The notes: generated by a model from the sequence alone, not told the origin. Counted from the stretch's first letter, positions 1 through 64,000 are shown. The stretch: DNA of 64,000 bases from Plantimonas leprariae (GCF_008802405.1 NZ_VZDO01000001.1:124001-188000), one strand, 5' to 3'. Translations and numbers: made by a program.

Positions 1-436
1 CGGCGTAGTCGTCCGGCGTTTCCGTCTCGTCGTCGAAGAGACCGGTCGCGACGATCGTCTCCGCCTCCGCCTCCCCGACGAAATCGACCTCGATACCGGT
101 GAAGATGTCCTTGTTGCGCTCCGGCCCGATGTGGAAGAGCCGCCGCGGGCCGGAGGCGATGAGGTCGCGCGTGACATCGCCGGAGGTGACGATCCGGTCG
201 TAGGCTTCCCGCGAGAAGCTCAACGAATCGAGCTGGCGCGCGACGCCTTCCAAGGGTCGCGGCGAGTTCGTCAGCAGCACCACGGTGCGGCCGGCCTGCC
301 GCGCCTGCCGGAGCGCCGCCTCGGCGGCGGCGTGCTTCTCGACGCCGTCGTGGATGACGCCCCAGACGTCGCAGAAGATCGCCTCGTAGCGCGGAACCAC
401 GGTGCCGAGGTCGGCGATGGCTTCGGGAGCGGTCAT
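1..436 (-). CDS. TIGR01459-family HAD hydrolase (class IIA), C-terminus beyond window
   Basis: Translating the minus strand from the ATG at 436 gives at least 145 open residues running off the window start. Near residue 22 is FCDVWGVIHDG, the HAD motif I with the DxWGVxHDG form typical of class IIA enzymes annotated as TIGR01459, and VVLLTNSPR about 30 residues later is motif II. These are predicted cytosolic sugar- or nucleotide-phosphate phosphatases; the substrate is unknown. The gene is divergent from groESL, an arrangement I recall as common in Rhizobiales. Motifs III and IV would lie in the missing part, so catalytic completeness cannot be judged. Confidence 0.88.
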   Translation of the reverse strand, partial: MTAPEAIADLGTVVPRYEAIFCDVWGVIHDGVEKHAAAEAALRQARQAGRTVVLLTNSPRPLEGVARQLDSLSFSREAYDRIVTSGDVTRDLIASGPRRLFHIGPERNKDIFTGIEVDFVGEAEAETIVATGLFDDETETPDDYA

Positions 437-500
437 GATCGGTCGCGGTCTTCCGATGGAAAAGCCGCCCGGCGAAAGGCGCGAAGGCTTCGCCGAGCGC

Positions 501-528
501 GATTAAGTGGCATGCGCCGTGGCGTCAA
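501..528 (-). promoter_or_regulatory. Putative promoter of the HAD hydrolase gene
   Basis: On the minus strand TTGACG (528 to 523) is followed after 16 nt by TTAATC (506 to 501), a plausible sigma-70-type -35/-10 pair about 65 nt upstream of the HAD start. The rest of the 362-nt divergent region (437-798) holds the groESL promoter and CIRCE; I see nothing else in it. Confidence 0.4.
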
Positions 529-670
529 GCGAGCCGCTGGTCGCAGCCGGGGCGGTGGATGGCTCCGGCCGAGCCCTTGCGGCGCGCGGAGCCCGCAGCC
601 ATATCGGGGCCGGCGACGCCCGCCCGGCGGCTGTCGCGAAAATTTCACGCCGCCTCGCCTTGCGCGAAGC

Positions 671-699
671 TTGACAGCCGGACCCCCGCCGAACTATCT
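671..699 (+). promoter_or_regulatory. groESL promoter
   Basis: TTGACA at 671-676 is a perfect -35 hexamer. After a 17-nt spacer comes CTATCT at 694-699, a -10 of the kind seen in alphaproteobacterial housekeeping promoters. Transcription would start around 706, just ahead of the CIRCE operator, so HrcA bound there would block initiation. Confidence 0.72.
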
Positions 700-708
700 C
701 GCCGCCTG

Positions 709-735
709 TTAGCACTCGTTCATATCGAGTGCCAG
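709..735. promoter_or_regulatory. CIRCE operator (HrcA binding site) of groESL
   Basis: TTAGCACTC at 709-717, a 9-nt spacer, then GAGTGCCAG at 727-735. The left arm matches the CIRCE consensus TTAGCACTC-N9-GAGTGCTAA perfectly and the right arm at 7 of 9 positions. Its place between promoter and groES is the classical arrangement for HrcA repression relieved by heat shock. No hrcA gene is in the window. Confidence 0.93.
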
Positions 736-798
736 ACCATCCGGCCGGGCCTCGCTTCGAGTGTCCGGTTTCGCTTTACGAGCTTGAGGAAACTCACC

Positions 799-1098
799 AT
801 GGCAACCCTGAACTTCCGTCCGCTGCACGACCGCGTCGTGGTTCGCCGCGTCGAGTCCGAGCAGAAGACCGCCGGCGGCATCATCATTCCGGACACCGCC
901 AAGGAGAAGCCGCAGGAAGGCGAAGTCGTCGCCGTCGGCCCCGGCGCCCGCGACGACAAGGGCGCGGTGCAGGCGCTCGACGTCAAGGCCGGCGACCGCG
1001 TTCTGTTCGGCAAGTGGTCCGGCACCGAGGTCAAGGTGAACGGCGAAGATCTCCTCATCATGAAGGAGAGCGACATCATGGGCGTGATCGCCGCCTGA
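799..1098 (+). CDS. groES: Co-chaperonin GroES
   Basis: 99-residue heptameric lid of the GroEL folding chamber, cytosolic. It begins [17 protein letters not shown] and contains the mobile-loop segment [19 protein letters not shown], the family hallmark. The length is normal. The open frame extends upstream through the promoter, but the ATG at 799 is preceded by GAGGAAA (786-792) and matches family N-termini. It is the first gene of a two-gene operon with groEL (80-nt gap), under a consensus promoter and CIRCE operator, so heat-inducible through HrcA is the expected control. Confidence 0.97.
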
Positions 1099-1132
1099 TC
1101 GGCGCCTTCCTTCCCACTCTTCCCATCCATCC

Positions 1133-1148
1133 GAGAACGGCGCTTCTC
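1133..1148 (+). other. Small hairpin in the groES-groEL intergenic region
   Basis: GAGAA (1133-1137) pairs with TTCTC (1144-1148) around a 6-nt loop, in the 80-nt spacer upstream of the groEL ribosome binding site (AGGAGAG, about 1165). In Agrobacterium the groESL transcript is reported to be cleaved between the two genes; this weak 5-bp hairpin could be a comparable site, but that is inference. Confidence 0.25.
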
Positions 1149-1166
1149 TCAGGAACGCGCCCTTAG

Positions 1167-2822
<1,656 letters not shown>

Positions 2823-2849
2823 GTCCAGCCTCCATCGGCAGATGAAACG

Positions 2850-2878
2850 GGGCGGCAGCGATGCCGCCCTTTTCTTTT
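2850..2878 (+). terminator. Intrinsic terminator of groESL
   Basis: An 8-bp GC stem, GGGCGGCA (2850-2857) with TGCCGCCC (2862-2869), closes on the tetraloop GCGA (GNRA type). It is followed at once by TTTTCTTTT (2870-2878), 28 nt after the groEL stop codon. Confidence 0.92.
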
Positions 2879-2961
2879 GCGACGTTTCCCGGCACCCTCG
2901 CCGCCGGGGCGTAAACCTTGCGTTTACACGTTCCGCCCACCCTCGGACGGGAGGAGGCGAC

Positions 2962-3654
2962 ATGAACTACCCGGGCATCGGCGCGAACGAGATCGTCTAC
3001 GCCGTCGGCGACGTTCACGGCTGCGCCGACCTTCTCGATGCGTTGCTGGAGCGGATCGAGACCGACCGCGCGCGGCGGCCGGATGCCGAGATCCTCGAAA
3101 TCTACCTCGGCGACTACATCGACCGCGGTGCCGACAGCGCCGGCGTCATCCGCCGCCTCAGGGCGCGCGGAGCGGAACGCTCGATCGTCTGCCTGCTCGG
3201 CAATCACGAAGCGATGTTGCTCGACGTCCTGACCGGCAACCTCGACGCTTCGCACTGGCTCGACAATGGCGGCGATGCCACGCTCGCCTCCTACGGCATT
3301 CCGCCGCCGCTGTTCGGATCGTCCGATCCCTCGCCCTTCGGCCGGTTCCCGGCCGCCGACCTCGGCTTCCTGCAGTCGCTGCGGCTGACGCATCGACATG
3401 GGCCCTATTTCTTCGTCCATGCGGGCGTCCGGCCGGGCGTGCCGCTCGACAGGCAGGATCCGCAAGACCTCGTCTGGATCCGCGACGACTTCCTCGACTA
3501 CGACGACCCGCTCGGCGCCGTGGTCGTCCATGGCCACACGCCGATCGAGGAACCGGAATTCCGGCCGAGCCGCATCAACATCGACACCGGCGCGGTGTTC
3601 ACCGGCCGGCTGACCTGCCTCCGGATCGACCGCGACGGCGCCGAAATCCTCTGA
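2962..3654 (+). CDS. Metallophosphoesterase, PPP-type serine/threonine phosphatase
   Basis: 230-residue calcineurin-like phosphoesterase. It has the full metal-site signature: GDVHG (residues 16-20), GDYIDRG (50-56), GNHE (80-83), and later histidines in FFVHAGVR and VVHGHTP. This is the architecture of bacterial PP1-like / lambda phosphatases acting on phosphoproteins or small phosphoesters; the substrate is unknown. The ATG at 2962 is preceded by GAGGAGG, an excellent ribosome binding site. It is a separate unit after the groESL terminator. Its TGA ends at 3654 and the next gene, convergent, ends at 3655, leaving no spacer. Confidence 0.9.
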   Translation: MNYPGIGANEIVYAVGDVHGCADLLDALLERIETDRARRPDAEILEIYLGDYIDRGADSAGVIRRLRARGAERSIVCLLGNHEAMLLDVLTGNLDASHWLDNGGDATLASYGIPPPLFGSSDPSPFGRFPAADLGFLQSLRLTHRHGPYFFVHAGVRPGVPLDRQDPQDLVWIRDDFLDYDDPLGAVVVHGHTPIEEPEFRPSRINIDTGAVFTGRLTCLRIDRDGAEIL

Positions 3655-3858
3655 TCAGTTGTTCGGCCCGTCGATGCGGCTCGGCGCGATCGGGTCGGAA
3701 GCCGGGAACGTCTCGTCCAGCCCTTCGTCCAACTGCTCCTCGTCGGTCATCGGGCGCTCCTGGTCGCCGCGCGGCTGCGGATCGGCGGGGATCGCCGGCT
3801 CCGGCGCGCCTTTCGAGCGGTCGGATGTGGCGTTGGAGCCTTGGTCGAGCTTCGACAT
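3655..3858 (-). CDS. Small acidic conserved protein with DETFPASDP motif
   Basis: 67 residues if started at MSKLDQGSN (3858); an in-frame ATG 33 nt further upstream (3891) is possible but looks less natural. The hydrophilic, proline- and acid-rich chain is probably disordered except for the C-terminal LDEGLDETFPASDP. That motif recurs in many small proteobacterial proteins of unknown function. No signal peptide or membrane segment. Its stop abuts the phosphatase stop with no intervening base. I do not know its role. Confidence 0.72.
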   Translation of the reverse strand: MSKLDQGSNATSDRSKGAPEPAIPADPQPRGDQERPMTDEEQLDEGLDETFPASDPIAPSRIDGPNN

Positions 3859-3913
3859 GGGTGTCCTCGTCTGGTTTCCGACTCGAAACAAGGAGGAACG
3901 GCAGCCGTTCCGT

Positions 3914-4411
3914 CTAAACGAACCGGATCGCCATCAGCACCTCGTCGTAGTACCGGCCGCCGGTCTTGAGCGCCCGCTGCTCGAAGCCGCATTCCTCGAA
4001 TCCCATCGACCGGTAGCGCGCGACCGCGGCCTGGTTGTCCGTCGCGACACCGAGGATCACCTCCTCCGCAACGCTCCGCGCATACTCGACGCAGCCGAGG
4101 ATGAGCGCCTGCGCCAAGCCCGTTCCGCGCGCTTCCGGCCGGACGTAAATGCCCCAGAGATGCGCCTTGTGCCGCGCCTTCAGGTCCTTCGGCACATAGA
4201 CGCCGGCCATGCCGTCGAGCCTGCCGGACTCACCGCCGCCGAGCACGAAGCCGCCCTCCAGCCGTTCGGCGAATCGCTCGATCGGACAGGCGCTTTCCTC
4301 CTCGAACGCCGCCCCGAAGGCGTCCGGATGATCGCGCAAAGCGGTGAGGCGCAGATCGCGGAAGGCCGCCGCATCGTCGCGACCGAGGCGGCGGATTGCA
4401 GGCGGCGACAT
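3914..4411 (-). CDS. GNAT family N-acetyltransferase
   Basis: 165 residues with the GNAT fold. The acetyl-CoA pyrophosphate loop is VRPEARGTGLAQALI (about residues 91-105, the R/Q-x-x-G-x-G/A element), and a late beta-bulge region NQAAVARYRSMGFEE is typical of motif B. The LTALRDHPDAFGAAFEEE N-terminus is common in GNATs annotated only by family. It probably acetylates a small amine, peptide or protein amino group in the cytosol; the acceptor is unknown. The start lies 4 nt after the stop of the DUF29 gene on the same strand, so the two are probably translationally coupled. Confidence 0.88.
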   Translation of the reverse strand: MSPPAIRRLGRDDAAAFRDLRLTALRDHPDAFGAAFEEESACPIERFAERLEGGFVLGGGESGRLDGMAGVYVPKDLKARHKAHLWGIYVRPEARGTGLAQALILGCVEYARSVAEEVILGVATDNQAAVARYRSMGFEECGFEQRALKTGGRYYDEVLMAIRFV

Positions 4412-4415
4412 GGGC

Positions 4416-4880
4416 TTATCGCGGGAAAAATTCCTGATCGCGAAGCTGCTCTACCGTGTAGGGACATAAGGCTGGAAAAGCGTCGCGCGGCAGTTTCGTT
4501 TCGCGCGCCGCTTCCCTCACCGCCTTGGAATAAACGCCGTCCACCAGTTCCTGGGCTTCGCGTCGCAGGGAGCGGTTGTCTTCTTCCCTATCCTCGATCT
4601 TGTCGCGCTCACGCCCGATGGTCAGCAGCCATGACCGGGAGCGACGTTGCGGCTGATGCTGCCACTTCAGCAGATGCGAGATGAGGACACGGTAACTCGA
4701 CTTCAAAGCGTGCCTCTGCTCGCGACCCAAGCTTTCGATCTCCTCGATGACGTTCGGCAAGTCGACTTCCGAAAAGCGCGCGAGTCGCAGGAGTTGCGCC
4801 TGCTCGTAAGCCCAGGCATGCACATCGTCCTCGTAGTCGGCCGGATCGCTGAAATACGGCTTCCCTTTGGCCAGGCTCAT
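4416..4880 (-). CDS. DUF29 domain protein
   Basis: 154 residues. The segments YEDDVHAWAYEQAQLLR, DLPNVIEEIESLGREQRHAL and LLKWQHQPQRRSRSW are characteristic of DUF29, a helical family widespread in cyanobacteria and proteobacteria with no established function. I chose the ATG at 4880 (MSLAKGKPYFSDPADYEDD). An upstream in-frame ATG at 4913 would add 11 residues but lacks a better ribosome binding site. First gene of a two-gene unit with the downstream GNAT. No membrane segments or catalytic motifs are visible. Confidence 0.87.
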   Translation of the reverse strand: MSLAKGKPYFSDPADYEDDVHAWAYEQAQLLRLARFSEVDLPNVIEEIESLGREQRHALKSSYRVLISHLLKWQHQPQRRSRSWLLTIGRERDKIEDREEDNRSLRREAQELVDGVYSKAVREAARETKLPRDAFPALCPYTVEQLRDQEFFPR

Positions 4881-4963
4881 GGGATCTCGGCCTTTTTCGT
4901 TGCGGCCTTCCACCCTACACTTGTTCGGCCGCGTTTCGAAACATAGTCAGGAGAGACCGGAAC

Positions 4964-6457
4964 ATGGCCATCACCATGCCGAAGCCGGATGCGGGCATCC
5001 TCGCTCGCCGCCGGGAGATCGCGAGCGCCATGCGCGCCATCGTGCCGGGCGAAGGCACCGTCGACGGCGCCGAGGAGATGCGCGCCTTCGAGACCGACGG
5101 GCTCACCGCCTACCGGCAGATGCCGCTGGTCGCCGTTTTGCCGGAGACCGTCGATCAGGTCGCGGCGATCCTGCGCTACTGCCACGCGGCGGACATCCCG
5201 GTCGTGCCGCGCGGCTCCGGCACCTCGCTCAGCGGCGGGGCGCTGCCGCTGGAGGACGGCATCCTTCTCGTGATGTCGCGTTTCAACCGCGTGCTCGACG
5301 TCGACTTCGACAACCGCTGCGCGGTGGTGCAGCCCGGCGTCACCAATCTCGGCATCACCCGCGCGGTCGAGCACGAGGGATTCTACTACGCGCCGGACCC
5401 ATCCTCGCAGATCGCCTGCTCGATCGGCGGCAACGTCGCGGAGAATTCCGGCGGCGTCCATTGCCTGAAATACGGCCTCACCGCCAACAACGTGCTGGGC
5501 GTCGAGTTCGTGACGATGGAGGGCGAGGTGGTCCGGCTCGGCGGCAAGCATCTGGACGCCGAGGGCTACGACCTCTTGGGCCTCCTCACCGGCTCGGAAG
5601 GGCTGCTCGGCGTCGTCACCGAAGTGACGGTGCGCATCCTGCAGGCGCCGGAAACCGCGCGCGCGGTGCTGATCGGCTTCCCGACGAGCGAGACGGCGGG
5701 CGCGGCGGTGGCGGCCGTCATCGCGGCCGGCATCATCCCGGCCGGCATGGAGATGATGGACCGGCCGGCGATCCACGCGGCGGAAGACTTCGTCCATGCC
5801 GGCTATCCGCGCGACGTCGAGGCGTTGCTCATCGTCGAGCTCGACGGGCCGAAAGCGGAGGTCGACCATCTCCTCGCCCGCGTCGAGGCGATCGCGCTGG
5901 AGCATGGCGCGAGCGAGTGCCGCGTGTCGCAAGGCGAAGCCGAGCGCGCCCTGTTCTGGGCGGGCCGGAAGGCGGCGTTCCCGGCGGTCGGGCGCATCTC
6001 GCCGGACTATCTCTGCATGGACGGCACGATCCCGCGGAAGGAATTGCCGCGCGTGCTGGCCGGCATGAAGGCGCTGTCCGAGAAGCATCGGCTCCTCGTC
6101 GCGAACGTCTTCCACGCCGGCGACGGCAACCTGCATCCGCTGATCCTCTACGACGCGTCGAAGGACGACGAATTCGAGCGGGCGGAAGCCTTCGGGGCCG
6201 ACATCCTGAGGCTCTGCGTCGAGGTCGGCGGCGTCCTCACCGGCGAGCACGGCGTCGGCATCGAGAAGCGCGACCTGATGGCGGAAGTGTTCGGCGAGGA
6301 CGATCTTCGCCACCAGCAGCGGGTGAAATGCGCCTTCGACGGCAAGCACCTGCTCAATCCCGGCAAGGTGTTCCCCGTACTGCACCGCTGCGCGGAACTC
6401 GGCGCCTTGCACGTCCACAAGGGTACCCTGCCCTTCCCCGATCTGCCGCGGTTCTGA
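4964..6457 (+). CDS. glcD: Glycolate oxidase FAD subunit GlcD
   Basis: 497-residue FAD-linked oxidase of the VAO/PCMH type that, with GlcE and GlcF, oxidises glycolate (or D-lactate-like 2-hydroxy acids) to glyoxylate at the membrane. The FAD-binding segment PRGSGTSLSGGA (about residues 84-95) and QIACSIGGNVAENSGG are visible, with C-terminal HAGDGNLHP and GEHGVGIEK, all GlcD hallmarks. GGAGAGA precedes the ATG at 4964. Followed after 11 nt by glcE. The expected third gene, glcF, is not adjacent. Confidence 0.93.
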   Translation: MAITMPKPDAGILARRREIASAMRAIVPGEGTVDGAEEMRAFETDGLTAYRQMPLVAVLPETVDQVAAILRYCHAADIPVVPRGSGTSLSGGALPLEDGILLVMSRFNRVLDVDFDNRCAVVQPGVTNLGITRAVEHEGFYYAPDPSSQIACSIGGNVAENSGGVHCLKYGLTANNVLGVEFVTMEGEVVRLGGKHLDAEGYDLLGLLTGSEGLLGVVTEVTVRILQAPETARAVLIGFPTSETAGAAVAAVIAAGIIPAGMEMMDRPAIHAAEDFVHAGYPRDVEALLIVELDGPKAEVDHLLARVEAIALEHGASECRVSQGEAERALFWAGRKAAFPAVGRISPDYLCMDGTIPRKELPRVLAGMKALSEKHRLLVANVFHAGDGNLHPLILYDASKDDEFERAEAFGADILRLCVEVGGVLTGEHGVGIEKRDLMAEVFGEDDLRHQQRVKCAFDGKHLLNPGKVFPVLHRCAELGALHVHKGTLPFPDLPRF

Positions 6458-6468
6458 CGGCAGGCGGC

Positions 6469-7677
6469 GTGGACGCGACCATTCTTCATCCGCAAAGCGA
6501 CGCCGACGTCGTCGAGGCGATCCGCGACGCGCTTGCGGAAGGCGCGCCGCTCGGGGTCGAGGGGACCGGCTCGAAGTCCGGTCTCGGGCGGCCGGTCCAG
6601 GCGGCGCGTACCTTGTCGCTCGCCGAACTTTCGGGCGTCACCCTCTACGAGCCGGAAGAGCTGGTGCTTTCCGCCAGGGCCGGCACGCCGATCGCCGAGA
6701 TCGAACGCCTCCTCGCCGAGAACCGGCAGCGCCTCGATTTCGAGCCGATGGACTACGGTCCGCTGCATGGGCTCGGGCCGGGCCTCGGCACGCTCGGCGG
6801 CGTCCTCGCCTGCAACCTGTCGGGGCCGCGGCGCATCGCCAAGGGTGCGGCGCGCGACCATGTCCTCGGGATCAAGGCCGTGTCCGGGCGCGGCGAGGCG
6901 TTCCGCTCCGGCGGACGGGTGGTGAAGAACGTCACCGGCTACGATCTCGCGAAGGGCATGGCCGGCTCGTTCGGCACGCTCGCCGTCCTGACCGAGGCGA
7001 CGCTGAAGGTCCTGCCGGCCGCCGAGACCGAGACGACGCTCGCCGTCCGCGATCTCGACGAAGCTTCGTCGGTGCAGGCGATGGCCGCCGCCATGGGCTC
7101 CTCCGCCGAGGTGTCCGGCGCGGCGCACCTGCCGGCCTACGTCGCCGGACGGATAGCGGACGGCACGCTCGGCGACGCGCCGGCGACGCTGATCCGCCTC
7201 GAAGGCTTCGGCGTCTCGGTGGAAGCGCGGGCCGCCTACCTCTCGGCGGCATTGTCCAGGGTCGGGACGCTGGAGCGCCGCGACGGCGAGGCGTCTGCCG
7301 CGCTGTGGCGGAACGTGCGCGACGTCCGTCCCTTCGTGGACGGAACGGAGCGGCCGATCTGGCGGCTATCCGTCACGCCGACGCGCGCGCCCGACATCGT
7401 CCTGGCGGTGAGGATGCGCATGGCGGCCGATGCCTTCTACGACTGGCAGGGCGGGCTCGTCTGGCTGCGCCTCGAAGCGGAAGCCGAAGCCGAGACGGTC
7501 CGAGCCATCGTCGCGGCGCATGGCGGCGGCCACGCGACGCTGGTACGTGCCGCGCCGACTGTGCGCGCCGCGACGGCGGTCTTCCAGCCGCAGCCGCCGG
7601 CCCTCGCGGCGCTGTCGCGCCGGCTGAAGGAGCAGTTCGACCCGCGCGGCGTGCTCAATCCCGGCCGCATGGGCTGA
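6469..7677 (+). CDS. glcE: Glycolate oxidase subunit GlcE
   Basis: 402 residues from a GTG start at 6469, the only plausible initiator between the glcD stop and the first conserved residues (VDATILHPQSDADVVEAI). It is the smaller FAD-binding partner: GTGSKSGLG and GLGTLGGVLACN form the FAD site, followed by VKNVTGYDLAKGMAGS, a GlcE signature, and it ends FDPRGVLNPGRMG. The open frame runs on upstream in this phase through glcD, but that part is an alternate-frame artefact. It is followed by an SPL-like gene rather than the iron-sulfur subunit glcF. Confidence 0.93.
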   Translation: MDATILHPQSDADVVEAIRDALAEGAPLGVEGTGSKSGLGRPVQAARTLSLAELSGVTLYEPEELVLSARAGTPIAEIERLLAENRQRLDFEPMDYGPLHGLGPGLGTLGGVLACNLSGPRRIAKGAARDHVLGIKAVSGRGEAFRSGGRVVKNVTGYDLAKGMAGSFGTLAVLTEATLKVLPAAETETTLAVRDLDEASSVQAMAAAMGSSAEVSGAAHLPAYVAGRIADGTLGDAPATLIRLEGFGVSVEARAAYLSAALSRVGTLERRDGEASAALWRNVRDVRPFVDGTERPIWRLSVTPTRAPDIVLAVRMRMAADAFYDWQGGLVWLRLEAEAEAETVRAIVAAHGGGHATLVRAAPTVRAATAVFQPQPPALAALSRRLKEQFDPRGVLNPGRMG

Positions 7678-7720
7678 TCGGCCGCGTTGGCAGGCCGGAC
7701 GGCAGGCCCATCTCCATCGC

Positions 7721-8788
7721 ATGGCCTTGCCCCGCGCCCTGATCGAGCCGAAGCGCATCTATCTCGAACCCGCCGTCCGCGCCTATCCGCGCGGCCGCGA
7801 GGTGCTGGAGCGTTTTCCCGCAGCCGAACAGGTCGAGGTGGACAGCCACTGGCGCATCCCGCAGCTCTTCGAGGACGAGGCGCTCGCCGAGGATTGGCTG
7901 CGCATGAAGCGCGACGTGCTGGTGCTCGGCGTCAAGAAGGGCATGACCATGCGCCCGAACGGCCGCAGCGCCGACTTCATCGCGCCGTCCTCCTCGAACG
8001 GCTGCGCGATGGCTTGTTCCTATTGCTACGTGCCGCGCCGCAAGGGCTACAGCAACCCGGTCTCGGTCTTCGTCAACATCGACGACATCACCTGCGCCCT
8101 CGCCCGGCACGCCGCGAAGTTCGGGGCCAAGCCGGAGCCGAACACCGTCGATCCGAAGGACTGGGTCTACGACCTCGGCGAGAACGGCGACCTGTCGGTG
8201 GACGCGACCGTCTCCGGCAACGTCCGCGACCTCGTGGCGGCGTTCCGCGCCATCCCGAACGCCAAGGGTTCGTTCGCGACGAAATACATCAACCCGGACC
8301 TCCTCGCCTACGACCCGCAGGGGCGCACCCGCGTGCGCTTCTCGCTGATGCCGGAGCGGATGGCGAAGCTGGTCGACGTCAGGACCTCGCCGATGGGCGA
8401 GCGCATCCGGGCGATTAACGACTTCGTGCGCGCCGGCTACGAGGTGCACGCCAACTTCTCGCCGGTGATCGTGCACGAGGACTGGGAGGCGGAATGGCGC
8501 GAGCTCTTCGCCGAGATCGACGACGCGCTGGAGCCGGCGGCCAAGGCGCAGCTCAAGTGCGAGATCATCATGCTGACGCACAACGAGGGCCTGCACCGCG
8601 TCAACATGGACTGGCACCCGAAGGCGGAAGCGATGCTCTGGCGCCCGGACATCCAAGAGGACAAGACCAGCCAGAACGGCGCGCGGAACGTGCGCTACCG
8701 CACGCCCTGGAAGCGCCGCTGGCTCGACCAGTTCCTCGGCTGGATGCGCGAGCGCTTGCCCTATTGCGAAGTGCGCTACGCGTTCTGA
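7721..8788 (+). CDS. Radical SAM protein, spore photoproduct lyase family (divergent, TIGR03886-like)
   Basis: 355 residues. The 4Fe-4S/SAM motif is NGCAMACSYCYVPR (Cys95, Cys99, Cys102, CxxxCxxC). The remainder follows the SPL fold: NPVSVFVNIDDI, FATKYINPDLL, RTRVRFSLMPERM and a GYEVHANFSPVIVHEDWE-like core. In classical SplB an FEAxC segment carries the hydrogen-donor cysteine. The corresponding segment here reads VDATVSGN, with Val164 where Cys is expected by my hand alignment. A DNA-photolesion or other radical function is inferred; classical thymine-dimer reversal is uncertain. It lies 43 nt after glcE and ends 1 nt before the convergent GH15 gene. Confidence 0.87.
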   Translation: MALPRALIEPKRIYLEPAVRAYPRGREVLERFPAAEQVEVDSHWRIPQLFEDEALAEDWLRMKRDVLVLGVKKGMTMRPNGRSADFIAPSSSNGCAMACSYCYVPRRKGYSNPVSVFVNIDDITCALARHAAKFGAKPEPNTVDPKDWVYDLGENGDLSVDATVSGNVRDLVAAFRAIPNAKGSFATKYINPDLLAYDPQGRTRVRFSLMPERMAKLVDVRTSPMGERIRAINDFVRAGYEVHANFSPVIVHEDWEAEWRELFAEIDDALEPAAKAQLKCEIIMLTHNEGLHRVNMDWHPKAEAMLWRPDIQEDKTSQNGARNVRYRTPWKRRWLDQFLGWMRERLPYCEVRYAF

Positions 8789-8789
8789 G

Positions 8790-10616
8790 TCAGCGGATAT
8801 CCTCGCCCGAGAGCGTCGCGGCGGTCTGGATCAGCGCCAGATGCGTCAGGCCCTGCGGCAGGTTGCCGAGATATTCGCCGCTGTCGGCGTCGATCATCTC
8901 GGCGAAGACGCCGCAGCCGGTGTCGAGCGCGTTCAGCACCGCGGCGAAGCGCTCCTCCGCTTCCGTCCGATGGCCGAGGAGAGCCAGCGCCTCCAGCACC
9001 CAGAAGGTGCAGGCGAGGAAGCAGCCCTCGTCCTCCTCGACGCCGGAATAACGATAGTGGAAGCTGCCTTTGCTCAGTTCGCGGTCGATGGCTCGGAGCG
9101 TCTTCTCCATCCGCTCGTGGCCGTCGAAGCCGAAGCGGACGGCGAGGGCCAGCGAGGCGTCGATCCTGTCCGAGCCCGGATGGAAGACGTAGGCCTGCCG
9201 TTCCTCCGACCAGCAGTTCGCGTCGATGAATTCGCGCACCCGGTCGCGCCCGCGCGCCCAGCGATCGCGGAAGGTGGACGGGATGTGGCCGCCGTCGGCA
9301 AGCTCGACGGCGCGCGCCAGCCCCTGCCAGGTCGAGATCTTCGACATCGTGTAGTGTTCGAGCTCGGACAGTTCCCAGATGCCGGAGTCCTTCACCCGCC
9401 AGCTTTCCACCGCGAGGTCGGCGAGGCGTGCCAGCACCGCGCCGGAACGCGGGTCGAGGATGTGGCCGTCGGCGACGAAGCGCGCCGCGGTCTCGAAGAT
9501 GTCGCCGAAGATGCCATGCTGGTGCTGCTTGGCGGCCTGGTTGCCGGAAACCACCGGGCGCTCGCCCCGATAGCCGGGCAGGTCGTATTCCTTCACGTCC
9601 TCGGCGAGCCGGCCGTCCAGCGCGTAGCAGACGTGGGCGCCGCGCTCGTCGAGGCACTTGATCAGCCAGGTGAACGCCGCCTTCGCCTCCGCCTTAGCGC
9701 CGATCCGCAGGAACGCCTTGATCGTGTAGGAGGCGTCGCGCACCCAGGCGAAGCGGTAGTCGTAGTTCTTGCCCGACCCGAAGCCTTCGGGAAGCGAGGT
9801 CGTGGCAGCGGCGGCGATCGCGCCGCTCGGTGAGTAGAGCAGCAGCTTCAGGGCCAGCGCGCTCCGGTTCACTTCCGCGCCGAACTTGCCGTCGTAGCCG
9901 ATGTCGTCCGACCATTGCCGCCATTCGCCGTCGGACACGTCGATCCGGCCGTCGATCTCCTCGACGGTCGCGGCGACGAGCGGCTCGTTCTCGCCAGCCA
10001 GCAGCGCCACCAGCTCGCGGTCGCCCTTCCGCACCGAGAAGGAGCCGTGGATTTCGAGGTCGTCCTCCTTGTCGAGCGTGACGCCCGAACTGACGCGCAC
10101 GAGACCGACCACCTCCCCGGCGTTGAAGGTGGTGGCGTTGTCGTTGCGCGCGAGATAGGGGCAGATCGAGTCGGCATGGGTGCCGAACATGATCCGCACC
10201 TTGAAGTCGACGCTCCCCTCCAGCCCTTCGATCCGGCGCGCCAGTTCGCACCACGGCAGGCGGCCGGCACGGCCGGAATTCAGCGATTCGGTCAGCTTCG
10301 CCTTGCCGCCCGCCGTCGTGAAGACCGTTTCGAAGACGTTGCTGCCCGGCCGGTAGCCGCGCTCGACCGTGAAGGCTTCCGTCGGGGCGATCACGAAGCA
10401 GCCGCCGGTATCTTCCGCGACGAGGCGGTCGAACAGCGGCGGCGAGTTCATGTTCGGCACGCACCACCAGTCGATCGATCCGTCCGCGCCGGCGAGCGCG
10501 ACGGAGCGTCCGTCGCCGAGCGCTGCATAGGACGAGAGCGGCATGCCGCCGAGCTCGCTGCGGTCCGGAAGCCGGCCTGAACGCGGATAGGGCTGCATGA
10601 CCGACGGGAACTCCAT
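8790..10616 (-). CDS. Glycoside hydrolase family 15 (glucoamylase/trehalase-like)
   Basis: 608 residues from the ATG at 10616. An upstream in-frame TTG at 10691, overlapping the previous stop, would add 25. The N-terminal GDGRSVALAGADGSIDWWCVP and the (alpha/alpha)6 barrel motifs NYDYRFAWVRDASYTIKAF, QHQHGIFGD and SGIWELSE define GH15; the Glu in GIWE is the expected acid catalyst region. No signal peptide, so probably cytosolic. Bacterial members of this type hydrolyse trehalose or short alpha-glucans; which one cannot be decided by eye. Downstream of and probably coupled to the glutamine amidotransferase gene. Confidence 0.9.
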   Translation of the reverse strand: MEFPSVMQPYPRSGRLPDRSELGGMPLSSYAALGDGRSVALAGADGSIDWWCVPNMNSPPLFDRLVAEDTGGCFVIAPTEAFTVERGYRPGSNVFETVFTTAGGKAKLTESLNSGRAGRLPWCELARRIEGLEGSVDFKVRIMFGTHADSICPYLARNDNATTFNAGEVVGLVRVSSGVTLDKEDDLEIHGSFSVRKGDRELVALLAGENEPLVAATVEEIDGRIDVSDGEWRQWSDDIGYDGKFGAEVNRSALALKLLLYSPSGAIAAAATTSLPEGFGSGKNYDYRFAWVRDASYTIKAFLRIGAKAEAKAAFTWLIKCLDERGAHVCYALDGRLAEDVKEYDLPGYRGERPVVSGNQAAKQHQHGIFGDIFETAARFVADGHILDPRSGAVLARLADLAVESWRVKDSGIWELSELEHYTMSKISTWQGLARAVELADGGHIPSTFRDRWARGRDRVREFIDANCWSEERQAYVFHPGSDRIDASLALAVRFGFDGHERMEKTLRAIDRELSKGSFHYRYSGVEEDEGCFLACTFWVLEALALLGHRTEAEERFAAVLNALDTGCGVFAEMIDADSGEYLGNLPQGLTHLALIQTAATLSGEDIR

Positions 10617-10687
10617 GACACTCGCCGCCTGTTCTAGGGCGCGGATGGCCGGGCGGCGCAGCGACACTTCGCCCGCAACCGGAGCGC

Positions 10688-11530
10688 TCAAGCTCCGGCC
10701 GGCACGAAGTGGGAGATGAAGTTGCTGAGTTCCCGCGTCCGCCGCGCCGGATCGACGATCTCCTCGTCGATGCCAAGCAGCCAGGCGAGGTCGCGCCGCT
10801 CCGGTTCGGCCCCGAGCGCGTCGATCCGCTCGGCCTGGGCTTCGACATCCCGGATATCGCCGGCGACGCCGGCTTCGACGAGGTCCTCGCCGTTGCGGCG
10901 GAGCGAGGCGGCGATCTCGGCAAGGGTCAGCTCGGGATGGTACTGGACGCCCCAGAACACCCCGCCGCCCTGCCGGATCTCCAGCGCCTGGACCGGCGTC
11001 GTGCGGGTGCCGGCGAGGACCACCGCGCCTTCCGGCAGGCGGTCGATCTCGGCGGAATGCATGGCCGGCGCGTCCCAGGCGACCGGTCGCCCCGCCAGCA
11101 GCGGATGCGAGCGTCCGGCCTCGGTCGCGACGATGCCGCGCACGAAGCCGGCCTCCATGCGGGGCTCGTGCGGCTTGGAGGTGCCGCCGGCCGCGACGGC
11201 AGCGATCTGCAGCCCGGCGCAGGAGCCGAAAGCGGGCACGCCGGAGGCGAAGATCTGCCGCATGAAGGCGCTGGCGCGTGTCGCCTCCGCCGAACCCTCG
11301 TGCATCTGGATCGGCGAGCCGGCGAGGAAGACCGCGTCGAAGCGGCGGAAGGCCTCCGCCTCGGGCGGCGCGGAACCGTCAATGCAGGACAGATGCTCGC
11401 ATTCGCAGCCGGGCGCGATCCGCCGCAGCGTTTCGGCGTAGGACTCGTCGGACGCCGCGCCGACGGCCTCGCGCCGCGCGTCCCGCTGCGGCGGGGTTTC
11501 ACTGGAAACGATCAGGAATTTCGGCGGCAC
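10688..11530 (-). CDS. Type 1 glutamine amidotransferase (GMP-synthase-like)
   Basis: 280 residues from GTG 11530 (MPPKFLIVSSETPPQR). A class I GATase domain is complete: oxyanion strand AVFLAGSPIQMHE, nucleophile elbow GSCAGLQ and catalytic pair in GVQYHPEL. The C-terminal roughly 60 residues are helical and charged. These stand-alone proteins resemble gamma-glutamyl-GMP/polyamine amidotransferases; the acceptor is unknown. Its stop overlaps the possible TTG start of the GH15 gene by 3-4 nt, suggesting a two-gene operon. Confidence 0.85.
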   Translation of the reverse strand: MPPKFLIVSSETPPQRDARREAVGAASDESYAETLRRIAPGCECEHLSCIDGSAPPEAEAFRRFDAVFLAGSPIQMHEGSAEATRASAFMRQIFASGVPAFGSCAGLQIAAVAAGGTSKPHEPRMEAGFVRGIVATEAGRSHPLLAGRPVAWDAPAMHSAEIDRLPEGAVVLAGTRTTPVQALEIRQGGGVFWGVQYHPELTLAEIAASLRRNGEDLVEAGVAGDIRDVEAQAERIDALGAEPERRDLAWLLGIDEEIVDPARRTRELSNFISHFVPAGA

Positions 11531-11635
11531 GCGGGGGCATCCGGGGGGCTGGCGGGAACCCCCGAGATAGGCGGCTATGCTTCCAGCCCAATGCGCCGGA
11601 TCGTCACGTTCGACGGAGACGCGCGTGAGCGCGCC

Positions 11636-12058
11636 TCAGCCCATCGGCATGGTGCCCATCTGCGTGTTCGGGTCGAACGGCATCATGTTGGTGTTGAGGT
11701 TCGACATAATCCAGATCGAGCCGCCGACGACGAGGACGACGATCAGGACGCCGAAGGCGAGCGCCAGCGTGTTGTTGGTGTTGTCGGGGCCGGTGGTGAT
11801 GTGGAGGAAGAAGACGAGATGGACGCCCATCTGCGCGATGGCGAGCACGATCAGCGCGATCGGGATGCCCGGGCCGTAGACGAGGTTGGTGCCGGCGACG
11901 AAGAAGGACGCGGCGGTGAGCACGGCCGCGAGGCCGAGCCCGATCAGGTAGCCGCGAATGCCCGCCCCGACGCCTTCGTGGCCGAACTTGTCGTCGCCGG
12001 GCGCGACGTCGCTGCCGTGGGCGCGGTGTTCCGGCGTCTCCGCGGAGGTGGATGCCAT
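11636..12058 (-). CDS. cyoD: Cytochrome bo3 quinol oxidase subunit IV (CyoD)
   Basis: 140 residues from the ATG at 12058, which follows AGGAGAT at ideal spacing. Three membrane helices are visible (IRGYLIGLGLAAVLTAASFF, IPIALIVLAIAQMGVHLVFF, LALAFGVLIVVLVVGGSIWI), with the family segment QMGVHLVFFLHI. It assists assembly of the bo3 oxidase. The reading frame stays open upstream to an ATG at 12271 that overlaps the cyoC stop, which would add 71 residues; see findings. Last gene of cyoABCD. Confidence 0.93.
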   Translation of the reverse strand: MASTSAETPEHRAHGSDVAPGDDKFGHEGVGAGIRGYLIGLGLAAVLTAASFFVAGTNLVYGPGIPIALIVLAIAQMGVHLVFFLHITTGPDNTNNTLALAFGVLIVVLVVGGSIWIMSNLNTNMMPFDPNTQMGTMPMG

Positions 12059-12267
12059 CGTGGATCTCCTGAAGGCGGACCGCTCGATCGAGACGTCGTC
12101 CGGCTCGCGACTGGCAGGGCGAACGAAGAAGCGTTTCAGCGAATGGACGAGACCGGCGGCCCCGAGGGTCGCCGCACCGGCGAGCGCAAGGTTCTCGCCC
12201 GTCCGCCGCGCGTCGCTCGACGCCGGCCGGCGGCGGGCGGGCGTCCTCGGGGTGCCGCGCCGCCGTT

Positions 12268-12969
12268 TCATCCGGCACCGAACAGGTAGACGATGGTGAA
12301 CACCGCGACCCAGATGATGTCGAGCGCGTGCCAGAACAGCGAGAAGCAGAGGAAGCGCCGCTCCATGGTCGGGCGGAAGCCCTTCACGAAGACCTGCGCC
12401 ATCATGGTGAGCAGCCACAGGCAGCCGCCGAAGACGTGGAGGCCGTGGCAGCCGACCAGCGCGAAGAAGCTTGACAGGAAGGCCGAGCGGGACGGTCCCG
12501 CGCCGATCGTGACGAGATGGTGGAACTCGTAGACCTCCATCACGAGGAAGCCCGCACCGAACACGAAGGTCACGGCCATCATGGCCTGGAACCACAACAT
12601 GTTGCGCTGCGCGATGGCGATGCCGGCCATGCCGCAGAAGAAGCTCGAAACGAGCAGCAGCGTGGTTTCCACCGCGACGAACGGCAGGTCGAAGAGTTCG
12701 CGCCCCGAGGGTCCGCCCGCCGTCTCGCCCCTGAGCACCGCGAACGCGGCGAAGAAGGCGGAGAACATGATGATGTCGGACAGGAGGAATATCCAGAACC
12801 CGTAGCCGACGACGATGCGCTTCGGCGCGGGGCCGCCCGCGCCGTGGCCGGGCGCGTCCGATTCCGCCCCGTGGCCGACATTGTAGGGATCGCCCTCGCG
12901 GCTCGTCTCGCCGCGACCGTGGCCGAGCATGTAGGGGTCGGCGGGATTGCCGACGGCGCCGTGGCTCAT
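12268..12969 (-). CDS. cyoC: Cytochrome bo3 quinol oxidase subunit III (CyoC)
   Basis: 233 residues. A His/Gly-rich cytoplasmic N-terminus of about 50 residues precedes five membrane helices. Conserved [30 protein letters not shown] and [17 protein letters not shown] are typical of the COX3/CyoC family. It has no redox centres and stabilises the catalytic subunit. ATG 12969 overlaps the cyoB stop in ATGA, so translation is coupled. The repeated PY-LGHG/NVGHG motif in the N-terminal tail is somewhat longer than in E. coli CyoC. Confidence 0.95.
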
Positions 12970-14969
12970 GCCCGCACCCCTTCGCTGAGCAGGAGCGCCG
13001 ACTTCTGACGCCGCCGCTCGGCATCGAGCCGCTCGACTTCGGCAGCCGGGATCTCGTACTCGTCGTGGTCGCGCCAGGCGAAGACGACGAACACGCCGAA
13101 GGCGCCGACGAGCCCGAGAATCGCCATCCACCAGATGTGCCAGATCATCGCGAAGCCGACCATGGTGGCGAAGAAGGCCGAGACGAAGCCGGTCGGCGAG
13201 TTGCGGGGCATCTCGATCGGCGCGTATTTCGGCATCTGCGAGAGCTGCGCCTGGGTGACGGCGGCCCGTTTCATGCCCCAGTAGACCTCCTCGCCCTTCA
13301 CGTTCGGGAGTTCCGCGAAGTTGAACACCGGCGGCGGCGAGGTGGTGATCCATTCGAGCGTCCGCCCGTCCCACGGATCGCCCGACACGTCGCGCAAGCT
13401 CTCGCGGTGGCGGATCGAGTAGACGAGCTGCCAGACCTGGCAGGCGATGCCGCAGAGGATCAGGAGCGCGCCGACGCCCGCCGCCAGGATCCACGGATAC
13501 CAGGCCGCGACCTCGAAATGCTGCATGCGCCGCGTCATGCCCATCAGGCCGACGACGTAGAGCGGCATGAAGGCGAGGTAGAAGCCGCCCACCCAGCACC
13601 AGAAGGCGTATTTGCCAATCCGCTCGTCCAGCCTGAAGCCGAAGGCCTTCGGGAACCAGTAGGTGTAGCCGGCGAAGGCGCCGAACAGAACGCCGCCGAT
13701 GACGACGTTGTGGAAGTGGGCGACGAGGAACAGCGAGTTGTGGAGGACGAAATCCACCGGCGGGATGGCGAGGAGCACGCCCGTGACGCCGCCGATGGTG
13801 AACGTGACGATGAAGGCCACCGCCCAGAGCATCGGCACCTCGTAGCGGATGCGCCCGCCATACATGGTGAACAGCCAGTTGAAGACCTTCACGCCGGTCG
13901 GCACCGCGATGATCATCGACATGATGCCGAAGATCGCGTTGACGTTGGCCCCTGCCCCCATCGTGAAGAAGTGGTGCAGCCAGACCATGAAAGAGAGGAT
14001 GCAGATCACCATGGTCGCGGCGATCATCGAGCGGTAGCCAAAGAGCGGCTTGCCCGAAAAGGTCGAGATCACCTCCGAGAACACGCCGAAGGCCGGCAGG
14101 ATCAGGATGTAGACCTCCGGATGCCCCCATGCCCAGATGAGGTTCATGTAGAGCATCTGGTTGCCGCCGCCGTCGTTCGTGAAGAAGTGGAAGCCGAGGT
14201 AGCGGTCGAGGAGGAGCATCGCGAGCGTCGCCGTCAGGATCGGGAAGGCCGCGACGATCAGGAGGTTGGAGGCGAGCGAGGTCCAGCAGAAGATCGGCAT
14301 GCGCGTGTAGGTCATGCCGGGCGCGCGCATCTTGAGGATGGTCGTCACCAGGTTGACGCCCGACATCAGGGTACCGACGCCGGATATCTGCAGGGCCCAG
14401 AGATAGTAGTCGACGCCGACGCCGGGCGAGAATTTCAGCTCCGACAGCGGCGGATAGGCGAGCCAGGTGGCGCGCGAGAACTCGCCGACGACGAGCGAGA
14501 TGTTGATGAGGAGGACGCCGGACGCCGTGATCCAGAAGGACACGGAATTGAAGGTCGGGAAGGCGACGTCGCGCACGCCGAGCTGCAGCGGCAGGACGAA
14601 GTTCATCAGCCCGATCACGAACGGCATCGACACGAAGAAGATCATGATCGTGCCGTGCGCGGAGAAGATCTGGTCGTAGTGCTCCGGCGGCAGGTAGCCC
14701 GGCGCATCGTAGGCGAGCGCCTGGTGCGAGCGCATCATCAGCGCGTCGGCAAAGCCGCGCAAGAGCATCACCAGCGCCAGGATGCAGTACATGATGCCGA
14801 TGCGCTTGTGGTCGACCGAGGTGATCCACTCGCGCCAGAGGTACGGCAGATGGCCCTTCAGGACGATCCAGGCGACGATCGACACGCCGATGATAGCGAC
14901 GATGCCCGAGGTGATCATCGGGATCGGCTCGTGGAACGGGATCGCGTCCCAGGACAGCTTGCCGAGCAT
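12966..14969 (-). CDS. cyoB: Cytochrome bo3 quinol oxidase subunit I (CyoB)
   Basis: 667-residue catalytic subunit with about 15 membrane helices. Heme and copper ligands are visible: AHGTIMIFF (low-spin heme His), WGHPEVYI (CuB His with the cross-linked Tyr), [10 protein letters not shown] (CuB His pair) and [11 protein letters not shown] (high-spin heme and partner His). It reduces O2 to water with electrons from ubiquinol and pumps protons. The length matches E. coli CyoB (about 663). It begins 2 nt after the cyoA stop. Confidence 0.97.
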
Positions 14970-14971
14970 AT

Positions 14972-15919
14972 TCAGCCCTCCGGCCGCGGCGACACGTCGA
15001 CGCTCGGCTCACCCTGACGGGGCCCGGGCGCGTCCGGCGCGGTCTGCAGAACGATGGAATTGAACAGGCCGGACTGCACCGACCGGTAGGTGTAGGGCTT
15101 CACGTCCTGGCTCTCCTCCGCCAGCTTCGCGTAGGCGGCGGTATCGAGCGCCTCGCCGCTGGCGCGCACCTTCCCGATCCACTCGTTGAACTCGCCGGCA
15201 GGGAGGGATCGGACCTGGAAGCGCATGTCGGAGAAGCCGTCGCCGCTGTAGTGCGCCGACAGGCCTTCGAAGGTGCCGGTGCGATCGGCCTGGAGGTGCA
15301 GCTTCGTTTCCATGCCGTTCATGCCGTAGATCATCGTGCCGAGCTGCGGCACGTGGAAGGCGTTCATGACGGTGGCGGAGGTGATGCGGAAACGGACCGG
15401 CTGGCCGACCGGGAGCACGAGCTCGTTGACGCTGGCGGCGTTCAGCGTCGGGTAGATGAACAGCCATTTCCAGTCGAGCGCGACGACCTGCACCTCCATC
15501 GCCTCGCGGCCGGAATCGAGGGGTTTCGGCGGATCGAGCTCGTGCGAGCCGATCCAGGCGATGCCGCCGAGGAAGAAGATGATCAGCACGGGAATCGCCC
15601 AGACGACGAGTTCCACCGCGCCGGAATAGGCCCAGGTCGGCCGGTAGGTGCCGCGCCCGCCGTCGGCGCGGTAGTGCCAGGCGAAGCCGATCACCATGCC
15701 GATCACCGGGATCAGGACGAGAAAGACCATGATCGCCGACGCGTTGAGCAGCATCAGACGCTGCGCCGCCCCGACCGGACCGGCCGGATCGAGGATGCCG
15801 AGACAGCCGGACAAGGGCAGCGCCAGGACGAGCGCGAGCGCCGGCTTCATCCGGCCGAGCCGGAACGCCGATCCGACCCGGGCAGGATCGCGGCGCGAAA
15901 TCTCGCTTTCGGACGACAT
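14972..15919 (-). CDS. cyoA: Cytochrome bo3 quinol oxidase subunit II (CyoA), lipoprotein
   Basis: 315 residues. A lipobox LSGC within [16 protein letters not shown] gives a lipid-anchored, periplasmic subunit; two membrane helices follow, then the cupredoxin domain ([33 protein letters not shown]). CuA cysteine ligands are absent, as expected for a quinol rather than cytochrome c oxidase. ATG 15919 has GAGGGG upstream; ATG 15850, exactly at MKPAL, is an alternative that gives a tighter signal peptide. First gene of cyoABCD; the 162-nt spacer to the divergent SDR must hold its promoter. Confidence 0.95.
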
Positions 15920-16081
15920 CGGCCCCCTCGGACATGCATTCCGGCAGGCGTTTCGTTACCACGCCCGTTGCCGACTCGTAGATAAAAGTTCTCTGGCGCC
16001 GAAGAATTGCGGCAAATCGCGCTCCGGGCGCAACGCGATCCCTTGCGAGGCCGGGCTGCGGCGGGTTAGCGCCTCCGGCAC

Positions 16082-17095
16082 ATGATCCCCCGACGCAACC
16101 AGCCCGCCTCGCCGCCCCGGACCGTCGTCGTCACCGGCGGCTCGTCCGGCATCGGCCGCGCGACGGCGCTGCGCTTCGCGCGCGCCGGCTGGCGGGTCGG
16201 CCTGATCGCCCGGGGCACGGCCGGCCTGGAGGACGCGCGGCGCGAGATCGAGCGCTCCGGCGCCCCATGCGCGACGGCGGTGGCGGACGTTTCCCTCGAT
16301 GCCGAGACGGAACGCGCGGCGGCCGCGCTCGAAGCCGCGCTCGGCCCCCTTACGGTCTGGGTGAACTCGGCCGGCAACGGCGTCTTCGGCCGGTTCCTCG
16401 ACGTTTCCGACGCCGAGTTCCGGCGCGTCACCGACGTCACCTACGGCGGCACGGTGAACGGCACGCGCGCCGCCCTGAAGCGCATGCGGCCGCGCGACGC
16501 CGGCGTCGTGATCAACGTCTGTTCCGGCGTCGCTTTCCACGGCATGCCGCTCCTGTCCTCCTATTCGGGCGCGAAATACGCCGTCCGCGGCTTTGCCGAC
16601 GCGGTGCGAAGCGAACTCCTGCAGGAGGCGAGCCGCGTCCGGATCACCACGGTCTTTCCGCCGGCGGTCAACACGCCCTACTTCCGGCACGCCGCCTCGC
16701 ATCTCGACCTGCCGCCGCGCCCCGCGAAGCCCGTCTACCAGCCGGAAGTCGTGGCCGAGGCGATCTTCCGCGCGGCGCTCGTGCCCCGCCGCGAGGTCGA
16801 GGTCTCGACGACGACCGTCCTCTTCGCCCTCGCGAACAAGCTAAGCCCCGCGCTGATGGACAAGGTCATCCGCCGCCTCGGCTACGACGGCCAGACGACG
16901 GCGAGCCACAAGGCGGCGCTGTCGCGCGACCCGACGCTGTTCGAGCCGTCGGCGAAGGCCTCCGGCGCGCGCGGCGATTTCGGCGACGAGGCGCGAGGGT
17001 TCAGCCTGCAGACCTGGGCGGACCGGCATCGCGGCGCGCTCGCCGCGGCCGGCGCGGGCGCCGTCCTCGCGGCCCTCTTCGTCCGCCGCCGCTAG
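16082..17095 (+). CDS. Short-chain dehydrogenase/reductase with C-terminal membrane anchor
   Basis: 337 residues. Rossmann motif TGGSSGIGRATAL (about residues 18-30), NSAG, a catalytic serine region NVCSG, and YSGAKYA carrying Tyr-x-x-x-Lys are all present. The C-terminus adds ADRHRGALAAAGAGAVLAALFVRRR, a short hydrophobic segment followed by arginines that could anchor the enzyme to the membrane. The substrate is unknown. Divergent from cyoA. Its TAG overlaps the TAG of the next gene on the opposite strand in the palindrome CTAG (17092-17095). Confidence 0.9.
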   Translation: MIPRRNQPASPPRTVVVTGGSSGIGRATALRFARAGWRVGLIARGTAGLEDARREIERSGAPCATAVADVSLDAETERAAAALEAALGPLTVWVNSAGNGVFGRFLDVSDAEFRRVTDVTYGGTVNGTRAALKRMRPRDAGVVINVCSGVAFHGMPLLSSYSGAKYAVRGFADAVRSELLQEASRVRITTVFPPAVNTPYFRHAASHLDLPPRPAKPVYQPEVVAEAIFRAALVPRREVEVSTTTVLFALANKLSPALMDKVIRRLGYDGQTTASHKAALSRDPTLFEPSAKASGARGDFGDEARGFSLQTWADRHRGALAAAGAGAVLAALFVRRR

Positions 17096-17937
17096 GAAGG
17101 GCCGACGAGGCGCTCCGTCGCGGCCCAGACCCGGGCGAGCAGCGCCGGATCTTCGGCGCGGCGGTTGGGCCGGACGACGCGCCGGTCCTTGAAATAGCGG
17201 CCGGATACCGCGGCGAGGTCCGGCGCGAGACAGAGATGCAGCGGGGTTTCCGCCCCCTCCTCCTCCGTCCGGAAGAAGGCGGCCAAGCCGCGCCATGCGA
17301 GGCCGATGACGCCGGGCGTGCGCACGAGCCCGGTCGCGACCGCCCCCGGATGCGCGACGTTGGCGGTGACGCCCGACGCTTCCAGCCGCCGCGCCCATTC
17401 GAAGGTCGTCATCATCACGCCGAGCTTCGAGCGGGAATAGGCGCTGACCATGTTCCAGCCACGCCTGAGTTCCAGGTCGTCCGGATCGATCGAGGCACGG
17501 TCGGACGAGCTCGAGCCGACGGTGACGATGCGTGCCGGCGCATTGGCGCGCAGAGTGGCGGCGAGCTCGCGCAGCAGCACGAAGGGGGCGAGGTGGTTCA
17601 CCGCCAGCACCCGCTCGTGACCCTCGTCCGTTTCCTCCCGCCGCGCGGCGAAGATGCCGGCATTGAGGACGAGGAGCGAGAGATTCGGATGGCTCGACGC
17701 CACTCGCCGACCGAGGTCGCGCGTCGCCGCGAGCGAGGAGAGGTCGACGAGTTCGAGCTCGGCCGAGCCCTCCGGCGCCTCCCGCGCGATGCGCGCCAGC
17801 ACCGCCTCGCCCTTCGCCGGATCGCGCCCGACCACCACGACATGATAGCCGGCACGCGCCAGTCCCAGCGCGACGAACCGGCCGATGCCCCCGGTGCCGC
17901 CCGTCACCACCGCGGTCTTGCGCGACGCCGCATCCAT
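17092..17937 (-). CDS. Short-chain dehydrogenase/reductase
   Basis: 281 residues. TGGTGGIGRFVALGLARAGYHVVVVGRD is the NADP-type Rossmann start, LVLNAGIF the NAG motif, and SAYSRSKLGVMM the YxxxK active site. It resembles the retinol dehydrogenase/WW-domain oxidoreductase-like bacterial SDRs; the substrate is unknown. It starts 5 nt after the uvsE stop on the same strand, so it is probably the last gene of the splB-DHH-uvsE transcription unit, although a link to repair is not evident from its sequence. Confidence 0.9.
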   Translation of the reverse strand: MDAASRKTAVVTGGTGGIGRFVALGLARAGYHVVVVGRDPAKGEAVLARIAREAPEGSAELELVDLSSLAATRDLGRRVASSHPNLSLLVLNAGIFAARREETDEGHERVLAVNHLAPFVLLRELAATLRANAPARIVTVGSSSSDRASIDPDDLELRRGWNMVSAYSRSKLGVMMTTFEWARRLEASGVTANVAHPGAVATGLVRTPGVIGLAWRGLAAFFRTEEEGAETPLHLCLAPDLAAVSGRYFKDRRVVRPNRRAEDPALLARVWAATERLVGPS

Positions 17938-17942
17938 GCCCG

Positions 17943-18992
17943 TCACGCCCCGCCCGCCACCGCTTCTTCTTCGATAACGTCGTCCTCCTCCGCTTCGAGT
18001 TCCACCGCATCCTTCGGCTCGATGCCGAAACGAGCGGCGACGTCCGGCGCGTAGCGCAGGAGATCGGGCCGAAGGCGCAGCAGCGCGAGATCCTTCGACT
18101 TCGCCTCCAGCATCACGTCGAAATCGAGCCCCTCCGCTTCCCGCATGAAGGTCGCGAACTCGAACGGATTGCAGAAGTCGGCGTGGCCGGTGAAGACGGG
18201 CGCGACGAAGACGGTCTTCTTCTTTTTCGTCTTCCGGTCGACCCGCACCTGCTCGCGCAGTTCCGTCCGCGGCGAGGAGAAGTGCAGCTTCGGCTGCTGT
18301 CCGTCCGGCCATGTGCCGAGGATGCGGGACAGGGTGTCGCGAAGCTCCAGCTTTTCCGGGTTCAGGCACCAGAAGTGCTGGTAGTCGAAGATCAGCCGGA
18401 CGCCGGTATGCTCGTGGATCCAGAGCACGTCGGCGGCCGAGAAGCGCAGGTCGTCGTGTTCGAGCACGAGCCGGCGGCGCACGGGTTCCGGCAGCGTCTT
18501 CCACGTCTCGGCCCAGCGGGCGCGAGAGGCCGGCACGTCGCCGTAGGTGCCGCCGACATGGATCACCAGCACGGCTTCGGGACCGAGTTCCATGAGGTCC
18601 AGCATCTCGGCCTGGCTGACGAGATCGGACGTGCTCTTCCGGATCAGCTCCGGGTCGGGACTGTTCAGGACGATGAACTGCGAGGGGTGGAACGACAGGC
18701 GGATATCGAGCCGCTTCGCCTTCGCGCCGAAGGCCGCGAGTTCGGCCCTGCTTTCGGCCACCATGCCGTGGAACTGCGGCATGTCGGGATGCGTCGCGTA
18801 GGGCGCGATGTCCGACGACATGCGGTACATGCGCACATCGTGCCGATCCAGATGGTCGAGGATCGCGTCGAGATATTCGAGCGAGACCTTGAGATGCGGA
18901 TTGCTGCCGGACTTCCGGGCGTCGTTGCTCTTCAGGTCCTGCCTCGCCATCACCTTCACGGGAAAGCCGAGGCGCGAGATGCGGGTGTTCAT
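17943..18992 (-). CDS. uvsE: UV damage endonuclease UvsE (UVDE family)
   Basis: 349 residues. UVDE proteins nick DNA immediately 5' of cyclobutane dimers, 6-4 products and abasic sites, starting an excision pathway independent of UvrABC. The TIM-barrel metal-site motifs are visible: RLSFHPSQF, VIHVGGTYGD, LVLEHDD, LIFDYQHFW, LHFSSPR and TGHADF. The acidic C-terminal tail (about 25 residues, EAEEDDVIEEE) is an extra relative to the core. ATG 18992 overlaps the DHH stop as ATGA, so it is translationally coupled to the DHH phosphoesterase. Confidence 0.93.
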   Translation of the reverse strand: MNTRISRLGFPVKVMARQDLKSNDARKSGSNPHLKVSLEYLDAILDHLDRHDVRMYRMSSDIAPYATHPDMPQFHGMVAESRAELAAFGAKAKRLDIRLSFHPSQFIVLNSPDPELIRKSTSDLVSQAEMLDLMELGPEAVLVIHVGGTYGDVPASRARWAETWKTLPEPVRRRLVLEHDDLRFSAADVLWIHEHTGVRLIFDYQHFWCLNPEKLELRDTLSRILGTWPDGQQPKLHFSSPRTELREQVRVDRKTKKKKTVFVAPVFTGHADFCNPFEFATFMREAEGLDFDVMLEAKSKDLALLRLRPDLLRYAPDVAARFGIEPKDAVELEAEEDDVIEEEAVAGGA

Positions 18993-20044
18993 GCGGCCTG
19001 CAATCCCAAGATCTCCAGCTCCGCGCCGAAGCCGACGGAGCGGATGAACCGGTTCCAGTCGGCGAACTCCAGCGCGCCGCCGGAGGCCGCGCGGTGGCCG
19101 TTGCCGTATTGCTCCGTCGCGCCGGGCGGCCGATGCTCGGCGAAGAAGGCGATGAGGTCGCGGTCCATCGCGGTCCGCGCGGCGAAATGCACCCAGCCCG
19201 GCCGATAGCCGGCATTCGCGGCGATGACGATCTTGTCCTTCAGCCGACCGCGCCAGGCCTGCGCGACGAGCGGATGGATCTGGCAGGGCGAGGCGAACCG
19301 GATCACCGCGACGTCGCCGAAGACCTTCGGCCCGACCTTGCGGGCGGCGTCGAGCTCAAGGTTCACCTCCGCCTTCGCGGCGAGGAGCGCTTCCGTCTCC
19401 GCGTGCTCGCCGGAGAGCACCGCCTTCGGTCCTTCCGCCTTCTCCAAGAGCGCGAAGGCGGCGGATGCGTCGCCCGATGCCGTGCGACGCGGTGCGTTGA
19501 CGAGGCTGACGGCCTTCCGCAGCGCCGTGATGCCCCCCTTGGCCTTCGCCTCCTCGAACTCGGCGAAGCCGTCGTCGTCGGCCATGTCGCCGATGATGCC
19601 GATGGCGGCCAGCCAGAGCAGGTCGTCCGCATCGCCGCACGCCCGCGCACAGCGGAAGGCGAGGAGGCTCGAGGTCGGGATGGGATCGTCGTCGACACCG
19701 GAGATCGTCGTGGCACCCGCCGGCAACCCGGTCGGCACGTGGTGATCGACCACGATCGCCGGAACGGAAGTCCGCAGCACGGACGAGGTGCCGACGTCCG
19801 CCAGGATCAGGCCGCCGAAGCGCATGCGTTGCAACTCGGCCTGGAACTCGGCGGAATAGGCGTTCTCGCCCTTGCCGACGATGCGAATCCTTGGACTGCG
19901 GTCGGACCGCTCCAGCGCTTTCTTCAGGATCACGCCGGCCGACAGGCCGTCGGCGTCGTTGTGGCAGACGATCAGCGGGTCCGATCCGAAGGCTTCCAGC
20001 GCCGCCGGAAACGCTTCCGGTCCCGATATGCCGTCTCGTGCCAC
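18989..20044 (-). CDS. DHH family phosphoesterase (RecJ-like or nanoRNase-like)
   Basis: 351 residues from GTG 20044, which has GAGG at ideal spacing; a TTG 12 nt upstream is the alternative. DHH signatures: IVCHNDADGLSAG (motif I), VDHHVP (the DHH itself) and later GIIGDMADDDGF. These are Mn2+-dependent phosphodiesterases, including RecJ 5'-3' exonuclease and oligoribonucleases. At this length it lacks the full RecJ OB-fold. Its coupling to uvsE and position after splB suggest trimming of nicked DNA ends, but that is inference. Confidence 0.86.
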   Translation of the reverse strand: MARDGISGPEAFPAALEAFGSDPLIVCHNDADGLSAGVILKKALERSDRSPRIRIVGKGENAYSAEFQAELQRMRFGGLILADVGTSSVLRTSVPAIVVDHHVPTGLPAGATTISGVDDDPIPTSSLLAFRCARACGDADDLLWLAAIGIIGDMADDDGFAEFEEAKAKGGITALRKAVSLVNAPRRTASGDASAAFALLEKAEGPKAVLSGEHAETEALLAAKAEVNLELDAARKVGPKVFGDVAVIRFASPCQIHPLVAQAWRGRLKDKIVIAANAGYRPGWVHFAARTAMDRDLIAFFAEHRPPGATEQYGNGHRAASGGALEFADWNRFIRSVGFGAELEILGLQAA

Positions 20045-20126
20045 GCCGAACCTCAATCGCTTCGAATGCCGAGCGGCTAACTTCGGGGTCGCGGAATCGA
20101 TCCTCCGGTTCCTGTGGATGATTGTC

Positions 20127-21221
20127 TCAGGTCCAGTAGAGGATGCGCGCCTGCGGCAGATGTTCGGCGATCCCTCGCTCGAAGAAGATCCTCGCCTCCT
20201 TCATGGTCGGGCGGTCGTAGACGTGCTTCACTGCGCCGAACTTCGTGCGCTTCTCGGTGCGGTTCAGGCTCGTCATGTCCAGCGCCGAGCCCGGATACCA
20301 GCTCTGCAGCACGGAACGCGACCCTTCCGTGAAGCGATGCGTGATCAGTTCGACGGTGAGGTCCGGGTCGGCCGCGACGCCGTCCAGCGCCGCCGCGACA
20401 TCGAGGACGAGGCCGTGATAGGCGTCCTCCCAACCCTCCACGAGGATGATCGGCGCGATCGTCAGGCCGATGCGGTATCCCGCCTCGGCCATCCGCCGCA
20501 TCGCCTGAAGCCGGGCCGCGACGGGGCTCGTGCCGCCCTCGAACCTGCCGTAGAGCGCCGGGTTCAGCGAGAAGCGCACGCGCGTCCGGCGGCCATGCTG
20601 GAGGTCGAGCAGCGGGTCGACGCTCGCGAACTTCGTGGTGAAGCGAAGCTGCGCGTCGGCATTCCACTGGCCGAAATGTTCGATCATCGCCGCCAGCGAT
20701 CCCGTCAGGTGCTCGACGCCGAGCGGGTCGGTGTAGCAGGAGGCCTCGAAGGTCGTGCCCTCCGCCTGGCGCGCCGCCTGCCGCGAGGTGACGGTGCCCT
20801 CGCCCACATAGGGCCTGAGGTTCGCGACGATTTCGTCGAGATTGGCATAGGCCCGCGTGATCGGCGCGCCCTTCAGCGAGCCCGCGAGATAGCAGTAATT
20901 GCAATGCGCCGGGCAGCCTTCGGCGAGATCGACGCGCCAATCGGCGGAGGGCGCGATCGGCTGCAGCTTCAGCTTCGAGGGCGGCGCGACGGTGACGGCG
21001 AGCGTCATCTTCGCCTCCGCGTAGGCGCGGCGCGGATCGTCGGATAAGGCGAGCGGCAGGCGGTCGGACTTCAATTCCTCGACGGGCAGGCCGAAACCCA
21101 CCGCCCGCTCCGCGATCGCCCGCCCGTGGGAGTGGCCGAGCGCCGACTTCGTCACCAGGACGCGCCGCGGCAGCCAAAGACGCTCGCGCTTCGCAACCGC
21201 GGCGGAAACGGGGAAGTTCAT
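20127..21221 (-). CDS. Spore photoproduct lyase-like radical SAM enzyme (SplB family)
   Basis: 364 residues. CPAHCNYCYL carries Cys103, Cys107 and Cys110 (CxxxCxxC) for the 4Fe-4S cluster. TTFEASCYTDPLGVEHLTG holds Cys162 at the place where Bacillus SplB keeps its hydrogen-atom-donor cysteine. The downstream motifs LRFTTKFASVDPLLD, RTRVRFSLNP and the C-terminal HRFTEGSRSVLQSWYP also follow the Bacillus enzyme closely. That enzyme directly reverses the thymine dimer spore photoproduct; here sporulation is not expected, so the lesion repaired in vivo is unclear. First gene of the minus-strand repair group, 82 nt before the DHH gene. Confidence 0.9.
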   Translation of the reverse strand: MNFPVSAAVAKRERLWLPRRVLVTKSALGHSHGRAIAERAVGFGLPVEELKSDRLPLALSDDPRRAYAEAKMTLAVTVAPPSKLKLQPIAPSADWRVDLAEGCPAHCNYCYLAGSLKGAPITRAYANLDEIVANLRPYVGEGTVTSRQAARQAEGTTFEASCYTDPLGVEHLTGSLAAMIEHFGQWNADAQLRFTTKFASVDPLLDLQHGRRTRVRFSLNPALYGRFEGGTSPVAARLQAMRRMAEAGYRIGLTIAPIILVEGWEDAYHGLVLDVAAALDGVAADPDLTVELITHRFTEGSRSVLQSWYPGSALDMTSLNRTEKRTKFGAVKHVYDRPTMKEARIFFERGIAEHLPQARILYWT

Positions 21222-21256
21222 GCCCCGTAAATGGTGATTCGGCGCGAAAGGTTCGA

Positions 21257-21586
21257 GTGAAACGCGACCATCCGCACACGCCCGACGGCCGGTATTTCGC
21301 GGTGCGCGGCCGGCTCTGGCGGCTGTCGAACCCGAAGCTCGAACCGGCGGAACGCGAGCACTTCGTCAAGGAGCTGATGACGGGGCGACGGGCCGTCCGC
21401 GACGCCAAGACCGCCGAGGAACGGCAAGCCGCGCGGGCGGCCGTCGATGCGGCAAAACGGCGCCTCGGCGAGCGCGGCCCGGTGTGGTGGAGCGACGGCG
21501 CGCCGGACTACAACCGCCACATGGCGAAGAATACGCCCTATGCGGGCTGGTTCGCCGCACTCAACGAATCGGACAAGGAAGGCTAA
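21257..21586 (+). CDS. Conserved small protein of unknown function
   Basis: 109 residues, hydrophilic and basic. It opens with HTPDGRYFAVRGRLWRLSNP, has a central charged helical stretch (KELMTGRRAVRDAKTAEERQ), and closes with GPVWWSDGAPDYNRHMAKNT. The pattern resembles a family of short proteobacterial proteins annotated as hypothetical. No signal, metal site or membrane segment. It is divergent from the SplB-like gene with only 35 nt between the starts, so a shared promoter region is likely. Confidence 0.8.
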   Translation: MKRDHPHTPDGRYFAVRGRLWRLSNPKLEPAEREHFVKELMTGRRAVRDAKTAEERQAARAAVDAAKRRLGERGPVWWSDGAPDYNRHMAKNTPYAGWFAALNESDKEG

Positions 21587-21623
21587 GCGGGTCTCCCAAG
21601 CGAATCAGGGACGCTCGCGGCTC

Positions 21624-22730
21624 ATGACGAACAAGCGCCGGATCTCGTTCTTCGTGCACCATCAGGGGCGTGGCCATGCCAACCGGACGATGGCGCTGGT
21701 GTCGGAGTTCTCGCCCGACCGGCCCGTGACGGTGCTGACCGCCGGCCCGCAGCTCTTCGACGGCTTCGCGCGCCCGATCGACCTCGTCGCCCTGCCGAAC
21801 ATGATCGGCGGCGCGGTGCCGACGCCGCGCCTTTATGCCGAGGCGACGCCGAGCGTGCTCCACTGCGTACCGCTCGGGCTGAAGGATATGCGCCGAACGA
21901 TGCGCACCATCCTCGACCATCTCGACGACGGCGACTGCGGGCTGTTCGTGGTGGACGTTTCGGCCGAGATCGCGCTCCTGTCCCGCATCGCCAGCGTGCC
22001 GGCGGTGCAGATCCGCATGCACGGCGACCGGGGCGACGTCGGCCATGTCGGCTCCTACGAGGCATCGGTGGGGATGCTTGCGCCGTTCGACGAGCGGATC
22101 GAGCAGGACGACTATCCGGCCGTGCTCCGCGCCAAGACCTTCTATTCCGGCGGCCTGTCGACGACGCGCGACGCCGTGCCGGAGCGGCAGGCGGCGCGGG
22201 CGAAGCTGAAGCTGCCGCCGGACCGCGAGGTGATCGTCGTCCTCACCGGCGGGGGCGGCAGTGGCACGCCTTACGCGCCGCTCACCGTCGGCGCACGGGC
22301 GGCGCCGGACTCGCTCTGGCTGACGCTCGGGCCGACGCATCGCGAGGGCCACGAGACGGACTTCTCCAACCTCACCGAACTCGGCTGGGTGCCGAACGTC
22401 ACCGACTATCTGGCGGCGGCCGACCTCGTGATGGCGTCGGCCGGCGACAACACCGTCCACGAGATCGCCCGCGTCGGCCGGCCCTTCGTCGTGATCCCCG
22501 AATGGCGCTATTTCGGCGAGCAGGTGCGGAAAGCCGAGGCCTTCGCGCGCGTCGGCGCGGCCGTCCACGCCCCGAGCTGGCCGGGCGACATCGCCGGCTG
22601 GCAGGCGCTTCTCGCCGAAGGCCGCGCCCTCGACGGCGAGGCGGTGAAGGCGCTCTACGCGCCGGACGCGGCGAAACGCGCCGCCCGCTGGCTGGAGACG
22701 CTGACGGACGAATTGTGGAACGCGGACTAA
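21624..22730 (+). CDS. MurG-like (GT-B fold) glycosyltransferase
   Basis: 368 residues from ATG 21624. FFVHHQGRGHANRTMAL is the N-terminal GxGH loop of UDP-sugar glycosyltransferases such as MurG. ADLVMASAGDNTVHEIARVGRPFVVIPE is the C-terminal nucleotide-sugar binding region (GGxxTxxE-like). Probably cytosolic or membrane-peripheral; donor and acceptor unknown. Weak ribosome binding site. The 37-nt gap after the previous stop makes co-transcription with it possible. It heads the glycosyltransferase cluster. Confidence 0.85.
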   Translation: MTNKRRISFFVHHQGRGHANRTMALVSEFSPDRPVTVLTAGPQLFDGFARPIDLVALPNMIGGAVPTPRLYAEATPSVLHCVPLGLKDMRRTMRTILDHLDDGDCGLFVVDVSAEIALLSRIASVPAVQIRMHGDRGDVGHVGSYEASVGMLAPFDERIEQDDYPAVLRAKTFYSGGLSTTRDAVPERQAARAKLKLPPDREVIVVLTGGGGSGTPYAPLTVGARAAPDSLWLTLGPTHREGHETDFSNLTELGWVPNVTDYLAAADLVMASAGDNTVHEIARVGRPFVVIPEWRYFGEQVRKAEAFARVGAAVHAPSWPGDIAGWQALLAEGRALDGEAVKALYAPDAAKRAARWLETLTDELWNAD

Positions 22731-22734
22731 GGCT

Positions 22735-22968
22735 ATGAAGTCCGGAATCTACCTTCTTCTTGTTGGCCTGCTGGGAATGATCATTGCATGGAGCTTTGAC
22801 CTTTACAACTTCAGAACACTGAGATGGAAACCCTTAGACACGAATAGCAGGATTAGAGGTCATCTACTATTGCACTCCGTTTTGATCGGAGGCGGCATTC
22901 TGGTTATTTCCTACTGCTACGGCTTGGCCTATCGAAGCAGTGACGATCCGAGTCGTCGCAGTACTTAG
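22735..22968 (+). CDS. Small two-helix membrane protein, atypical base composition
   Basis: 77 residues: MKSGIYLLLVGLLGMIIAW and LLHSVLIGGGILVISYCYGLAY form two membrane spans separated by a short charged loop. I do not recognise the family. Its G+C is near one half by eye, far below its neighbours, and codons such as TTA, ATA and AGA appear that are rare elsewhere in the window. It begins 4 nt after the glycosyltransferase stop with AAGG as a minimal ribosome binding site. It ends overlapping the stop of the convergent GT2 gene. Probably acquired. Confidence 0.6.
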   Translation: MKSGIYLLLVGLLGMIIAWSFDLYNFRTLRWKPLDTNSRIRGHLLLHSVLIGGGILVISYCYGLAYRSSDDPSRRST

Positions 22969-23834
22969 CTGAACAGCCGCTCGTCCCCCTGCAAGGCAGC
23001 GACGATCTCGGCGGTTTCCGGCTCGCGCAGGACCGCGATGCTGTCCCCATCCTCCCGCCAATCGATCAGCCCGGCGTCGCGGAATTGGCCAAGCCAGTAC
23101 GTCATGCACCACGCGCCGTGCTTTTCGAGGTAGAGCGCGGCGTTGCGCAGGATGTGGCCGAAGTGCTGCAGCGGCGGCACGTGGACGGCGTGGTGCTGGT
23201 GATAGGCGCGGGCTCGCCCGAGCCAGTAGGTCGGGAGATCCGAATCCGCCATGCGGCAGGCGAAGTCGGTCTCCTCCGCGCCGTAGCCGGCGAAGCGCTC
23301 GTCCATGCCGCCGATGCGAAGGTACCGCTCGCGCGGCAGGGCGAAAGACAGGCCCCAAAGTTCCCCCGCATCCGGCTCAAGACGGATTCCATGCTTCGGC
23401 GGTTCGGGCTTTGCCGGATGGCGCGTGCCGATCCGGTCGAGCGCGGCGAAATCGAGCTCCCCCTCCCCGACCGCGCCGGCCGGCAGATAGTAGACTTCGC
23501 CGAGGAACAGCCCGTCCGCCTCGGCCCCCGCGGCGGCATAGTTCTCGACCAGCGTCGGCGAGGCGATGCAGTCGACGTCTAGGAAGACGAGCTGGTCGGA
23601 CGACGCGGCCTCCGCCGCGCGGTTGCGCGCCGCTGCGAGCGGCATCGGCTCGCCGGCCACGAGGACGTGCCGCACCGGGCAGCCGGGGTCCGGCAGATCG
23701 GTTGCCGGCTCCGGCTGCATCCAGGCGATCACCAGCTCGGCCGGCGGCACGGTCTGCACCGCCAGACTTCGCATCAGGTTGGCGAGATGGGTCCGGCGTC
23801 CCCGGACGAGCGTCAGGACGCTGTTGCCGGCCAT
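22965..23834 (-). CDS. Glycosyltransferase family 2 with GT7-like C-terminal domain
   Basis: 289 residues. GT-A start VLTLVRGRRTHLANLMRSL, then AAARNRAAEAASSDQLVFLDVDC with the DxD metal motif, and the C-terminal ELWGLSFALPRERYLRIGGMDERFAGYGAEETD. The latter is the WGGxxxD/E-like element of galactosyltransferase-type (GT7) domains found in bacterial GT2 proteins. Substrate unknown. Its start lies inside the last 22 nt of the SPS-like gene on the same strand, so the two are probably translated from one mRNA. Confidence 0.86.
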   Translation of the reverse strand: MAGNSVLTLVRGRRTHLANLMRSLAVQTVPPAELVIAWMQPEPATDLPDPGCPVRHVLVAGEPMPLAAARNRAAEAASSDQLVFLDVDCIASPTLVENYAAAGAEADGLFLGEVYYLPAGAVGEGELDFAALDRIGTRHPAKPEPPKHGIRLEPDAGELWGLSFALPRERYLRIGGMDERFAGYGAEETDFACRMADSDLPTYWLGRARAYHQHHAVHVPPLQHFGHILRNAALYLEKHGAWCMTYWLGQFRDAGLIDWREDGDSIAVLREPETAEIVAALQGDERLFS

Positions 23835-25906
23835 GCGGGGCTCGTGGCCGCTGCCATCCGGCGAAAATGGTCGACGCCCTCGATGATGCCGCGCGCATGG
23901 GTCTGGCGCGCGACGTAGGAATGCGTGAGCTCCGGGTGGCTGGCGAGGTCGTCGGAGAAGTTGCCGACGATGATCGCCTGCCTCGCGGTGCGCAGCATCT
24001 CGATGTCATTGCCCGAATCGCCGGCGACGAAGACCGCGCTCTCCGGCAGGCCGAGAAGATGCCGCACGTAGTCCACCGCCGTTCCCTTCGAGGCGCTGAC
24101 GGGCAGGATGTCGAGGTAGCGGCCGTGGCTGTGGATCACCGAGCAGAGGAGCCCCGCCCGCTCCAGCCGCTCGCGCACGTCGCGGGCGACGTGCCGGTCG
24201 CCGTCGGTGAAGTAGCTGAGCTTGAAGCGGCGCTGTTCCAGCGGCGCCTGCGGGCGGATGCCGGGAACCGTCTCCATCACGGCGCGGACCGCCTCGCGGT
24301 TCCAGCCTTCCCGCACGATCGCTTCCCAGTTCCGGTCGGCGGCGTAGGTCGTGCCGTTCGGCTGGAGGTGGTAGATCTCCGAGCCGACCGAGGTGATCAT
24401 CACCCGCGGGCGCGGTGCGTCCCACTGTTCGAGGATCGCCATCGCGCTGTGGAAGGAGCGGCCCGTCGCGACGCCGAAGGCGAGATCGCCCTGAAGGCGC
24501 TGCCAGTCGGTGAAGGAGCGGACGCCGTCGTTGCAGCCGACGAGCGTGTTGTCGATGTCGGACACGAGCAGCTGGCGCAGGAAGCGCGACGGCGCGCGCC
24601 GCTGCTTCAGGGCGGCGAGGAGCCCGTGATAGCGCGCCGCGTGCTTCGCCCAGTCGTAGGCGGCCACCGCCTTCGCGCCGGCGGCCGAATAGCGGTCCCA
24701 GAGGACCGGATCGTTCAGGATGCGTAGCGCCGCAGCGGCGATCGCGCCCGTCGAGCGCGGATCGACCAGTTCGCCGTTGCCGCACATCTCGATGATGTCG
24801 TTCGGGCCGCCGCTGTCGGTCGCGACCAGCGGCAGTCCGGCGGCGGAAGCTTCCAGGAGCGTCAGGCCGAAGGGCTCGTTCAGCGCCGGATTGACGAAGA
24901 CGCCGCGCCGCGCCCGCGCATAGGCGTAGATCGCCGCGACGTCCTCCGGCCGGTGCTGCTTCGGATAGGCGACGGAGCCGTAGAGGTCGTAGCGGTCGAC
25001 GAGGTCGAGGATGGCGCGCATCGTCGCGCCGGACTCCTCGTCGAGATCGGCGAGGTCGTCCCGGCAGCCGGCGACGACGAGGAGGTTGGCTTTCTCGCGC
25101 AGCGCCGGGCTCTCGCCGAAGGCCTGCACCAGCGCCCGCAGGTTCTTCTTCGCGACGGGCCGTGCCAGCGCCAGCAGCACCGGCTTTCCGGGATCGGTCA
25201 GGAAACGTGCGACGGACGCCTCGAAGTCCGGGCAGGACGCCGCCCCGCTGAGATGCTGCAGGTCGCTGCCCGGCGGCAGGATGCGGATGCGGCCGGGATC
25301 GTAGGCGCGGTAGCCGGCATACTGCACCTCCGCCTCGTCGCGCGACGAGGCAATGACGAGGTCGGCCTCGCGCAACGCCCCTTCCTCCGCCGCGATGCGG
25401 TGCGAGAAACCGGGGAACGGCTCGGCCCCGCCGGAACCGACGCCCATCGCCTCCGCCTTGACGCGCCCGAGCGAATGGCCGGTGAACAGGAAGGGGATGC
25501 CGAGTTGCCGCTTCACGATGGCCGCGACCGTCGCCGCATCGGCATAGTGGGCGTGGAGGAAGTCGGGCCGATCCGGCTGCGCCTCGATCCATTCGATCAG
25601 CCGTTCGGCGAAGCTCTCCGTTTCGCGCCAGAGCTCCTCCTTCGGAAGGTAGCCGGAATTCGCCGTGGGGAAGCGGACGATCTCGGTCCGCGCATCGACG
25701 CGCTCCGACGGCACGGCGTAATCATCGCCGTAGCGGCTCGCGAACGCGCGCGTCGCGACGACGATCCGCTTCGCCGCACCTTCCGCGGCGGAGGCCCGCA
25801 CGAGATCGAGCAGGTAGCGGATATGCCCGCCGGTGTCGGGCGTCAGGCCATATTCGACATTATGGCTTCTCAAACAACCTTGTAATGCTACATGAAGTAC
25901 AAACAC
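23813..25906 (-). CDS. Sucrose-phosphate synthase-like GT4 fused to a HAD sucrose-phosphatase domain
   Basis: 697 residues from the GTG at 25906, which sits 3 nt after GGAGGT. An ATG at 25963 would add 19 non-conserved residues. The N-terminal GT-B domain begins VFVLHVALQGCLR, then VEYGLTPDTGGHIRYLLDLV, HAHYADAATVA, TGHSLGRVK, RPVAKKNLRAL and NEPFGLTLLEA. The C-terminal HAD domain has SDIDNTLVG, FGVATGRSFHSA and GDSGNDIEML. This two-domain order is that of bacterial sucrose-phosphate synthases that dephosphorylate their own product. Sucrose or a related sugar as compatible solute is the likely product. Confidence 0.87.
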   Translation of the reverse strand: MFVLHVALQGCLRSHNVEYGLTPDTGGHIRYLLDLVRASAAEGAAKRIVVATRAFASRYGDDYAVPSERVDARTEIVRFPTANSGYLPKEELWRETESFAERLIEWIEAQPDRPDFLHAHYADAATVAAIVKRQLGIPFLFTGHSLGRVKAEAMGVGSGGAEPFPGFSHRIAAEEGALREADLVIASSRDEAEVQYAGYRAYDPGRIRILPPGSDLQHLSGAASCPDFEASVARFLTDPGKPVLLALARPVAKKNLRALVQAFGESPALREKANLLVVAGCRDDLADLDEESGATMRAILDLVDRYDLYGSVAYPKQHRPEDVAAIYAYARARRGVFVNPALNEPFGLTLLEASAAGLPLVATDSGGPNDIIEMCGNGELVDPRSTGAIAAAALRILNDPVLWDRYSAAGAKAVAAYDWAKHAARYHGLLAALKQRRAPSRFLRQLLVSDIDNTLVGCNDGVRSFTDWQRLQGDLAFGVATGRSFHSAMAILEQWDAPRPRVMITSVGSEIYHLQPNGTTYAADRNWEAIVREGWNREAVRAVMETVPGIRPQAPLEQRRFKLSYFTDGDRHVARDVRERLERAGLLCSVIHSHGRYLDILPVSASKGTAVDYVRHLLGLPESAVFVAGDSGNDIEMLRTARQAIIVGNFSDDLASHPELTHSYVARQTHARGIIEGVDHFRRMAAATSPAWPATAS

Positions 25907-25961
25907 ACAACCTCCATCGCATTTGAATTCAGTTCGAACGTCGCGCGAGATTTCTCCACGC

Positions 25962-27023
25962 ATGACTAAGTTAAAAATTGCTCAAATTTCCCCTAACATA
26001 TTTCCGGTTCCACCCATAGATCATGGCGGAACAGAGCGAATTGTTGCCGATCTTTGCACGGCACTTTCCTGCTCAGGTCACGACGTAACGCTGTTCGCCC
26101 CATCGGATAGTGCGACAGAATCGACTCTCGTCAGCCGTCTACCAAGTCTGGCGGCTTTGGAGCGGGAATACGGCAAGGTGCCGCCGTCGATCCCGGCCGT
26201 GCTGGAGGCCGTGCAGATGGAGCTCCTTCGGCGCCGGCTGCACGAGTTCGACGTCGTCCACTGCCACGGCGAGTTCGCCCATGCCGCGATGCTCGGCGAG
26301 CGGCGCGGGCGGAGCGTCACCACGATCCACTGGCGGGTGGACGAACTCGATCGCCGCCTGTTCTTCGCGGCCTTCCCCGACCTGCCGGTCGCGGCGATCT
26401 CGGCCTCGCAGGAAAGCGGCATCCCTTTGCCGAACCGCGCCGGCATCGTCCATCACGGCATCGAGCGGGATCGCTACGCGCCGAGCTTCGAGCCGGGCCG
26501 GCACCTCGCCTTCGTTGGCCGGATGACCGACCAGAAGCGCCCCGACACGGCGATCCGCGTAGCGCGGGCGGCCGGCCTGCCGATCCGGCTCGCCGGGACG
26601 GTGGACGTCGGCAACCCGACCTATTTCGAGCGCGAGGTGCGGCCGCTGCTCGGCGGCGACGCGGTCTATCTCGGCCCCCTCGCCGACGGGCCGAAGCGCG
26701 AGCTGCTGGCGGGCGCGTCGGCGCTGCTGCTCCCGGTCGACTGGCCGGAGCCGTTCGGGCTGGTGATGATCGAGGCGATGGCCTGCGGCACGCCGGTCGT
26801 CGCGTGGAACCGTGGCAGCGTCCGGGAAGTGGTGGAGGACGGCGTCACGGGCTTCGTCGTCGAGAACGAGGCGGAGGCACTCGAAGCGCTCGGCCGGATC
26901 GGCGAACTCGACCGACGCCTGATCCGGCAGCGCTTCGAGGCGCGCTTCACCGCGGACCGCATGGCGGCGGACTACGTCGCGATCTACCGGACCTTGATGG
27001 AGCGCGCATGCGCGTCGGCCTGA
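25962..27023 (+). CDS. Glycosyltransferase family 4
   Basis: 353 residues from ATG 25962. KLKIAQISPNIFPVPPIDHGGTERIV is a canonical GT4 N-terminus; LAFVGRMTDQKRPDTAIRVA and WPEPFGLVMIEAMACGTPVVAWNRGS (the ExxxxxxxE motif) define the nucleotide-sugar half. The first 150-180 nt of the gene are clearly AT-rich compared with the rest, as is the 5' end of the divergent SPS-like gene. It overlaps the next GT4 gene by 16 nt, so the two are co-expressed. Substrate unknown. Confidence 0.9.
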   Translation: MTKLKIAQISPNIFPVPPIDHGGTERIVADLCTALSCSGHDVTLFAPSDSATESTLVSRLPSLAALEREYGKVPPSIPAVLEAVQMELLRRRLHEFDVVHCHGEFAHAAMLGERRGRSVTTIHWRVDELDRRLFFAAFPDLPVAAISASQESGIPLPNRAGIVHHGIERDRYAPSFEPGRHLAFVGRMTDQKRPDTAIRVARAAGLPIRLAGTVDVGNPTYFEREVRPLLGGDAVYLGPLADGPKRELLAGASALLLPVDWPEPFGLVMIEAMACGTPVVAWNRGSVREVVEDGVTGFVVENEAEALEALGRIGELDRRLIRQRFEARFTADRMAADYVAIYRTLMERACASA

Positions 27024-28183
27024 TCGCCTGGGACTATCCGCCCTCGCCGAGCGGCCTGTCCACCGCCGCCCGCGAGATCGCCGAAAGCCTCGTCGAGGCC
27101 GGCGTCGACGTGACCGTCTTCGCCGGCGACCGGACGGGACGCGAGGAGGCGAACGGCGTCGCGATCGTCGGATGCCGCCCGCGGCAAGGCGGCGCGCTGG
27201 CGCATCTGCGGCTTCGCGCGGCGGTCGGGCATCTCGCCGCACCCCTCGCCTTCCGGCGGGCGGTGCTCGCCGCCCATCGCGAGAGACCCTTCGACGTGGT
27301 GGAGGCGACGAACTGGTACGCACCGGGCGCGCTGCTCGCCACTCGCGCGCCCTTTCCGCTCGTCGTGCGGAACTCGACGCCGGCCGCCTTCTCGCGCGAC
27401 CCGCCGGTCTCCCTGCGCGACCGCGCCGACTGCGCCTTCGCCGACCGGCTGGAGCGGCGCACCGTCCGGCGTTGCGCCGGGGTCATCTCCAACACCGGCG
27501 AGGGCGGCCGCGTCATCGTCGAGACCTACGGGCTTGCGCCCGACAAGCCGCGCCGGGTGATCGGCCTCAGCCTGCCGCCCGCCATGCTGGCAGCCGGACG
27601 GCGCGCCGCCTACCCGGAAGCGGTCGAGCCGGTGCGCGTCCTCTTCGTCGGCCGGGCCGAGGCGCGCAAGGGCTTCGACTGCCTGATGCGGGCGACGGAA
27701 ATGCTGAGCCTCGAGGCGGATGCCGGCGCGCTGCCCGCCTTCGAACTGCGGCTCGTGGGGATCGAGCCGGGCGACCTGCCGATCATGCCGGTCGCGACGC
27801 GGCAACGCATCGCCGCGCTCGGCCGCGTCGGAGCGGACGCGCTTCACGCCGAATACGAGGCCGCCCATGCGGTCGCCGCGCCGTCGCGGTTCGAGTCCTT
27901 CGGCCTCGTCTACCAGGAGGCGATGGCCTACGGCCGGCCGGTCGTCGCCTGCGCGCTCGATGCCAGCGCCCGCGAGTTCGTCGGGTCGAGCGGCGCGGGC
28001 CTCATGGCGTCGGAAGCCTCCGGCCCGGCACTCGCCGAACCGCTGCGCCGGGTGATCGCCGACCCAGACCTCAGGCAGAAGCTCCGCGCTCACTCGCTCG
28101 CGGCGGCAGGGCGCTTCACGCGCGAGACGCTCGGAGAAGAGACGCTCGCCTTCTACCGCGACGTGCTGGCTCAGCCGCGGTAG
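27008..28183 (+). CDS. Glycosyltransferase family 4
   Basis: 391 residues. MRVGLIAWDYPPSPSGLSTAAREIAESL is a GT4 start; VRVLFVGRAEARKGFDCLM and SRFESFGLVYQEAMAYGRPVVA carry the C-terminal donor-site motifs. The start codon lies 16 nt inside the preceding GT4 gene, indicating coupling. Its end overlaps by 13 nt the end of the convergent glycosyltransferase gene. Acceptor unknown; together with its partner it probably adds successive sugars to a surface glycan or glycolipid. Confidence 0.9.
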   Translation: MRVGLIAWDYPPSPSGLSTAAREIAESLVEAGVDVTVFAGDRTGREEANGVAIVGCRPRQGGALAHLRLRAAVGHLAAPLAFRRAVLAAHRERPFDVVEATNWYAPGALLATRAPFPLVVRNSTPAAFSRDPPVSLRDRADCAFADRLERRTVRRCAGVISNTGEGGRVIVETYGLAPDKPRRVIGLSLPPAMLAAGRRAAYPEAVEPVRVLFVGRAEARKGFDCLMRATEMLSLEADAGALPAFELRLVGIEPGDLPIMPVATRQRIAALGRVGADALHAEYEAAHAVAAPSRFESFGLVYQEAMAYGRPVVACALDASAREFVGSSGAGLMASEASGPALAEPLRRVIADPDLRQKLRAHSLAAAGRFTRETLGEETLAFYRDVLAQPR

Positions 28184-29145
28184 GGCCGCAGGAGATCGTC
28201 CCGCTCGTGCGTGCGCCCTTCCCCGGGCCGCAGCGCCTCGTAGCGCGCCGAGCGGGCGAGGACATGCGCGCGGGTCAGGTCGTGCCGGATGTCGCCGGTG
28301 AGCGCGACGAAGCTCCGTTGCCAGCGGCCGCCGAGATCCGGGCGTTCGTGGGCGCGGCCGGCATAGCGCACCTCGCGCCGGTTCAGCCGATACTGGATGT
28401 CGGGATAGACGTCGGCGCGTTGTCCGTCGACGAAATTCCGGCGGCGGAAGCCGACCGACAGGATGCCATCCGTATCCGCGACCGCCGCCAGGGCGTCGAG
28501 GAACTGGAGGATGTCTACGCCTACAGTCTCGTCGAGATCGAGCTGAAAAACCCATGAAACGCGTGCAGCATCCTGCGCGGCGTTGCGCTGCGCGGCAAAG
28601 TCGCCATCCAGCGGGCGCGAAAGGACACGGACGCCGTCGACCGTGCGCGGCGGACCGGGCGGCCCATCCACGAAAACGATCACTTCCACAAAACTTGGCG
28701 CGAGAGCCGCAGCCTTCGCAACCGCCGCACCCTCTTCTTCTTCGCGGCAAAGGATGGCGAGCGCGACGTTCTTCGCCCTTTCGCTCGCGGCGAGTTCCTC
28801 CAGCACGGCCTCCGCCGGCAATTCGCCGTGCGGGTGGCGGAGAACCTGCCCCTGCTCCGGGCCGAGCGAATGGAGGCGTTTGCGCCGCGCGGTCGCCGCG
28901 GTGCGGAGCGTGTAGACGTCGAGACCGTAAGGGGCGGCCGGATCGGAGCGGAAGCGCGGCTCCTCCAGCGCGGCGGCGAGGTGCTCTGGCGCGTTCCGCG
29001 CCGACCAGTCCGCATCGGCGAGCAGGCCGCAATGGCTGCATTGCAGCGCGTAGCGTCGCTCGCCTCCCTCGAAGCGGAGAACCCGCCCGGCGGCGAGCCA
29101 ATCGCGCGCGGCGCAGACGAAGCAGCGGGGAGCGAGGTCGTTCAT
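28171..29145 (-). CDS. GT2-like glycosyltransferase with N-terminal zinc-ribbon-like cysteines
   Basis: 324 residues. The first 40 residues contain CFVC and CSHC about 26 residues apart, a possible treble-clef/zinc ribbon. From about residue 120 comes a GT-A-like segment: NVALAILCREEEEG, VEVIVFVDGPPGPP, and VSWVFQLDLDETVG with a DxDE motif. The chain then has SVGFRRRNFVDGQ and an RAHERPDLGGRWQ region similar to SPBc2/TPR-type GT2 proteins. I am fairly sure of the glycosyltransferase fold but not of the substrate. Its start is 164 nt from the divergent YcaO gene. Confidence 0.7.
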   Translation of the reverse strand: MNDLAPRCFVCAARDWLAAGRVLRFEGGERRYALQCSHCGLLADADWSARNAPEHLAAALEEPRFRSDPAAPYGLDVYTLRTAATARRKRLHSLGPEQGQVLRHPHGELPAEAVLEELAASERAKNVALAILCREEEEGAAVAKAAALAPSFVEVIVFVDGPPGPPRTVDGVRVLSRPLDGDFAAQRNAAQDAARVSWVFQLDLDETVGVDILQFLDALAAVADTDGILSVGFRRRNFVDGQRADVYPDIQYRLNRREVRYAGRAHERPDLGGRWQRSFVALTGDIRHDLTRAHVLARSARYEALRPGEGRTHERDDLLRPYRG

Positions 29146-29309
29146 GCGGCACGCAAGTCGCGCTGGCGCCCGTGCCGGTCAACCGCTGACCGGTGCGACG
29201 AGATGCCGGGCGCTCTTCGCCTTGATCGGCGGGGCCGCCGCGTCACATCGCGAAAACCTCCGATCCAAGGCGGCCGCTCTCGAGGCTGCGCGCAACGGCG
29301 ACCCTTCGC

Positions 29310-30830
29310 ATGCACGACCTGCCCGAGCGGCTTCCCGACCCCGTTCTCGCCTACATGGACGCCCTGCCGAAGGGCCGCTACGTCGGCTTCCCTCTGGCGC
29401 CGTTGGACCGCACCGGCGTCCCGGCCTGGAAGGTGGCGCTGTTCATGGACGACGCGTCGATGCCGGGCAACATGCCCTCCGGCTACGGCTACGGCATGAG
29501 CGACGAAGCCGCGATCATCGGCGCCGTCGCCGAGATCGCCGAAGCCATCCTGCCGACCCTGCGCCTTCTGCAGGAGCCGCACGTGATCGGCAGTTACCGC
29601 GACCTCGCGCGTGAACGGGGTGCGCGCGGCATCGCCGACCCGCTGACGCTGTGCCTGCCGGCCGGCAGTCCGGTCGACCACGACACCACGCTCGCCTGGG
29701 TGGAGGCGATCCGCCTCGCGACGGGCGAGCCGGTGCTGGTGCCGATGGACGTCGCCGCCACCGACTATTTCGAACTGCCGGGCGGCTACGAGCCGTTCAC
29801 GCCGCTGATCACCAACGGGCTCGGCGCCGGGCCGGACTTCGAATGGGCCGTCGGCCACGGCCTGTTCGAGCTCCTGCAGCGCGACGGCAACGGCCTCCTA
29901 TTCCGCGCGCTCGACGCCGGCGTCACGCTCGACATCGACCCCGCCGACCTCGAACCCGCGACGCGCGACCTCCTCGCGAAGCTCGACGCGCTCGGCATTG
30001 AGGCGATGCCGAAGTTCGCCACCGACGAGTTCGGCTTCTGCAACCTCTACGTCGTCGGCTACGACCGCGAAGGGCACGGTCCCCGCGTCCCGATCATGCT
30101 GTCGGCCTGCGGCGAGGCCTGCGATCCCGACCGCGAAACGGCGCTGCGCAAGGCGCTGCTCGAATTCTGCTCGGCGCGGGTCCGGAAGACCTACGCGCAC
30201 GGGCCGATAGAGGAAGCGATGCGCGTCGCGCCCGCCGGCTTCCTCGACCGCTTCCTCGACACGGCGATGCCGAGCCTCGTTTCCGGCGAGAACCGCGCGC
30301 TCGACGCGATGCACGCATGGGCCACGATGGAACCGGCGGCGCTGCGAAGCCATCTGCAACGCACGGTCTATTCCCGAACGGTCACGAAGCGCTTCGCCGA
30401 CCTGCCGCAGGCGGACTTCACCGATGCGCGCGAGCGCGGGCGGCATGCGCGCCGGGTGCTCGAAGCCGCCGGCTTCGATGTCCTCGCGGTGGATTGCGGA
30501 CCGCGCGACGGGCGCGTCGGCGTCGCGAAGGTTATCGTCCCCGGCCTCGAAGTCGAGACGATGAGCTACCATCGGATCGGCGAGCGCAACGCCCGGAAAC
30601 TCCTGGAGCGCGGCTCGAACCTCGTCCGCTTCGGCGCGGAATCGGCGTCGCTGCGGCCCGTCCGGCTGACGCGGGAGGCCCTGGAGCGCTTCGGCGGCCG
30701 GCAGCCGATGCTGGACACGGCGGCGGTGGACCGCACGGTCGGCGCGCTCTACCCGCTCTATCGCGAGCCGGAAGCGCACCACGTCGCGCATGTCATCCGG
30801 GAGGAGCGACGGCAGGGGCAGCGACATTGA
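29310..30830 (+). CDS. YcaO-like family protein
   Basis: 506 residues. The YcaO ATP-grasp-like fold is indicated by SGYGYGMSDEAAIIGAVAEIAE (residues 57-78, with the ExxE pair Glu75/Glu78) and by PLITNGLGAGPDFEWAVGHGLFELLQRDG (Glu187, Gln190, Arg191). YcaO enzymes use ATP to activate amide backbones, making azolines or thioamides in RiPPs, or help RimO in ribosomal protein S12 methylthiolation. The second site reads ExxQR rather than ExxER. No TfuA, dehydrogenase, protease or evident precursor peptide lies nearby. Its 3' end overlaps the convergent membrane-protein gene by 38 nt. Substrate unknown. Confidence 0.8.
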   Translation: MHDLPERLPDPVLAYMDALPKGRYVGFPLAPLDRTGVPAWKVALFMDDASMPGNMPSGYGYGMSDEAAIIGAVAEIAEAILPTLRLLQEPHVIGSYRDLARERGARGIADPLTLCLPAGSPVDHDTTLAWVEAIRLATGEPVLVPMDVAATDYFELPGGYEPFTPLITNGLGAGPDFEWAVGHGLFELLQRDGNGLLFRALDAGVTLDIDPADLEPATRDLLAKLDALGIEAMPKFATDEFGFCNLYVVGYDREGHGPRVPIMLSACGEACDPDRETALRKALLEFCSARVRKTYAHGPIEEAMRVAPAGFLDRFLDTAMPSLVSGENRALDAMHAWATMEPAALRSHLQRTVYSRTVTKRFADLPQADFTDARERGRHARRVLEAAGFDVLAVDCGPRDGRVGVAKVIVPGLEVETMSYHRIGERNARKLLERGSNLVRFGAESASLRPVRLTREALERFGGRQPMLDTAAVDRTVGALYPLYREPEAHHVAHVIREERRQGQRH

Positions 30831-32316
30831 CCCGCTCGAAGATGGCGGCGGACCCGTCGTCGTAGACGCGTCGCCAGCCCGTCGCCTTCGAGAGCTGGCG
30901 GAAGCCGCTGGCCTTCACGTCGGTCAGCGCCCATGTCGCCCCGTGGGCTTCGATGAAGGCGGCGAAGGCGGTGGGGTCCGTCCCGTCCTCCAGTTCCACC
31001 AGTCGCCGCATGAAGCCACCGAGGAACAGTTGGTCGGTGCGTCCGTCGATGAAGGTCTGCACGCCCTTGGCGATCAGGAAGCCGCCGTAGTCGTAGAAGT
31101 TGTAGACCCGACCGGCGGTCAGGCCTCGCGCCTCGGCGAAAGCCAGAGCGGCGCGCGGCGCGATGTTCGGCCTCGGCATCGGCGGGTTCACCACCAGCGA
31201 ACCGAACGAAACCGCCATGCCGACCGCGGCGACGGCGAGCAGCCAGCCGCGGCGCGGCATCCGACGCTTGAGGGCGGCGAGACGCTCGCCGCGATCGAGG
31301 GCCGCGGCCAGCGGACCGACGAGGAGCACCGTGCCGACGACCGCCGCGAAACCGCTGAAACGTTCGTGACGACAGCCGAGATAGGCGAGAAGCGCGAAGA
31401 CGAGGGCGCGGAACAGATAGACCCGGATGCGCCGCCCGAAGGCGTAAAGCGCCGCGACCACCAGCGCGCCGGCGATGGCCGCGCGGAAGTCCAGCAGCGG
31501 CCGCCGCCATTCGGTGATGAGCGCCACCGCCTCGTTGCCGCCGCCGCTCATCCGCAGCATGATCGCCAGCGGCTCGAAGCCGTAAGGGGTCAGCCCGCAG
31601 GCAAGGAGCGCGGCGACCCCGAAGCCGAGGCAGCCGAGGAGGACCTGCCGCCGGCCCGATTTCGGCGCGGCGACGATCGCCTCGCAGCCGAGGGCGCCGG
31701 CGATCGCGAGGCCGAGGGGAAAGGTCGCGTGGATGTTCGCCCAGAGCAACATCAGGGGCACGAGCCACCAGGACGGCCGTCGCCCCTCTTCCGCCGCCCG
31801 CCCAAGCTCGACCGTCCAGAGGACCGCGATCGGGAAGACGAAGACGTGCGGCCGCGCGAGGATCTGCGACTGCAGGAGGCAGAAGGTCGAAAGGCCGAGG
31901 AGCAGCCCGACGAGAAGGCCGAGCCGGCTTCGGGCGAAGGCGAAGAGAGCCGCGACGGCGCCGGCGACGGCGGCCGCGGCGGCGAGCGCCACGCCCGTCC
32001 AGCCGAAAGCCGCGAAGACGCCGGCAAGGGCGAACTGCGCCAGCCATTCCTTGGCGATCCAGGGGCGGCCGGCGAAGGTATGCGAGAAGACGTCGACCGT
32101 CGGCAGCCGGCCGCTCGCCCACGCCCACTTGGCGGTCGCGATGTGCCATTGCGTGTCCGGGTCGGCGAGAAGGTCGTTCCGGACGAGGACCAGCGCGAGC
32201 ACCGCCGCGAAGACCGCCGCGGCCGCGAGCCCTCCGCCGGCGGTCAGGCGCCCGCTCACGGCATCCATCGCCCGCGCGCGCTCGTCCGCCCGGGCTTCGA
32301 AGGATGCCGCCGTCAT
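30793..32316 (-). CDS. Polytopic membrane protein, GT-C-like (putative polyprenyl-sugar glycosyltransferase)
   Basis: 507 residues with about 10-12 membrane helices from residue 28 on. After the first helix comes LLADPDTQWHIATAKWAWASG, then FSHTFAGRPWIAKEWLAQ. Acidic (DxD-like) and His-rich first periplasmic loops of this kind are typical of GT-C enzymes using lipid-phosphate sugars. The soluble C-terminal part includes RVYNFYDYGGFLIAKG and FIDGRTD. ATG 32316 overlaps the GtrA stop. Last gene of a four-gene coupled operon with a polyprenyl-phosphate sugar synthase, so sugar transfer at the outer face is the likely role. Confidence 0.72.
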   Translation of the reverse strand: MTAASFEARADERARAMDAVSGRLTAGGGLAAAAVFAAVLALVLVRNDLLADPDTQWHIATAKWAWASGRLPTVDVFSHTFAGRPWIAKEWLAQFALAGVFAAFGWTGVALAAAAAVAGAVAALFAFARSRLGLLVGLLLGLSTFCLLQSQILARPHVFVFPIAVLWTVELGRAAEEGRRPSWWLVPLMLLWANIHATFPLGLAIAGALGCEAIVAAPKSGRRQVLLGCLGFGVAALLACGLTPYGFEPLAIMLRMSGGGNEAVALITEWRRPLLDFRAAIAGALVVAALYAFGRRIRVYLFRALVFALLAYLGCRHERFSGFAAVVGTVLLVGPLAAALDRGERLAALKRRMPRRGWLLAVAAVGMAVSFGSLVVNPPMPRPNIAPRAALAFAEARGLTAGRVYNFYDYGGFLIAKGVQTFIDGRTDQLFLGGFMRRLVELEDGTDPTAFAAFIEAHGATWALTDVKASGFRQLSKATGWRRVYDDGSAAIFERVNVAAPAVAPPG

Positions 32317-32723
32317 CGCGGGTCTCCATGCGCCGCGCTGCGGAAGACAAGGCGTCGCATCAGCAGGAAGTTCAGCGCCGGCACGGCGAGCGAGACGAAG
32401 GCGAAGGCGACGGGCGCGGGAAGGCCCGCCATGTCGACGAGGAGGATCGGCGCGGCAAGCGCGATCGCGTAGCCCGACACGGAGAGGAGCGCGAAGCGGG
32501 GCGAGGTCTCGCGGTGCCGGAGGTTCGAGCGAAAGGTGACGCGCCGGTGCGCGAAATAGGAGAACACGCCCGCGAGCGCGTAGGCGAAAAGCGAGGCCAT
32601 CGCCGGCGGCAGGTCGAGGCTCGCGGTTCCCCACGAGGCGAGAGCGGCATAGAGCGCCGTGGCAAGCAGCCCGACTCCCGCGAAGCGGAGCGCTTCGGCC
32701 GGCGCCTGCGGTCCCATCCTCAC
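32313..32723 (-). CDS. GtrA family membrane protein
   Basis: 136 residues with four membrane helices and the GtrA signatures FAGVGLLATALYAAL, VFSYFAHRRVTFRS and the C-terminal NFLLMRRLVFRS. GtrA proteins are thought to flip polyprenyl-phosphate-linked sugars across the inner membrane. The GTG at 32723 overlaps the methyltransferase stop as GTGA; ATG 32717, two codons in, is the alternative. Pairs functionally with the GT2 protein three genes upstream. Confidence 0.9.
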   Translation of the reverse strand: MRMGPQAPAEALRFAGVGLLATALYAALASWGTASLDLPPAMASLFAYALAGVFSYFAHRRVTFRSNLRHRETSPRFALLSVSGYAIALAAPILLVDMAGLPAPVAFAFVSLAVPALNFLLMRRLVFRSAAHGDPR

Positions 32724-33403
32724 GCCGCTCCGATCGTGGCGTACTGCGCGCCAAGGGGCAGCCGGCGGAAGGCACCTTCGATGCGCAGCGCCGGAGCAGA
32801 TTCCGAAGGCAAGAGGAGGAAATGCCGGCTGGCGACCGCCGCGAAGCCCGCCTCGCGCAGGAGCGCTTCGGTTTCGCCGGCGCGCAGGAGTTCGGCGTCG
32901 GCGTCGAACGGGCAGCGCGCGACGGCGAGCCGCGTCAGCGGGTTGAACGGGTTGTGCTCGATCACGACGGCGATGCCGCCCGGACGCGTCACGCGGCGCA
33001 TCTCGTGGACGAGCGCCGGACGCGCCGGCTTTGGCACGTGGTGGAAGACGCAGACCGCGAGCGACACGTCGTGCGAGGCGTCCCCGAACGGCAGCGCGGC
33101 TTCTCCGGACCGGCGGTAGGCGACGGACGGATGCCGCTGGGCGGCCCGTTCCAGCGACTCATCCGACAGGTCGCAGCCGGACAGCGCGGCGGTCAGCGGC
33201 AGGAGCAGCCCGTGCAGTTCGCCGACGCCGCAGCCGACGTCGAGCAGCGTCGGCCGACCTTCGGGGAAGCGCGCGGCGAAGACCTCGCCGAGGAGGCGCG
33301 CCTTCGCACGCAGGAAGAAGTCGTGGCGGAGCCCGGAAAAGGCGATGGAGCGCTCGACGGTCGCCGCGTAGCGATCCGCATGGATGTCGAATTCCGCGCT
33401 CAC
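32720..33403 (-). CDS. Class I SAM-dependent methyltransferase
   Basis: 227 residues from GTG 33403. The SAM-binding motif LLDVGCGVGELHGLL (about residues 52-66), motif II CDLSDESLE, and the post-motif LAVCVFHHVPKPA-EMRRVTRPGGIAVVIEHN identify a UbiE/Methyltransf_11-type enzyme. GTGA overlaps join it to both the upstream GT2 and the downstream GtrA genes. In this context it may methylate the transferred sugar or lipid carrier; that is inference. Confidence 0.88.
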   Translation of the reverse strand: MSAEFDIHADRYAATVERSIAFSGLRHDFFLRAKARLLGEVFAARFPEGRPTLLDVGCGVGELHGLLLPLTAALSGCDLSDESLERAAQRHPSVAYRRSGEAALPFGDASHDVSLAVCVFHHVPKPARPALVHEMRRVTRPGGIAVVIEHNPFNPLTRLAVARCPFDADAELLRAGETEALLREAGFAAVASRHFLLLPSESAPALRIEGAFRRLPLGAQYATIGAA

Positions 33404-34392
33404 CGGACCGCCCGCGCCCGCTCGGCCGGCATGGCGGCCGCCGCGGAGTCCGTCCCGACCGCCTCCGACACGACGTAGAGCGGCCGCTGCTTCACCTCGT
33501 TGTGGATGCGCCCGACATAAAGGCCCACCACCCCGGTCATGGTGAGGTTGACGCCGGACAGGAAGGACAGAAGCACCGCCAGCGAGGCCCAGCCCGGCAC
33601 CACGGAGCCGGCGAGCGCAGCGCCGATGGCGAAGAGGCCGAAGCCGAAAGCGGCGGCGGAAATCGCGAAACCCAGCCAGAGCACGGCGCGCAGCGGCGCG
33701 TCGGAAAAGCCGACGATGCCGTCGGAGGCGAGGCGCAGCATCCGCCGCCACGGATACTTGGTCACGCCTGCCGCGCGCGGCATCCGCCGGAACGGCACCA
33801 CCGCCTGGCGGAAACCCATCCAGCCGAACATGCCGCGCACGAAGCGGTCGCGCTCGGGCATGGCACGGAAGGCGTCGAGCGCCTTCCGGTCGACCAGCCG
33901 GAAATCGCCGACATCCATCGGGATGTCGATCTCCGCGACACGGGCGAGGGTCCGGTAGAACAGGGCGGCAGTGCCCTTCTTCAGCCAGTTCTCGCCCTCC
34001 CGGCCGCTGCGCTGCGCGTAGACGACCTCGTAGCCCTCGCGCCATTTGCGGGCGAGTTCGAGCACCACCTCGGGCGGGTCCTGCAGGTCGGCATCCATGA
34101 CGACGGTCGCGCTGCCTCGCGCGGCGTCCATGCCGGCGGTGATGGCGACCTGGTGGCCGAAGTTGCGCGACAGGCGGATGCAGCGGAACCGCGGGTCGGT
34201 GCGGGCGCGGCCGGCCGCGACGATGCCGGTCGTGTCGCGGCTGCCGTCGTCGACGAGGATGACCTCGGCTGGCCCATCGAGCCGCTCCAGCAGCATCTCC
34301 AGCCGGTGGAGAAGAATCGGCAGCGCCGCCTCTTCGTTGAAGAGGGGGATGACGATGCTGTAGACAGGCGTCTCGGCGGCGGCGGGTGACAT
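33400..34392 (-). CDS. GT2 polyprenyl-phosphate glycosyltransferase (GtrB/DPM-like)
   Basis: 330 residues. GT-A domain YSIVIPLFNEEAALPILL, VILVDDGSRDTTG, RLSRNFGHQVAITAGMDAA and VMDADLQDPPE (DxD), followed by two C-terminal membrane helices (LWLGFAISAAAFGFGLFA; LAVLLSFLSGVNLTMTGVVG). This is the architecture of GtrB, ArnC and DPM1, which load a sugar onto undecaprenyl phosphate at the cytosolic face. First gene of the minus-strand operon GT2-methyltransferase-GtrA-GT-C, all linked by 4-nt overlaps. I started it at MSPAAAETPVYS (34392). Confidence 0.92.
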   Translation of the reverse strand: MSPAAAETPVYSIVIPLFNEEAALPILLHRLEMLLERLDGPAEVILVDDGSRDTTGIVAAGRARTDPRFRCIRLSRNFGHQVAITAGMDAARGSATVVMDADLQDPPEVVLELARKWREGYEVVYAQRSGREGENWLKKGTAALFYRTLARVAEIDIPMDVGDFRLVDRKALDAFRAMPERDRFVRGMFGWMGFRQAVVPFRRMPRAAGVTKYPWRRMLRLASDGIVGFSDAPLRAVLWLGFAISAAAFGFGLFAIGAALAGSVVPGWASLAVLLSFLSGVNLTMTGVVGLYVGRIHNEVKQRPLYVVSEAVGTDSAAAAMPAERARAVR

Positions 34393-34446
34393 GATCCGTC
34401 TGCGGGGGTCGGGAAGTGCCTCTCCCATAATGACCCGGCGCGCGTT

Positions 34447-34477
34447 AAGACGGCGTTGCGCTCTGCTCGCCGTCTTT
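34447..34477 (-). terminator. Probable hairpin terminator after the sugar-ABC ATPase gene
   Basis: A 9-bp perfect stem, AAGACGGCG (34447-34455) and CGCCGTCTT (34468-34476), encloses a 12-nt loop in the 88-nt gap between the ATPase stop (34481) and the GT2 start. On the minus strand the U-tract is only two bases, so termination may be partial. Confidence 0.45.
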
Positions 34478-34480
34478 CCG

Positions 34481-35502
<1,022 letters not shown>

Positions 35503-35506
<4 letters not shown>

Positions 35507-36558
35507 AGGCGGACGATCCTTCCTTCGCGCATGCTCTCGTCCGCCGCCAGCACCACGGCGAGACTTCTGACCGCATCCTCGTTGTGGCGCGCGAGGTCGT
35601 GGTCCTGTCTGATCGCGTCGAGCACGAAGCGCTGCTCGCGCTCGCATAGCGCCTGATGGTCCGGTTCGTCGGCGGTCGAGACCCATTCGTCGCCTCGCGC
35701 GAACGCGCCGTCCGCCCCCGTCGCCGCGTGGTGGACGCGGATGCGCGCCGTCTTCGTGTGCGTGCCGATGTCGGCGGAGGACGCGCCCTCGTCCATGACG
35801 ATCGAGACGGCGCCCTTGGGGCTCATCACGTCCTTCACGAAGAACGCGGTTTCGGAGATCATCGGGCCCCAGCCGGCCTCGTACCAGCCGACCGAGCCAT
35901 CGGCGAAGAGCACCTGCAGGTGGCCGTAGTTCACTTGGGTCTCCGCGATCTCGTGGCCGAGGCGCACGCCCATGCCGCGCACCTCGACGGGAGCCGCGTC
36001 GGTGATCTGGCACATGACGTCGATGTAGTGGACCCCGCAATCCACCACCGGCGAGGTGGTCTCGAGGAGGCGCTTGTGAATCTCCCAGGCCGCGCCCGCC
36101 GATTGCTGATTGAGGTTCAGGCGGAAGACGTAAGGCGGCCCGAGTTCGCGGGCCTTCGCGATGAAGAGCTCCCAGGACGGATGATGGCGCAGGACGTAGC
36201 CGACGACGAGCTTGCGGTTCGTACGCCGGGCGGCATCGACGATGCGGCGCGCATCGGCGACCGTCGCGGCGAGCGGCTTCTCGACGAAGACGTGCGCGCC
36301 GGCTTCCATCGCGCGGATCGCATAGTCGGCATGGCTGTTCGTATAGGTGGCGACGCAGACGAGGTCCGGCTTCAGCACGAGGCCGGCCTCGAAGCTGTCC
36401 AGCATCGGGTAGGAACGCAGCGCTTCTGGCAGGTCCTTCGCCGGCGAGCGGTTGTGGAGGCCGACAATGCGGAATCCCGGATCGGCGTGGTAGGCGAGCG
36501 CGTGGGAGCGACCCATCTGGCCGAGGCCGGCGACGAAGACGGTGAGCGGTTCAGTCAT
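35503..36558 (-). CDS. Gfo/Idh/MocA family oxidoreductase
   Basis: 351 residues from ATG 36558 ([23 protein letters not shown], the NAD(P) Rossmann loop GxGxxG). VFVEKPLA is the conserved EKP motif with the catalytic lysine, and [14 protein letters not shown] the conserved His region. Such enzymes oxidise sugar or amino-sugar hydroxyls. It is placed between sugar-transport genes, so the imported sugar or a derivative is the probable substrate. The start overlaps the HepT stop by 8 nt. An in-frame ATG at 36588 would extend it further into hepT. Confidence 0.92.
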
Positions 36559-36904
36559 CGAGATGCAACCTGCGGGCATGTTCGACAAGGCGGGGAACGT
36601 CGCGAACGGCCGTTTCCCAAACCGTGCCGTAGTCGACCGACGAATAGCCGTGGGCGGCGACGTTCCGCATTCGGTGGGCCTGTTTCAGATCGAAACCGGC
36701 GGCTTGCGCACTCAAGCCCGGACTTCGCTTCAGCACTTGACCGGACGCTTCGCCGATCACGGTCAAGCAATAGAGAACCGCATCCTGCTTTTGGTCGTCC
36801 CGTAAGAAAGCGTCCTGCGTCGATCCCGCGACGTGGGCCGCGAGTCTCCCACCCCATGTGAGGATATCGCGAAGATAGGGGCGGGAATCGTCCTTCTCGG
36901 TCAA
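36551..36904 (-). CDS. hepT: HepT-like ribonuclease toxin (HEPN domain)
   Basis: 117 residues. The HEPN RNase motif Rx4HxY is complete as RNVAAHGY (Arg80, His85, Tyr87). HepT cleaves RNA and is silenced when its MntA partner AMPylates the motif tyrosine; both features are known for the family. ATG 36904 overlaps the MntA stop as ATGA, the usual antitoxin-first coupling. Unusually, its own 3' end overlaps the start of a sugar oxidoreductase gene by 8 nt, so the pair sits inside a transporter operon. Confidence 0.92.
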   Translation of the reverse strand: MTEKDDSRPYLRDILTWGGRLAAHVAGSTQDAFLRDDQKQDAVLYCLTVIGEASGQVLKRSPGLSAQAAGFDLKQAHRMRNVAAHGYSSVDYGTVWETAVRDVPRLVEHARRLHLDD

Positions 36905-37203
36905 AGCGGTCGTGCATCCCGCAGGACGCTTGGTCGGACATGGTCGCGCAAAGTGTTGGAAAGCACGATGTCGACCCTGGCTCCGAGCAGTTCCTCCAGT
37001 TCGATCGAAAGACCTCCGAGCCCGAAGTACGTCAGCCCCTCCCCCTTATCGACGAGGATGTCGATGTCGCTGTCGCTTCTTTCCTCGCCTCGCGCCAGCG
37101 AACCGAACAAGCGGGGATTGCTGACGGGATAACGGGCAATGATCGCGCGAACCGCGTCGATATTCTTCTTCAGGGTCGTGGAGGGCAACTGCCTATGGCT
37201 CAT
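36901..37203 (-). CDS. mntA: MntA-type nucleotidyltransferase antitoxin
   Basis: 100 residues. The minimal nucleotidyltransferase motif GSx10DxD is complete: Gly34-Ser35, Asp46, Asp48 in GSLARGEERSDSDIDILVD. This active site transfers AMP to the HepT tyrosine. The C-terminal IELEELLGARVDIVLSNTL continues the pol-beta fold. The 64-nt gap after it (37204-37267) separates it from the permease that precedes it in transcription; I see no clear terminator there, so read-through from the transporter genes is possible. Confidence 0.93.
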   Translation of the reverse strand: MSHRQLPSTTLKKNIDAVRAIIARYPVSNPRLFGSLARGEERSDSDIDILVDKGEGLTYFGLGGLSIELEELLGARVDIVLSNTLRDHVRPSVLRDARPL

Positions 37204-37267
37204 GTCCGATGCTCCGGGGTTACGCAGCCATCAGGCAAGGGTAGCGGATCAGCGCTTGGACGAGGCC

Positions 37268-38116
37268 TCACTTCACCGCCCCCGCCGTGATGCCGCGGAT
37301 GAGCTGGCGCGAGAACAGGACGTAGAGCACGAGGACGGGGAGGATCGCGAGCGAAAGGGCGGCGAGCACCGCCTCCCAGTTCGTCACGAACTGGCCGAGG
37401 AAGAGCTGCGCGCCGAGCGTCACGGTCTTCGTCCGCTCGGCGGGGGCCAGCACCAGCGGGAACCAGAGATCGTTCCAGATCGGGATCATGGTGAATACCG
37501 CGACCGTCGCCATCGCCGGCCGCACCAGCGGCAGGACGAGGACGAAGAAGATGCGGTATTCCGACAGGCCGTCGACGCGGGCCGCGTTCTTCAGGTCGTC
37601 GGAGACGCTCCGCATGAACTCCGAGAGGATGAAGACGCAGAGCGGCAGCCCCTGCGCCGTGTAGACGAGGATCAGCGCGGTCAGCGTGTTCACGAGCCCC
37701 GCCGCCACCATCATTTCGAGGATCGCGACGGTGCCGAGCCGGATCGGGATCATGATGCCGAGCGCCAGGAACAGGCCGAGAGCTGCGTTGCCGCGGAAGC
37801 GGTATTCCGACAGGGCGAAGGCCGCCATCGCGCCGAACAGGAGGACGAGGAACAGCGTCACCACCGTCACGATCAGGCTGTTCTGGAAGTAGAGCAGGAA
37901 GTCGCCCTGCGCGACGACGGTGCGGTAGCCGGCGAGGCTCGCCGAATCCGGCAGTGGCGGCAGGACGGGGCTCGCGAAGATCGCGCGGCGCGTCTTGAAC
38001 GAGTTCATGACGACGACGACCACCGGCACCAGCGCCACCAGCGTGTAGAGCCCAAGCGCCAGATGCACGAGACCGAGCCGGAACGGATTCTCTCGGGACG
38101 CGGATTTCGTTGTCAT
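37268..38116 (-). CDS. Carbohydrate ABC transporter permease (MalG type)
   Basis: 282 residues with six membrane helices. The EAA motif reads KNAARVDGLSEYRIFFVLVLPLVRPAM, the contact site for the ATPase. The N-terminal NPFRLGLVHLALGLYTLVALVPVVVVVMNSFK and C-terminal LFSRQLIRGITAGAVK are typical of CUT1 inner-membrane subunits. Partner permease lies 10 nt upstream on the same strand. Together they form the pore for the sugar delivered by the binding protein at 39125-40405. Confidence 0.94.
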   Translation of the reverse strand: MTTKSASRENPFRLGLVHLALGLYTLVALVPVVVVVMNSFKTRRAIFASPVLPPLPDSASLAGYRTVVAQGDFLLYFQNSLIVTVVTLFLVLLFGAMAAFALSEYRFRGNAALGLFLALGIMIPIRLGTVAILEMMVAAGLVNTLTALILVYTAQGLPLCVFILSEFMRSVSDDLKNAARVDGLSEYRIFFVLVLPLVRPAMATVAVFTMIPIWNDLWFPLVLAPAERTKTVTLGAQLFLGQFVTNWEAVLAALSLAILPVLVLYVLFSRQLIRGITAGAVK

Positions 38117-38126
38117 CGCGCCCTTC

Positions 38127-39053
38127 TCACATCTGGTAGCGGCGGATGCGCCGCTGCACGACGAAGAGATAGAAGGAAACGCCCCCCAGCACGATGGCGA
38201 ACATCGCCGTCGCGACCGTCGCCCCCATGTTGCGGTCGCCCTGCTGCAGCTGGAAGCCGAAGAAGGTGCGGTAGAGGAAGGTGCCGAGGATGTCGGTGGA
38301 GGCGTTCGGCCCGGCGAGCGCCCCTTGCATCGAATAGACGAGGTCGAAGGCGTTGAAATTGCCGACGAAGGTCAGCACCGAGACGAGGCCGATCGCCGGC
38401 AGGATCAGCGGCAGCTTGATGCGCCAGAACTGCGCGAAGCCGGTGACGCCGTCGCATTCGGCGGCCTCGATCACGTCGTCGGGGATGGTGATCAGCGCGG
38501 CGTAAATCAGCATCATCGGGATGCCGACGTTCTGCCAGACCGAGACGAGCGAGACGGCGACGAGGGCGCTCCCTTCCCGGCCGAGCCAGGGCGCGAACAG
38601 GAACTTCAGGCCGACGAGGTCGAGCGCGGAGGGCGCGATGCCCCAGAGCGGCGACAGGATCAGCTTCCAGATGAAGCCGACGATGACGAAGGAGAGGATG
38701 GTCGGCAGGTAGATCGCCGTCCGATAGAGAACGACGCCCCGGAGGCGCGGCACGGCCATCAGGGCCGCCAGCGCGATGCCGAGCGGGTTCTGAACAGCCA
38801 TGTGGATCAGAAAGAAGACCGTGTTGTTCCGGAGCGCGTTCCAGAAGCCGTCCGACCAGCGCGGGTCGCCGAACAGCGTTCGGAAATTGTCGAGGCCGAC
38901 GAACTCCGCGCCGCGGTCGAGCGACAGGCGCAGCGTCTCGGCGAGCGGCACGATCATGATCGCCGTGTAGACGACGAGCGCCGGCAGGAGAAAGACGGCG
39001 ATGTGCCACCGCGTCCGCCGCCGGGCCTTCGCGATCTGTCGAGCCTCAGTCAT
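38127..39053 (-). CDS. Carbohydrate ABC transporter permease (MalF type)
   Basis: 308 residues from ATG 39053 (MTEARQIAKARRRTRWH). Six membrane helices after a basic N-terminus; the EAA loop is EAAECDGVTGFAQFWRIKLPLILPA. Family features include YTAIMIVPLAETLRLSL and TDILGTFLYRTFF. The frame is open well upstream through the binding-protein gene, but that is a shadow. CUT1-type permease, second gene of the transporter operon after the binding protein (72-nt gap). Confidence 0.94.
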   Translation of the reverse strand: MTEARQIAKARRRTRWHIAVFLLPALVVYTAIMIVPLAETLRLSLDRGAEFVGLDNFRTLFGDPRWSDGFWNALRNNTVFFLIHMAVQNPLGIALAALMAVPRLRGVVLYRTAIYLPTILSFVIVGFIWKLILSPLWGIAPSALDLVGLKFLFAPWLGREGSALVAVSLVSVWQNVGIPMMLIYAALITIPDDVIEAAECDGVTGFAQFWRIKLPLILPAIGLVSVLTFVGNFNAFDLVYSMQGALAGPNASTDILGTFLYRTFFGFQLQQGDRNMGATVATAMFAIVLGGVSFYLFVVQRRIRRYQM

Positions 39054-39124
39054 GACGGGAACTCGCCGGTGGAACGAAACATCGGCGGCGCGGCTGCCCG
39101 AAGGCCGCCGCGCCGCCATGCAGC

Positions 39125-40405
39125 TTACTTGGCGGGGGCGGCGACCGGCGTCGGCTGGCCCGGCTTGTACCAGGCGTCGAGGCCCTTCTGCAGCTTTTCC
39201 GCCGCCTGTTCCGGCGTTTCCGACTTGTTGATGACGTTGGCCGACTCGGTCCAGGTCTCGTTCTCGAGGTTCGGCGTGCCGCGCGACAGGATCTGGTAGG
39301 TCGAGCGGATCGTGCGCTGGCAGTCGTTGCGCCAGCCGACGATCTCCTTGGCGAGGTCGTTCTTCAATTCGATCGGCTTCTCGTTCAGCGGGAAGAAGCC
39401 CGGCAGCGCGTTGCCGTAGATGTCGGCGAAGGCCGGGCTCGCCACCCAGGACAGGAAGGTCTCCGCCGCTGCCTTGTTCGGGCTCGCGGCGTTGAGGCCG
39501 AGCGCGATGTCCGGATGGTCGGAGATGTAGCAGGTGTCGCCCGCCTTTTGGACCGGGGGCTTGAAGGCGCCGATCTTGAAGTCGGCCTGCTTCTCGAAGG
39601 TCGCGATCTCCCAGGAGCCGGCCGGATAGATCGCGGCGCGGCCGAGCGTGAAGAGGTTCTGGCTGTCGGGATAGGTCTGCGCCTCGAAGCCGTCGCCGAG
39701 ATAGCCGTTCCACTTGGCGAGCGTCTCGTAGGGCTTCGTCCACGCCGCGTCGGTGAGCTTCTCCTTGCCCTCGATCAGCGCCTTACGGCCGTCCTCGCCC
39801 TTCCAGTAGTTCGGGCCGATGTTCTGGTAGCCCATGGTCGCGGCTTCCCACTGGTCCTTGGTGCCCATCGCCATCGGCACGTAGCGCCCGTCGGCCTTGA
39901 TCTTGTCGAGCGCGGCGAAGAACTCGTCCTCGGTCTTTGGCACTTGGATACCGAGTTCCTGGAAGGCGGTCTCGTTGTACATGAAGCCGTGCAAGACGGC
40001 GGCCATCGGCACGCAGAAGGTCTGCGAGCCGTCGTCGGTCGACCAGGCGGTCTTCGAGATGGCGCTGAAGTTCTCCATGCCGGAGAGCTTCGAAAGATCG
40101 GTGAGCTGCTTCTTCTGGAAAAGCTGCAGCGACTTGTCGAAGGGGCGGCAGGCGATGAGGTCGCCGGCGGAGCCGGCATCGAGCTTGGCGCCGAGCGCCG
40201 CGTCGTATTCGGTCGGCGCGGAGGGCGAGAACACCACCTTGATGTCCGGGTGCTCCTTCTCGAAGGCGGGGATGATCTGCTCCTGCCAGGTGGCGAGGTC
40301 GTCGTTGCGCCAGCTCTCGATCGTCAGCGTCGTATCGGCTCGCGCGGCCGTCGCGGCGGCGAGTGCCGCCAGGCTGATCGAAACGGTCAGGAATTGTCTC
40401 GTCAT
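39125..40405 (-). CDS. Extracellular sugar-binding protein of an ABC transporter (CUT1)
   Basis: 426 residues with a Sec signal peptide (MTRQFLTVSISLAALAAATA, cleavage near ARADTT). The mature chain starts LTIESWRNDDLATWQEQIIPAFEKEHPDIKV, the standard family-1 solute-binding fold, with later YPAGSWEIA and LSWVASPAFADIYGN. Probable ligand is an amino sugar, from the neighbouring NagA and SIS genes and the GntR regulator; that is context, not binding-site evidence. First gene of the minus-strand operon. GAGGA lies upstream of the start. Divergent from the GntR gene across 287 nt. Confidence 0.92.
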   Translation of the reverse strand: MTRQFLTVSISLAALAAATAARADTTLTIESWRNDDLATWQEQIIPAFEKEHPDIKVVFSPSAPTEYDAALGAKLDAGSAGDLIACRPFDKSLQLFQKKQLTDLSKLSGMENFSAISKTAWSTDDGSQTFCVPMAAVLHGFMYNETAFQELGIQVPKTEDEFFAALDKIKADGRYVPMAMGTKDQWEAATMGYQNIGPNYWKGEDGRKALIEGKEKLTDAAWTKPYETLAKWNGYLGDGFEAQTYPDSQNLFTLGRAAIYPAGSWEIATFEKQADFKIGAFKPPVQKAGDTCYISDHPDIALGLNAASPNKAAAETFLSWVASPAFADIYGNALPGFFPLNEKPIELKNDLAKEIVGWRNDCQRTIRSTYQILSRGTPNLENETWTESANVINKSETPEQAAEKLQKGLDAWYKPGQPTPVAAPAK

Positions 40406-40478
40406 CGTGCGGTCCTCGCCGGGTTGGGCCATCTGAAACGGGCGCGGCGCGATTCGGTGCGCCACGAGGCCGGAGCAT

Positions 40479-40496
40479 TACCAAAACAAAACCATT
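40479..40496 (-). promoter_or_regulatory. Candidate GntR operator upstream of the sugar-binding protein gene
   Basis: On the minus strand the site reads AATGGT, 5 nt, TTTGGTA, 74 nt upstream of the binding-protein start. The same two boxes with a 4-nt gap recur on the plus strand at 40631-40647 before gntR. Shared sites on both sides of a divergent regulator region are the usual operator pattern. Confidence 0.4.
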
Positions 40497-40624
40497 CCGC
40501 AAGCGGCGGCGATGAGAAAAGCGCTTCGCTCCCAAACCGACAACCGCAACATCCTGATGAAGGGCGCTTTTGGGAGCTTCGACGCTGCGCCAGCTGATTC
40601 CAGCACGACCCGGCACGAGCTCGC

Positions 40625-40653
40625 TTGCCAAATGGTCTGCTTTGGTATCTATC
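40625..40653 (+). promoter_or_regulatory. Putative gntR promoter overlapping a candidate operator
   Basis: TTGCCA (40625-40630) and TCTATC (40648-40653) are spaced by 17 nt. The spacer contains AATGGT-N4-TTTGGTA (40631-40647), the same boxes found upstream of the divergent binding-protein gene. CCAAA (40628-40632) and TTTGG (40641-40645) also form an inverted repeat. This suggests autoregulation. The rest of the 287-nt divergent gap shows nothing clear. Confidence 0.42.
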
Positions 40654-40692
40654 CGATGCATCGACCGCGGCGGCGGAGCCTTCGAAGAACCC

Positions 40693-41445
40693 ATGGATGC
40701 CCTGTTCCATCCGGACAGCTTCCTTTCGGAAGGAGGCCCGCTCTATCTCCGGCTTCAGGCCCGGATCCGGAAGGCGGTGCTCGACGGCGAGTTGAAGCCG
40801 CTGGAAGCGCTGCCGGCCGAGCGGGAACTCGCGGCGAGCGTCGGCGTGTCGCGCGTCACCGTCCGCAAGGCGCTAGAGGGGCTCGTCTCGGAAGGGCTGA
40901 TCGAGCAGCGGCACGGCTCCGGCACCTTCGTGTCCGCACCGCAGCGCAAGTTCCAGCAGGGCCTGTCGCACCTCACCTCGTTCACGGAGGACATGCGGGC
41001 GCGCGGCCATGGGACGAGCTCGCAATGGCTCGACCGCTCCGTCGGGCGCGTGACGCCGGAAGAGGCGCTGCGACTGGCGCTTTCGCCGGGAGAAGAGGTG
41101 GCGCGCCTCGCCCGCGTCCGGCGCGCCGACGCCATGCCGATCGTGGTGGAGCGCACCTGCGTGCCGGCCTCGATCCTCTCAGATCCCGGCATCGTGTCGG
41201 GCTCGCTCTACGAGGTGATGGGCACTCTCGGCCACCGTCCCGTCCGGGCGCTGCAGCGGATCAGCGCGGCGAATCTCGGGAGCGATGACGCCGAGTTGCT
41301 CGGCCTTCCCGAAGCTACCGCCGCGCTCGCCATGACGCGCGTCGCCTTCGACGAAGGCGGGCGCCCTGTCGAGCTGACCCATTCCCTCTATCGGGGCGAC
41401 GCCTACGACTTCGTCGCTGAACTGTCGCTGTCCCAGCGGAGCTGA
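40693..41445 (+). CDS. GntR family regulator, HutC/UTRA subfamily (NagR-like)
   Basis: 250 residues from ATG 40693. N-terminal winged helix (LPAERELAASVGVSRVTVRKAL, then EGLIEQRHGSGTFV). The C-terminal UTRA effector domain contains LTSFTEDMRARGHGTSS and RVAFDEGGRPVELTHSLYRGDAYDF. UTRA regulators of this type commonly sense phosphorylated amino sugars such as GlcNAc-6-P or GlcN-6-P. It is divergent from the sugar ABC operon and 4 nt ahead of the SIS gene, so it probably controls both. Confidence 0.92.
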   Translation: MDALFHPDSFLSEGGPLYLRLQARIRKAVLDGELKPLEALPAERELAASVGVSRVTVRKALEGLVSEGLIEQRHGSGTFVSAPQRKFQQGLSHLTSFTEDMRARGHGTSSQWLDRSVGRVTPEEALRLALSPGEEVARLARVRRADAMPIVVERTCVPASILSDPGIVSGSLYEVMGTLGHRPVRALQRISAANLGSDDAELLGLPEATAALAMTRVAFDEGGRPVELTHSLYRGDAYDFVAELSLSQRS

Positions 41446-41449
41446 CCCC

Positions 41450-42475
41450 TTGACCGAAACCTCCCTCATGCATCGCGAGATCGCCGAGGCACCCGCCGCC
41501 GTCGCCCGGCTGCTCGAGCGCTCCGGGCCGGAACTCCGGGAAGCCGGCACATTCCTGCGCCGGCTCGGGCCGCCGGTGGTGGCGACGGTCGCGCGCGGCT
41601 CTTCGGACCACGCCGCGACCTTCTTCAAGTACGCGACCGAGATCATGGCCGGCGTGCCCGTCGCCTCGCTCGGCCCCTCGCTCGCCTCCGTCTACCGCGC
41701 TCCGCTTCGGCTGAAGGGAGCGGCAGCGCTCGCCGTGTCGCAGTCCGGCCAAAGCCCGGACATCGTGGCGCTCCTGAAGGCCGTGCGGGAAGCCGGAGCG
41801 GAGACGATCGCGCTCGTCAACGCGCCGGGCTCGGCGCTGGGACAGGTGGCCGGCCGCGAGATCGCGCTGGAGGCGGGCCCGGAGAAGAGCGTGGCGGCGA
41901 CGAAGAGCTTCGTCGCCTCCGCCGTGGCGGCGCTGGCGATCCTCGCGCACTGGATCGAGGATGCGGCGCTCGCGGCCGCCCTCGATGCCCTTCCCGGCCA
42001 CCTCGCCCGCGCGCTGGAGGCCGATTGGTCGGCGGCGCTGGAGCCGTGCCGCGCGGCGAGTTCGCTCTACACGGTCGGGCGCGGCCCCGGCTTCGCGATC
42101 GCGGCGGAAGCGGCGCTGAAGTTCAAGGAGACCTCGATCCTCCACGCCGAATGCTTCTCCGGCGCGGAACTGATCCACGGGCCGGTCTCGCTGGTGGAAG
42201 CCGGCTTTCCCGCCTTCGCCTTCCTACCGGACGACGCGAGCCGCCCCGGCATGCAGGACCTTTGCCGGCGGCTTGCCGATCAGGGAGCGGCGCTGTTCGC
42301 GATCGGCGAGAGCCCGGTCGGAACCGTTCTGCCGCACGCGGCGACCGGGCACCCGCTGACGGAACCCGTATCGATGATCCTGTCGTTCTACCGGTTCGCC
42401 GAGGCGCTGTCGCGCGGGCGCGGCCACGATCCGGACAACCCGCGCGGCCTGAAGAAGGTGACGGAGACGCTCTGA
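41450..42475 (+). CDS. Double SIS-domain protein (GlmS-C/AgaS-like amino-sugar deaminase or isomerase)
   Basis: 341 residues from TTG 41450, which has GCGGAG at good spacing; an ATG at 41468 is the alternative. Two SIS domains: VATVARGSSDHAATFFKY with LAVSQSGQSPDIVALLKA, and later TVGRGPGFAIAAEAALKFKE with AECFSGAELIHGP. This is the isomerase half of GlmS without a glutaminase domain. Such stand-alone proteins next to nagA act as GlcN-6-P deaminases. 1-nt TGATG overlap with nagA. The assigned activity is from family and context. Confidence 0.9.
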   Translation: MTETSLMHREIAEAPAAVARLLERSGPELREAGTFLRRLGPPVVATVARGSSDHAATFFKYATEIMAGVPVASLGPSLASVYRAPLRLKGAAALAVSQSGQSPDIVALLKAVREAGAETIALVNAPGSALGQVAGREIALEAGPEKSVAATKSFVASAVAALAILAHWIEDAALAAALDALPGHLARALEADWSAALEPCRAASSLYTVGRGPGFAIAAEAALKFKETSILHAECFSGAELIHGPVSLVEAGFPAFAFLPDDASRPGMQDLCRRLADQGAALFAIGESPVGTVLPHAATGHPLTEPVSMILSFYRFAEALSRGRGHDPDNPRGLKKVTETL

Positions 42476-43638
42476 TGGCTGCCACCCGTTCCGCGCTGGT
42501 CGGAGCTGCGATCTTCGATGGCGAGACGACGCGGGACGACCGCGCCCTGCTGATCGGCGAAGGGCGCATCGAGGCGATCGTCGACCTCGCCGACGTGCCC
42601 TGGGACGTGGCCCGCGTCCGCCTCGACGGCGGCCTGCTGGCCCCCGGCTTCGTCGACATCCAGGTGAACGGCGGCGGCGGCGTCCTTCTCAACGAGACGC
42701 CGACCGTGGAAGGCGTCCGCGCCATCTGCGCGGCGCACCGGCCCTACGGCTCGACGGCGCTGCTGCCGACCGTCATCACCGACCGGCCGGAAGTCACCTA
42801 TGCCGCGATCGAGGCCGTCGGCGAGGCGATGCGGCAAGGGGTGCCCGGCTGCATCGGCATCCATGTCGAGGGGCCCTTCCTGTCGGTGGCGCGAAAGGGC
42901 GCGCACGACCCGGCGCTGATCCGCCGGCTCGAGAACGAGGACGTCGAACGGCTGGTCGCGACGGCCGTCCGCCCGCTGCTCCTCACCGTCGCGGCCGAGA
43001 ACGCCCGGCCGGACGAGATCACCCAGCTCGTCGCCGCCGGCATCACCGTTTCGATCGGTCACAGCGACGCGGACTTCGCCACCGCATCCGCCGCCTTCGC
43101 CGCCGGGGCGAGCTGCGGCACGCATCTCTTCAACGCGATGAGCCAGTTCGGCCACCGCGAGCCCGGCCTCGTCGGCGCGGTGCTGGAGGCGGCCGAAGTT
43201 TCCTGCGGCATCATCGCCGACGGGCACCATGTCCACCCGGCGGCGATCGCGCTGGCGATCCGGGCGAAGCGCGGGCCGGGCCGGGTGCTGGCGATCACCG
43301 ACGCCATGCCGACGGTCGGGGTTTCCAGCGACGTGTTCGAGCTGAACGGCCGGCGTGCGACGCGCCACAACGGCCGCCTGACGCTGGAGGACGGCACGCT
43401 CGCCGGCTCCGACCTCACCATGATCGGCGCGGTGCGGTATCTCCGCGACGTCGTCGGCCTCGAAATGGAGGAGGCGCTGCGTATGGCCTCGCTCTATCCC
43501 GCCGACTTCCTCCATGACCGCTCGCGGGGCCGCCTCGCCCCCGGCGCCCGCGCCGACCTCGTCTGGATCGACGCGGACGACCGCGTCGCATCCACATGGA
43601 TCGGCGGGGAACGGGAAGTCCACGCGCCGCCACACTGA
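42475..43638 (+). CDS. nagA: N-acetylglucosamine-6-phosphate deacetylase
   Basis: 387 residues. Amidohydrolase fold with GIHVEGPFLS (the metal-binding Glu), SIGHSDADF, GTHLFNAMSQF, DGHHVHP and AITDAMPTVG (catalytic Asp), all NagA signatures. It removes acetate from GlcNAc-6-P to give GlcN-6-P, the substrate expected for the SIS protein just upstream. ATG at 42475 overlaps the previous stop as TGATG. No sugar kinase follows; the next gene is the glycerol regulator. Confidence 0.94.
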   Translation: MAATRSALVGAAIFDGETTRDDRALLIGEGRIEAIVDLADVPWDVARVRLDGGLLAPGFVDIQVNGGGGVLLNETPTVEGVRAICAAHRPYGSTALLPTVITDRPEVTYAAIEAVGEAMRQGVPGCIGIHVEGPFLSVARKGAHDPALIRRLENEDVERLVATAVRPLLLTVAAENARPDEITQLVAAGITVSIGHSDADFATASAAFAAGASCGTHLFNAMSQFGHREPGLVGAVLEAAEVSCGIIADGHHVHPAAIALAIRAKRGPGRVLAITDAMPTVGVSSDVFELNGRRATRHNGRLTLEDGTLAGSDLTMIGAVRYLRDVVGLEMEEALRMASLYPADFLHDRSRGRLAPGARADLVWIDADDRVASTWIGGEREVHAPPH

Positions 43639-43642
43639 CGGG

Positions 43643-43690
43643 TTTCGCTTTCGCACCGAACGACTTTCGCTTTTCCGCCGCACGGTTTCG
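43643..43690. promoter_or_regulatory. Candidate GlpR operator array upstream of glpR
   Basis: TTTCG occurs at 43643, 43649, 43665 and 43686. The copies at 43643, 43665 and 43686 are 22 and 21 nt apart, two helical turns. The same pentamer recurs upstream of glpD. Rhizobial DeoR-type GlpR operators contain TTTCG direct repeats as far as I recall, which makes autoregulation likely. Confidence 0.55.
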
Positions 43691-43725
43691 CATTACGATA
43701 GCGGGCCCCTCGGGAGCGGTCGCCC

Positions 43726-44517
43726 ATGCTGTCGGAACGCCAGAGCCAGATCGTCGAGCTTGCGCGGACGAGCGGGCGGGTTCAGGTCGACGACCTCGCG
43801 CATCGCTTCTCGGTCAGCGTCCAAACCATCCGCAAGGACCTCAACGACCTTTGCGATGGCCGCCTCCTGTCGCGCGTCCACGGCGGCGCGGTCGTCTCCT
43901 TCGGCGTCGAGAACGTCGACTACGACGCCCGCCGCCTGATCGCGGCGAACGAGAAGGCGGCGATCGGACGCGCCGTCGCCGACCTCGTGCCGAACGGCGC
44001 GTCGCTGACGATCAACATCGGCACCACCACCGAGGCGGTGGCGACGGCTCTCTCCCGGCACCAGGGTTTGATGGTCGTCACCAACAACATCAACGTCGCG
44101 ACGACGCTGCGCCCCTTTCCGGAGATCGAGGTGGTGATCGCGGGGGGCACGGTCCGGCGCTCGGACGGCGGCATCGTCGGCGAGGCGGCGGTGGACTTCA
44201 TCCGCCAGTTCCGCGTCGACTTCGCCGTCATCGGCGTTTCCGCCATCGACCACGATGGCACGCTGCTCGACTACGACTATCGCGAGGTGCGCGTCGCGCA
44301 GGCGATCATCGCCAATGCCCGGCATACGATCCTGGCGAGCGATTCGTCGAAGTTCGAGCGCACGGCTTCGGTCCGCATCGGCAACATCCGCGAGATCGAC
44401 ACCTTCGTCACCGACCGCTGCCCGAGCCCAGAGTTCCGCCGCGCTTGCACCGAGGGCGAGGTGCGGCTGATCGAGACCGATGCCGAAAGCGCACAGGCGC
44501 ACGCCGAGTTCGGTTGA
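43726..44517 (+). CDS. glpR: DeoR-family glycerol-3-phosphate regulon repressor GlpR
   Basis: 263 residues. The N-terminal helix-turn-helix (ERQSQIVELARTSGRVQVDDLAHRF, then SVSVQTIRKDLNDL) is the DeoR signature. The effector domain contains INIGTTTEAVATAL, VIAGGTVRRSDGGIVG and LASDSSKFER, as in GlpR. It represses the glp genes and is released by glycerol-3-phosphate in the family. It sits directly upstream of glpD and the transporter. Phased TTTCG boxes flank it on both sides. Confidence 0.92.
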   Translation: MLSERQSQIVELARTSGRVQVDDLAHRFSVSVQTIRKDLNDLCDGRLLSRVHGGAVVSFGVENVDYDARRLIAANEKAAIGRAVADLVPNGASLTINIGTTTEAVATALSRHQGLMVVTNNINVATTLRPFPEIEVVIAGGTVRRSDGGIVGEAAVDFIRQFRVDFAVIGVSAIDHDGTLLDYDYREVRVAQAIIANARHTILASDSSKFERTASVRIGNIREIDTFVTDRCPSPEFRRACTEGEVRLIETDAESAQAHAEFG

Positions 44518-44518
44518 C

Positions 44519-44555
44519 TTTCGTTTTTCTTTCGTTACGCTCTCCTTCGATTTCG
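44519..44555. promoter_or_regulatory. Candidate GlpR operator array upstream of glpD
   Basis: TTTCG at 44519, 44530 and 44551, spaced 11 and 21 nt (one and two helical turns), directly after the glpR stop and 43-79 nt before the glpD start. Matches the box found before glpR, so it probably controls the glpD-to-glpK transcript. Confidence 0.55.
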
Positions 44556-44597
44556 CGGGGAGCGCAGCCATGCTGCGATGCGAAAGCGGGCGGAGCG

Positions 44598-46112
44598 ATG
44601 ACGCAGTTCGACGTCTTCATCATCGGCGGGGGAATCAACGGCTGCGGCATCGCGCGCGATGCGGCCGGCCGCGGCTTCACCGTCGGCCTTGCGGAGATGA
44701 AGGACCTTGCTTCCGGCACGTCGTCCTGGTCGACGAAGCTGATCCACGGGGGCCTGCGTTACCTTGAGCATCGCGAGTTCCGGCTGGTGCGCGAATCGCT
44801 GATGGAGCGCGAGGTGCTCTGGGCCATCGCCCCGCACATCATCCGTCCGCTCCGCTTCATCCTGCCGTTCCAGAAGGGGCTGCGGCCGGCCTGGCTGCTG
44901 CGTCTCGGCCTGTTCCTCTACGACCATATCGGCGGCCGGAAGAAGCTGCCCGCGACCGAGACGGTGAAGCTCTCCAGCGATCCGCGCGGCGTGCCCCTGA
45001 AGAAGGAGTTCGCGCGTGGTTTCGAATATTCCGACGCCCGGGTGGACGATGCGAGGCTTGTCGTCCTCAACGCCCGCGACGCGGCGATGCGGGGCGCCGA
45101 CGTGATGGTCGGCACCGAGGTGGTCGAGGCCCGGCGCGAGAGCGGCGTCTGGCGCATCCGGCTTCGCGATCACCGCGCTAACGGCGCGGAGCGCGAGGTG
45201 ACGGCGCGCTTCCTCGTCAACGTCTCCGGCCCGTGGGTCGACCGCGTCATCCGCGGGGCGCTCGGCCGGAACGACGCGCGCAACATCCGCCTCGTCCAGG
45301 GCTCGCACATCGTGACGCGAAAGCTCTACGAGCACGACCGGGCCTATATCTTCCAGAACGCCGACAACCGCATCATCTTCGCGATCCCCTACGAGGACGA
45401 CTTCACGCTGATCGGCACCACCGACCGCGACTACGAGGGCGATCCCGGCGCCGTCGCGATCAGCGAGGAAGAGAAGAGCTATCTCTGCCGGTCGGCCTCG
45501 GAATACTTCGAGCGCCCGGTGACGGAAAGCGACATCGTCTGGAGCTTCTCGGGTGTCCGGCCGCTGTTCGACGACGGCGCCTCGAAGGCGCAGGAAGCGA
45601 CGCGCGACTACGTGCTGCGCGTCGAGGGCGAGGCGATCGGCGGCGAAGCACCGGTGCTGAACGCCTTCGGCGGCAAGATCACTACCTACCGCAAGCTTTC
45701 CGAGGAAGTGCTGGAGCGGATCGAGGAGCGCCTCGGCAAGCGCGGCAAGCCCTGGACCGGCGGCGAGCCGCTGCCGGGCGGCGAGTTCCCGGTAGAGGGC
45801 GCAGGCGCCGTCGAAGCGGAACTGCGCAGCGCCGCCTCGAGCCTCGACGCGAAGACGGCGGCGCGGCTGGTGCGCTCCTACGGGCGCGACGCGCTGGCGA
45901 TCGCCAAGGCCGGGCTCGACCGCGACCTCGGCCACGGCCTGACGGAGGGCGAGTTGCGCTGGCTGGTGGAGAAGGAATGGGCGTCTTCGGCCGAGGACGT
46001 CCTCTGGCGGCGCTCGAAGCTCGGGCTGCGCTTCTCGACGGCTGAGACGAAGGCTCTTGAGACGCATCTCGAAAAGATGAACATGACGACGGGGAGGACG
46101 GTCGCGGCCTGA
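44598..46112 (+). CDS. glpD: Aerobic glycerol-3-phosphate dehydrogenase
   Basis: 504-residue FAD enzyme of the inner membrane oxidising glycerol-3-phosphate to dihydroxyacetone phosphate and passing electrons to ubiquinone. FAD loop IIGGGINGCGIARDAAGRG, then ASGTSSWSTKLIHGGLRYLE and LVNVSGPWVD, with VLNAFGGKITTYRKLSEE late in the chain, all GlpD signatures. GGAG lies 5 nt ahead of ATG 44598. First structural gene of the operon; pairs with GlpK to bring imported glycerol into glycolysis. Confidence 0.96.
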   Translation: MTQFDVFIIGGGINGCGIARDAAGRGFTVGLAEMKDLASGTSSWSTKLIHGGLRYLEHREFRLVRESLMEREVLWAIAPHIIRPLRFILPFQKGLRPAWLLRLGLFLYDHIGGRKKLPATETVKLSSDPRGVPLKKEFARGFEYSDARVDDARLVVLNARDAAMRGADVMVGTEVVEARRESGVWRIRLRDHRANGAEREVTARFLVNVSGPWVDRVIRGALGRNDARNIRLVQGSHIVTRKLYEHDRAYIFQNADNRIIFAIPYEDDFTLIGTTDRDYEGDPGAVAISEEEKSYLCRSASEYFERPVTESDIVWSFSGVRPLFDDGASKAQEATRDYVLRVEGEAIGGEAPVLNAFGGKITTYRKLSEEVLERIEERLGKRGKPWTGGEPLPGGEFPVEGAGAVEAELRSAASSLDAKTAARLVRSYGRDALAIAKAGLDRDLGHGLTEGELRWLVEKEWASSAEDVLWRRSKLGLRFSTAETKALETHLEKMNMTTGRTVAA

Positions 46113-46160
46113 GGCGTCGGGCGCGCCCGCGCGGCGCCGCCCGGTTCAAGCGGATCTGTC

Positions 46161-46179
46161 CGAACCTCGGGAGGGTTCG
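46161..46179 (+). promoter_or_regulatory. Hairpin overlapping the glpS ribosome binding site
   Basis: CGAACC (46161-46166) pairs with GGTTCG (46174-46179) around a 7-nt loop, ending one base before the glpS ATG. The Shine-Dalgarno GGGAGGG (46169-46175) lies in the loop and the first two bases of the right arm. In the mRNA this could limit glpS translation relative to glpD. Confidence 0.4.
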
Positions 46180-47262
46180 ATGTTGGAACTAATCGATGTG
46201 GGGCGGAAGGTCGGGGCGGAAACGCATATCGACGGCGTTTCCCTGCGGCTCGAGCGTGGCTCGCTGAACGTCCTGCTCGGGCCGACGCTCGCCGGCAAGA
46301 CGACGCTGATGCGGCTGATGGCCGGGCTGGACAAGCCGACGAGCGGCCGCATCCTCGTGGACGGCACCGACGTCACCGGCGTGCCGGTGCGCCGCCGCAA
46401 CGTCGCGATGGTCTACCAGCAGTTCATCAACTATCCGGCCCTCAACGTCTACGAGAACATCGCCTCGCCGCTGCGCGTCGCCGGCAAGCCGGCCGCCGAG
46501 ATCGAGGCGGCGGTGGCACGGGCGGCGAAGCTCCTGAAGCTCGAACCCTATCTGCAGCGCACGCCCCTGAACCTGTCGGGCGGCCAGCAGCAGCGCACCG
46601 CCCTCGCTCGCGCGCTCGTCAAGGGCGCCGACCTCGTGCTCCTCGACGAGCCGCTGGCGAACCTCGACTACAAGCTGCGCGAGGAACTGCGCGAAGAGCT
46701 GCCGCGCATCTTCGCCGAGACCGGCGCGGTCTTCGTCTACGCCACCACCGAGCCGACGGAAGCGCTGCTCCTCGGCGGCAACACCGCGACGCTCTCGAAG
46801 GGCCGCATCACGCAGTTCGGCCCGACCGCCGAAGTGTATCGCCGGCCGGCCGACATCGTCACCGCGACGACTTTCTCCGATCCGCCGCTGAACGTTCTCG
46901 CCGTCGCGAAAGAGGGCGGCACCTTCGTCTCGCCGCTCGGCGTCAGCATTCCGGCGCGCGGCGTCCATGCCGCCCTGCCCGACGGCGAGTACCGCGCCGG
47001 CATCCGGCCGCACCACCTGTCGCTCGGCGAGCGCCCGAACACCGTGCCGCTGCGGGGAACCGCGGTGGTCTCGGAGGTGACGGGATCGGAGACCTTCGTC
47101 CACGCCGACATCGGCGGCGCTCGCATGGTGGCGCTGGTGCCGGGCATCCAGCGCATCGAGCCGGGCGAGGACGTTTCGCTGCATTTCGATCCGGCGGGAA
47201 TGCTCATCTTCGATGCCGCGGGCCGGGCGGCGGGTGCCCCCGCCCCCGCGCTGGCCGCCTGA
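46180..47262 (+). CDS. glpS: Glycerol ABC transporter ATP-binding subunit GlpS
   Basis: 360 residues. Walker A is GPTLAGKTT, a variant lacking the usual PSGCGKS wording but keeping GKT. The signature LSGGQQQR and Walker B LVLLDEPLANLD are intact, and the switch region reads YATTEPTEAL with Thr where most importers have His. TOBE-like C-terminal domain. It pairs with GlpT in an asymmetric ATPase; the heterodimer is typical of the rhizobial glycerol importer. 67 nt after glpD. Confidence 0.9.
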   Translation: MLELIDVGRKVGAETHIDGVSLRLERGSLNVLLGPTLAGKTTLMRLMAGLDKPTSGRILVDGTDVTGVPVRRRNVAMVYQQFINYPALNVYENIASPLRVAGKPAAEIEAAVARAAKLLKLEPYLQRTPLNLSGGQQQRTALARALVKGADLVLLDEPLANLDYKLREELREELPRIFAETGAVFVYATTEPTEALLLGGNTATLSKGRITQFGPTAEVYRRPADIVTATTFSDPPLNVLAVAKEGGTFVSPLGVSIPARGVHAALPDGEYRAGIRPHHLSLGERPNTVPLRGTAVVSEVTGSETFVHADIGGARMVALVPGIQRIEPGEDVSLHFDPAGMLIFDAAGRAAGAPAPALAA

Positions 47263-47274
47263 GGAGGACGACCG

Positions 47275-48356
<1,082 letters not shown>

Positions 48357-48360
<4 letters not shown>

Positions 48361-49244
48361 ACAAGACGCTGAACAACCGCGCCTGGTTCATGGTGCTGCC
48401 GGTCCTGCTGCTCGTCGCCTTCTCGGCGGTGATCCCGCTGATGACGGTGGTGAACTATTCGGTGCAGGACACCTTCGGGAACAACGAGTTCTCCTGGTAC
48501 GGCATCGGCTGGTTCGCCGAGATCATGACCTCGGACCGCTTCCACGACGCGCTCTGGCGCAACCTCCTGTTCTCCGCGATCATCCTCGCCATCGAGGTGC
48601 CGCTCGGCATCATCGTGGCCTTGTCGATGCCGAAGAAGGGCATCTGGGTGCCGGTCTGTCTCGTTCTGATGGCGCTGCCGCTCCTCATCCCGTGGAACGT
48701 CGTCGGCACGATCTGGCAGGTGTTCGGGCGCACCGACATCGGGCTGCTCGGCCGGGGCGTGGCGATGCTCGGCATCCCCTACAACTACGTGCAGAACCCG
48801 CTCCACGCCTGGATCACGCTGGTGGTGATGGACGTCTGGCACTGGACGAGCCTCGTCGTCCTGCTCTGCTACGCCGGCCTCGTCTCGATCCCCGACGCCT
48901 ACTACCAGGCGGCGAAGATCGACGGCGCGTCGCGCTGGGCGGTGTTCCGCTTCATCCAGCTTCCGAAGATGGGCCGCGTGCTCCTGATCGCCGTGCTGCT
49001 CCGCTTCATGGATAGCTTCATGATCTACACCGAGCCCTTCGTGGTGACGGGCGGCGGACCGGGCAACTCCACGACCTTCCTGTCGATCGACCTCGTGAAG
49101 ATGGCGGTGGGCCAGTTCGATCTCGGCCCGGCGGCGGCGATGAGCCTGATCTACTTCCTGATCATCCTCCTCCTGTCGTGGGTCTTCTACACCGTGATGA
49201 CCAATGCCGGCGTCGATCGACCGGCTTCCAAGGGAGACGCCTGA
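48357..49244 (+). CDS. glpP: Glycerol ABC transporter permease GlpP
   Basis: 295 residues from ATG 48357, overlapping the glpT stop as ATGA. Six membrane helices; EAA-type loop YYQAAKIDGASRWAVFRFIQLPKMGRV. Conserved N-terminus NNRAWFMVLPVLLLVAFSAVIPLMTVVNYS is typical of CUT1 permeases. Partner of GlpQ in the inner-membrane pore. Substrate assignment to glycerol rests on synteny with the rhizobial glpSTPQUV operon. Confidence 0.92.
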
Positions 49245-49245
49245 G

Positions 49246-50151
49246 ATGAGCGCCACCCATCCCGCAGCCGCGCCGGGCGCCGCCGTCCTGCCGCCGGCGC
49301 TGCATTCGGAGGCGGCGTTCAAGGCGCGCGCCCGCATGGCGACGTCCGGCCGCTTCAAGCGGCGCGCCTTCGTGCCGATCCTCTACATCCTGTTCCTGCT
49401 CCTGCCGATCTACTGGCTCGTCAACATGAGCTTCAAGACGAACCAAGAGATCATCGGCGCCTTCACGCTCGTCCCGGCGAACCCGACGCTCGACAACTAC
49501 CGGACGATCTTCACCGATCCGTCCTGGTACATGGGCTACGTCAATTCGATCACCTACGTCGTGATGAACATGGCGATCTCGGTGGCGGTCGCGCTGCCGG
49601 CCGCCTATGCCTTCTCGCGCTACCGCTTCCTTGGCGACAAGCACCTGTTCTTCTGGCTTCTGACCAACCGCATGGCGCCGCCGGCGGTGTTCGCCCTGCC
49701 CTTCTTCCAGCTCTACTCGGCCTTCGGCCTGATCGACACGCACATCGCGGTCGCGCTGGCGCACTGCCTGTTCAACGTGCCGCTGGCGGTCTGGATTCTC
49801 GAAGGCTTCATGTCCGGCGTGCCAAAGGAGATCGACGAGACAGCCTATATCGACGGCTACTCGTTCCCGCGCTTCTTCTTCCGGATCTTCATGCCGCTGA
49901 TCGCGAGCGGCATCGGCGTCGCGGCCTTCTTCTGCTTCATGTTCTCCTGGGTCGAGCTCCTGATCGCCCGCACCCTGACCGTGACGGAAGCCAAGCCCAT
50001 CTCGGCGATCATGACGCGCACCGTGTCGGCCGCCGGCATGGACTGGGGCGTCCTGGCCGCCGCCGGCGTCCTGACGATCATTCCCGGCGCGATCGTGATC
50101 TGGTTCGTGCGCAACTACATCGCCAAGGGCTTCGCCCTAGGGAGGGTCTGA
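49246..50151 (+). CDS. glpQ: Glycerol ABC transporter permease GlpQ
   Basis: 301 residues from ATG 49246. Six membrane helices; the ATPase-contact loop is DETAYIDGYSFPRFFFRIFMPLIASG. The C-terminus VRNYIAKGFALGRV is repeated, slightly altered, in a short ORF immediately downstream (see the repeat entry). It starts 1 nt after the glpP stop. Partner of GlpP. Confidence 0.92.
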   Translation: MSATHPAAAPGAAVLPPALHSEAAFKARARMATSGRFKRRAFVPILYILFLLLPIYWLVNMSFKTNQEIIGAFTLVPANPTLDNYRTIFTDPSWYMGYVNSITYVVMNMAISVAVALPAAYAFSRYRFLGDKHLFFWLLTNRMAPPAVFALPFFQLYSAFGLIDTHIAVALAHCLFNVPLAVWILEGFMSGVPKEIDETAYIDGYSFPRFFFRIFMPLIASGIGVAAFFCFMFSWVELLIARTLTVTEAKPISAIMTRTVSAAGMDWGVLAAAGVLTIIPGAIVIWFVRNYIAKGFALGRV

Positions 50152-50220
50152 GCCATGACACGAACATCCGAGTTCGCCCGCAACACCATCGCCAAGGGCT
50201 TCGCCCTCGGGCGGGTTTGA
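50104..50220 (+). repeat. Tandem partial duplication of the glpQ 3' end
   Basis: 50104-50151 (last 16 codons of glpQ including the stop) and 50173-50220 match at 41 of 48 positions by hand count, copy starts 69 nt apart. Both copies keep the same reading frame and both end IAKGFALGRV-stop. Differences lie mainly at third positions plus two residue changes, so the second copy has drifted but kept coding sense. Confidence 0.85.
50155..50220 (+). CDS. 21-codon ORF formed by the glpQ 3' duplication
   Basis: ATG 50155 opens an ORF of 21 residues beginning MTRTSEFARNT and ending IAKGFALGRV, the same C-terminus as GlpQ. GGAGGG (50141-50146), just inside the glpQ end, could serve as ribosome binding site. 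It lies between glpQ and glpU. It may be a translated micropeptide, a coupling leader for glpU, or simply a remnant of a duplicated permease; I cannot tell which. Confidence 0.4.
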   Translation: MTRTSEFARNTIAKGFALGRV

Positions 50221-50235
50221 AGGGAGGGTGTGACC

Positions 50236-50526
50236 ATGCCCGACTTTTCCTGGATGGCCTGGACGCTGCCGACCGTCCTGTTCTTCGTCACGATCGCCGC
50301 CCTTATCGCGCTGATGGGCGTCTGGGAGGCGATCTCGCCCGGCGGCGGCCCGCGCTTCGGGCTGCTCCGCTTCGAGACGACGCGCGGCGACCGCCTGTTC
50401 GTGTCGCTGCTCGGGGCCGCCTTCATCTGCCTCGGCTTCGTGTTCTGGGGCGAGGAGGACGCCAATCTCTGGTACGCCCTCGGCGTCTCGGTCGTCTGGG
50501 CGCTGTTCGTCTTCCGCTTCGTCTGA
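50236..50526 (+). CDS. glpU: DUF2160 small membrane protein GlpU
   Basis: 96 residues, three membrane spans (WTLPTVLFFVTIAALIALMGVW; FVSLLGAAFICLGFVFW; WYALGVSVVWALFVFRFV). This is the DUF2160 protein found only in glycerol ABC operons, called GlpU in rhizobia; its role in transport is not established. AGGGAGGG precedes the ATG at 50236; a GTG two codons upstream is a weaker alternative. It lies between the permeases and the binding protein. Confidence 0.88.
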   Translation: MPDFSWMAWTLPTVLFFVTIAALIALMGVWEAISPGGGPRFGLLRFETTRGDRLFVSLLGAAFICLGFVFWGEEDANLWYALGVSVVWALFVFRFV

Positions 50527-50621
50527 GACGCAAGCGGTTCTACCGGCCACCGCGTCTTCGGCCGACCGACGCGACCCGGCCCGTTCTTTCTTCGGCCATC
50601 TGCTCTGGGAGGAGATCTCAC

Positions 50622-52403
50622 ATGAAACGACACTGGATGGGCTCGGCCGCCGTTCTGGCGCTGACCCTCGCCGCGGGGCCGGCCTTCGCCGACATGGACG
50701 CGGCGAAGAAGTTCCTGGACACCGAGGTCAAGGACCTCTCCACCCTGTCGCGCGCCGACCAGGAGAAGGAGATGCAATGGTACATCGACGCGGCCAAGCC
50801 CTTCCAGGGCATGGACATCAAGGTCGTGTCCGAGACGCTGACGACGCATGAATACGAGTCGAAGGTGCTCGCTCCCGCCTTCACCGCCATCACCGGCATC
50901 AAGGTGACGCACGACCTGATCGGCGAAGGCGACGTGATCGAGAAGCTCCAGACGCAGATGCAGTCCGGGCAGAACATCTACGACGCCTACGTCAACGACT
51001 CGGACCTCATCGGCACCCACTGGCGCTACCAGCAGGTGCGCCCGCTCACCGACTGGATGGAGGGAGAGGGCAAGGACGTGACCTCGCCGACGCTCGACGT
51101 CGCCGACTTCATCGGCACGAGCTTCACCACGGCGCCGGACAAGAAGCTCTACCAGCTGCCCGACCAGCAGTTCGCCAACCTCTACTGGTTCCGCTACGAC
51201 TGGTTCAACGACGCGAAGAACAAGGCCGACTTCAAGGCGAAGTACGGCTACGACCTCGGTGTGCCGGTCAACTGGTCGGCCTACGAGGACATCGCCGCCT
51301 TCTTCACCGGTCGCGAGATCGACGGCAAGAAGGTCTACGGCCACATGGACTACGGCAAGAAGGACCCCTCGCTCGGCTGGCGCTTCACCGACGCCTGGCT
51401 GTCGATGGCCGGCAACGGCGACAAGGGCCTGCCGAACGGCCTGCCGGTCGACGAATGGGGCATCCGCGTCAACGACAAGTCGCAGCCGGTCGGCTCGTGC
51501 GTCGATCGCGGCGGCGACACCAACGGCCCGGCCGCCGTCTACTCGATCCAGAAGTATCTCGACTGGCTGAAGGCCTACGCACCGCCGGCCGCGCAGGGCA
51601 TGAACTTCTCGGAGTCCGGCCCGGTGCCGGCGCAGGGCGAGGTCGCCCAGCAGATCTTCTGGTACACCGCCTTCACGGCGGACGCCGTGAAGAAGGGCCT
51701 GCCGGTGGTGAACGAGGACGGCACGCCGAAGTGGCGCATGGCCCCCTCGCCGCACGGCTCCTACTGGAAGGAGGGCATGAAGCTCGGCTACCAGGACGTC
51801 GGTTCCTGGACGCTGATGAAGTCGACGCCGGCCGACCGCGCCAAGGCCGCCTGGCTCTACGCGCAGTTCGTCACCTCGAAGACGGTGGACGTGAAGAAGA
51901 GCCATGTCGGCCTGACCTTCGTGCGCGAATCCACCATCCGCGACAAGAGCTTCACGGAGCGCGCCAAGGACCTCGGCGGCCTCGTCGAGTTCTACCGCTC
52001 GCCGGCCCGCAAGCAGTGGTCGCCGACCGGCACCAACGTTCCGGACTATCCGAAGCTAGCCCAGCTCTGGTGGCAGGCGATCGGCGACGCGGCGGCCGGC
52101 AACAAGACCCCGCAGGAGGCGATGGACTCGCTCTGCGAGGAGCAGGAGAAGGTGATGGCGCGCATCGAGCGCTCCAAGGTCCAGGGCGACAAGGGGCCGA
52201 TGCTCAACAAGAAGCACGACATGGACTACTGGGTGGCGGAGGCCAAGAAGAACGGCACCCTCGCCCCGCAGCCCAAGCTCGACAACGAGAAGGAGAAGCC
52301 GGTCACCATCGGCTACGACGAGCTCGTGAAGAGCTGGGCCGACGCCAACGCCTCGGCCAACGGCGGCGCGACGATGACGCCGGCCTCCGCCCCGGCGCAG
52401 TAA
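50622..52403 (+). CDS. glpV: Glycerol-binding periplasmic protein GlpV
   Basis: 593 residues, with a Sec signal peptide ([23 protein letters not shown], cleavage before DMDAAK). Mature protein of the large CUT1 binding class: [55 protein letters not shown], and a long C-terminal extension ([17 protein letters not shown] on). The size is typical for rhizobial GlpV and much larger than ordinary sugar-binding proteins. GGAGGAGA lies 6 nt before the ATG. A hairpin follows it, before glpK. Confidence 0.92.
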
Positions 52404-52418
52404 GGTCGGGACGCGGCG

Positions 52419-52445
52419 AAGGGTCGGGAGCGATCCCGGCCCTTT
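52419..52445 (+). terminator. Hairpin between glpV and glpK (partial terminator)
   Basis: An 11-bp stem, AAGGGTCGGGA (52419-52429) with TCCCGGCCCTT (52434-52444), one G-U pair, closes on the GNRA loop GCGA. The run of T after it is only 3 long, so it probably reduces rather than stops transcription into glpK and may stabilise the glpV end. Confidence 0.6.
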
Positions 52446-52537
52446 CCATGTGGCGAGCCGCCGACGCCTCTTCCTTCCCTTGGCCGGGAAAGGCTTCGGC
52501 GCGAGCCCTTTCAAGCTGGTTTAATTCGGGAACCTCC

Positions 52538-54034
52538 ATGGCCGGATACGTCCTCGCGATCGATCAGGGCACGACGTCGAGCCGCGCCATCGTGTTCGAC
52601 GAGCGCTTCCGCATCGCGGGCGTCGGGCAGCAGGAGTTCCGGCAGATCTTTCCGCGCTCCGGCTGGGTCGAGCACGACCCGGAGGACATCTGGAATTCCG
52701 TCGTCGCGACGGTTCGCACGGCGCTCGCCGGCGCCTCGCTGTCGGCCGCCGACATCGCGGCGATCGGCATCACCAACCAGCGCGAGACCGCGATCGTCTG
52801 GGACCGCGCCACCGGCGAGGCGATCCACAACGCCCTGGTCTGGCAGGACCGGCGGACAGCGGACGAGTGCCGCCGCCTCGTCGCGGAGGGTGCGGAGGCG
52901 ACGATCATCGCGAAGACCGGCCTCGTGGTCGATCCCTATTTCTCGGGCACGAAGATCGCCTGGCTGCTCGACAACGTCGTCGACGCCAGAGCGCGGGCCG
53001 AGAAGGGCGAGCTCGCCTTCGGCACGGTGGACACGTTCCTGCTCTGGCGGCTGACCGGCGGCCGCGTCCACGCGACGGATGCGACGAACGCCTCGCGCAC
53101 GATGCTGTTCGACGTCGACCGCCACGAATGGGACGACGAACTGCTGCGGCTCCTGCGGGTGCCGCGCGCGCTCCTGCCGGAGGTGAAGGACTGCGCCGCG
53201 GAGTTCGGCACCACCGACCCATCGCTCTTCGGCGCGGCGATCCCGATCCTCGGCATCGCGGGCGACCAGCACGCCGCGACCCTCGGCCAGGCCTGCTTCC
53301 GGCCCGGCATGGCGAAGTCGACCTACGGCACCGGCTGCTTCGCGGTGCTGAACACCGGCACGGAACGGGCGCACTCGAACAACCGCCTCTTGTCCACGGT
53401 CGCCTACCGGCTCGACGGCGTCACGACCTATGCGCTGGAAGGCTCGATCTTCGTCGCCGGGGCGGCGGTGCAATGGTTGCGCGACGGCCTCCGAATCATG
53501 GAGCGGGCCGAGCAGTCCGGGCCGATGGCGGAGCAGGCGGACGACCGCCAGGACGTCTATCTGGTGCCGGCCTTCGTCGGCCTCGGCGCGCCGCACTGGG
53601 ACGCGGAGGCGCGCGGCGCGATCTTCGGCATGACGCGCTCCACCGGCCCGAACGAGCTGGCGCGCGCCGCGCTGGAGGCGGTCTGCTTCCAGACCGCCGA
53701 CCTCCTCGACGCGATGCGGCGCGACTGGCGCGGCAGCGGCGACGTGGTGCTGCGCGTCGACGGGGGCATGGTCGCGAGCGACTGGACGATGCAGCGCCTC
53801 GCCGACATCCTCGACAGTCCCGTCGACCGGCCGGTGGTGCTGGAAACCACTGCCCTCGGCGCGGCCTGGCTCGCGGGCCACAAGGCCGGCGTCTGGCCGA
53901 GGGAGGAGAACTTCGCCGCGAGCTGGCATCTGGAGCGCCGCTTCGAGCCGCGTATGCCGGCCGTGGAGCGCGGCCGCAAGCTCACCGGTTGGGCGGATGC
54001 CGTCAGGCGGACGCTGACCGGCCCTGGCTCGTAA
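52538..54034 (+). CDS. glpK: Glycerol kinase
   Basis: 498 residues, FGGY family. N-terminal [44 protein letters not shown], then [30 protein letters not shown] and the C-terminal [18 protein letters not shown] match glycerol kinases. It phosphorylates glycerol to glycerol-3-phosphate in the cytosol, trapping what GlpSTPQUV imports and feeding GlpD. It starts 134 nt after glpV behind a partial terminator and ends 3 nt before the convergent VOC gene. Confidence 0.96.
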
Positions 54035-54037
54035 GGC

Positions 54038-54457
54038 TCAGGCCGGCGGGCCGTTCTTCGCGGCTTCGGGGTCCATCCACATCACTTCCCAGACGTGGCC
54101 GTCCGGGTCCTCGAACGAGCGGCCGTACATGAAGCCGTAGTCCTGCACCGGCCCAGGATCCAGCGTGCCGCCGGCTTGGCCCGCCTTCTCGACGATCCCG
54201 TCCACTTCGGCGCGGCTGTCGGCCGAAACGCAGATCAGCGCGGCACTGACGCGCCTCGTGTCGGCGATCTCCTTTTTCGTGAAGGTCCGGTAGAAGTCGT
54301 GCGCGAGCAGCATCGCGTGGATCGTGTCCGAAAACACCATGCAGGACGCCTGATCGTTGGAGAACTGCGGGTTCTTCGCGGCGCCGACTGCCTCGTAGAA
54401 GGCGGTCGAGCGCGCGACGTCAGATACGGGCAGATTGACGAAGATCAGTTTCGCCAT
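54038..54457 (-). CDS. VOC-family (glyoxalase-like) protein
   Basis: 139 residues from ATG 54457 (MAKLIFVNLPVSDVARSTAFYEAVG). It has the two beta-alpha-beta-beta-beta units of the vicinal oxygen chelate fold; the C-terminal YGRSFEDPDGHVWEVMWMDP is characteristic. The Glu in VWEVMWM is a likely metal ligand. Typical of small glyoxalase/bleomycin-resistance-like proteins whose substrates are unknown. Its promoter shares the divergent, AT-rich region with the betaine transporter, including the palindrome at 54494-54527. Confidence 0.88.
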   Translation of the reverse strand: MAKLIFVNLPVSDVARSTAFYEAVGAAKNPQFSNDQASCMVFSDTIHAMLLAHDFYRTFTKKEIADTRRVSAALICVSADSRAEVDGIVEKAGQAGGTLDPGPVQDYGFMYGRSFEDPDGHVWEVMWMDPEAAKNGPPA

Positions 54458-54493
54458 GCGTTTCCACCCCACGAACGAACGCGGACTGCCTAT

Positions 54494-54527
54494 TTATTTT
54501 GCATCCGCGAATGCGGGAACAAAATAA
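54494..54527. promoter_or_regulatory. Large palindrome in a divergent promoter region, candidate operator
   Basis: TTATTTTG (54494-54501) and CAAAATAA (54520-54527) are perfect inverted 8-mers. Inside them CCGC (54505-54508) and GCGG (54513-54516) form a second, concentric inverted repeat. It is 37 nt upstream of the VOC start and 124 nt upstream of the binding-protein start. Divergent starts on both sides argue against a terminator. I do not recognise the cognate regulator. Confidence 0.6.
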
Positions 54528-54651
54528 GCAGATAGCCGCGAATTCACATTAGAACGACGCTAACAGAACAATCCCCCGCGTCAACATGGACGACGTTTCC
54601 CGACAGGCCGGACGACGATGTCGCCGCGAACGCAAACAGGAGGAAGCCTTC

Positions 54652-55653
54652 ATGAAGACGCTGCTCGCATCGACCTGTCTCGCCGTCGGCCTCCTTGCGG
54701 CCGCGGGTGCCGCTTCCGCCGCCGAATGCGGCGACGTCACCATCGCCAGCATGAACTGGCAGTCGGCGGAGGTGATGTCGAACGTCGACAAGATCATCCT
54801 CAGCGAGGGCTACGGCTGCAACGCCGAGATCACCACCGGCGACACGGTGCCGACCATCACGTCCATGGTCGAGAAGGGCGAGCCGGACATCGCGCCGGAA
54901 GGCTGGATCGACCTCCTGCCGGACGTGGTGAAGCGCGGTCTCGACGAGGGCAAGATCGTGGAAGCCGCGAAGTCCCTGCCGGACGGCGGCAACCAGGGCT
55001 GGTGGATCCCGAAATACGTCGCCGACCAGCATCCCGACCTCAAGACCATCGGCGACGTCCTGAAGCATCCGGACCTCTTCCCGGGGCCGGAGGACAAGTC
55101 GAAGGGCGCGATCTACAACGGCCCGCAGGGCTGGGGCGGCACGGTGGTGACGACGCAGCTCTACAAGGCCTTCGACGCCGAGAAGGCCGGCTTCACGCTG
55201 GTCGACACAGGCTCGGCCGCCGGTCTCGACGGTTCGATCGCCAAGGCCTACGAGCGCAAAGAGCCCTGGGTCGGCTACTACTGGGCTCCGACCTCGCTCC
55301 TCGGCAAGTACGAGATGGTGAAGCTCGACGCCGGCGTTCCCGAGGACGCCGCCGAATGGAAGCGCTGCAACACCGTCGCCGACTGCCCGGACCCGAAGCC
55401 GAATTCCTGGCCGGTGGACCGGGTGTTCACGCTGGTCGCCAAGCCCTTCGCCGACAAGGCCGGCCCGGACGTGATGGGCTATCTCGGGAAGCGCGCCTGG
55501 TCGAACGACACCGTCAACAAGCTGATGGCCTGGATGACCGACAACCAGGCCACCGGCGAGGACGGCGCGAAGTACTTCTTGAAGAACAACGAGGACCTCT
55601 GGACGAAGTGGGTCTCGCCGGAGGCCGCCGAGAAGATCAAGTCCTCGCTCTGA
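54652..55653 (+). CDS. Quaternary-amine (glycine betaine/choline-type) ABC binding protein
   Basis: 333 residues with a Sec signal peptide (MKTLLASTCLAVGLLAAAGAASA, then AECGDV). OpuAC-type fold: VTIASMNWQSAEVMSNVDKIIL, GDTVPTITSMVEKGEPDIAPEGW, GYYWAPTSLLGKYEMV. Tryptophans such as those in APEGWID, GWWIP and GYYWAP are suited to cation-pi binding of a trimethylammonium group. AGGAGGAA gives a very strong ribosome binding site. Two cysteine pairs may form disulfides. First gene of a three-gene operon; a strong hairpin follows it. Confidence 0.9.
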   Translation: MKTLLASTCLAVGLLAAAGAASAAECGDVTIASMNWQSAEVMSNVDKIILSEGYGCNAEITTGDTVPTITSMVEKGEPDIAPEGWIDLLPDVVKRGLDEGKIVEAAKSLPDGGNQGWWIPKYVADQHPDLKTIGDVLKHPDLFPGPEDKSKGAIYNGPQGWGGTVVTTQLYKAFDAEKAGFTLVDTGSAAGLDGSIAKAYERKEPWVGYYWAPTSLLGKYEMVKLDAGVPEDAAEWKRCNTVADCPDPKPNSWPVDRVFTLVAKPFADKAGPDVMGYLGKRAWSNDTVNKLMAWMTDNQATGEDGAKYFLKNNEDLWTKWVSPEAAEKIKSSL

Positions 55654-55663
55654 CATCCCGCAG

Positions 55664-55696
55664 GGGACGGCGGATCACGCCTCCGCCGTCCCTCTT
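55664..55696 (+). terminator. Strong hairpin between binding-protein and permease genes
   Basis: An 11-bp perfect stem, GGGACGGCGGA (55664-55674) with TCCGCCGTCCC (55682-55692), then TCTT. It probably acts as a partial terminator and 3' stabiliser, keeping binding-protein mRNA above permease mRNA, a common device in binding-protein-dependent importers. Confidence 0.65.
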
Positions 55697-55765
55697 GCCA
55701 AGCCTCTCGAACTCCCGCAAGCTTCGCTGCGCCGGCGCGGTGCCCCATCGGAAAGGGCTCGATCG

Positions 55766-56653
55766 ATGGACTGGCTTTCCTCGTTCCCGCACATGAACGA
55801 CGACACGCTGCGCGTCGTGAAGAAGGGCATCGACGACGGGTTCCGCACCTTCACCCGCGCCTACGGCGACGGCATCGAGGCGCTGTTCTCGCCGCTCCAG
55901 ACCTTCCTGATCTGGGCCGAGCGCCTCCTCACCCAGACGCCCTGGCCGATCGTCCTCCTCGCCATCGCGGCCATCGCCTTCCTCGCCAGCCGCTCCTGGA
56001 AGATCACGCTCGGCACCGTCGTGACGCTGCTCCTGATCGGCTGGTTCGACATGTGGACCGACACGATGCGCACGATCTCGATGATCTTCGTGTGCACCGT
56101 CATCGCGATCCTCGTCGGCCTGCCGATCGGCATCCTGATGGCGCGCTCCGACCGTCTGCGCGGCGCGGTGAACCCGGTGCTCGACGTGATGCAGACCATG
56201 CCGAGCTTCGTCTACCTGATCCCCGTCGTGATGCTGCTCGGCATCGGGCGGGTGCCGGGCGTCATCGCGGTGGTGATCTACGCCATCCCGCCGATGATCC
56301 GTCTGACCGACCTCGGCATTCGCCTCGTCGACCGCGACACGCTGGAGGCCGCCGACGCCTTCGGCTCCTCCGGGTGGCAGAAGCTCTGGAAGGTGCAGAT
56401 GCCGCTGGCGCTTCCCACCATCATGGCCGGCATCAACCAGACGATCATGATGGCGCTCGCCATGGTGGTGATCGCCTCGATGATCGGCGTGCAGGGTCTC
56501 GGCCAGCCGGTGCTGAAGGCGATCTCGAACCAGTACTTCACGCTCGGCGTCTTCAACGGCCTCGCGATCGTCGGCATCGCGATCATTTTCGACCGGGTCA
56601 GCCAGGCCTACGGCCGGCGGCTCCAGCGGCATCGGGAGACGGTCCATGCCTGA
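55766..56653 (+). CDS. Glycine betaine/choline-type ABC transporter permease (ProW-like)
   Basis: 295 residues, about six or seven membrane helices. Typical OpuAB/ProW core: VLDVMQTMPSFVYLIPVVMLLGIGRVPGVIAVVIYAIPPMIRLTDLGI and the coupling-loop EAADAFGSSGWQKLWKVQMPLALPTIMAG. The N-terminus DDGFRTFTRAYGDGIEALFSPLQ also fits ProW. It is the second gene of the operon; its 3' end overlaps the ATPase start by 8 nt. Confidence 0.93.
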   Translation: MDWLSSFPHMNDDTLRVVKKGIDDGFRTFTRAYGDGIEALFSPLQTFLIWAERLLTQTPWPIVLLAIAAIAFLASRSWKITLGTVVTLLLIGWFDMWTDTMRTISMIFVCTVIAILVGLPIGILMARSDRLRGAVNPVLDVMQTMPSFVYLIPVVMLLGIGRVPGVIAVVIYAIPPMIRLTDLGIRLVDRDTLEAADAFGSSGWQKLWKVQMPLALPTIMAGINQTIMMALAMVVIASMIGVQGLGQPVLKAISNQYFTLGVFNGLAIVGIAIIFDRVSQAYGRRLQRHRETVHA

Positions 56654-57800
56654 GACGACCGCCCCCTCGATCGAGATCCGCCATCTCTACAAGATCTTCG
56701 GCGCGAACGGGCAAGCGCATGTCGAGGCCGTCAAGGCCGGCATGACGAAGGCGGAGCTGAACGCGAAGACCGGTCACGTGCTCGGCCTTCGCGACATCGG
56801 CATCGCCATGCCGGGCGGCGCCGTCCAGGTGATCATGGGCCTGTCGGGCTCGGGCAAGTCGACGCTGATCCGCCACGTCAACCGCCTGATCGATCCGACC
56901 AGCGGCGAGGTGGTGATCGACGGCACCGACGTCGTGAAGCTGAACCCGAAGGCGCTGCAGGAATTCCGCCGCCACAGGACGGCGATGGTGTTCCAGAAGT
57001 TCGCGCTCCTGCCGCACCGCAACGTCCTCGAGAACACGGTCTACGGCCTCGAGATCCAGGGCCTGCCGCGCGCGAAACAGGTTGATGCCGCGATGCGCTG
57101 GATCGAGCGCGTCGGGCTGAAGGGTTTCGAGCAGAAATATCCGAACCAGCTTTCCGGCGGCATGCAGCAGCGCGTCGGCCTCGCCCGCGCGCTCGCCAAC
57201 GACGCGCCGATCCTCCTGATGGACGAGGCCTTCTCGGCGCTCGACCCCTTGATCCGCACCGACATGCAGACGGTGCTGCTCGACATCCAGAAGGACGTTC
57301 GCAAGACCATCGTCTTCATCACCCACGACCTCGACGAGGCGCTGCGGCTCGGCGACCGGATCGCGATCCTGCGCGACGGCGAGATGGTGCAGCAGGGCAC
57401 GCGGCAGGACATCGTGCTCCGGCCCGCCGACGACTACATCGCCGAATTCGTCCGGCACGTGAACCGCGGCCGCGTCATCGCGGTGGAGGGCGTGATGACG
57501 CCGGGCCGCGATGCCGTGCCGACCGCCGCCACCGTCGCGGCCGGGACGACGCTGGAAGCGGCGGCCGAAGTGCTGGCGCACTCCACCGAAGACGCGCTCG
57601 ACGTCGTCGACGGGAGCGGCGAGCGGATCGGCCGCATCACGCTTCGCCAGATCGTCGCCGCGATGGCGACGCCGCACGGGGCGAAGCCCGCGAGCGTCGC
57701 ACCCACTGAGCCGGACGTCGCCCCCCCGCCGATCGACGACGAGACGCTGCCGCCGCTGGAGAACATCGGCCGCAGCGTTGTGCGCGCCCAGGCTGGCTGA
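56646..57800 (+). CDS. Glycine betaine/choline-type ABC transporter ATPase (ProV-like)
   Basis: 384 residues. Walker A GLSGSGKST, Q-loop MVFQKFALLPHRNV, signature LSGGMQQR, Walker B ILLMDEAFSALD and switch ITHDLDEAL. The LEIQGLPRAKQVDAAMRWIERVGL segment is typical of ProV/OpuAA. The C-terminus from about residue 285 looks like a single, reduced CBS-type module (TTLEAAAEVLAHSTEDALDVVDGSGERIGRIT) and then a Pro-rich tail; full-length ProV carries paired CBS domains that sense ionic strength. Osmotic activation is therefore possible but not assured. Confidence 0.93.
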   Translation: MPETTAPSIEIRHLYKIFGANGQAHVEAVKAGMTKAELNAKTGHVLGLRDIGIAMPGGAVQVIMGLSGSGKSTLIRHVNRLIDPTSGEVVIDGTDVVKLNPKALQEFRRHRTAMVFQKFALLPHRNVLENTVYGLEIQGLPRAKQVDAAMRWIERVGLKGFEQKYPNQLSGGMQQRVGLARALANDAPILLMDEAFSALDPLIRTDMQTVLLDIQKDVRKTIVFITHDLDEALRLGDRIAILRDGEMVQQGTRQDIVLRPADDYIAEFVRHVNRGRVIAVEGVMTPGRDAVPTAATVAAGTTLEAAAEVLAHSTEDALDVVDGSGERIGRITLRQIVAAMATPHGAKPASVAPTEPDVAPPPIDDETLPPLENIGRSVVRAQAG

Positions 57801-57806
57801 CGGGAT

Positions 57807-58703
57807 TTGCGCATTCTCGTGACAGGGGCCGGCGGCTTCGTCGGCCGGCACTTCATGGCGCGCGCGCTGGCCGCCGGGCACGAGGCGGTCACCCTGCCCC
57901 GGCGCGCCGACGGCAACGGTTTCTTGCCTGACTGGCCGGACGGCGTGGAAGGCGTCGTCCATCTCGCCGCCCTCAACCCGCGTCGCGGCGACCCGGACGC
58001 GCGGAACCTCGTGGCGCTCCGCCGTGCCAATGTCGAGGCGACGCGGGACCTCGCGGGCCGAGCGGCCCGCGCCGGCGTCCGGCGCATGGTCTTCGTCGGC
58101 AGCGCGGCCATCCATTCGCCGAATGGCGCGATACCGGTCTCGGAAGCGGATGCGCCCGCGCCGCGGACGCCCTACGCCCTCTCGAAGGCCGAAGCCGAAA
58201 CGGCCTTCTGGACGGCCTTGGCCGAACATCGCGGCATGACCGAAGGCGTGGTGCTGCGGCCGGTGACGGTGTTCGGGCCGGGCGCGCGGAATCTCACCGC
58301 GGCGCTCTCCCGGCTCGCCCGGACGCCGTTCCCACTGCCGCTCGGCGGGCTCGGGGAGCCGCGCTCGCTCGTCTGGGTCGAGAGCCTTTGCGACGCGATC
58401 CTCCTCGCGCTCGCCGCCGATGGAGCAGCCGGCGGCACCTTCCTCGTCGCCGACGACGGCCCGCTGGACCCGGCGGAGATCGTCGCGGCGCTGCGCGAAG
58501 GCGCGGGCCGGGCCCGGCGCGTGCTGCCCGCGCCAAGCGGCTTGGCGAAGGCCGCGGCCCGGCTCCTCGGCAAAGGGGACGCCTTCGCGACCGCGACGGG
58601 CGGGCTCGTCGTCAGCAATGCCCGAGCCCGGAACACGCTCGGCTGGAGGCCGGCGGAAGCGCGGGAAGCGCTGCGGGCGATGGCCGCCACCGGCGACCTC
58701 TAG
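57807..58703 (+). CDS. NAD-dependent epimerase/dehydratase (extended SDR)
   Basis: 298 residues from TTG 57807, the only initiator that keeps the Rossmann start RILVTGAGGFVGRHFMARAL. Extended-SDR features: GVVHLAALNPR, FVGSAAIHSPNG and YALSKAEAE (Tyr-x-x-x-Lys). A nucleotide-sugar epimerase or reductase is likely; the substrate is unknown. It starts 6 nt after the ABC ATPase stop, so it may be the operon's last gene. Its TAG shares the palindrome CTAG (58700-58703) with the stop of the convergent FAD gene. Confidence 0.88.
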   Translation: MRILVTGAGGFVGRHFMARALAAGHEAVTLPRRADGNGFLPDWPDGVEGVVHLAALNPRRGDPDARNLVALRRANVEATRDLAGRAARAGVRRMVFVGSAAIHSPNGAIPVSEADAPAPRTPYALSKAEAETAFWTALAEHRGMTEGVVLRPVTVFGPGARNLTAALSRLARTPFPLPLGGLGEPRSLVWVESLCDAILLALAADGAAGGTFLVADDGPLDPAEIVAALREGAGRARRVLPAPSGLAKAAARLLGKGDAFATATGGLVVSNARARNTLGWRPAEAREALRAMAATGDL

Positions 58704-60028
58704 AACCCCCCGTCGATCACGGCGGGCCGCCCTTCCGAGAAGCGCTCGAAGCGGAAGGGCGCAGGGTCGACCACGGGATCGTCGCCCGCGACGATGTCCG
58801 CCATCAGCCGCCCGGCCCCGGGTCCGATGCCGAAGCCGTGTCCGGAAAAGCCGGTGGCGACGAAGAAGCCGGAGAGGCTCGGCACGCCGGAGATCACCGG
58901 CACCGCGTCCGGCGTCACGTCGATGAGGCCACCCCAGCGCCGCACCTCGCGCGCGCCGGCGAAGGCGGCGTCGGAGGCCCGGAAGGCCGCAAAGGCGTAG
59001 TCCAGCAGCTTGCCGTCCGGCTCTGGATCGAGGACGCGCGCGCGCTCGAACGGCGAGACCGCATCGAGCGCCCAGCGCTTCGGCGTCCGCCATTCGTCGA
59101 GGAAGCGGCCGGAAAGGCGGAGCTTCAGTCCCTTGCGCTCAGCTCGCAGCGCCGGCAGGAACGGGCGGAACAAGCGGAACGAGTCCGGCACGAGGTCCAC
59201 CGTCGACAGCCCGCCATGCGCGACGTTGTAGCCGCCGTCCGCGCGGCGACGGAAGGCGAAGTCGGACCCCGCCGCCGATGTGTCCGGCCCGTCCGCGATC
59301 GGCGCGGTCCTTAAGACGGAGCCGAGGACCTTGAGCTGCGGCAGGTCGAGACCATGGTTGCCGCAGAACAGCCGCGACCAAGCGCCTCCCGCCAGCACCG
59401 CCGCCCGGGCGCGGATGGGTCCGCGCTCCGTCACGACGCCCGACACGCGCCCACCTTCCGTCTCGACCCCACGCACCGCGCAATCCGTCAGGACGGTGCC
59501 GCCGGCACTCGCGAAGGCCGCCGCGATGGCGGGCGCCGCCCGCGCCGGCTCGGCGCGCCCGTCGCTCGCCGTGTAGAGCGCCCCCGCGACCGGACGTTTC
59601 AGTCCCGGCAGCAGCGCCCGCACCTCGTCCGCACCGATGAGCCGCGAGCCGATCTGGTGCAGCCTCGAATGCTCGAGCCAGGGCTCGTACCGGTCCATCT
59701 CGGCTTTCGTCTCGCAGAGATAGAGGATGCCGCAGGCGCGAAACCCCGTGTCGCCGCCCGTCAGTTCGTCCATCCGCCGCCAGAGCCGCAGCGATTCCTG
59801 GATCAGCGGGATTTCGCGGTGGTCGCGCCCCATCGCCCGGCACCAGCCCCAGTTCCGGCTCGACTGCTCGCCGGCGATCCGCCCCTTCTCGCAGAGGACG
59901 ACGCGCAGACCCTTGCGGCGCAGGAAGAAGGCGGTGGAAACGCCCGCGATGCCGCCGCCGATCACGACGACGTCCGCCTCCGCGGGCATGGCGGGGTGGC
60001 TTTCGACGGGATCGACATCGGGAGACAT
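58700..60028 (-). CDS. FAD-dependent amine oxidoreductase (DadA/DAO family)
   Basis: 442 residues. The dinucleotide loop VVVIGGGIAGVSTAFFLRRKG (about residues 20-40), then EQSSRNWGWCRAMGRDHREIPLI and the C-terminal ATGFSGHGFGIGPGAGRLMADIV. The latter is the DAO-type second FAD motif. The family includes D-amino-acid dehydrogenases, glycine/sarcosine oxidases and opine-type oxidases. Proximity to a betaine transporter makes a methylated-glycine substrate attractive, but it lies on the opposite strand and this is inference. Start chosen at ATG 60028. Confidence 0.88.
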   Translation of the reverse strand: MSPDVDPVESHPAMPAEADVVVIGGGIAGVSTAFFLRRKGLRVVLCEKGRIAGEQSSRNWGWCRAMGRDHREIPLIQESLRLWRRMDELTGGDTGFRACGILYLCETKAEMDRYEPWLEHSRLHQIGSRLIGADEVRALLPGLKRPVAGALYTASDGRAEPARAAPAIAAAFASAGGTVLTDCAVRGVETEGGRVSGVVTERGPIRARAAVLAGGAWSRLFCGNHGLDLPQLKVLGSVLRTAPIADGPDTSAAGSDFAFRRRADGGYNVAHGGLSTVDLVPDSFRLFRPFLPALRAERKGLKLRLSGRFLDEWRTPKRWALDAVSPFERARVLDPEPDGKLLDYAFAAFRASDAAFAGAREVRRWGGLIDVTPDAVPVISGVPSLSGFFVATGFSGHGFGIGPGAGRLMADIVAGDDPVVDPAPFRFERFSEGRPAVIDGGF

Positions 60029-60140
60029 GGTGCCGATCTACTGCATCGGCCGGCGGAATCGAAGGGGCGGCGCGCGAACCGGCTTGCATTGCGCCGGCCA
60101 GCGTGATGCGGAGGAACCGCACCGGAAGACCAACCGCCTC

Positions 60141-61247
60141 ATGCCGCATCCCGCCGGCGGAGCGGCACCGCTCCCCTGGCGGCGCTGGCTCGCGCTCCTC
60201 GTCCTTTCCGCCGCCTTCGCCGGCCTTCTCGAACTCGCCGGGCTGCCGGCGGCGCTGCTGCTCGGGCCGATGCTGGTGGGCATCATCGTGTCGACGACCG
60301 GCCGGCCGCTGCGCGTGCCGAATCTCCCCTTCACGGCGGCGCAGGCGCTGATCGGCTGCCTGATCGCCGCCTCGATCACGCCCGGCATCCTGGCGACGGT
60401 CGCGGCGGAATGGCCGCTCTTCGTCGGTGTCACCGCCTCGACGATCCTCGTCAGCGCCCTCATCGGCTACGCGCTCGCCCGCTGGCAGGTCCTACCCGGC
60501 ACGGTCGCGGTCTGGGGCTCATCGCCGGGCGCGGCGAGCGCGATGGTGATCATGGCGCAGGCCTATGGTGCGGATGCGCGCCTCGTCGCGGTGATGACCT
60601 ATACGCGCGTCGTCGCCGTTTCGGTGGTGGCGTCGGTCCTGTCGCTGCTGTTCGCGGGTCCGAGTTCAGCGCCCTCACCAGGGCCATCCGCCCTCTTCCC
60701 GATCGATCCGGCGCATCTCGCCGGCGTTCTCGCGGTCGCCGCGGCAGGCGTCGTGCTGGGCCGGCTGGCGCGCCTGCCCGCCGGCGGGCTCGTCGGTCCG
60801 ATGCTCGTCGGCGCGGGACTGAACGTCGCCGGGGTGTTCGATCCGCATCCGCCGCAGGTCCTGCTCGGCCTCGCCTATGCCGTGGTCGGCTGGCGCATCG
60901 GCCTGAACTTCACGCGCGAGACGGTGGCGGCCGCGGCGAAGGCCCTGCCGCGCATCCTCCTCGCGATGCTGCTCCTCATCGCCTTCTGCGGCGGACTGGC
61001 GCTGCTGCTCGTCCGTTTCGGCGGCATCGAGCCCGTCACCGCCTATCTCGCGACGAGCCCGGGCGGCATGGATTCCGTCGCGATCATCGCGGCGAACTCC
61101 AACGTCGACCGCCCCTTCGTGATGGCGTTGCAGGCGTTGCGCTTCTTCGCCGTTCTCGCCGGCGGACCGGCGCTGGCGCGCTTCGTCGCCAAGCGCCACC
61201 TGGCGCGCGAAAAGCGCCGAGAGACGGTCAGTCCACCGCCACCATGA
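60141..61247 (+). CDS. AbrB-family membrane protein (putative ammonia monooxygenase/transporter-like)
   Basis: 368 residues from ATG 60141; about ten membrane helices arranged as two repeats. GLPAALLLGPMLVGIIVSTTGRPLRVP in the first half and RLPAGGLVGPMLVGAGLNVAGVFDP in the second, plus WGSSPGAASAMVIMAQAYGAD and ATSPGGMDSVAIIAANS, are the AbrB duplication signatures (TIGR03082 type). The family name is historical; function unsettled, transport or regulation proposed. The 3' end overlaps the convergent Mop gene by 20 nt. Confidence 0.9.
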   Translation: MPHPAGGAAPLPWRRWLALLVLSAAFAGLLELAGLPAALLLGPMLVGIIVSTTGRPLRVPNLPFTAAQALIGCLIAASITPGILATVAAEWPLFVGVTASTILVSALIGYALARWQVLPGTVAVWGSSPGAASAMVIMAQAYGADARLVAVMTYTRVVAVSVVASVLSLLFAGPSSAPSPGPSALFPIDPAHLAGVLAVAAAGVVLGRLARLPAGGLVGPMLVGAGLNVAGVFDPHPPQVLLGLAYAVVGWRIGLNFTRETVAAAAKALPRILLAMLLLIAFCGGLALLLVRFGGIEPVTAYLATSPGGMDSVAIIAANSNVDRPFVMALQALRFFAVLAGGPALARFVAKRHLAREKRRETVSPPPP

Positions 61248-61434
61248 CGTCCGACGCCTTCACCACGGCATAGGCTTCCTTCCCGGCCGCAAGCCCAAGT
61301 TCGTCCACCGCCTGATTGGTGATCGAGGCGGTGACGATCGTGCCGCCGACATCAATGCGGACATGCGCCGTCGTCGCGCCCTTCTCCACCGCGACCACGG
61401 TGCCCTTCAACTGGTTGCGTGCGCTGATCCGCAT
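61228..61434 (-). CDS. Molbindin-type (Mop) molybdate-binding protein
   Basis: 68 residues from ATG 61434. A single Mop/TOBE domain, MRISARNQLKGTVVAVEKGATTAHVRIDVGG to ITNQAVDELGLAAGKEAYAVVKASDVMV, the exact molbindin pattern. Such proteins store molybdate as a hexamer in the cytosol. Divergent from modABC across 156 nt, so probably part of the same molybdate response. An upstream in-frame ATG (61518) would add 28 residues unlike the family and is rejected. Confidence 0.92.
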   Translation of the reverse strand: MRISARNQLKGTVVAVEKGATTAHVRIDVGGTIVTASITNQAVDELGLAAGKEAYAVVKASDVMVAVD

Positions 61435-61590
61435 CCGGCGTCTCCTCGTGTTGCTGGCAAAGCCCCGTAGCGCGGTTGGGGCCGCCGACGCAATCCGCAG
61501 GTTTCGCTTGGATATCACGCTTCCCGAACCGCTCCTGCCGCTATATCTCCTCGGACATTCCGCTTCTCGAACCGTTCGGAGCCGCCCTCG

Positions 61591-62382
61591 ATGTTCTCGC
61601 GCAGATCGCTGATCGGATGCTGCCTCGCGCTTGCCGCCCTCGCAGGCCTGGGACTCGGCACGGTTCCCGCAGCCGAGGCCCAGGAGAAGGGGCCGGTGGT
61701 CTTCGCGGCGGCGAGCCTGAAGAACGCGCTCGACGACATCAACGCCGCCTGGAAGGCGGAAACCGGCAAGTCGGCGACGATTTCCTACGCCGCGTCCTCC
61801 GCTCTCGCGAAGCAGATCGAATCCGGCGCGCCCGCCGACGTGTTCTTCTCCGCCGACCTCGACTGGATGGACGCGCTCGCGAAGAAGGACCTGATCAAGG
61901 CCGACACCCGCAGGCAGCTTCTCGGCAACTCGATCGTGCTCGTCGGTCCAGCGGACGCCGCCGGCTCGATCGAGATCGCCAAGGGCTTTCCGCTGGCCGA
62001 GAAGCTCGGCGACGGCAAGCTCGCCATGGCCAGCGTCGACTCCGTGCCGGCCGGCAAGTACGGCAAGGCGGCGCTCCAGTCGCTCGGGGTCTGGGACGCG
62101 GTTTCACCGAAGGTCGCGCAGGCCGAGAACGTCCGCGCCGCGCTGCTCCTCGTCTCGCGCGGCGAAGCGCCGCTCGGCATTGTCTACAAGACCGACGCGG
62201 CGGCGGACAAGAACGTCAAGGTCGTCGGCACCTTCCCGGCCGACACGCACCCAGCCATCGTCTATCCGGTGGCGCTCACCGCTTCCGCGAAGGGCGATGA
62301 CGCGGCCGCCTTCCTGCGCTACATCGAAGGCGACAAGGCGAAGGCGCTGTTCGAGCGGCAGGGCTTCACGGTCTTGCGCTGA
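61591..62382 (+). CDS. modA: Molybdate-binding periplasmic protein ModA
   Basis: 263 residues with a signal peptide (MFSRRSLIGCCLALAALAGLGLGTVPAAEA). Mature ModA starts VVFAAASLKNALDDINAAW, has SYAASSALAKQIESGAPADVFFSADLDWM, and the conserved GSVDSVPAGKYG-like ASVDSVPAGKYGKAALQSLG. These bind the MoO4 oxyanion. First gene of modABC. A ModE half-site-like CGCTATAT lies at 61539-61546 in the 156-nt divergent region; this is weak evidence for ModE control. I see no clear promoter there. Confidence 0.96.
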   Translation: MFSRRSLIGCCLALAALAGLGLGTVPAAEAQEKGPVVFAAASLKNALDDINAAWKAETGKSATISYAASSALAKQIESGAPADVFFSADLDWMDALAKKDLIKADTRRQLLGNSIVLVGPADAAGSIEIAKGFPLAEKLGDGKLAMASVDSVPAGKYGKAALQSLGVWDAVSPKVAQAENVRAALLLVSRGEAPLGIVYKTDAAADKNVKVVGTFPADTHPAIVYPVALTASAKGDDAAAFLRYIEGDKAKALFERQGFTVLR

Positions 62383-62415
62383 GCGCCCGCCGACACCACC
62401 GGAAACGAGGATGGC

Positions 62416-63117
62416 TTGGAGTGGCTGACTCCTAGTCCCGAGGAATGGGTCGCCATCCGTCTGTCGATCCGCGTCTCGCTCGTCGCGATGGCGGGCAGCC
62501 TCGTGCCTGGCGTCGCGGTGGCGCTGCTCCTCGTGCGCGGCCGGTTTCCCGGCCGCTCGCTCCTCAACGGCCTCGTCCACCTGCCGCTGGTGCTGCCGCC
62601 GGTGGTGACGGGATACGTGCTCCTCCTCCTGTTCGGGCGACGCGGGCCGCTCGGCGCCTTCCTCGCCGAGCATTTCGGCCTCGTCTTCTCGTTCCGCTGG
62701 ACGGGTGCGGCGCTCGCCTGCGCCGTGATGGGCTTTCCGCTGCTGGTGCGCGCCGTGCGCCTGTCGATCGAGGCGGTGGACCGGCGGCTGGAGGAGGCCG
62801 CCGGCACGCTCGGCGCGTCGCCGCTTTTCGTCTTCGCCACCGTCACCCTGCCGCTGATCCTGCCGGGCGTGGTGGCGGGCATGATCCTCACCTTCGCCAA
62901 GGCGATGGGCGAGTTCGGCGCGACGATCACCTTCGTTTCCGCGATCCCGGGCGAGACGCAGACGCTGCCCGCCGCGATCTACGCCTTCACGCAGGTGCCC
63001 GGCGGCGATACCGGCGCGTTGCGCCTCACCCTCGTCTCGGTCGCGATCTCGATGGCGGCGCTGCTCGGCTCCGAGGTGCTCGCAGCGCGCGTCGGGCGCC
63101 GGGCGCACGCGACGTGA
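62416..63117 (+). CDS. modB: Molybdate ABC transporter permease ModB
   Basis: 233 residues from TTG 62416, which follows ACGAGG at good spacing (the nearby ATG at 62411 is out of frame). Five or six membrane helices; the EAA loop is EEAAGTLGASPLFVFATVTLPLILPG. AKAMGEFGATITFVSAIPGETQTLPAAIY is the ModB signature. 33 nt after modA; its stop overlaps the modC start. Confidence 0.95.
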   Translation: MEWLTPSPEEWVAIRLSIRVSLVAMAGSLVPGVAVALLLVRGRFPGRSLLNGLVHLPLVLPPVVTGYVLLLLFGRRGPLGAFLAEHFGLVFSFRWTGAALACAVMGFPLLVRAVRLSIEAVDRRLEEAAGTLGASPLFVFATVTLPLILPGVVAGMILTFAKAMGEFGATITFVSAIPGETQTLPAAIYAFTQVPGGDTGALRLTLVSVAISMAALLGSEVLAARVGRRAHAT

Positions 63118-64000
63118 CGATCGCGGTCGACGTCGCCAAACGCCTCGGCGCGTTCGAACTGCGGGCGGCGTTCCGGAGCGGGGAACGGCTCGCGGCGCTC
63201 TTCGGCCCGTCCGGTTCCGGCAAGACGACGCTGGTTCACCTCGTCGCGGGGCTCGCCCGGCCGGACGCGGGGCGCATCGCGGTCGGGGACACGGTGCTCT
63301 TCGACAGTGCGGCGGGGATCGACGTGCCGCGCCACCGCCGGCGGATCGGCTACGTCTTCCAGGACGCGCGGCTGTTCCCACACCTCAGCGTCCGCTCCAA
63401 CCTCCTCTACGGGCGCTGGTTCACCCGCGCGACGGAGGGCGAGCCGAACCTCGACAGCGTCGTCGCGCTGCTCGGGATTACGCATCTCCTTGGCCGGCGG
63501 CCGGGGGCGCTGTCGGGCGGCGAGCGCCAGCGGGTCGCGATCGGCCGCGCGCTGCTCGCTCGCCCGCGTCTGCTCCTCATGGACGAGCCGCTCAGCGCCC
63601 TCGACGAAGCGCGGAAAGCCGAGATCATCCCCTATATCGAGCGCCTGCGGGACGAGGCGGGCATCCCGATCCTCTATGTCAGCCATTCGCTCGGCGAAGT
63701 GGCGCGGCTCGCCGCCGACATGGTCGTTCTCGATGCCGGCCGCGTCGTCGCGCAAGGCGAACCGCTCGCCGTCGCGCGGCGTCTCGATCTCCTGCCGGCC
63801 GCGGCGGAAGTCGAGCCCGGTCGCTTCCTCGACGTCGTCGCCACGCGCCGCGACGAGCGCTACGGTCTGACCACACTCGTCCTGGAAGGCGGCGAGATCG
63901 TCGTGCCGGACCTTGACCTGTCGCTCGGGCAGTCCGTTCGCCTGCGCGTCCGCGCCCGGGACGTCATGCTGGCGCTGGAGCGGCCTGTCGGCGTCAGCGC
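63114..64000 (+). CDS. modC: Molybdate ABC transporter ATPase ModC (C-terminus beyond window)
   Basis: GTG at 63114 overlaps the modB TGA as GTGA. Translation stays open to the window end (295 residues visible). Walker A FGPSGSGKTT, Q-loop YVFQDARLFPHLSV, signature LSGGERQR, Walker B LLLMDEPLSALDEARK and switch YVSHSLGEVA. From about residue 235 the chain enters the C-terminal Mop/TOBE domain (VVATRRDERYGLTTLVLEGG, SVRLRVRARDVML), as in other ModC proteins. Only a short C-terminal end is missing. Third gene of modABC. Confidence 0.96.
   Translation, partial: MTIAVDVAKRLGAFELRAAFRSGERLAALFGPSGSGKTTLVHLVAGLARPDAGRIAVGDTVLFDSAAGIDVPRHRRRIGYVFQDARLFPHLSVRSNLLYGRWFTRATEGEPNLDSVVALLGITHLLGRRPGALSGGERQRVAIGRALLARPRLLLMDEPLSALDEARKAEIIPYIERLRDEAGIPILYVSHSLGEVARLAADMVVLDAGRVVAQGEPLAVARRLDLLPAAAEVEPGRFLDVVATRRDERYGLTTLVLEGGEIVVPDLDLSLGQSVRLRVRARDVMLALERPVGVS

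Follow-up and report, generated by a model that had tools for sequence, protein, structure and literature searches.

Enzymes of the UvsE family, which incise DNA on the 5' side of UV damage such as CPD and 6-4 photoproducts, generate a 3'-OH and, on the part of the strand that bears the lesion, a 5'-phosphorylated end; they underlie the alternative excision repair known from Thermus, Deinococcus and, in the form of Uve1, fission yeast. The known UvsE/UVDE pathways rely on unlinked nucleases and, as far as we are aware, it has not been settled which nuclease takes away the damaged strand in bacteria once UvsE has nicked it; a nuclease gene that overlaps uvsE is a direct candidate for this step. 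The spore photoproduct, a lesion of dehydrated, A-form DNA, is reversed by the spore photoproduct lyase (SPL) SplB. Catalytic roles have been assigned to the residues of this enzyme (PMC3742179), SOS regulation of splB has been proposed in alpha- and betaproteobacteria (PMC3323433) and earlier publications already record SPL in bacteria that do not sporulate: it has been described in a desert Deinococcus, which forms no spores (PMC3314630), and in Curtobacterium, where it is UV-induced and where it has been argued that drying leads to A-form DNA and thereby to the spore photoproduct (PMC12029717).

We report the analysis of a locus in which an splB-like gene, the gene of a small DHH phosphoesterase and uvsE lie together. 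The window, by which we mean the whole 64-kb stretch of DNA that was analysed, belongs to a genome of 4.77 Mb in 39 contigs whose nearest named relatives are Aureimonas. We consider it rather probable, from sequence and structural modelling, that the core of the locus is a two-gene UV excision-repair unit in which UvsE would nick the DNA and the DHH protein, here called mini-RecJ, would remove the damaged strand, the activity of the latter being a prediction. The open-licence papers that we searched hold no description of SPL, UvsE and a DHH protein together, nor of UvsE gene neighbourhoods, and the coupling of the incision enzyme with a RecJ-type core is apparently undescribed.

Organisation of the locus

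A first-pass annotation, made from the DNA alone, had placed the three genes head to tail on one strand, with an ATGA overlap between the DHH gene and uvsE; both observations hold (17943–21221, minus strand; Table 1). SPL and DHH are separated by 70 nt, DHH and uvsE overlap by 4 nt and uvsE is followed after 5 nt by a gene for an SDR. A scan for sigma-70 promoters and terminators found none. An anti-phage defence function was also considered and was rejected when PADLOC returned no match.

Divergent from SPL lies a gene whose 109-aa product belongs to no known family; it adjoins SPL in A. psammosilenae too, and in three Tianweitania it is found around 2.5 kb upstream of the DHH-uvsE pair. A bifunctional sucrose-phosphate synthase/phosphatase-like protein, for which a desiccation-protectant function is possible, is encoded near the repair genes.

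Table 1. Features of the window discussed in the text
Feature	Position	Strand	Remarks
Second SPL paralogue	7739-8788	+	TIGR03886, 602 bits; 11 kb away from the other SPL
SDR	17092-17937	-	ORF 3' of uvsE
uvsE, UV damage endonuclease	17943-18992	-	349 aa; TIGR00629 151 bits
ATGA overlap, DHH stop / uvsE start	18989-18992	-	4 nt; read from sequence
DHH phosphoesterase (mini-RecJ)	18989-20056	-	355 aa; called start TTG
Spore photoproduct lyase (SPL, splB-like)	20127-21221	-	364 aa; PF20903 E=1.4e-79
109-aa protein	21257-21586	+	
Sucrose-phosphate synthase/phosphatase-like protein	23813-25963	-	

The two proteins of the pair

The DHH protein has no Pfam match at E<=0.001. It matches the archaeal RecJ family NF053576 of NCBIfam (E=3e-15), and profile-profile comparison with alphaproteobacterial RecJ covers its positions 22-337 (E 2.6e-13), the RecJ match stopping within DHHA1, such that the OB fold and the C-terminal domain are absent from this protein of 355 aa. 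An AlphaFold2 model (pLDDT 92.3, pTM 0.89) submitted to Foldseek returned archaeal RecJ/Cdc45 and bacterial RecJ at the top (E ~4e-17 to 1e-12), with NrnA/PDE folds ranking lower (E ~3e-12 to 1e-9). The highest target-normalised TM-score was that of an archaeal PAP phosphatase, 8a8k (TMt 0.74), which is also found by sequence (positions 22-276), and a small-nucleotide substrate of the DHH protein is therefore possible.

Across 14 diverse members of the family, Deinococcus included, ten residues do not vary: D34, D36, D87, D104, H105, H106, D157, R191, R294 and H321. Amongst the same members position 62 is K or R and position 67 is Y, W or F. K62, R191 and R294 align to R109, R280 and R373 of the 5'-phosphate pocket of Deinococcus RecJ, and Y67 to Y114 of that enzyme, a base-stacking residue that clashes with ribose; within the pocket, the serine S371 is replaced by an alanine (A292) and R109 by lysine. 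By sequence and predicted fold, we take the protein to be a RecJ-type catalytic core, consisting of DHH and DHHA1 without the OB and C-terminal domains: a RecJ-like core, not RecJ, which would have evolved as a small accessory nuclease. The earlier view of a DNA-related protein has held up, as no grouping with cytosolic oligoribonucleases was seen, and the modelled fold and the sequence both support a place beside the DNA-acting RecJ.

The host genome encodes a full-length RecJ besides mini-RecJ. The family is rare, with a strong match in 2 of 385 genomes of a class-wide sample, where the remaining matches were ordinary RecJ. Plasmids of Deinococcus aetherius and D. taeanensis (L052, L053) carry a stand-alone relative of mini-RecJ (39% identity, annotated as hypothetical), near which no uvsE is annotated. 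A 2024 paper on the DHH/DHHA1 proteins of D. radiodurans treats RecJ and NrnA only (PMC11229311); the plasmid relatives are a third kind beside these two.

The UvsE protein scores above the curated cut-off of its family (TIGR00629, 151.1 vs 124.45 bits; PF03851, 174.4 vs 24). In the alignment to Thermus UVDE, numbered as the PDB chain minus 21, its residues H68, H102, H145, E178, D203, H206, K235 and H237 are identical to H69, H101, H143, E175, D200, H203, K229 and H231 and its Q105 to the probe Q104, with Thermus Y105 replaced by F106; these are presumably the metal ligands, the modified lysine and the lesion-probing residues. The last Thermus ligand, E269, falls outside the alignment, and E296 is its likely equivalent. 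In the tree this UvsE belongs to a divergent alphaproteobacterial subfamily, set off by a very long branch from the uvsE genes that other genomes in its order and class carry. The DHH-linked uvsE genes are scattered through this subfamily and form no single clade. As the same subfamily occurs without a DHH gene in two genomes (G052 and G014), UvsE does not need DHH; at four further loci and on a Falsirhodobacter plasmid no DHH adjoins the uvsE. Directly upstream of one DHH-less uvsE of the subfamily, on the same strand, lies the gene of a repressor that we take, by eye, to be LexA-like (L041:709-2520, G349).

Conservation of the pair and of its neighbours

Using the DHH protein as the query and bridge for a neighbourhood scan of GTDB representative genomes, we found 22 loci with close DHH relatives, in Aureimonas, Mangrovicella, Tianweitania, Paracoccus and Rubellimicrobium. 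At 15 of these uvsE adjoins DHH, the two being apart at seven loci of AU22-type Aureimonas. The same pair is found on plasmids of Paracoccus, Roseomonas and Pelagibacterium and in a genome of another family (G684). The genes overlap in all 20 adjacent loci (by 4 nt in 17, by 1 nt in two and by 8 nt in one), which span at least five families and both chromosomes and plasmids, and in most cases the genes on either side of the pair vary from one lineage to the next. Because it recurs in 20 loci, the adjacency is not a matter of chance. A uvsE sequence was present in each of the 21 DHH-bearing genomes searched, including those in which the genes are apart, and the pairwise protein distances of DHH and UvsE are correlated at r=0.81, a value uncorrected for shared species history. 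We regard DHH and uvsE as a conserved two-gene unit, apparently translationally coupled, that reaches well beyond close strains, and, to judge by the overlap, translation of the two proteins may be coupled and their synthesis matched.

In the AU22 clade of Aureimonas the uvsE sequence has moved away from DHH, and in several of these genomes the contigs end within it. We ascribe what looks like loss and fragmentation of uvsE here to an rRNA operon at its 3' end, since this breaks assemblies and the stubs end in identical stretches. Insertion of a mobile element and 5'-truncated retrocopies were also considered as causes, and the rRNA operon at the 3' end of uvsE fits better than either. In two of these genomes (L144 and L146, of G738 and G735) uvsE and an rRNA operon stand tail to tail, the operon's 5S end facing uvsE, and further truncated uvsE stubs at contig ends share identical stretches of 76-127 nt, which suggests copies of the rRNA operon that carry uvsE remnants.

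The SPL protein presents a different picture. Its cluster cysteines C103/C107/C110 (CxxxCxxC) align to C90/C94/C97 of the Geobacillus enzyme, and Y109/Y111 and C162 to Y96/Y98 and the donor C140, so that, as far as the alignment can tell, it has every residue known to be necessary for spore photoproduct reversal. The first-pass annotation had thus read the cysteines correctly; in calling the protein a close relative of SplB it was generous, as SPL lies below the SplB equivalog cut-off (TIGR04070, 278 vs 400 bits) and shares 35% identity with a Bacillus SplB. Relatives of this SPL group are found in Aureimonas, Roseomonas, Granulicella and cyanobacteria. It adjoins DHH, in the same order, only in the window genome and in A. 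psammosilenae, that is, in two of the 20 DHH-uvsE loci; other Aureimonas have it elsewhere in the genome and 11 of the 21 DHH-bearing genomes searched gave no SPL match. The notion of a conserved gene group therefore survives for DHH and uvsE and not for an order that recurs with splB. Nor did the SDR prove to be a fourth member: it lies around 1 kb from the pair in A. psammosilenae and was not found beside DHH-uvsE in the other loci examined. We take SPL to be a local addition beside the pair, with a putative separate function in direct reversal, and not a conserved member, which fits the same sunlight-and-drying niche as the pair.

As the first-pass annotation had noted, nothing suggests sporulation here, the markers SASP (PF00269) and Spo0A (PF08769) being absent from the host genome and both detected in a B. 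subtilis control. Control of SPL by the SOS response through the canonical alphaproteobacterial LexA box was considered and rejected: the 64-kb window holds no exact GTTC-N7-GTTC site, and its one-mismatch sites number 47, against 47.25 expected; neither of the two SPL genes nor DHH has one of them upstream.

The second SPL, of the TIGR03886 type, keeps the cluster cysteines but lacks the donor cysteine, and may catalyse a reaction other than that of SplB; the alignment was read without its L136 row, which is of the wrong strand. The two SPL types coexist in A. psammosilenae, in Roseomonas and in several genomes from a further family of the order. On a Roseomonas plasmid they are overlapping neighbours right after repAB (L050:2299-4420), with DHH-uvsE 20 kb off. 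In two other genomes (L138 of G048 and L171 of G698) a different, canonical-type uvsE directly precedes the TIGR03886-type SPL, which looks truncated in G048; from this order we conclude that linkage of SPL and uvsE arose more than once, yet is uncommon. The pair marks a set of UV- and desiccation-exposed, non-sporulating bacteria, with two SPL types, that are suited to the study of dry-DNA lesions.

The proposed excision unit and its relation to known systems

In the mechanism we propose, UvsE would nick the strand 5' of the UV lesion, the co-translated mini-RecJ would bind the 5' phosphate of the nicked strand and degrade a short stretch of this strand in the 5' to 3' direction, and polymerase and ligase would then close the gap. 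The product of UvsE is a 5'-phosphorylated strand that starts at the lesion and is therefore what a RecJ-type pocket would bind; since it has no OB domain, mini-RecJ may be of low processivity, as would be fitting for a short patch. Whilst gene order, co-occurrence, fold and residues are observed, we infer the polarity, substrate and activity of mini-RecJ. In favour of the excision unit are the 20 overlapping pairs, the co-occurrence, the match to a RecJ-type core, the pocket residues and the intact aligned metal ligands of UvsE. Against it count the missing OB domain, which helps RecJ to hold single-stranded DNA, the changes of S371 to A292 and of R109 to K62, the target-normalised fold match to PAP phosphatase, the occurrence of the uvsE subfamily without DHH, the separation of the genes in AU22-type Aureimonas and the full-length RecJ of the window genome.

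A different function for the DHH protein, as a clean-up oligonucleotidase or pAp/pApA phosphatase that acts, for example, on dimer-containing fragments after repair begun by UvsE and does not itself remove the lesion, seems to us unlikely, if the most serious of the rival explanations. Stand-alone DHH-DHHA1 proteins of around 355 aa are usually NrnA-type oligonucleotidases, and the best target-normalised fold match, which extends to sequence, is with PAP phosphatase; yet the E-values of both sequence and fold favour RecJ, the 5'-phosphate arginines and base-stacking aromatic of RecJ are kept and a general nanoRNase is hard to reconcile with pairing to a DNA-damage endonuclease.

We give still less credence to a functional unit of all three genes, combining direct reversal by SPL with nicking and end processing. 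The common strand, the short gap between SPL and DHH, the order shared with A. psammosilenae, the presence of SPL and the pair on one Roseomonas plasmid and the uvsE-SPL neighbours of the other types in G048 and G698 are all in keeping with it, but the rarity of SPL beside the pair and the many DHH-bearing genomes in which it has no match speak against it, and SPL repairs alone, with no requirement for nicking that we know of. That DHH and uvsE keep company fortuitously, or are both merely carried along in plasmid-borne stress islands, with no joint work, we hold to be very improbable: several copies of the pair do reside on large plasmids, but the genes overlap at every adjacent locus amid mostly unrelated flanks, and uvsE accompanies DHH even where the two are unlinked. 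We return, then, to the excision unit of UvsE and mini-RecJ. A broader proposal, which we advance tentatively and think possible rather than probable, is that the two form a dedicated, portable UV excision pathway of nicking and 5'-phosphate-guided removal, independent of UvrABC and RecJ, that has spread among sun- and desiccation-exposed alphaproteobacteria and has a stand-alone relative of its nuclease in Deinococcus.

Measured against the described systems, the locus resembles UvsE/UVDE excision repair in its score above the TIGR00629 cut-off and in the aligned metal ligands, modified lysine and probe glutamine, and differs in belonging to a divergent subfamily on a very long branch and in having its own linked gene for a RecJ-type nuclease. 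With SplB, the SPL shares the CxxxCxxC radical-SAM motif and the equivalents of Y96/Y98 and of the donor C140, whereas it falls below the equivalog cut-off, in a host without SASP or Spo0A and behind a promoter without a canonical LexA box. The oligonucleotidases of the NrnA/DhhP type and the PAP phosphatases have the two-domain size and the fold of mini-RecJ, but give weaker fold E-values than RecJ, and mini-RecJ keeps the RecJ-type pocket residues. To the bacterial RecJ 5'-3' single-stranded DNA exonuclease it is related by the DHH and DHHA1 core, the metal ligands, the basic pocket, the aromatic residue and the general-acid histidine, and is set apart by its length of 355 aa against 594-612, by the lack of the OB and C-terminal domains and by the alanine in place of the pocket serine.
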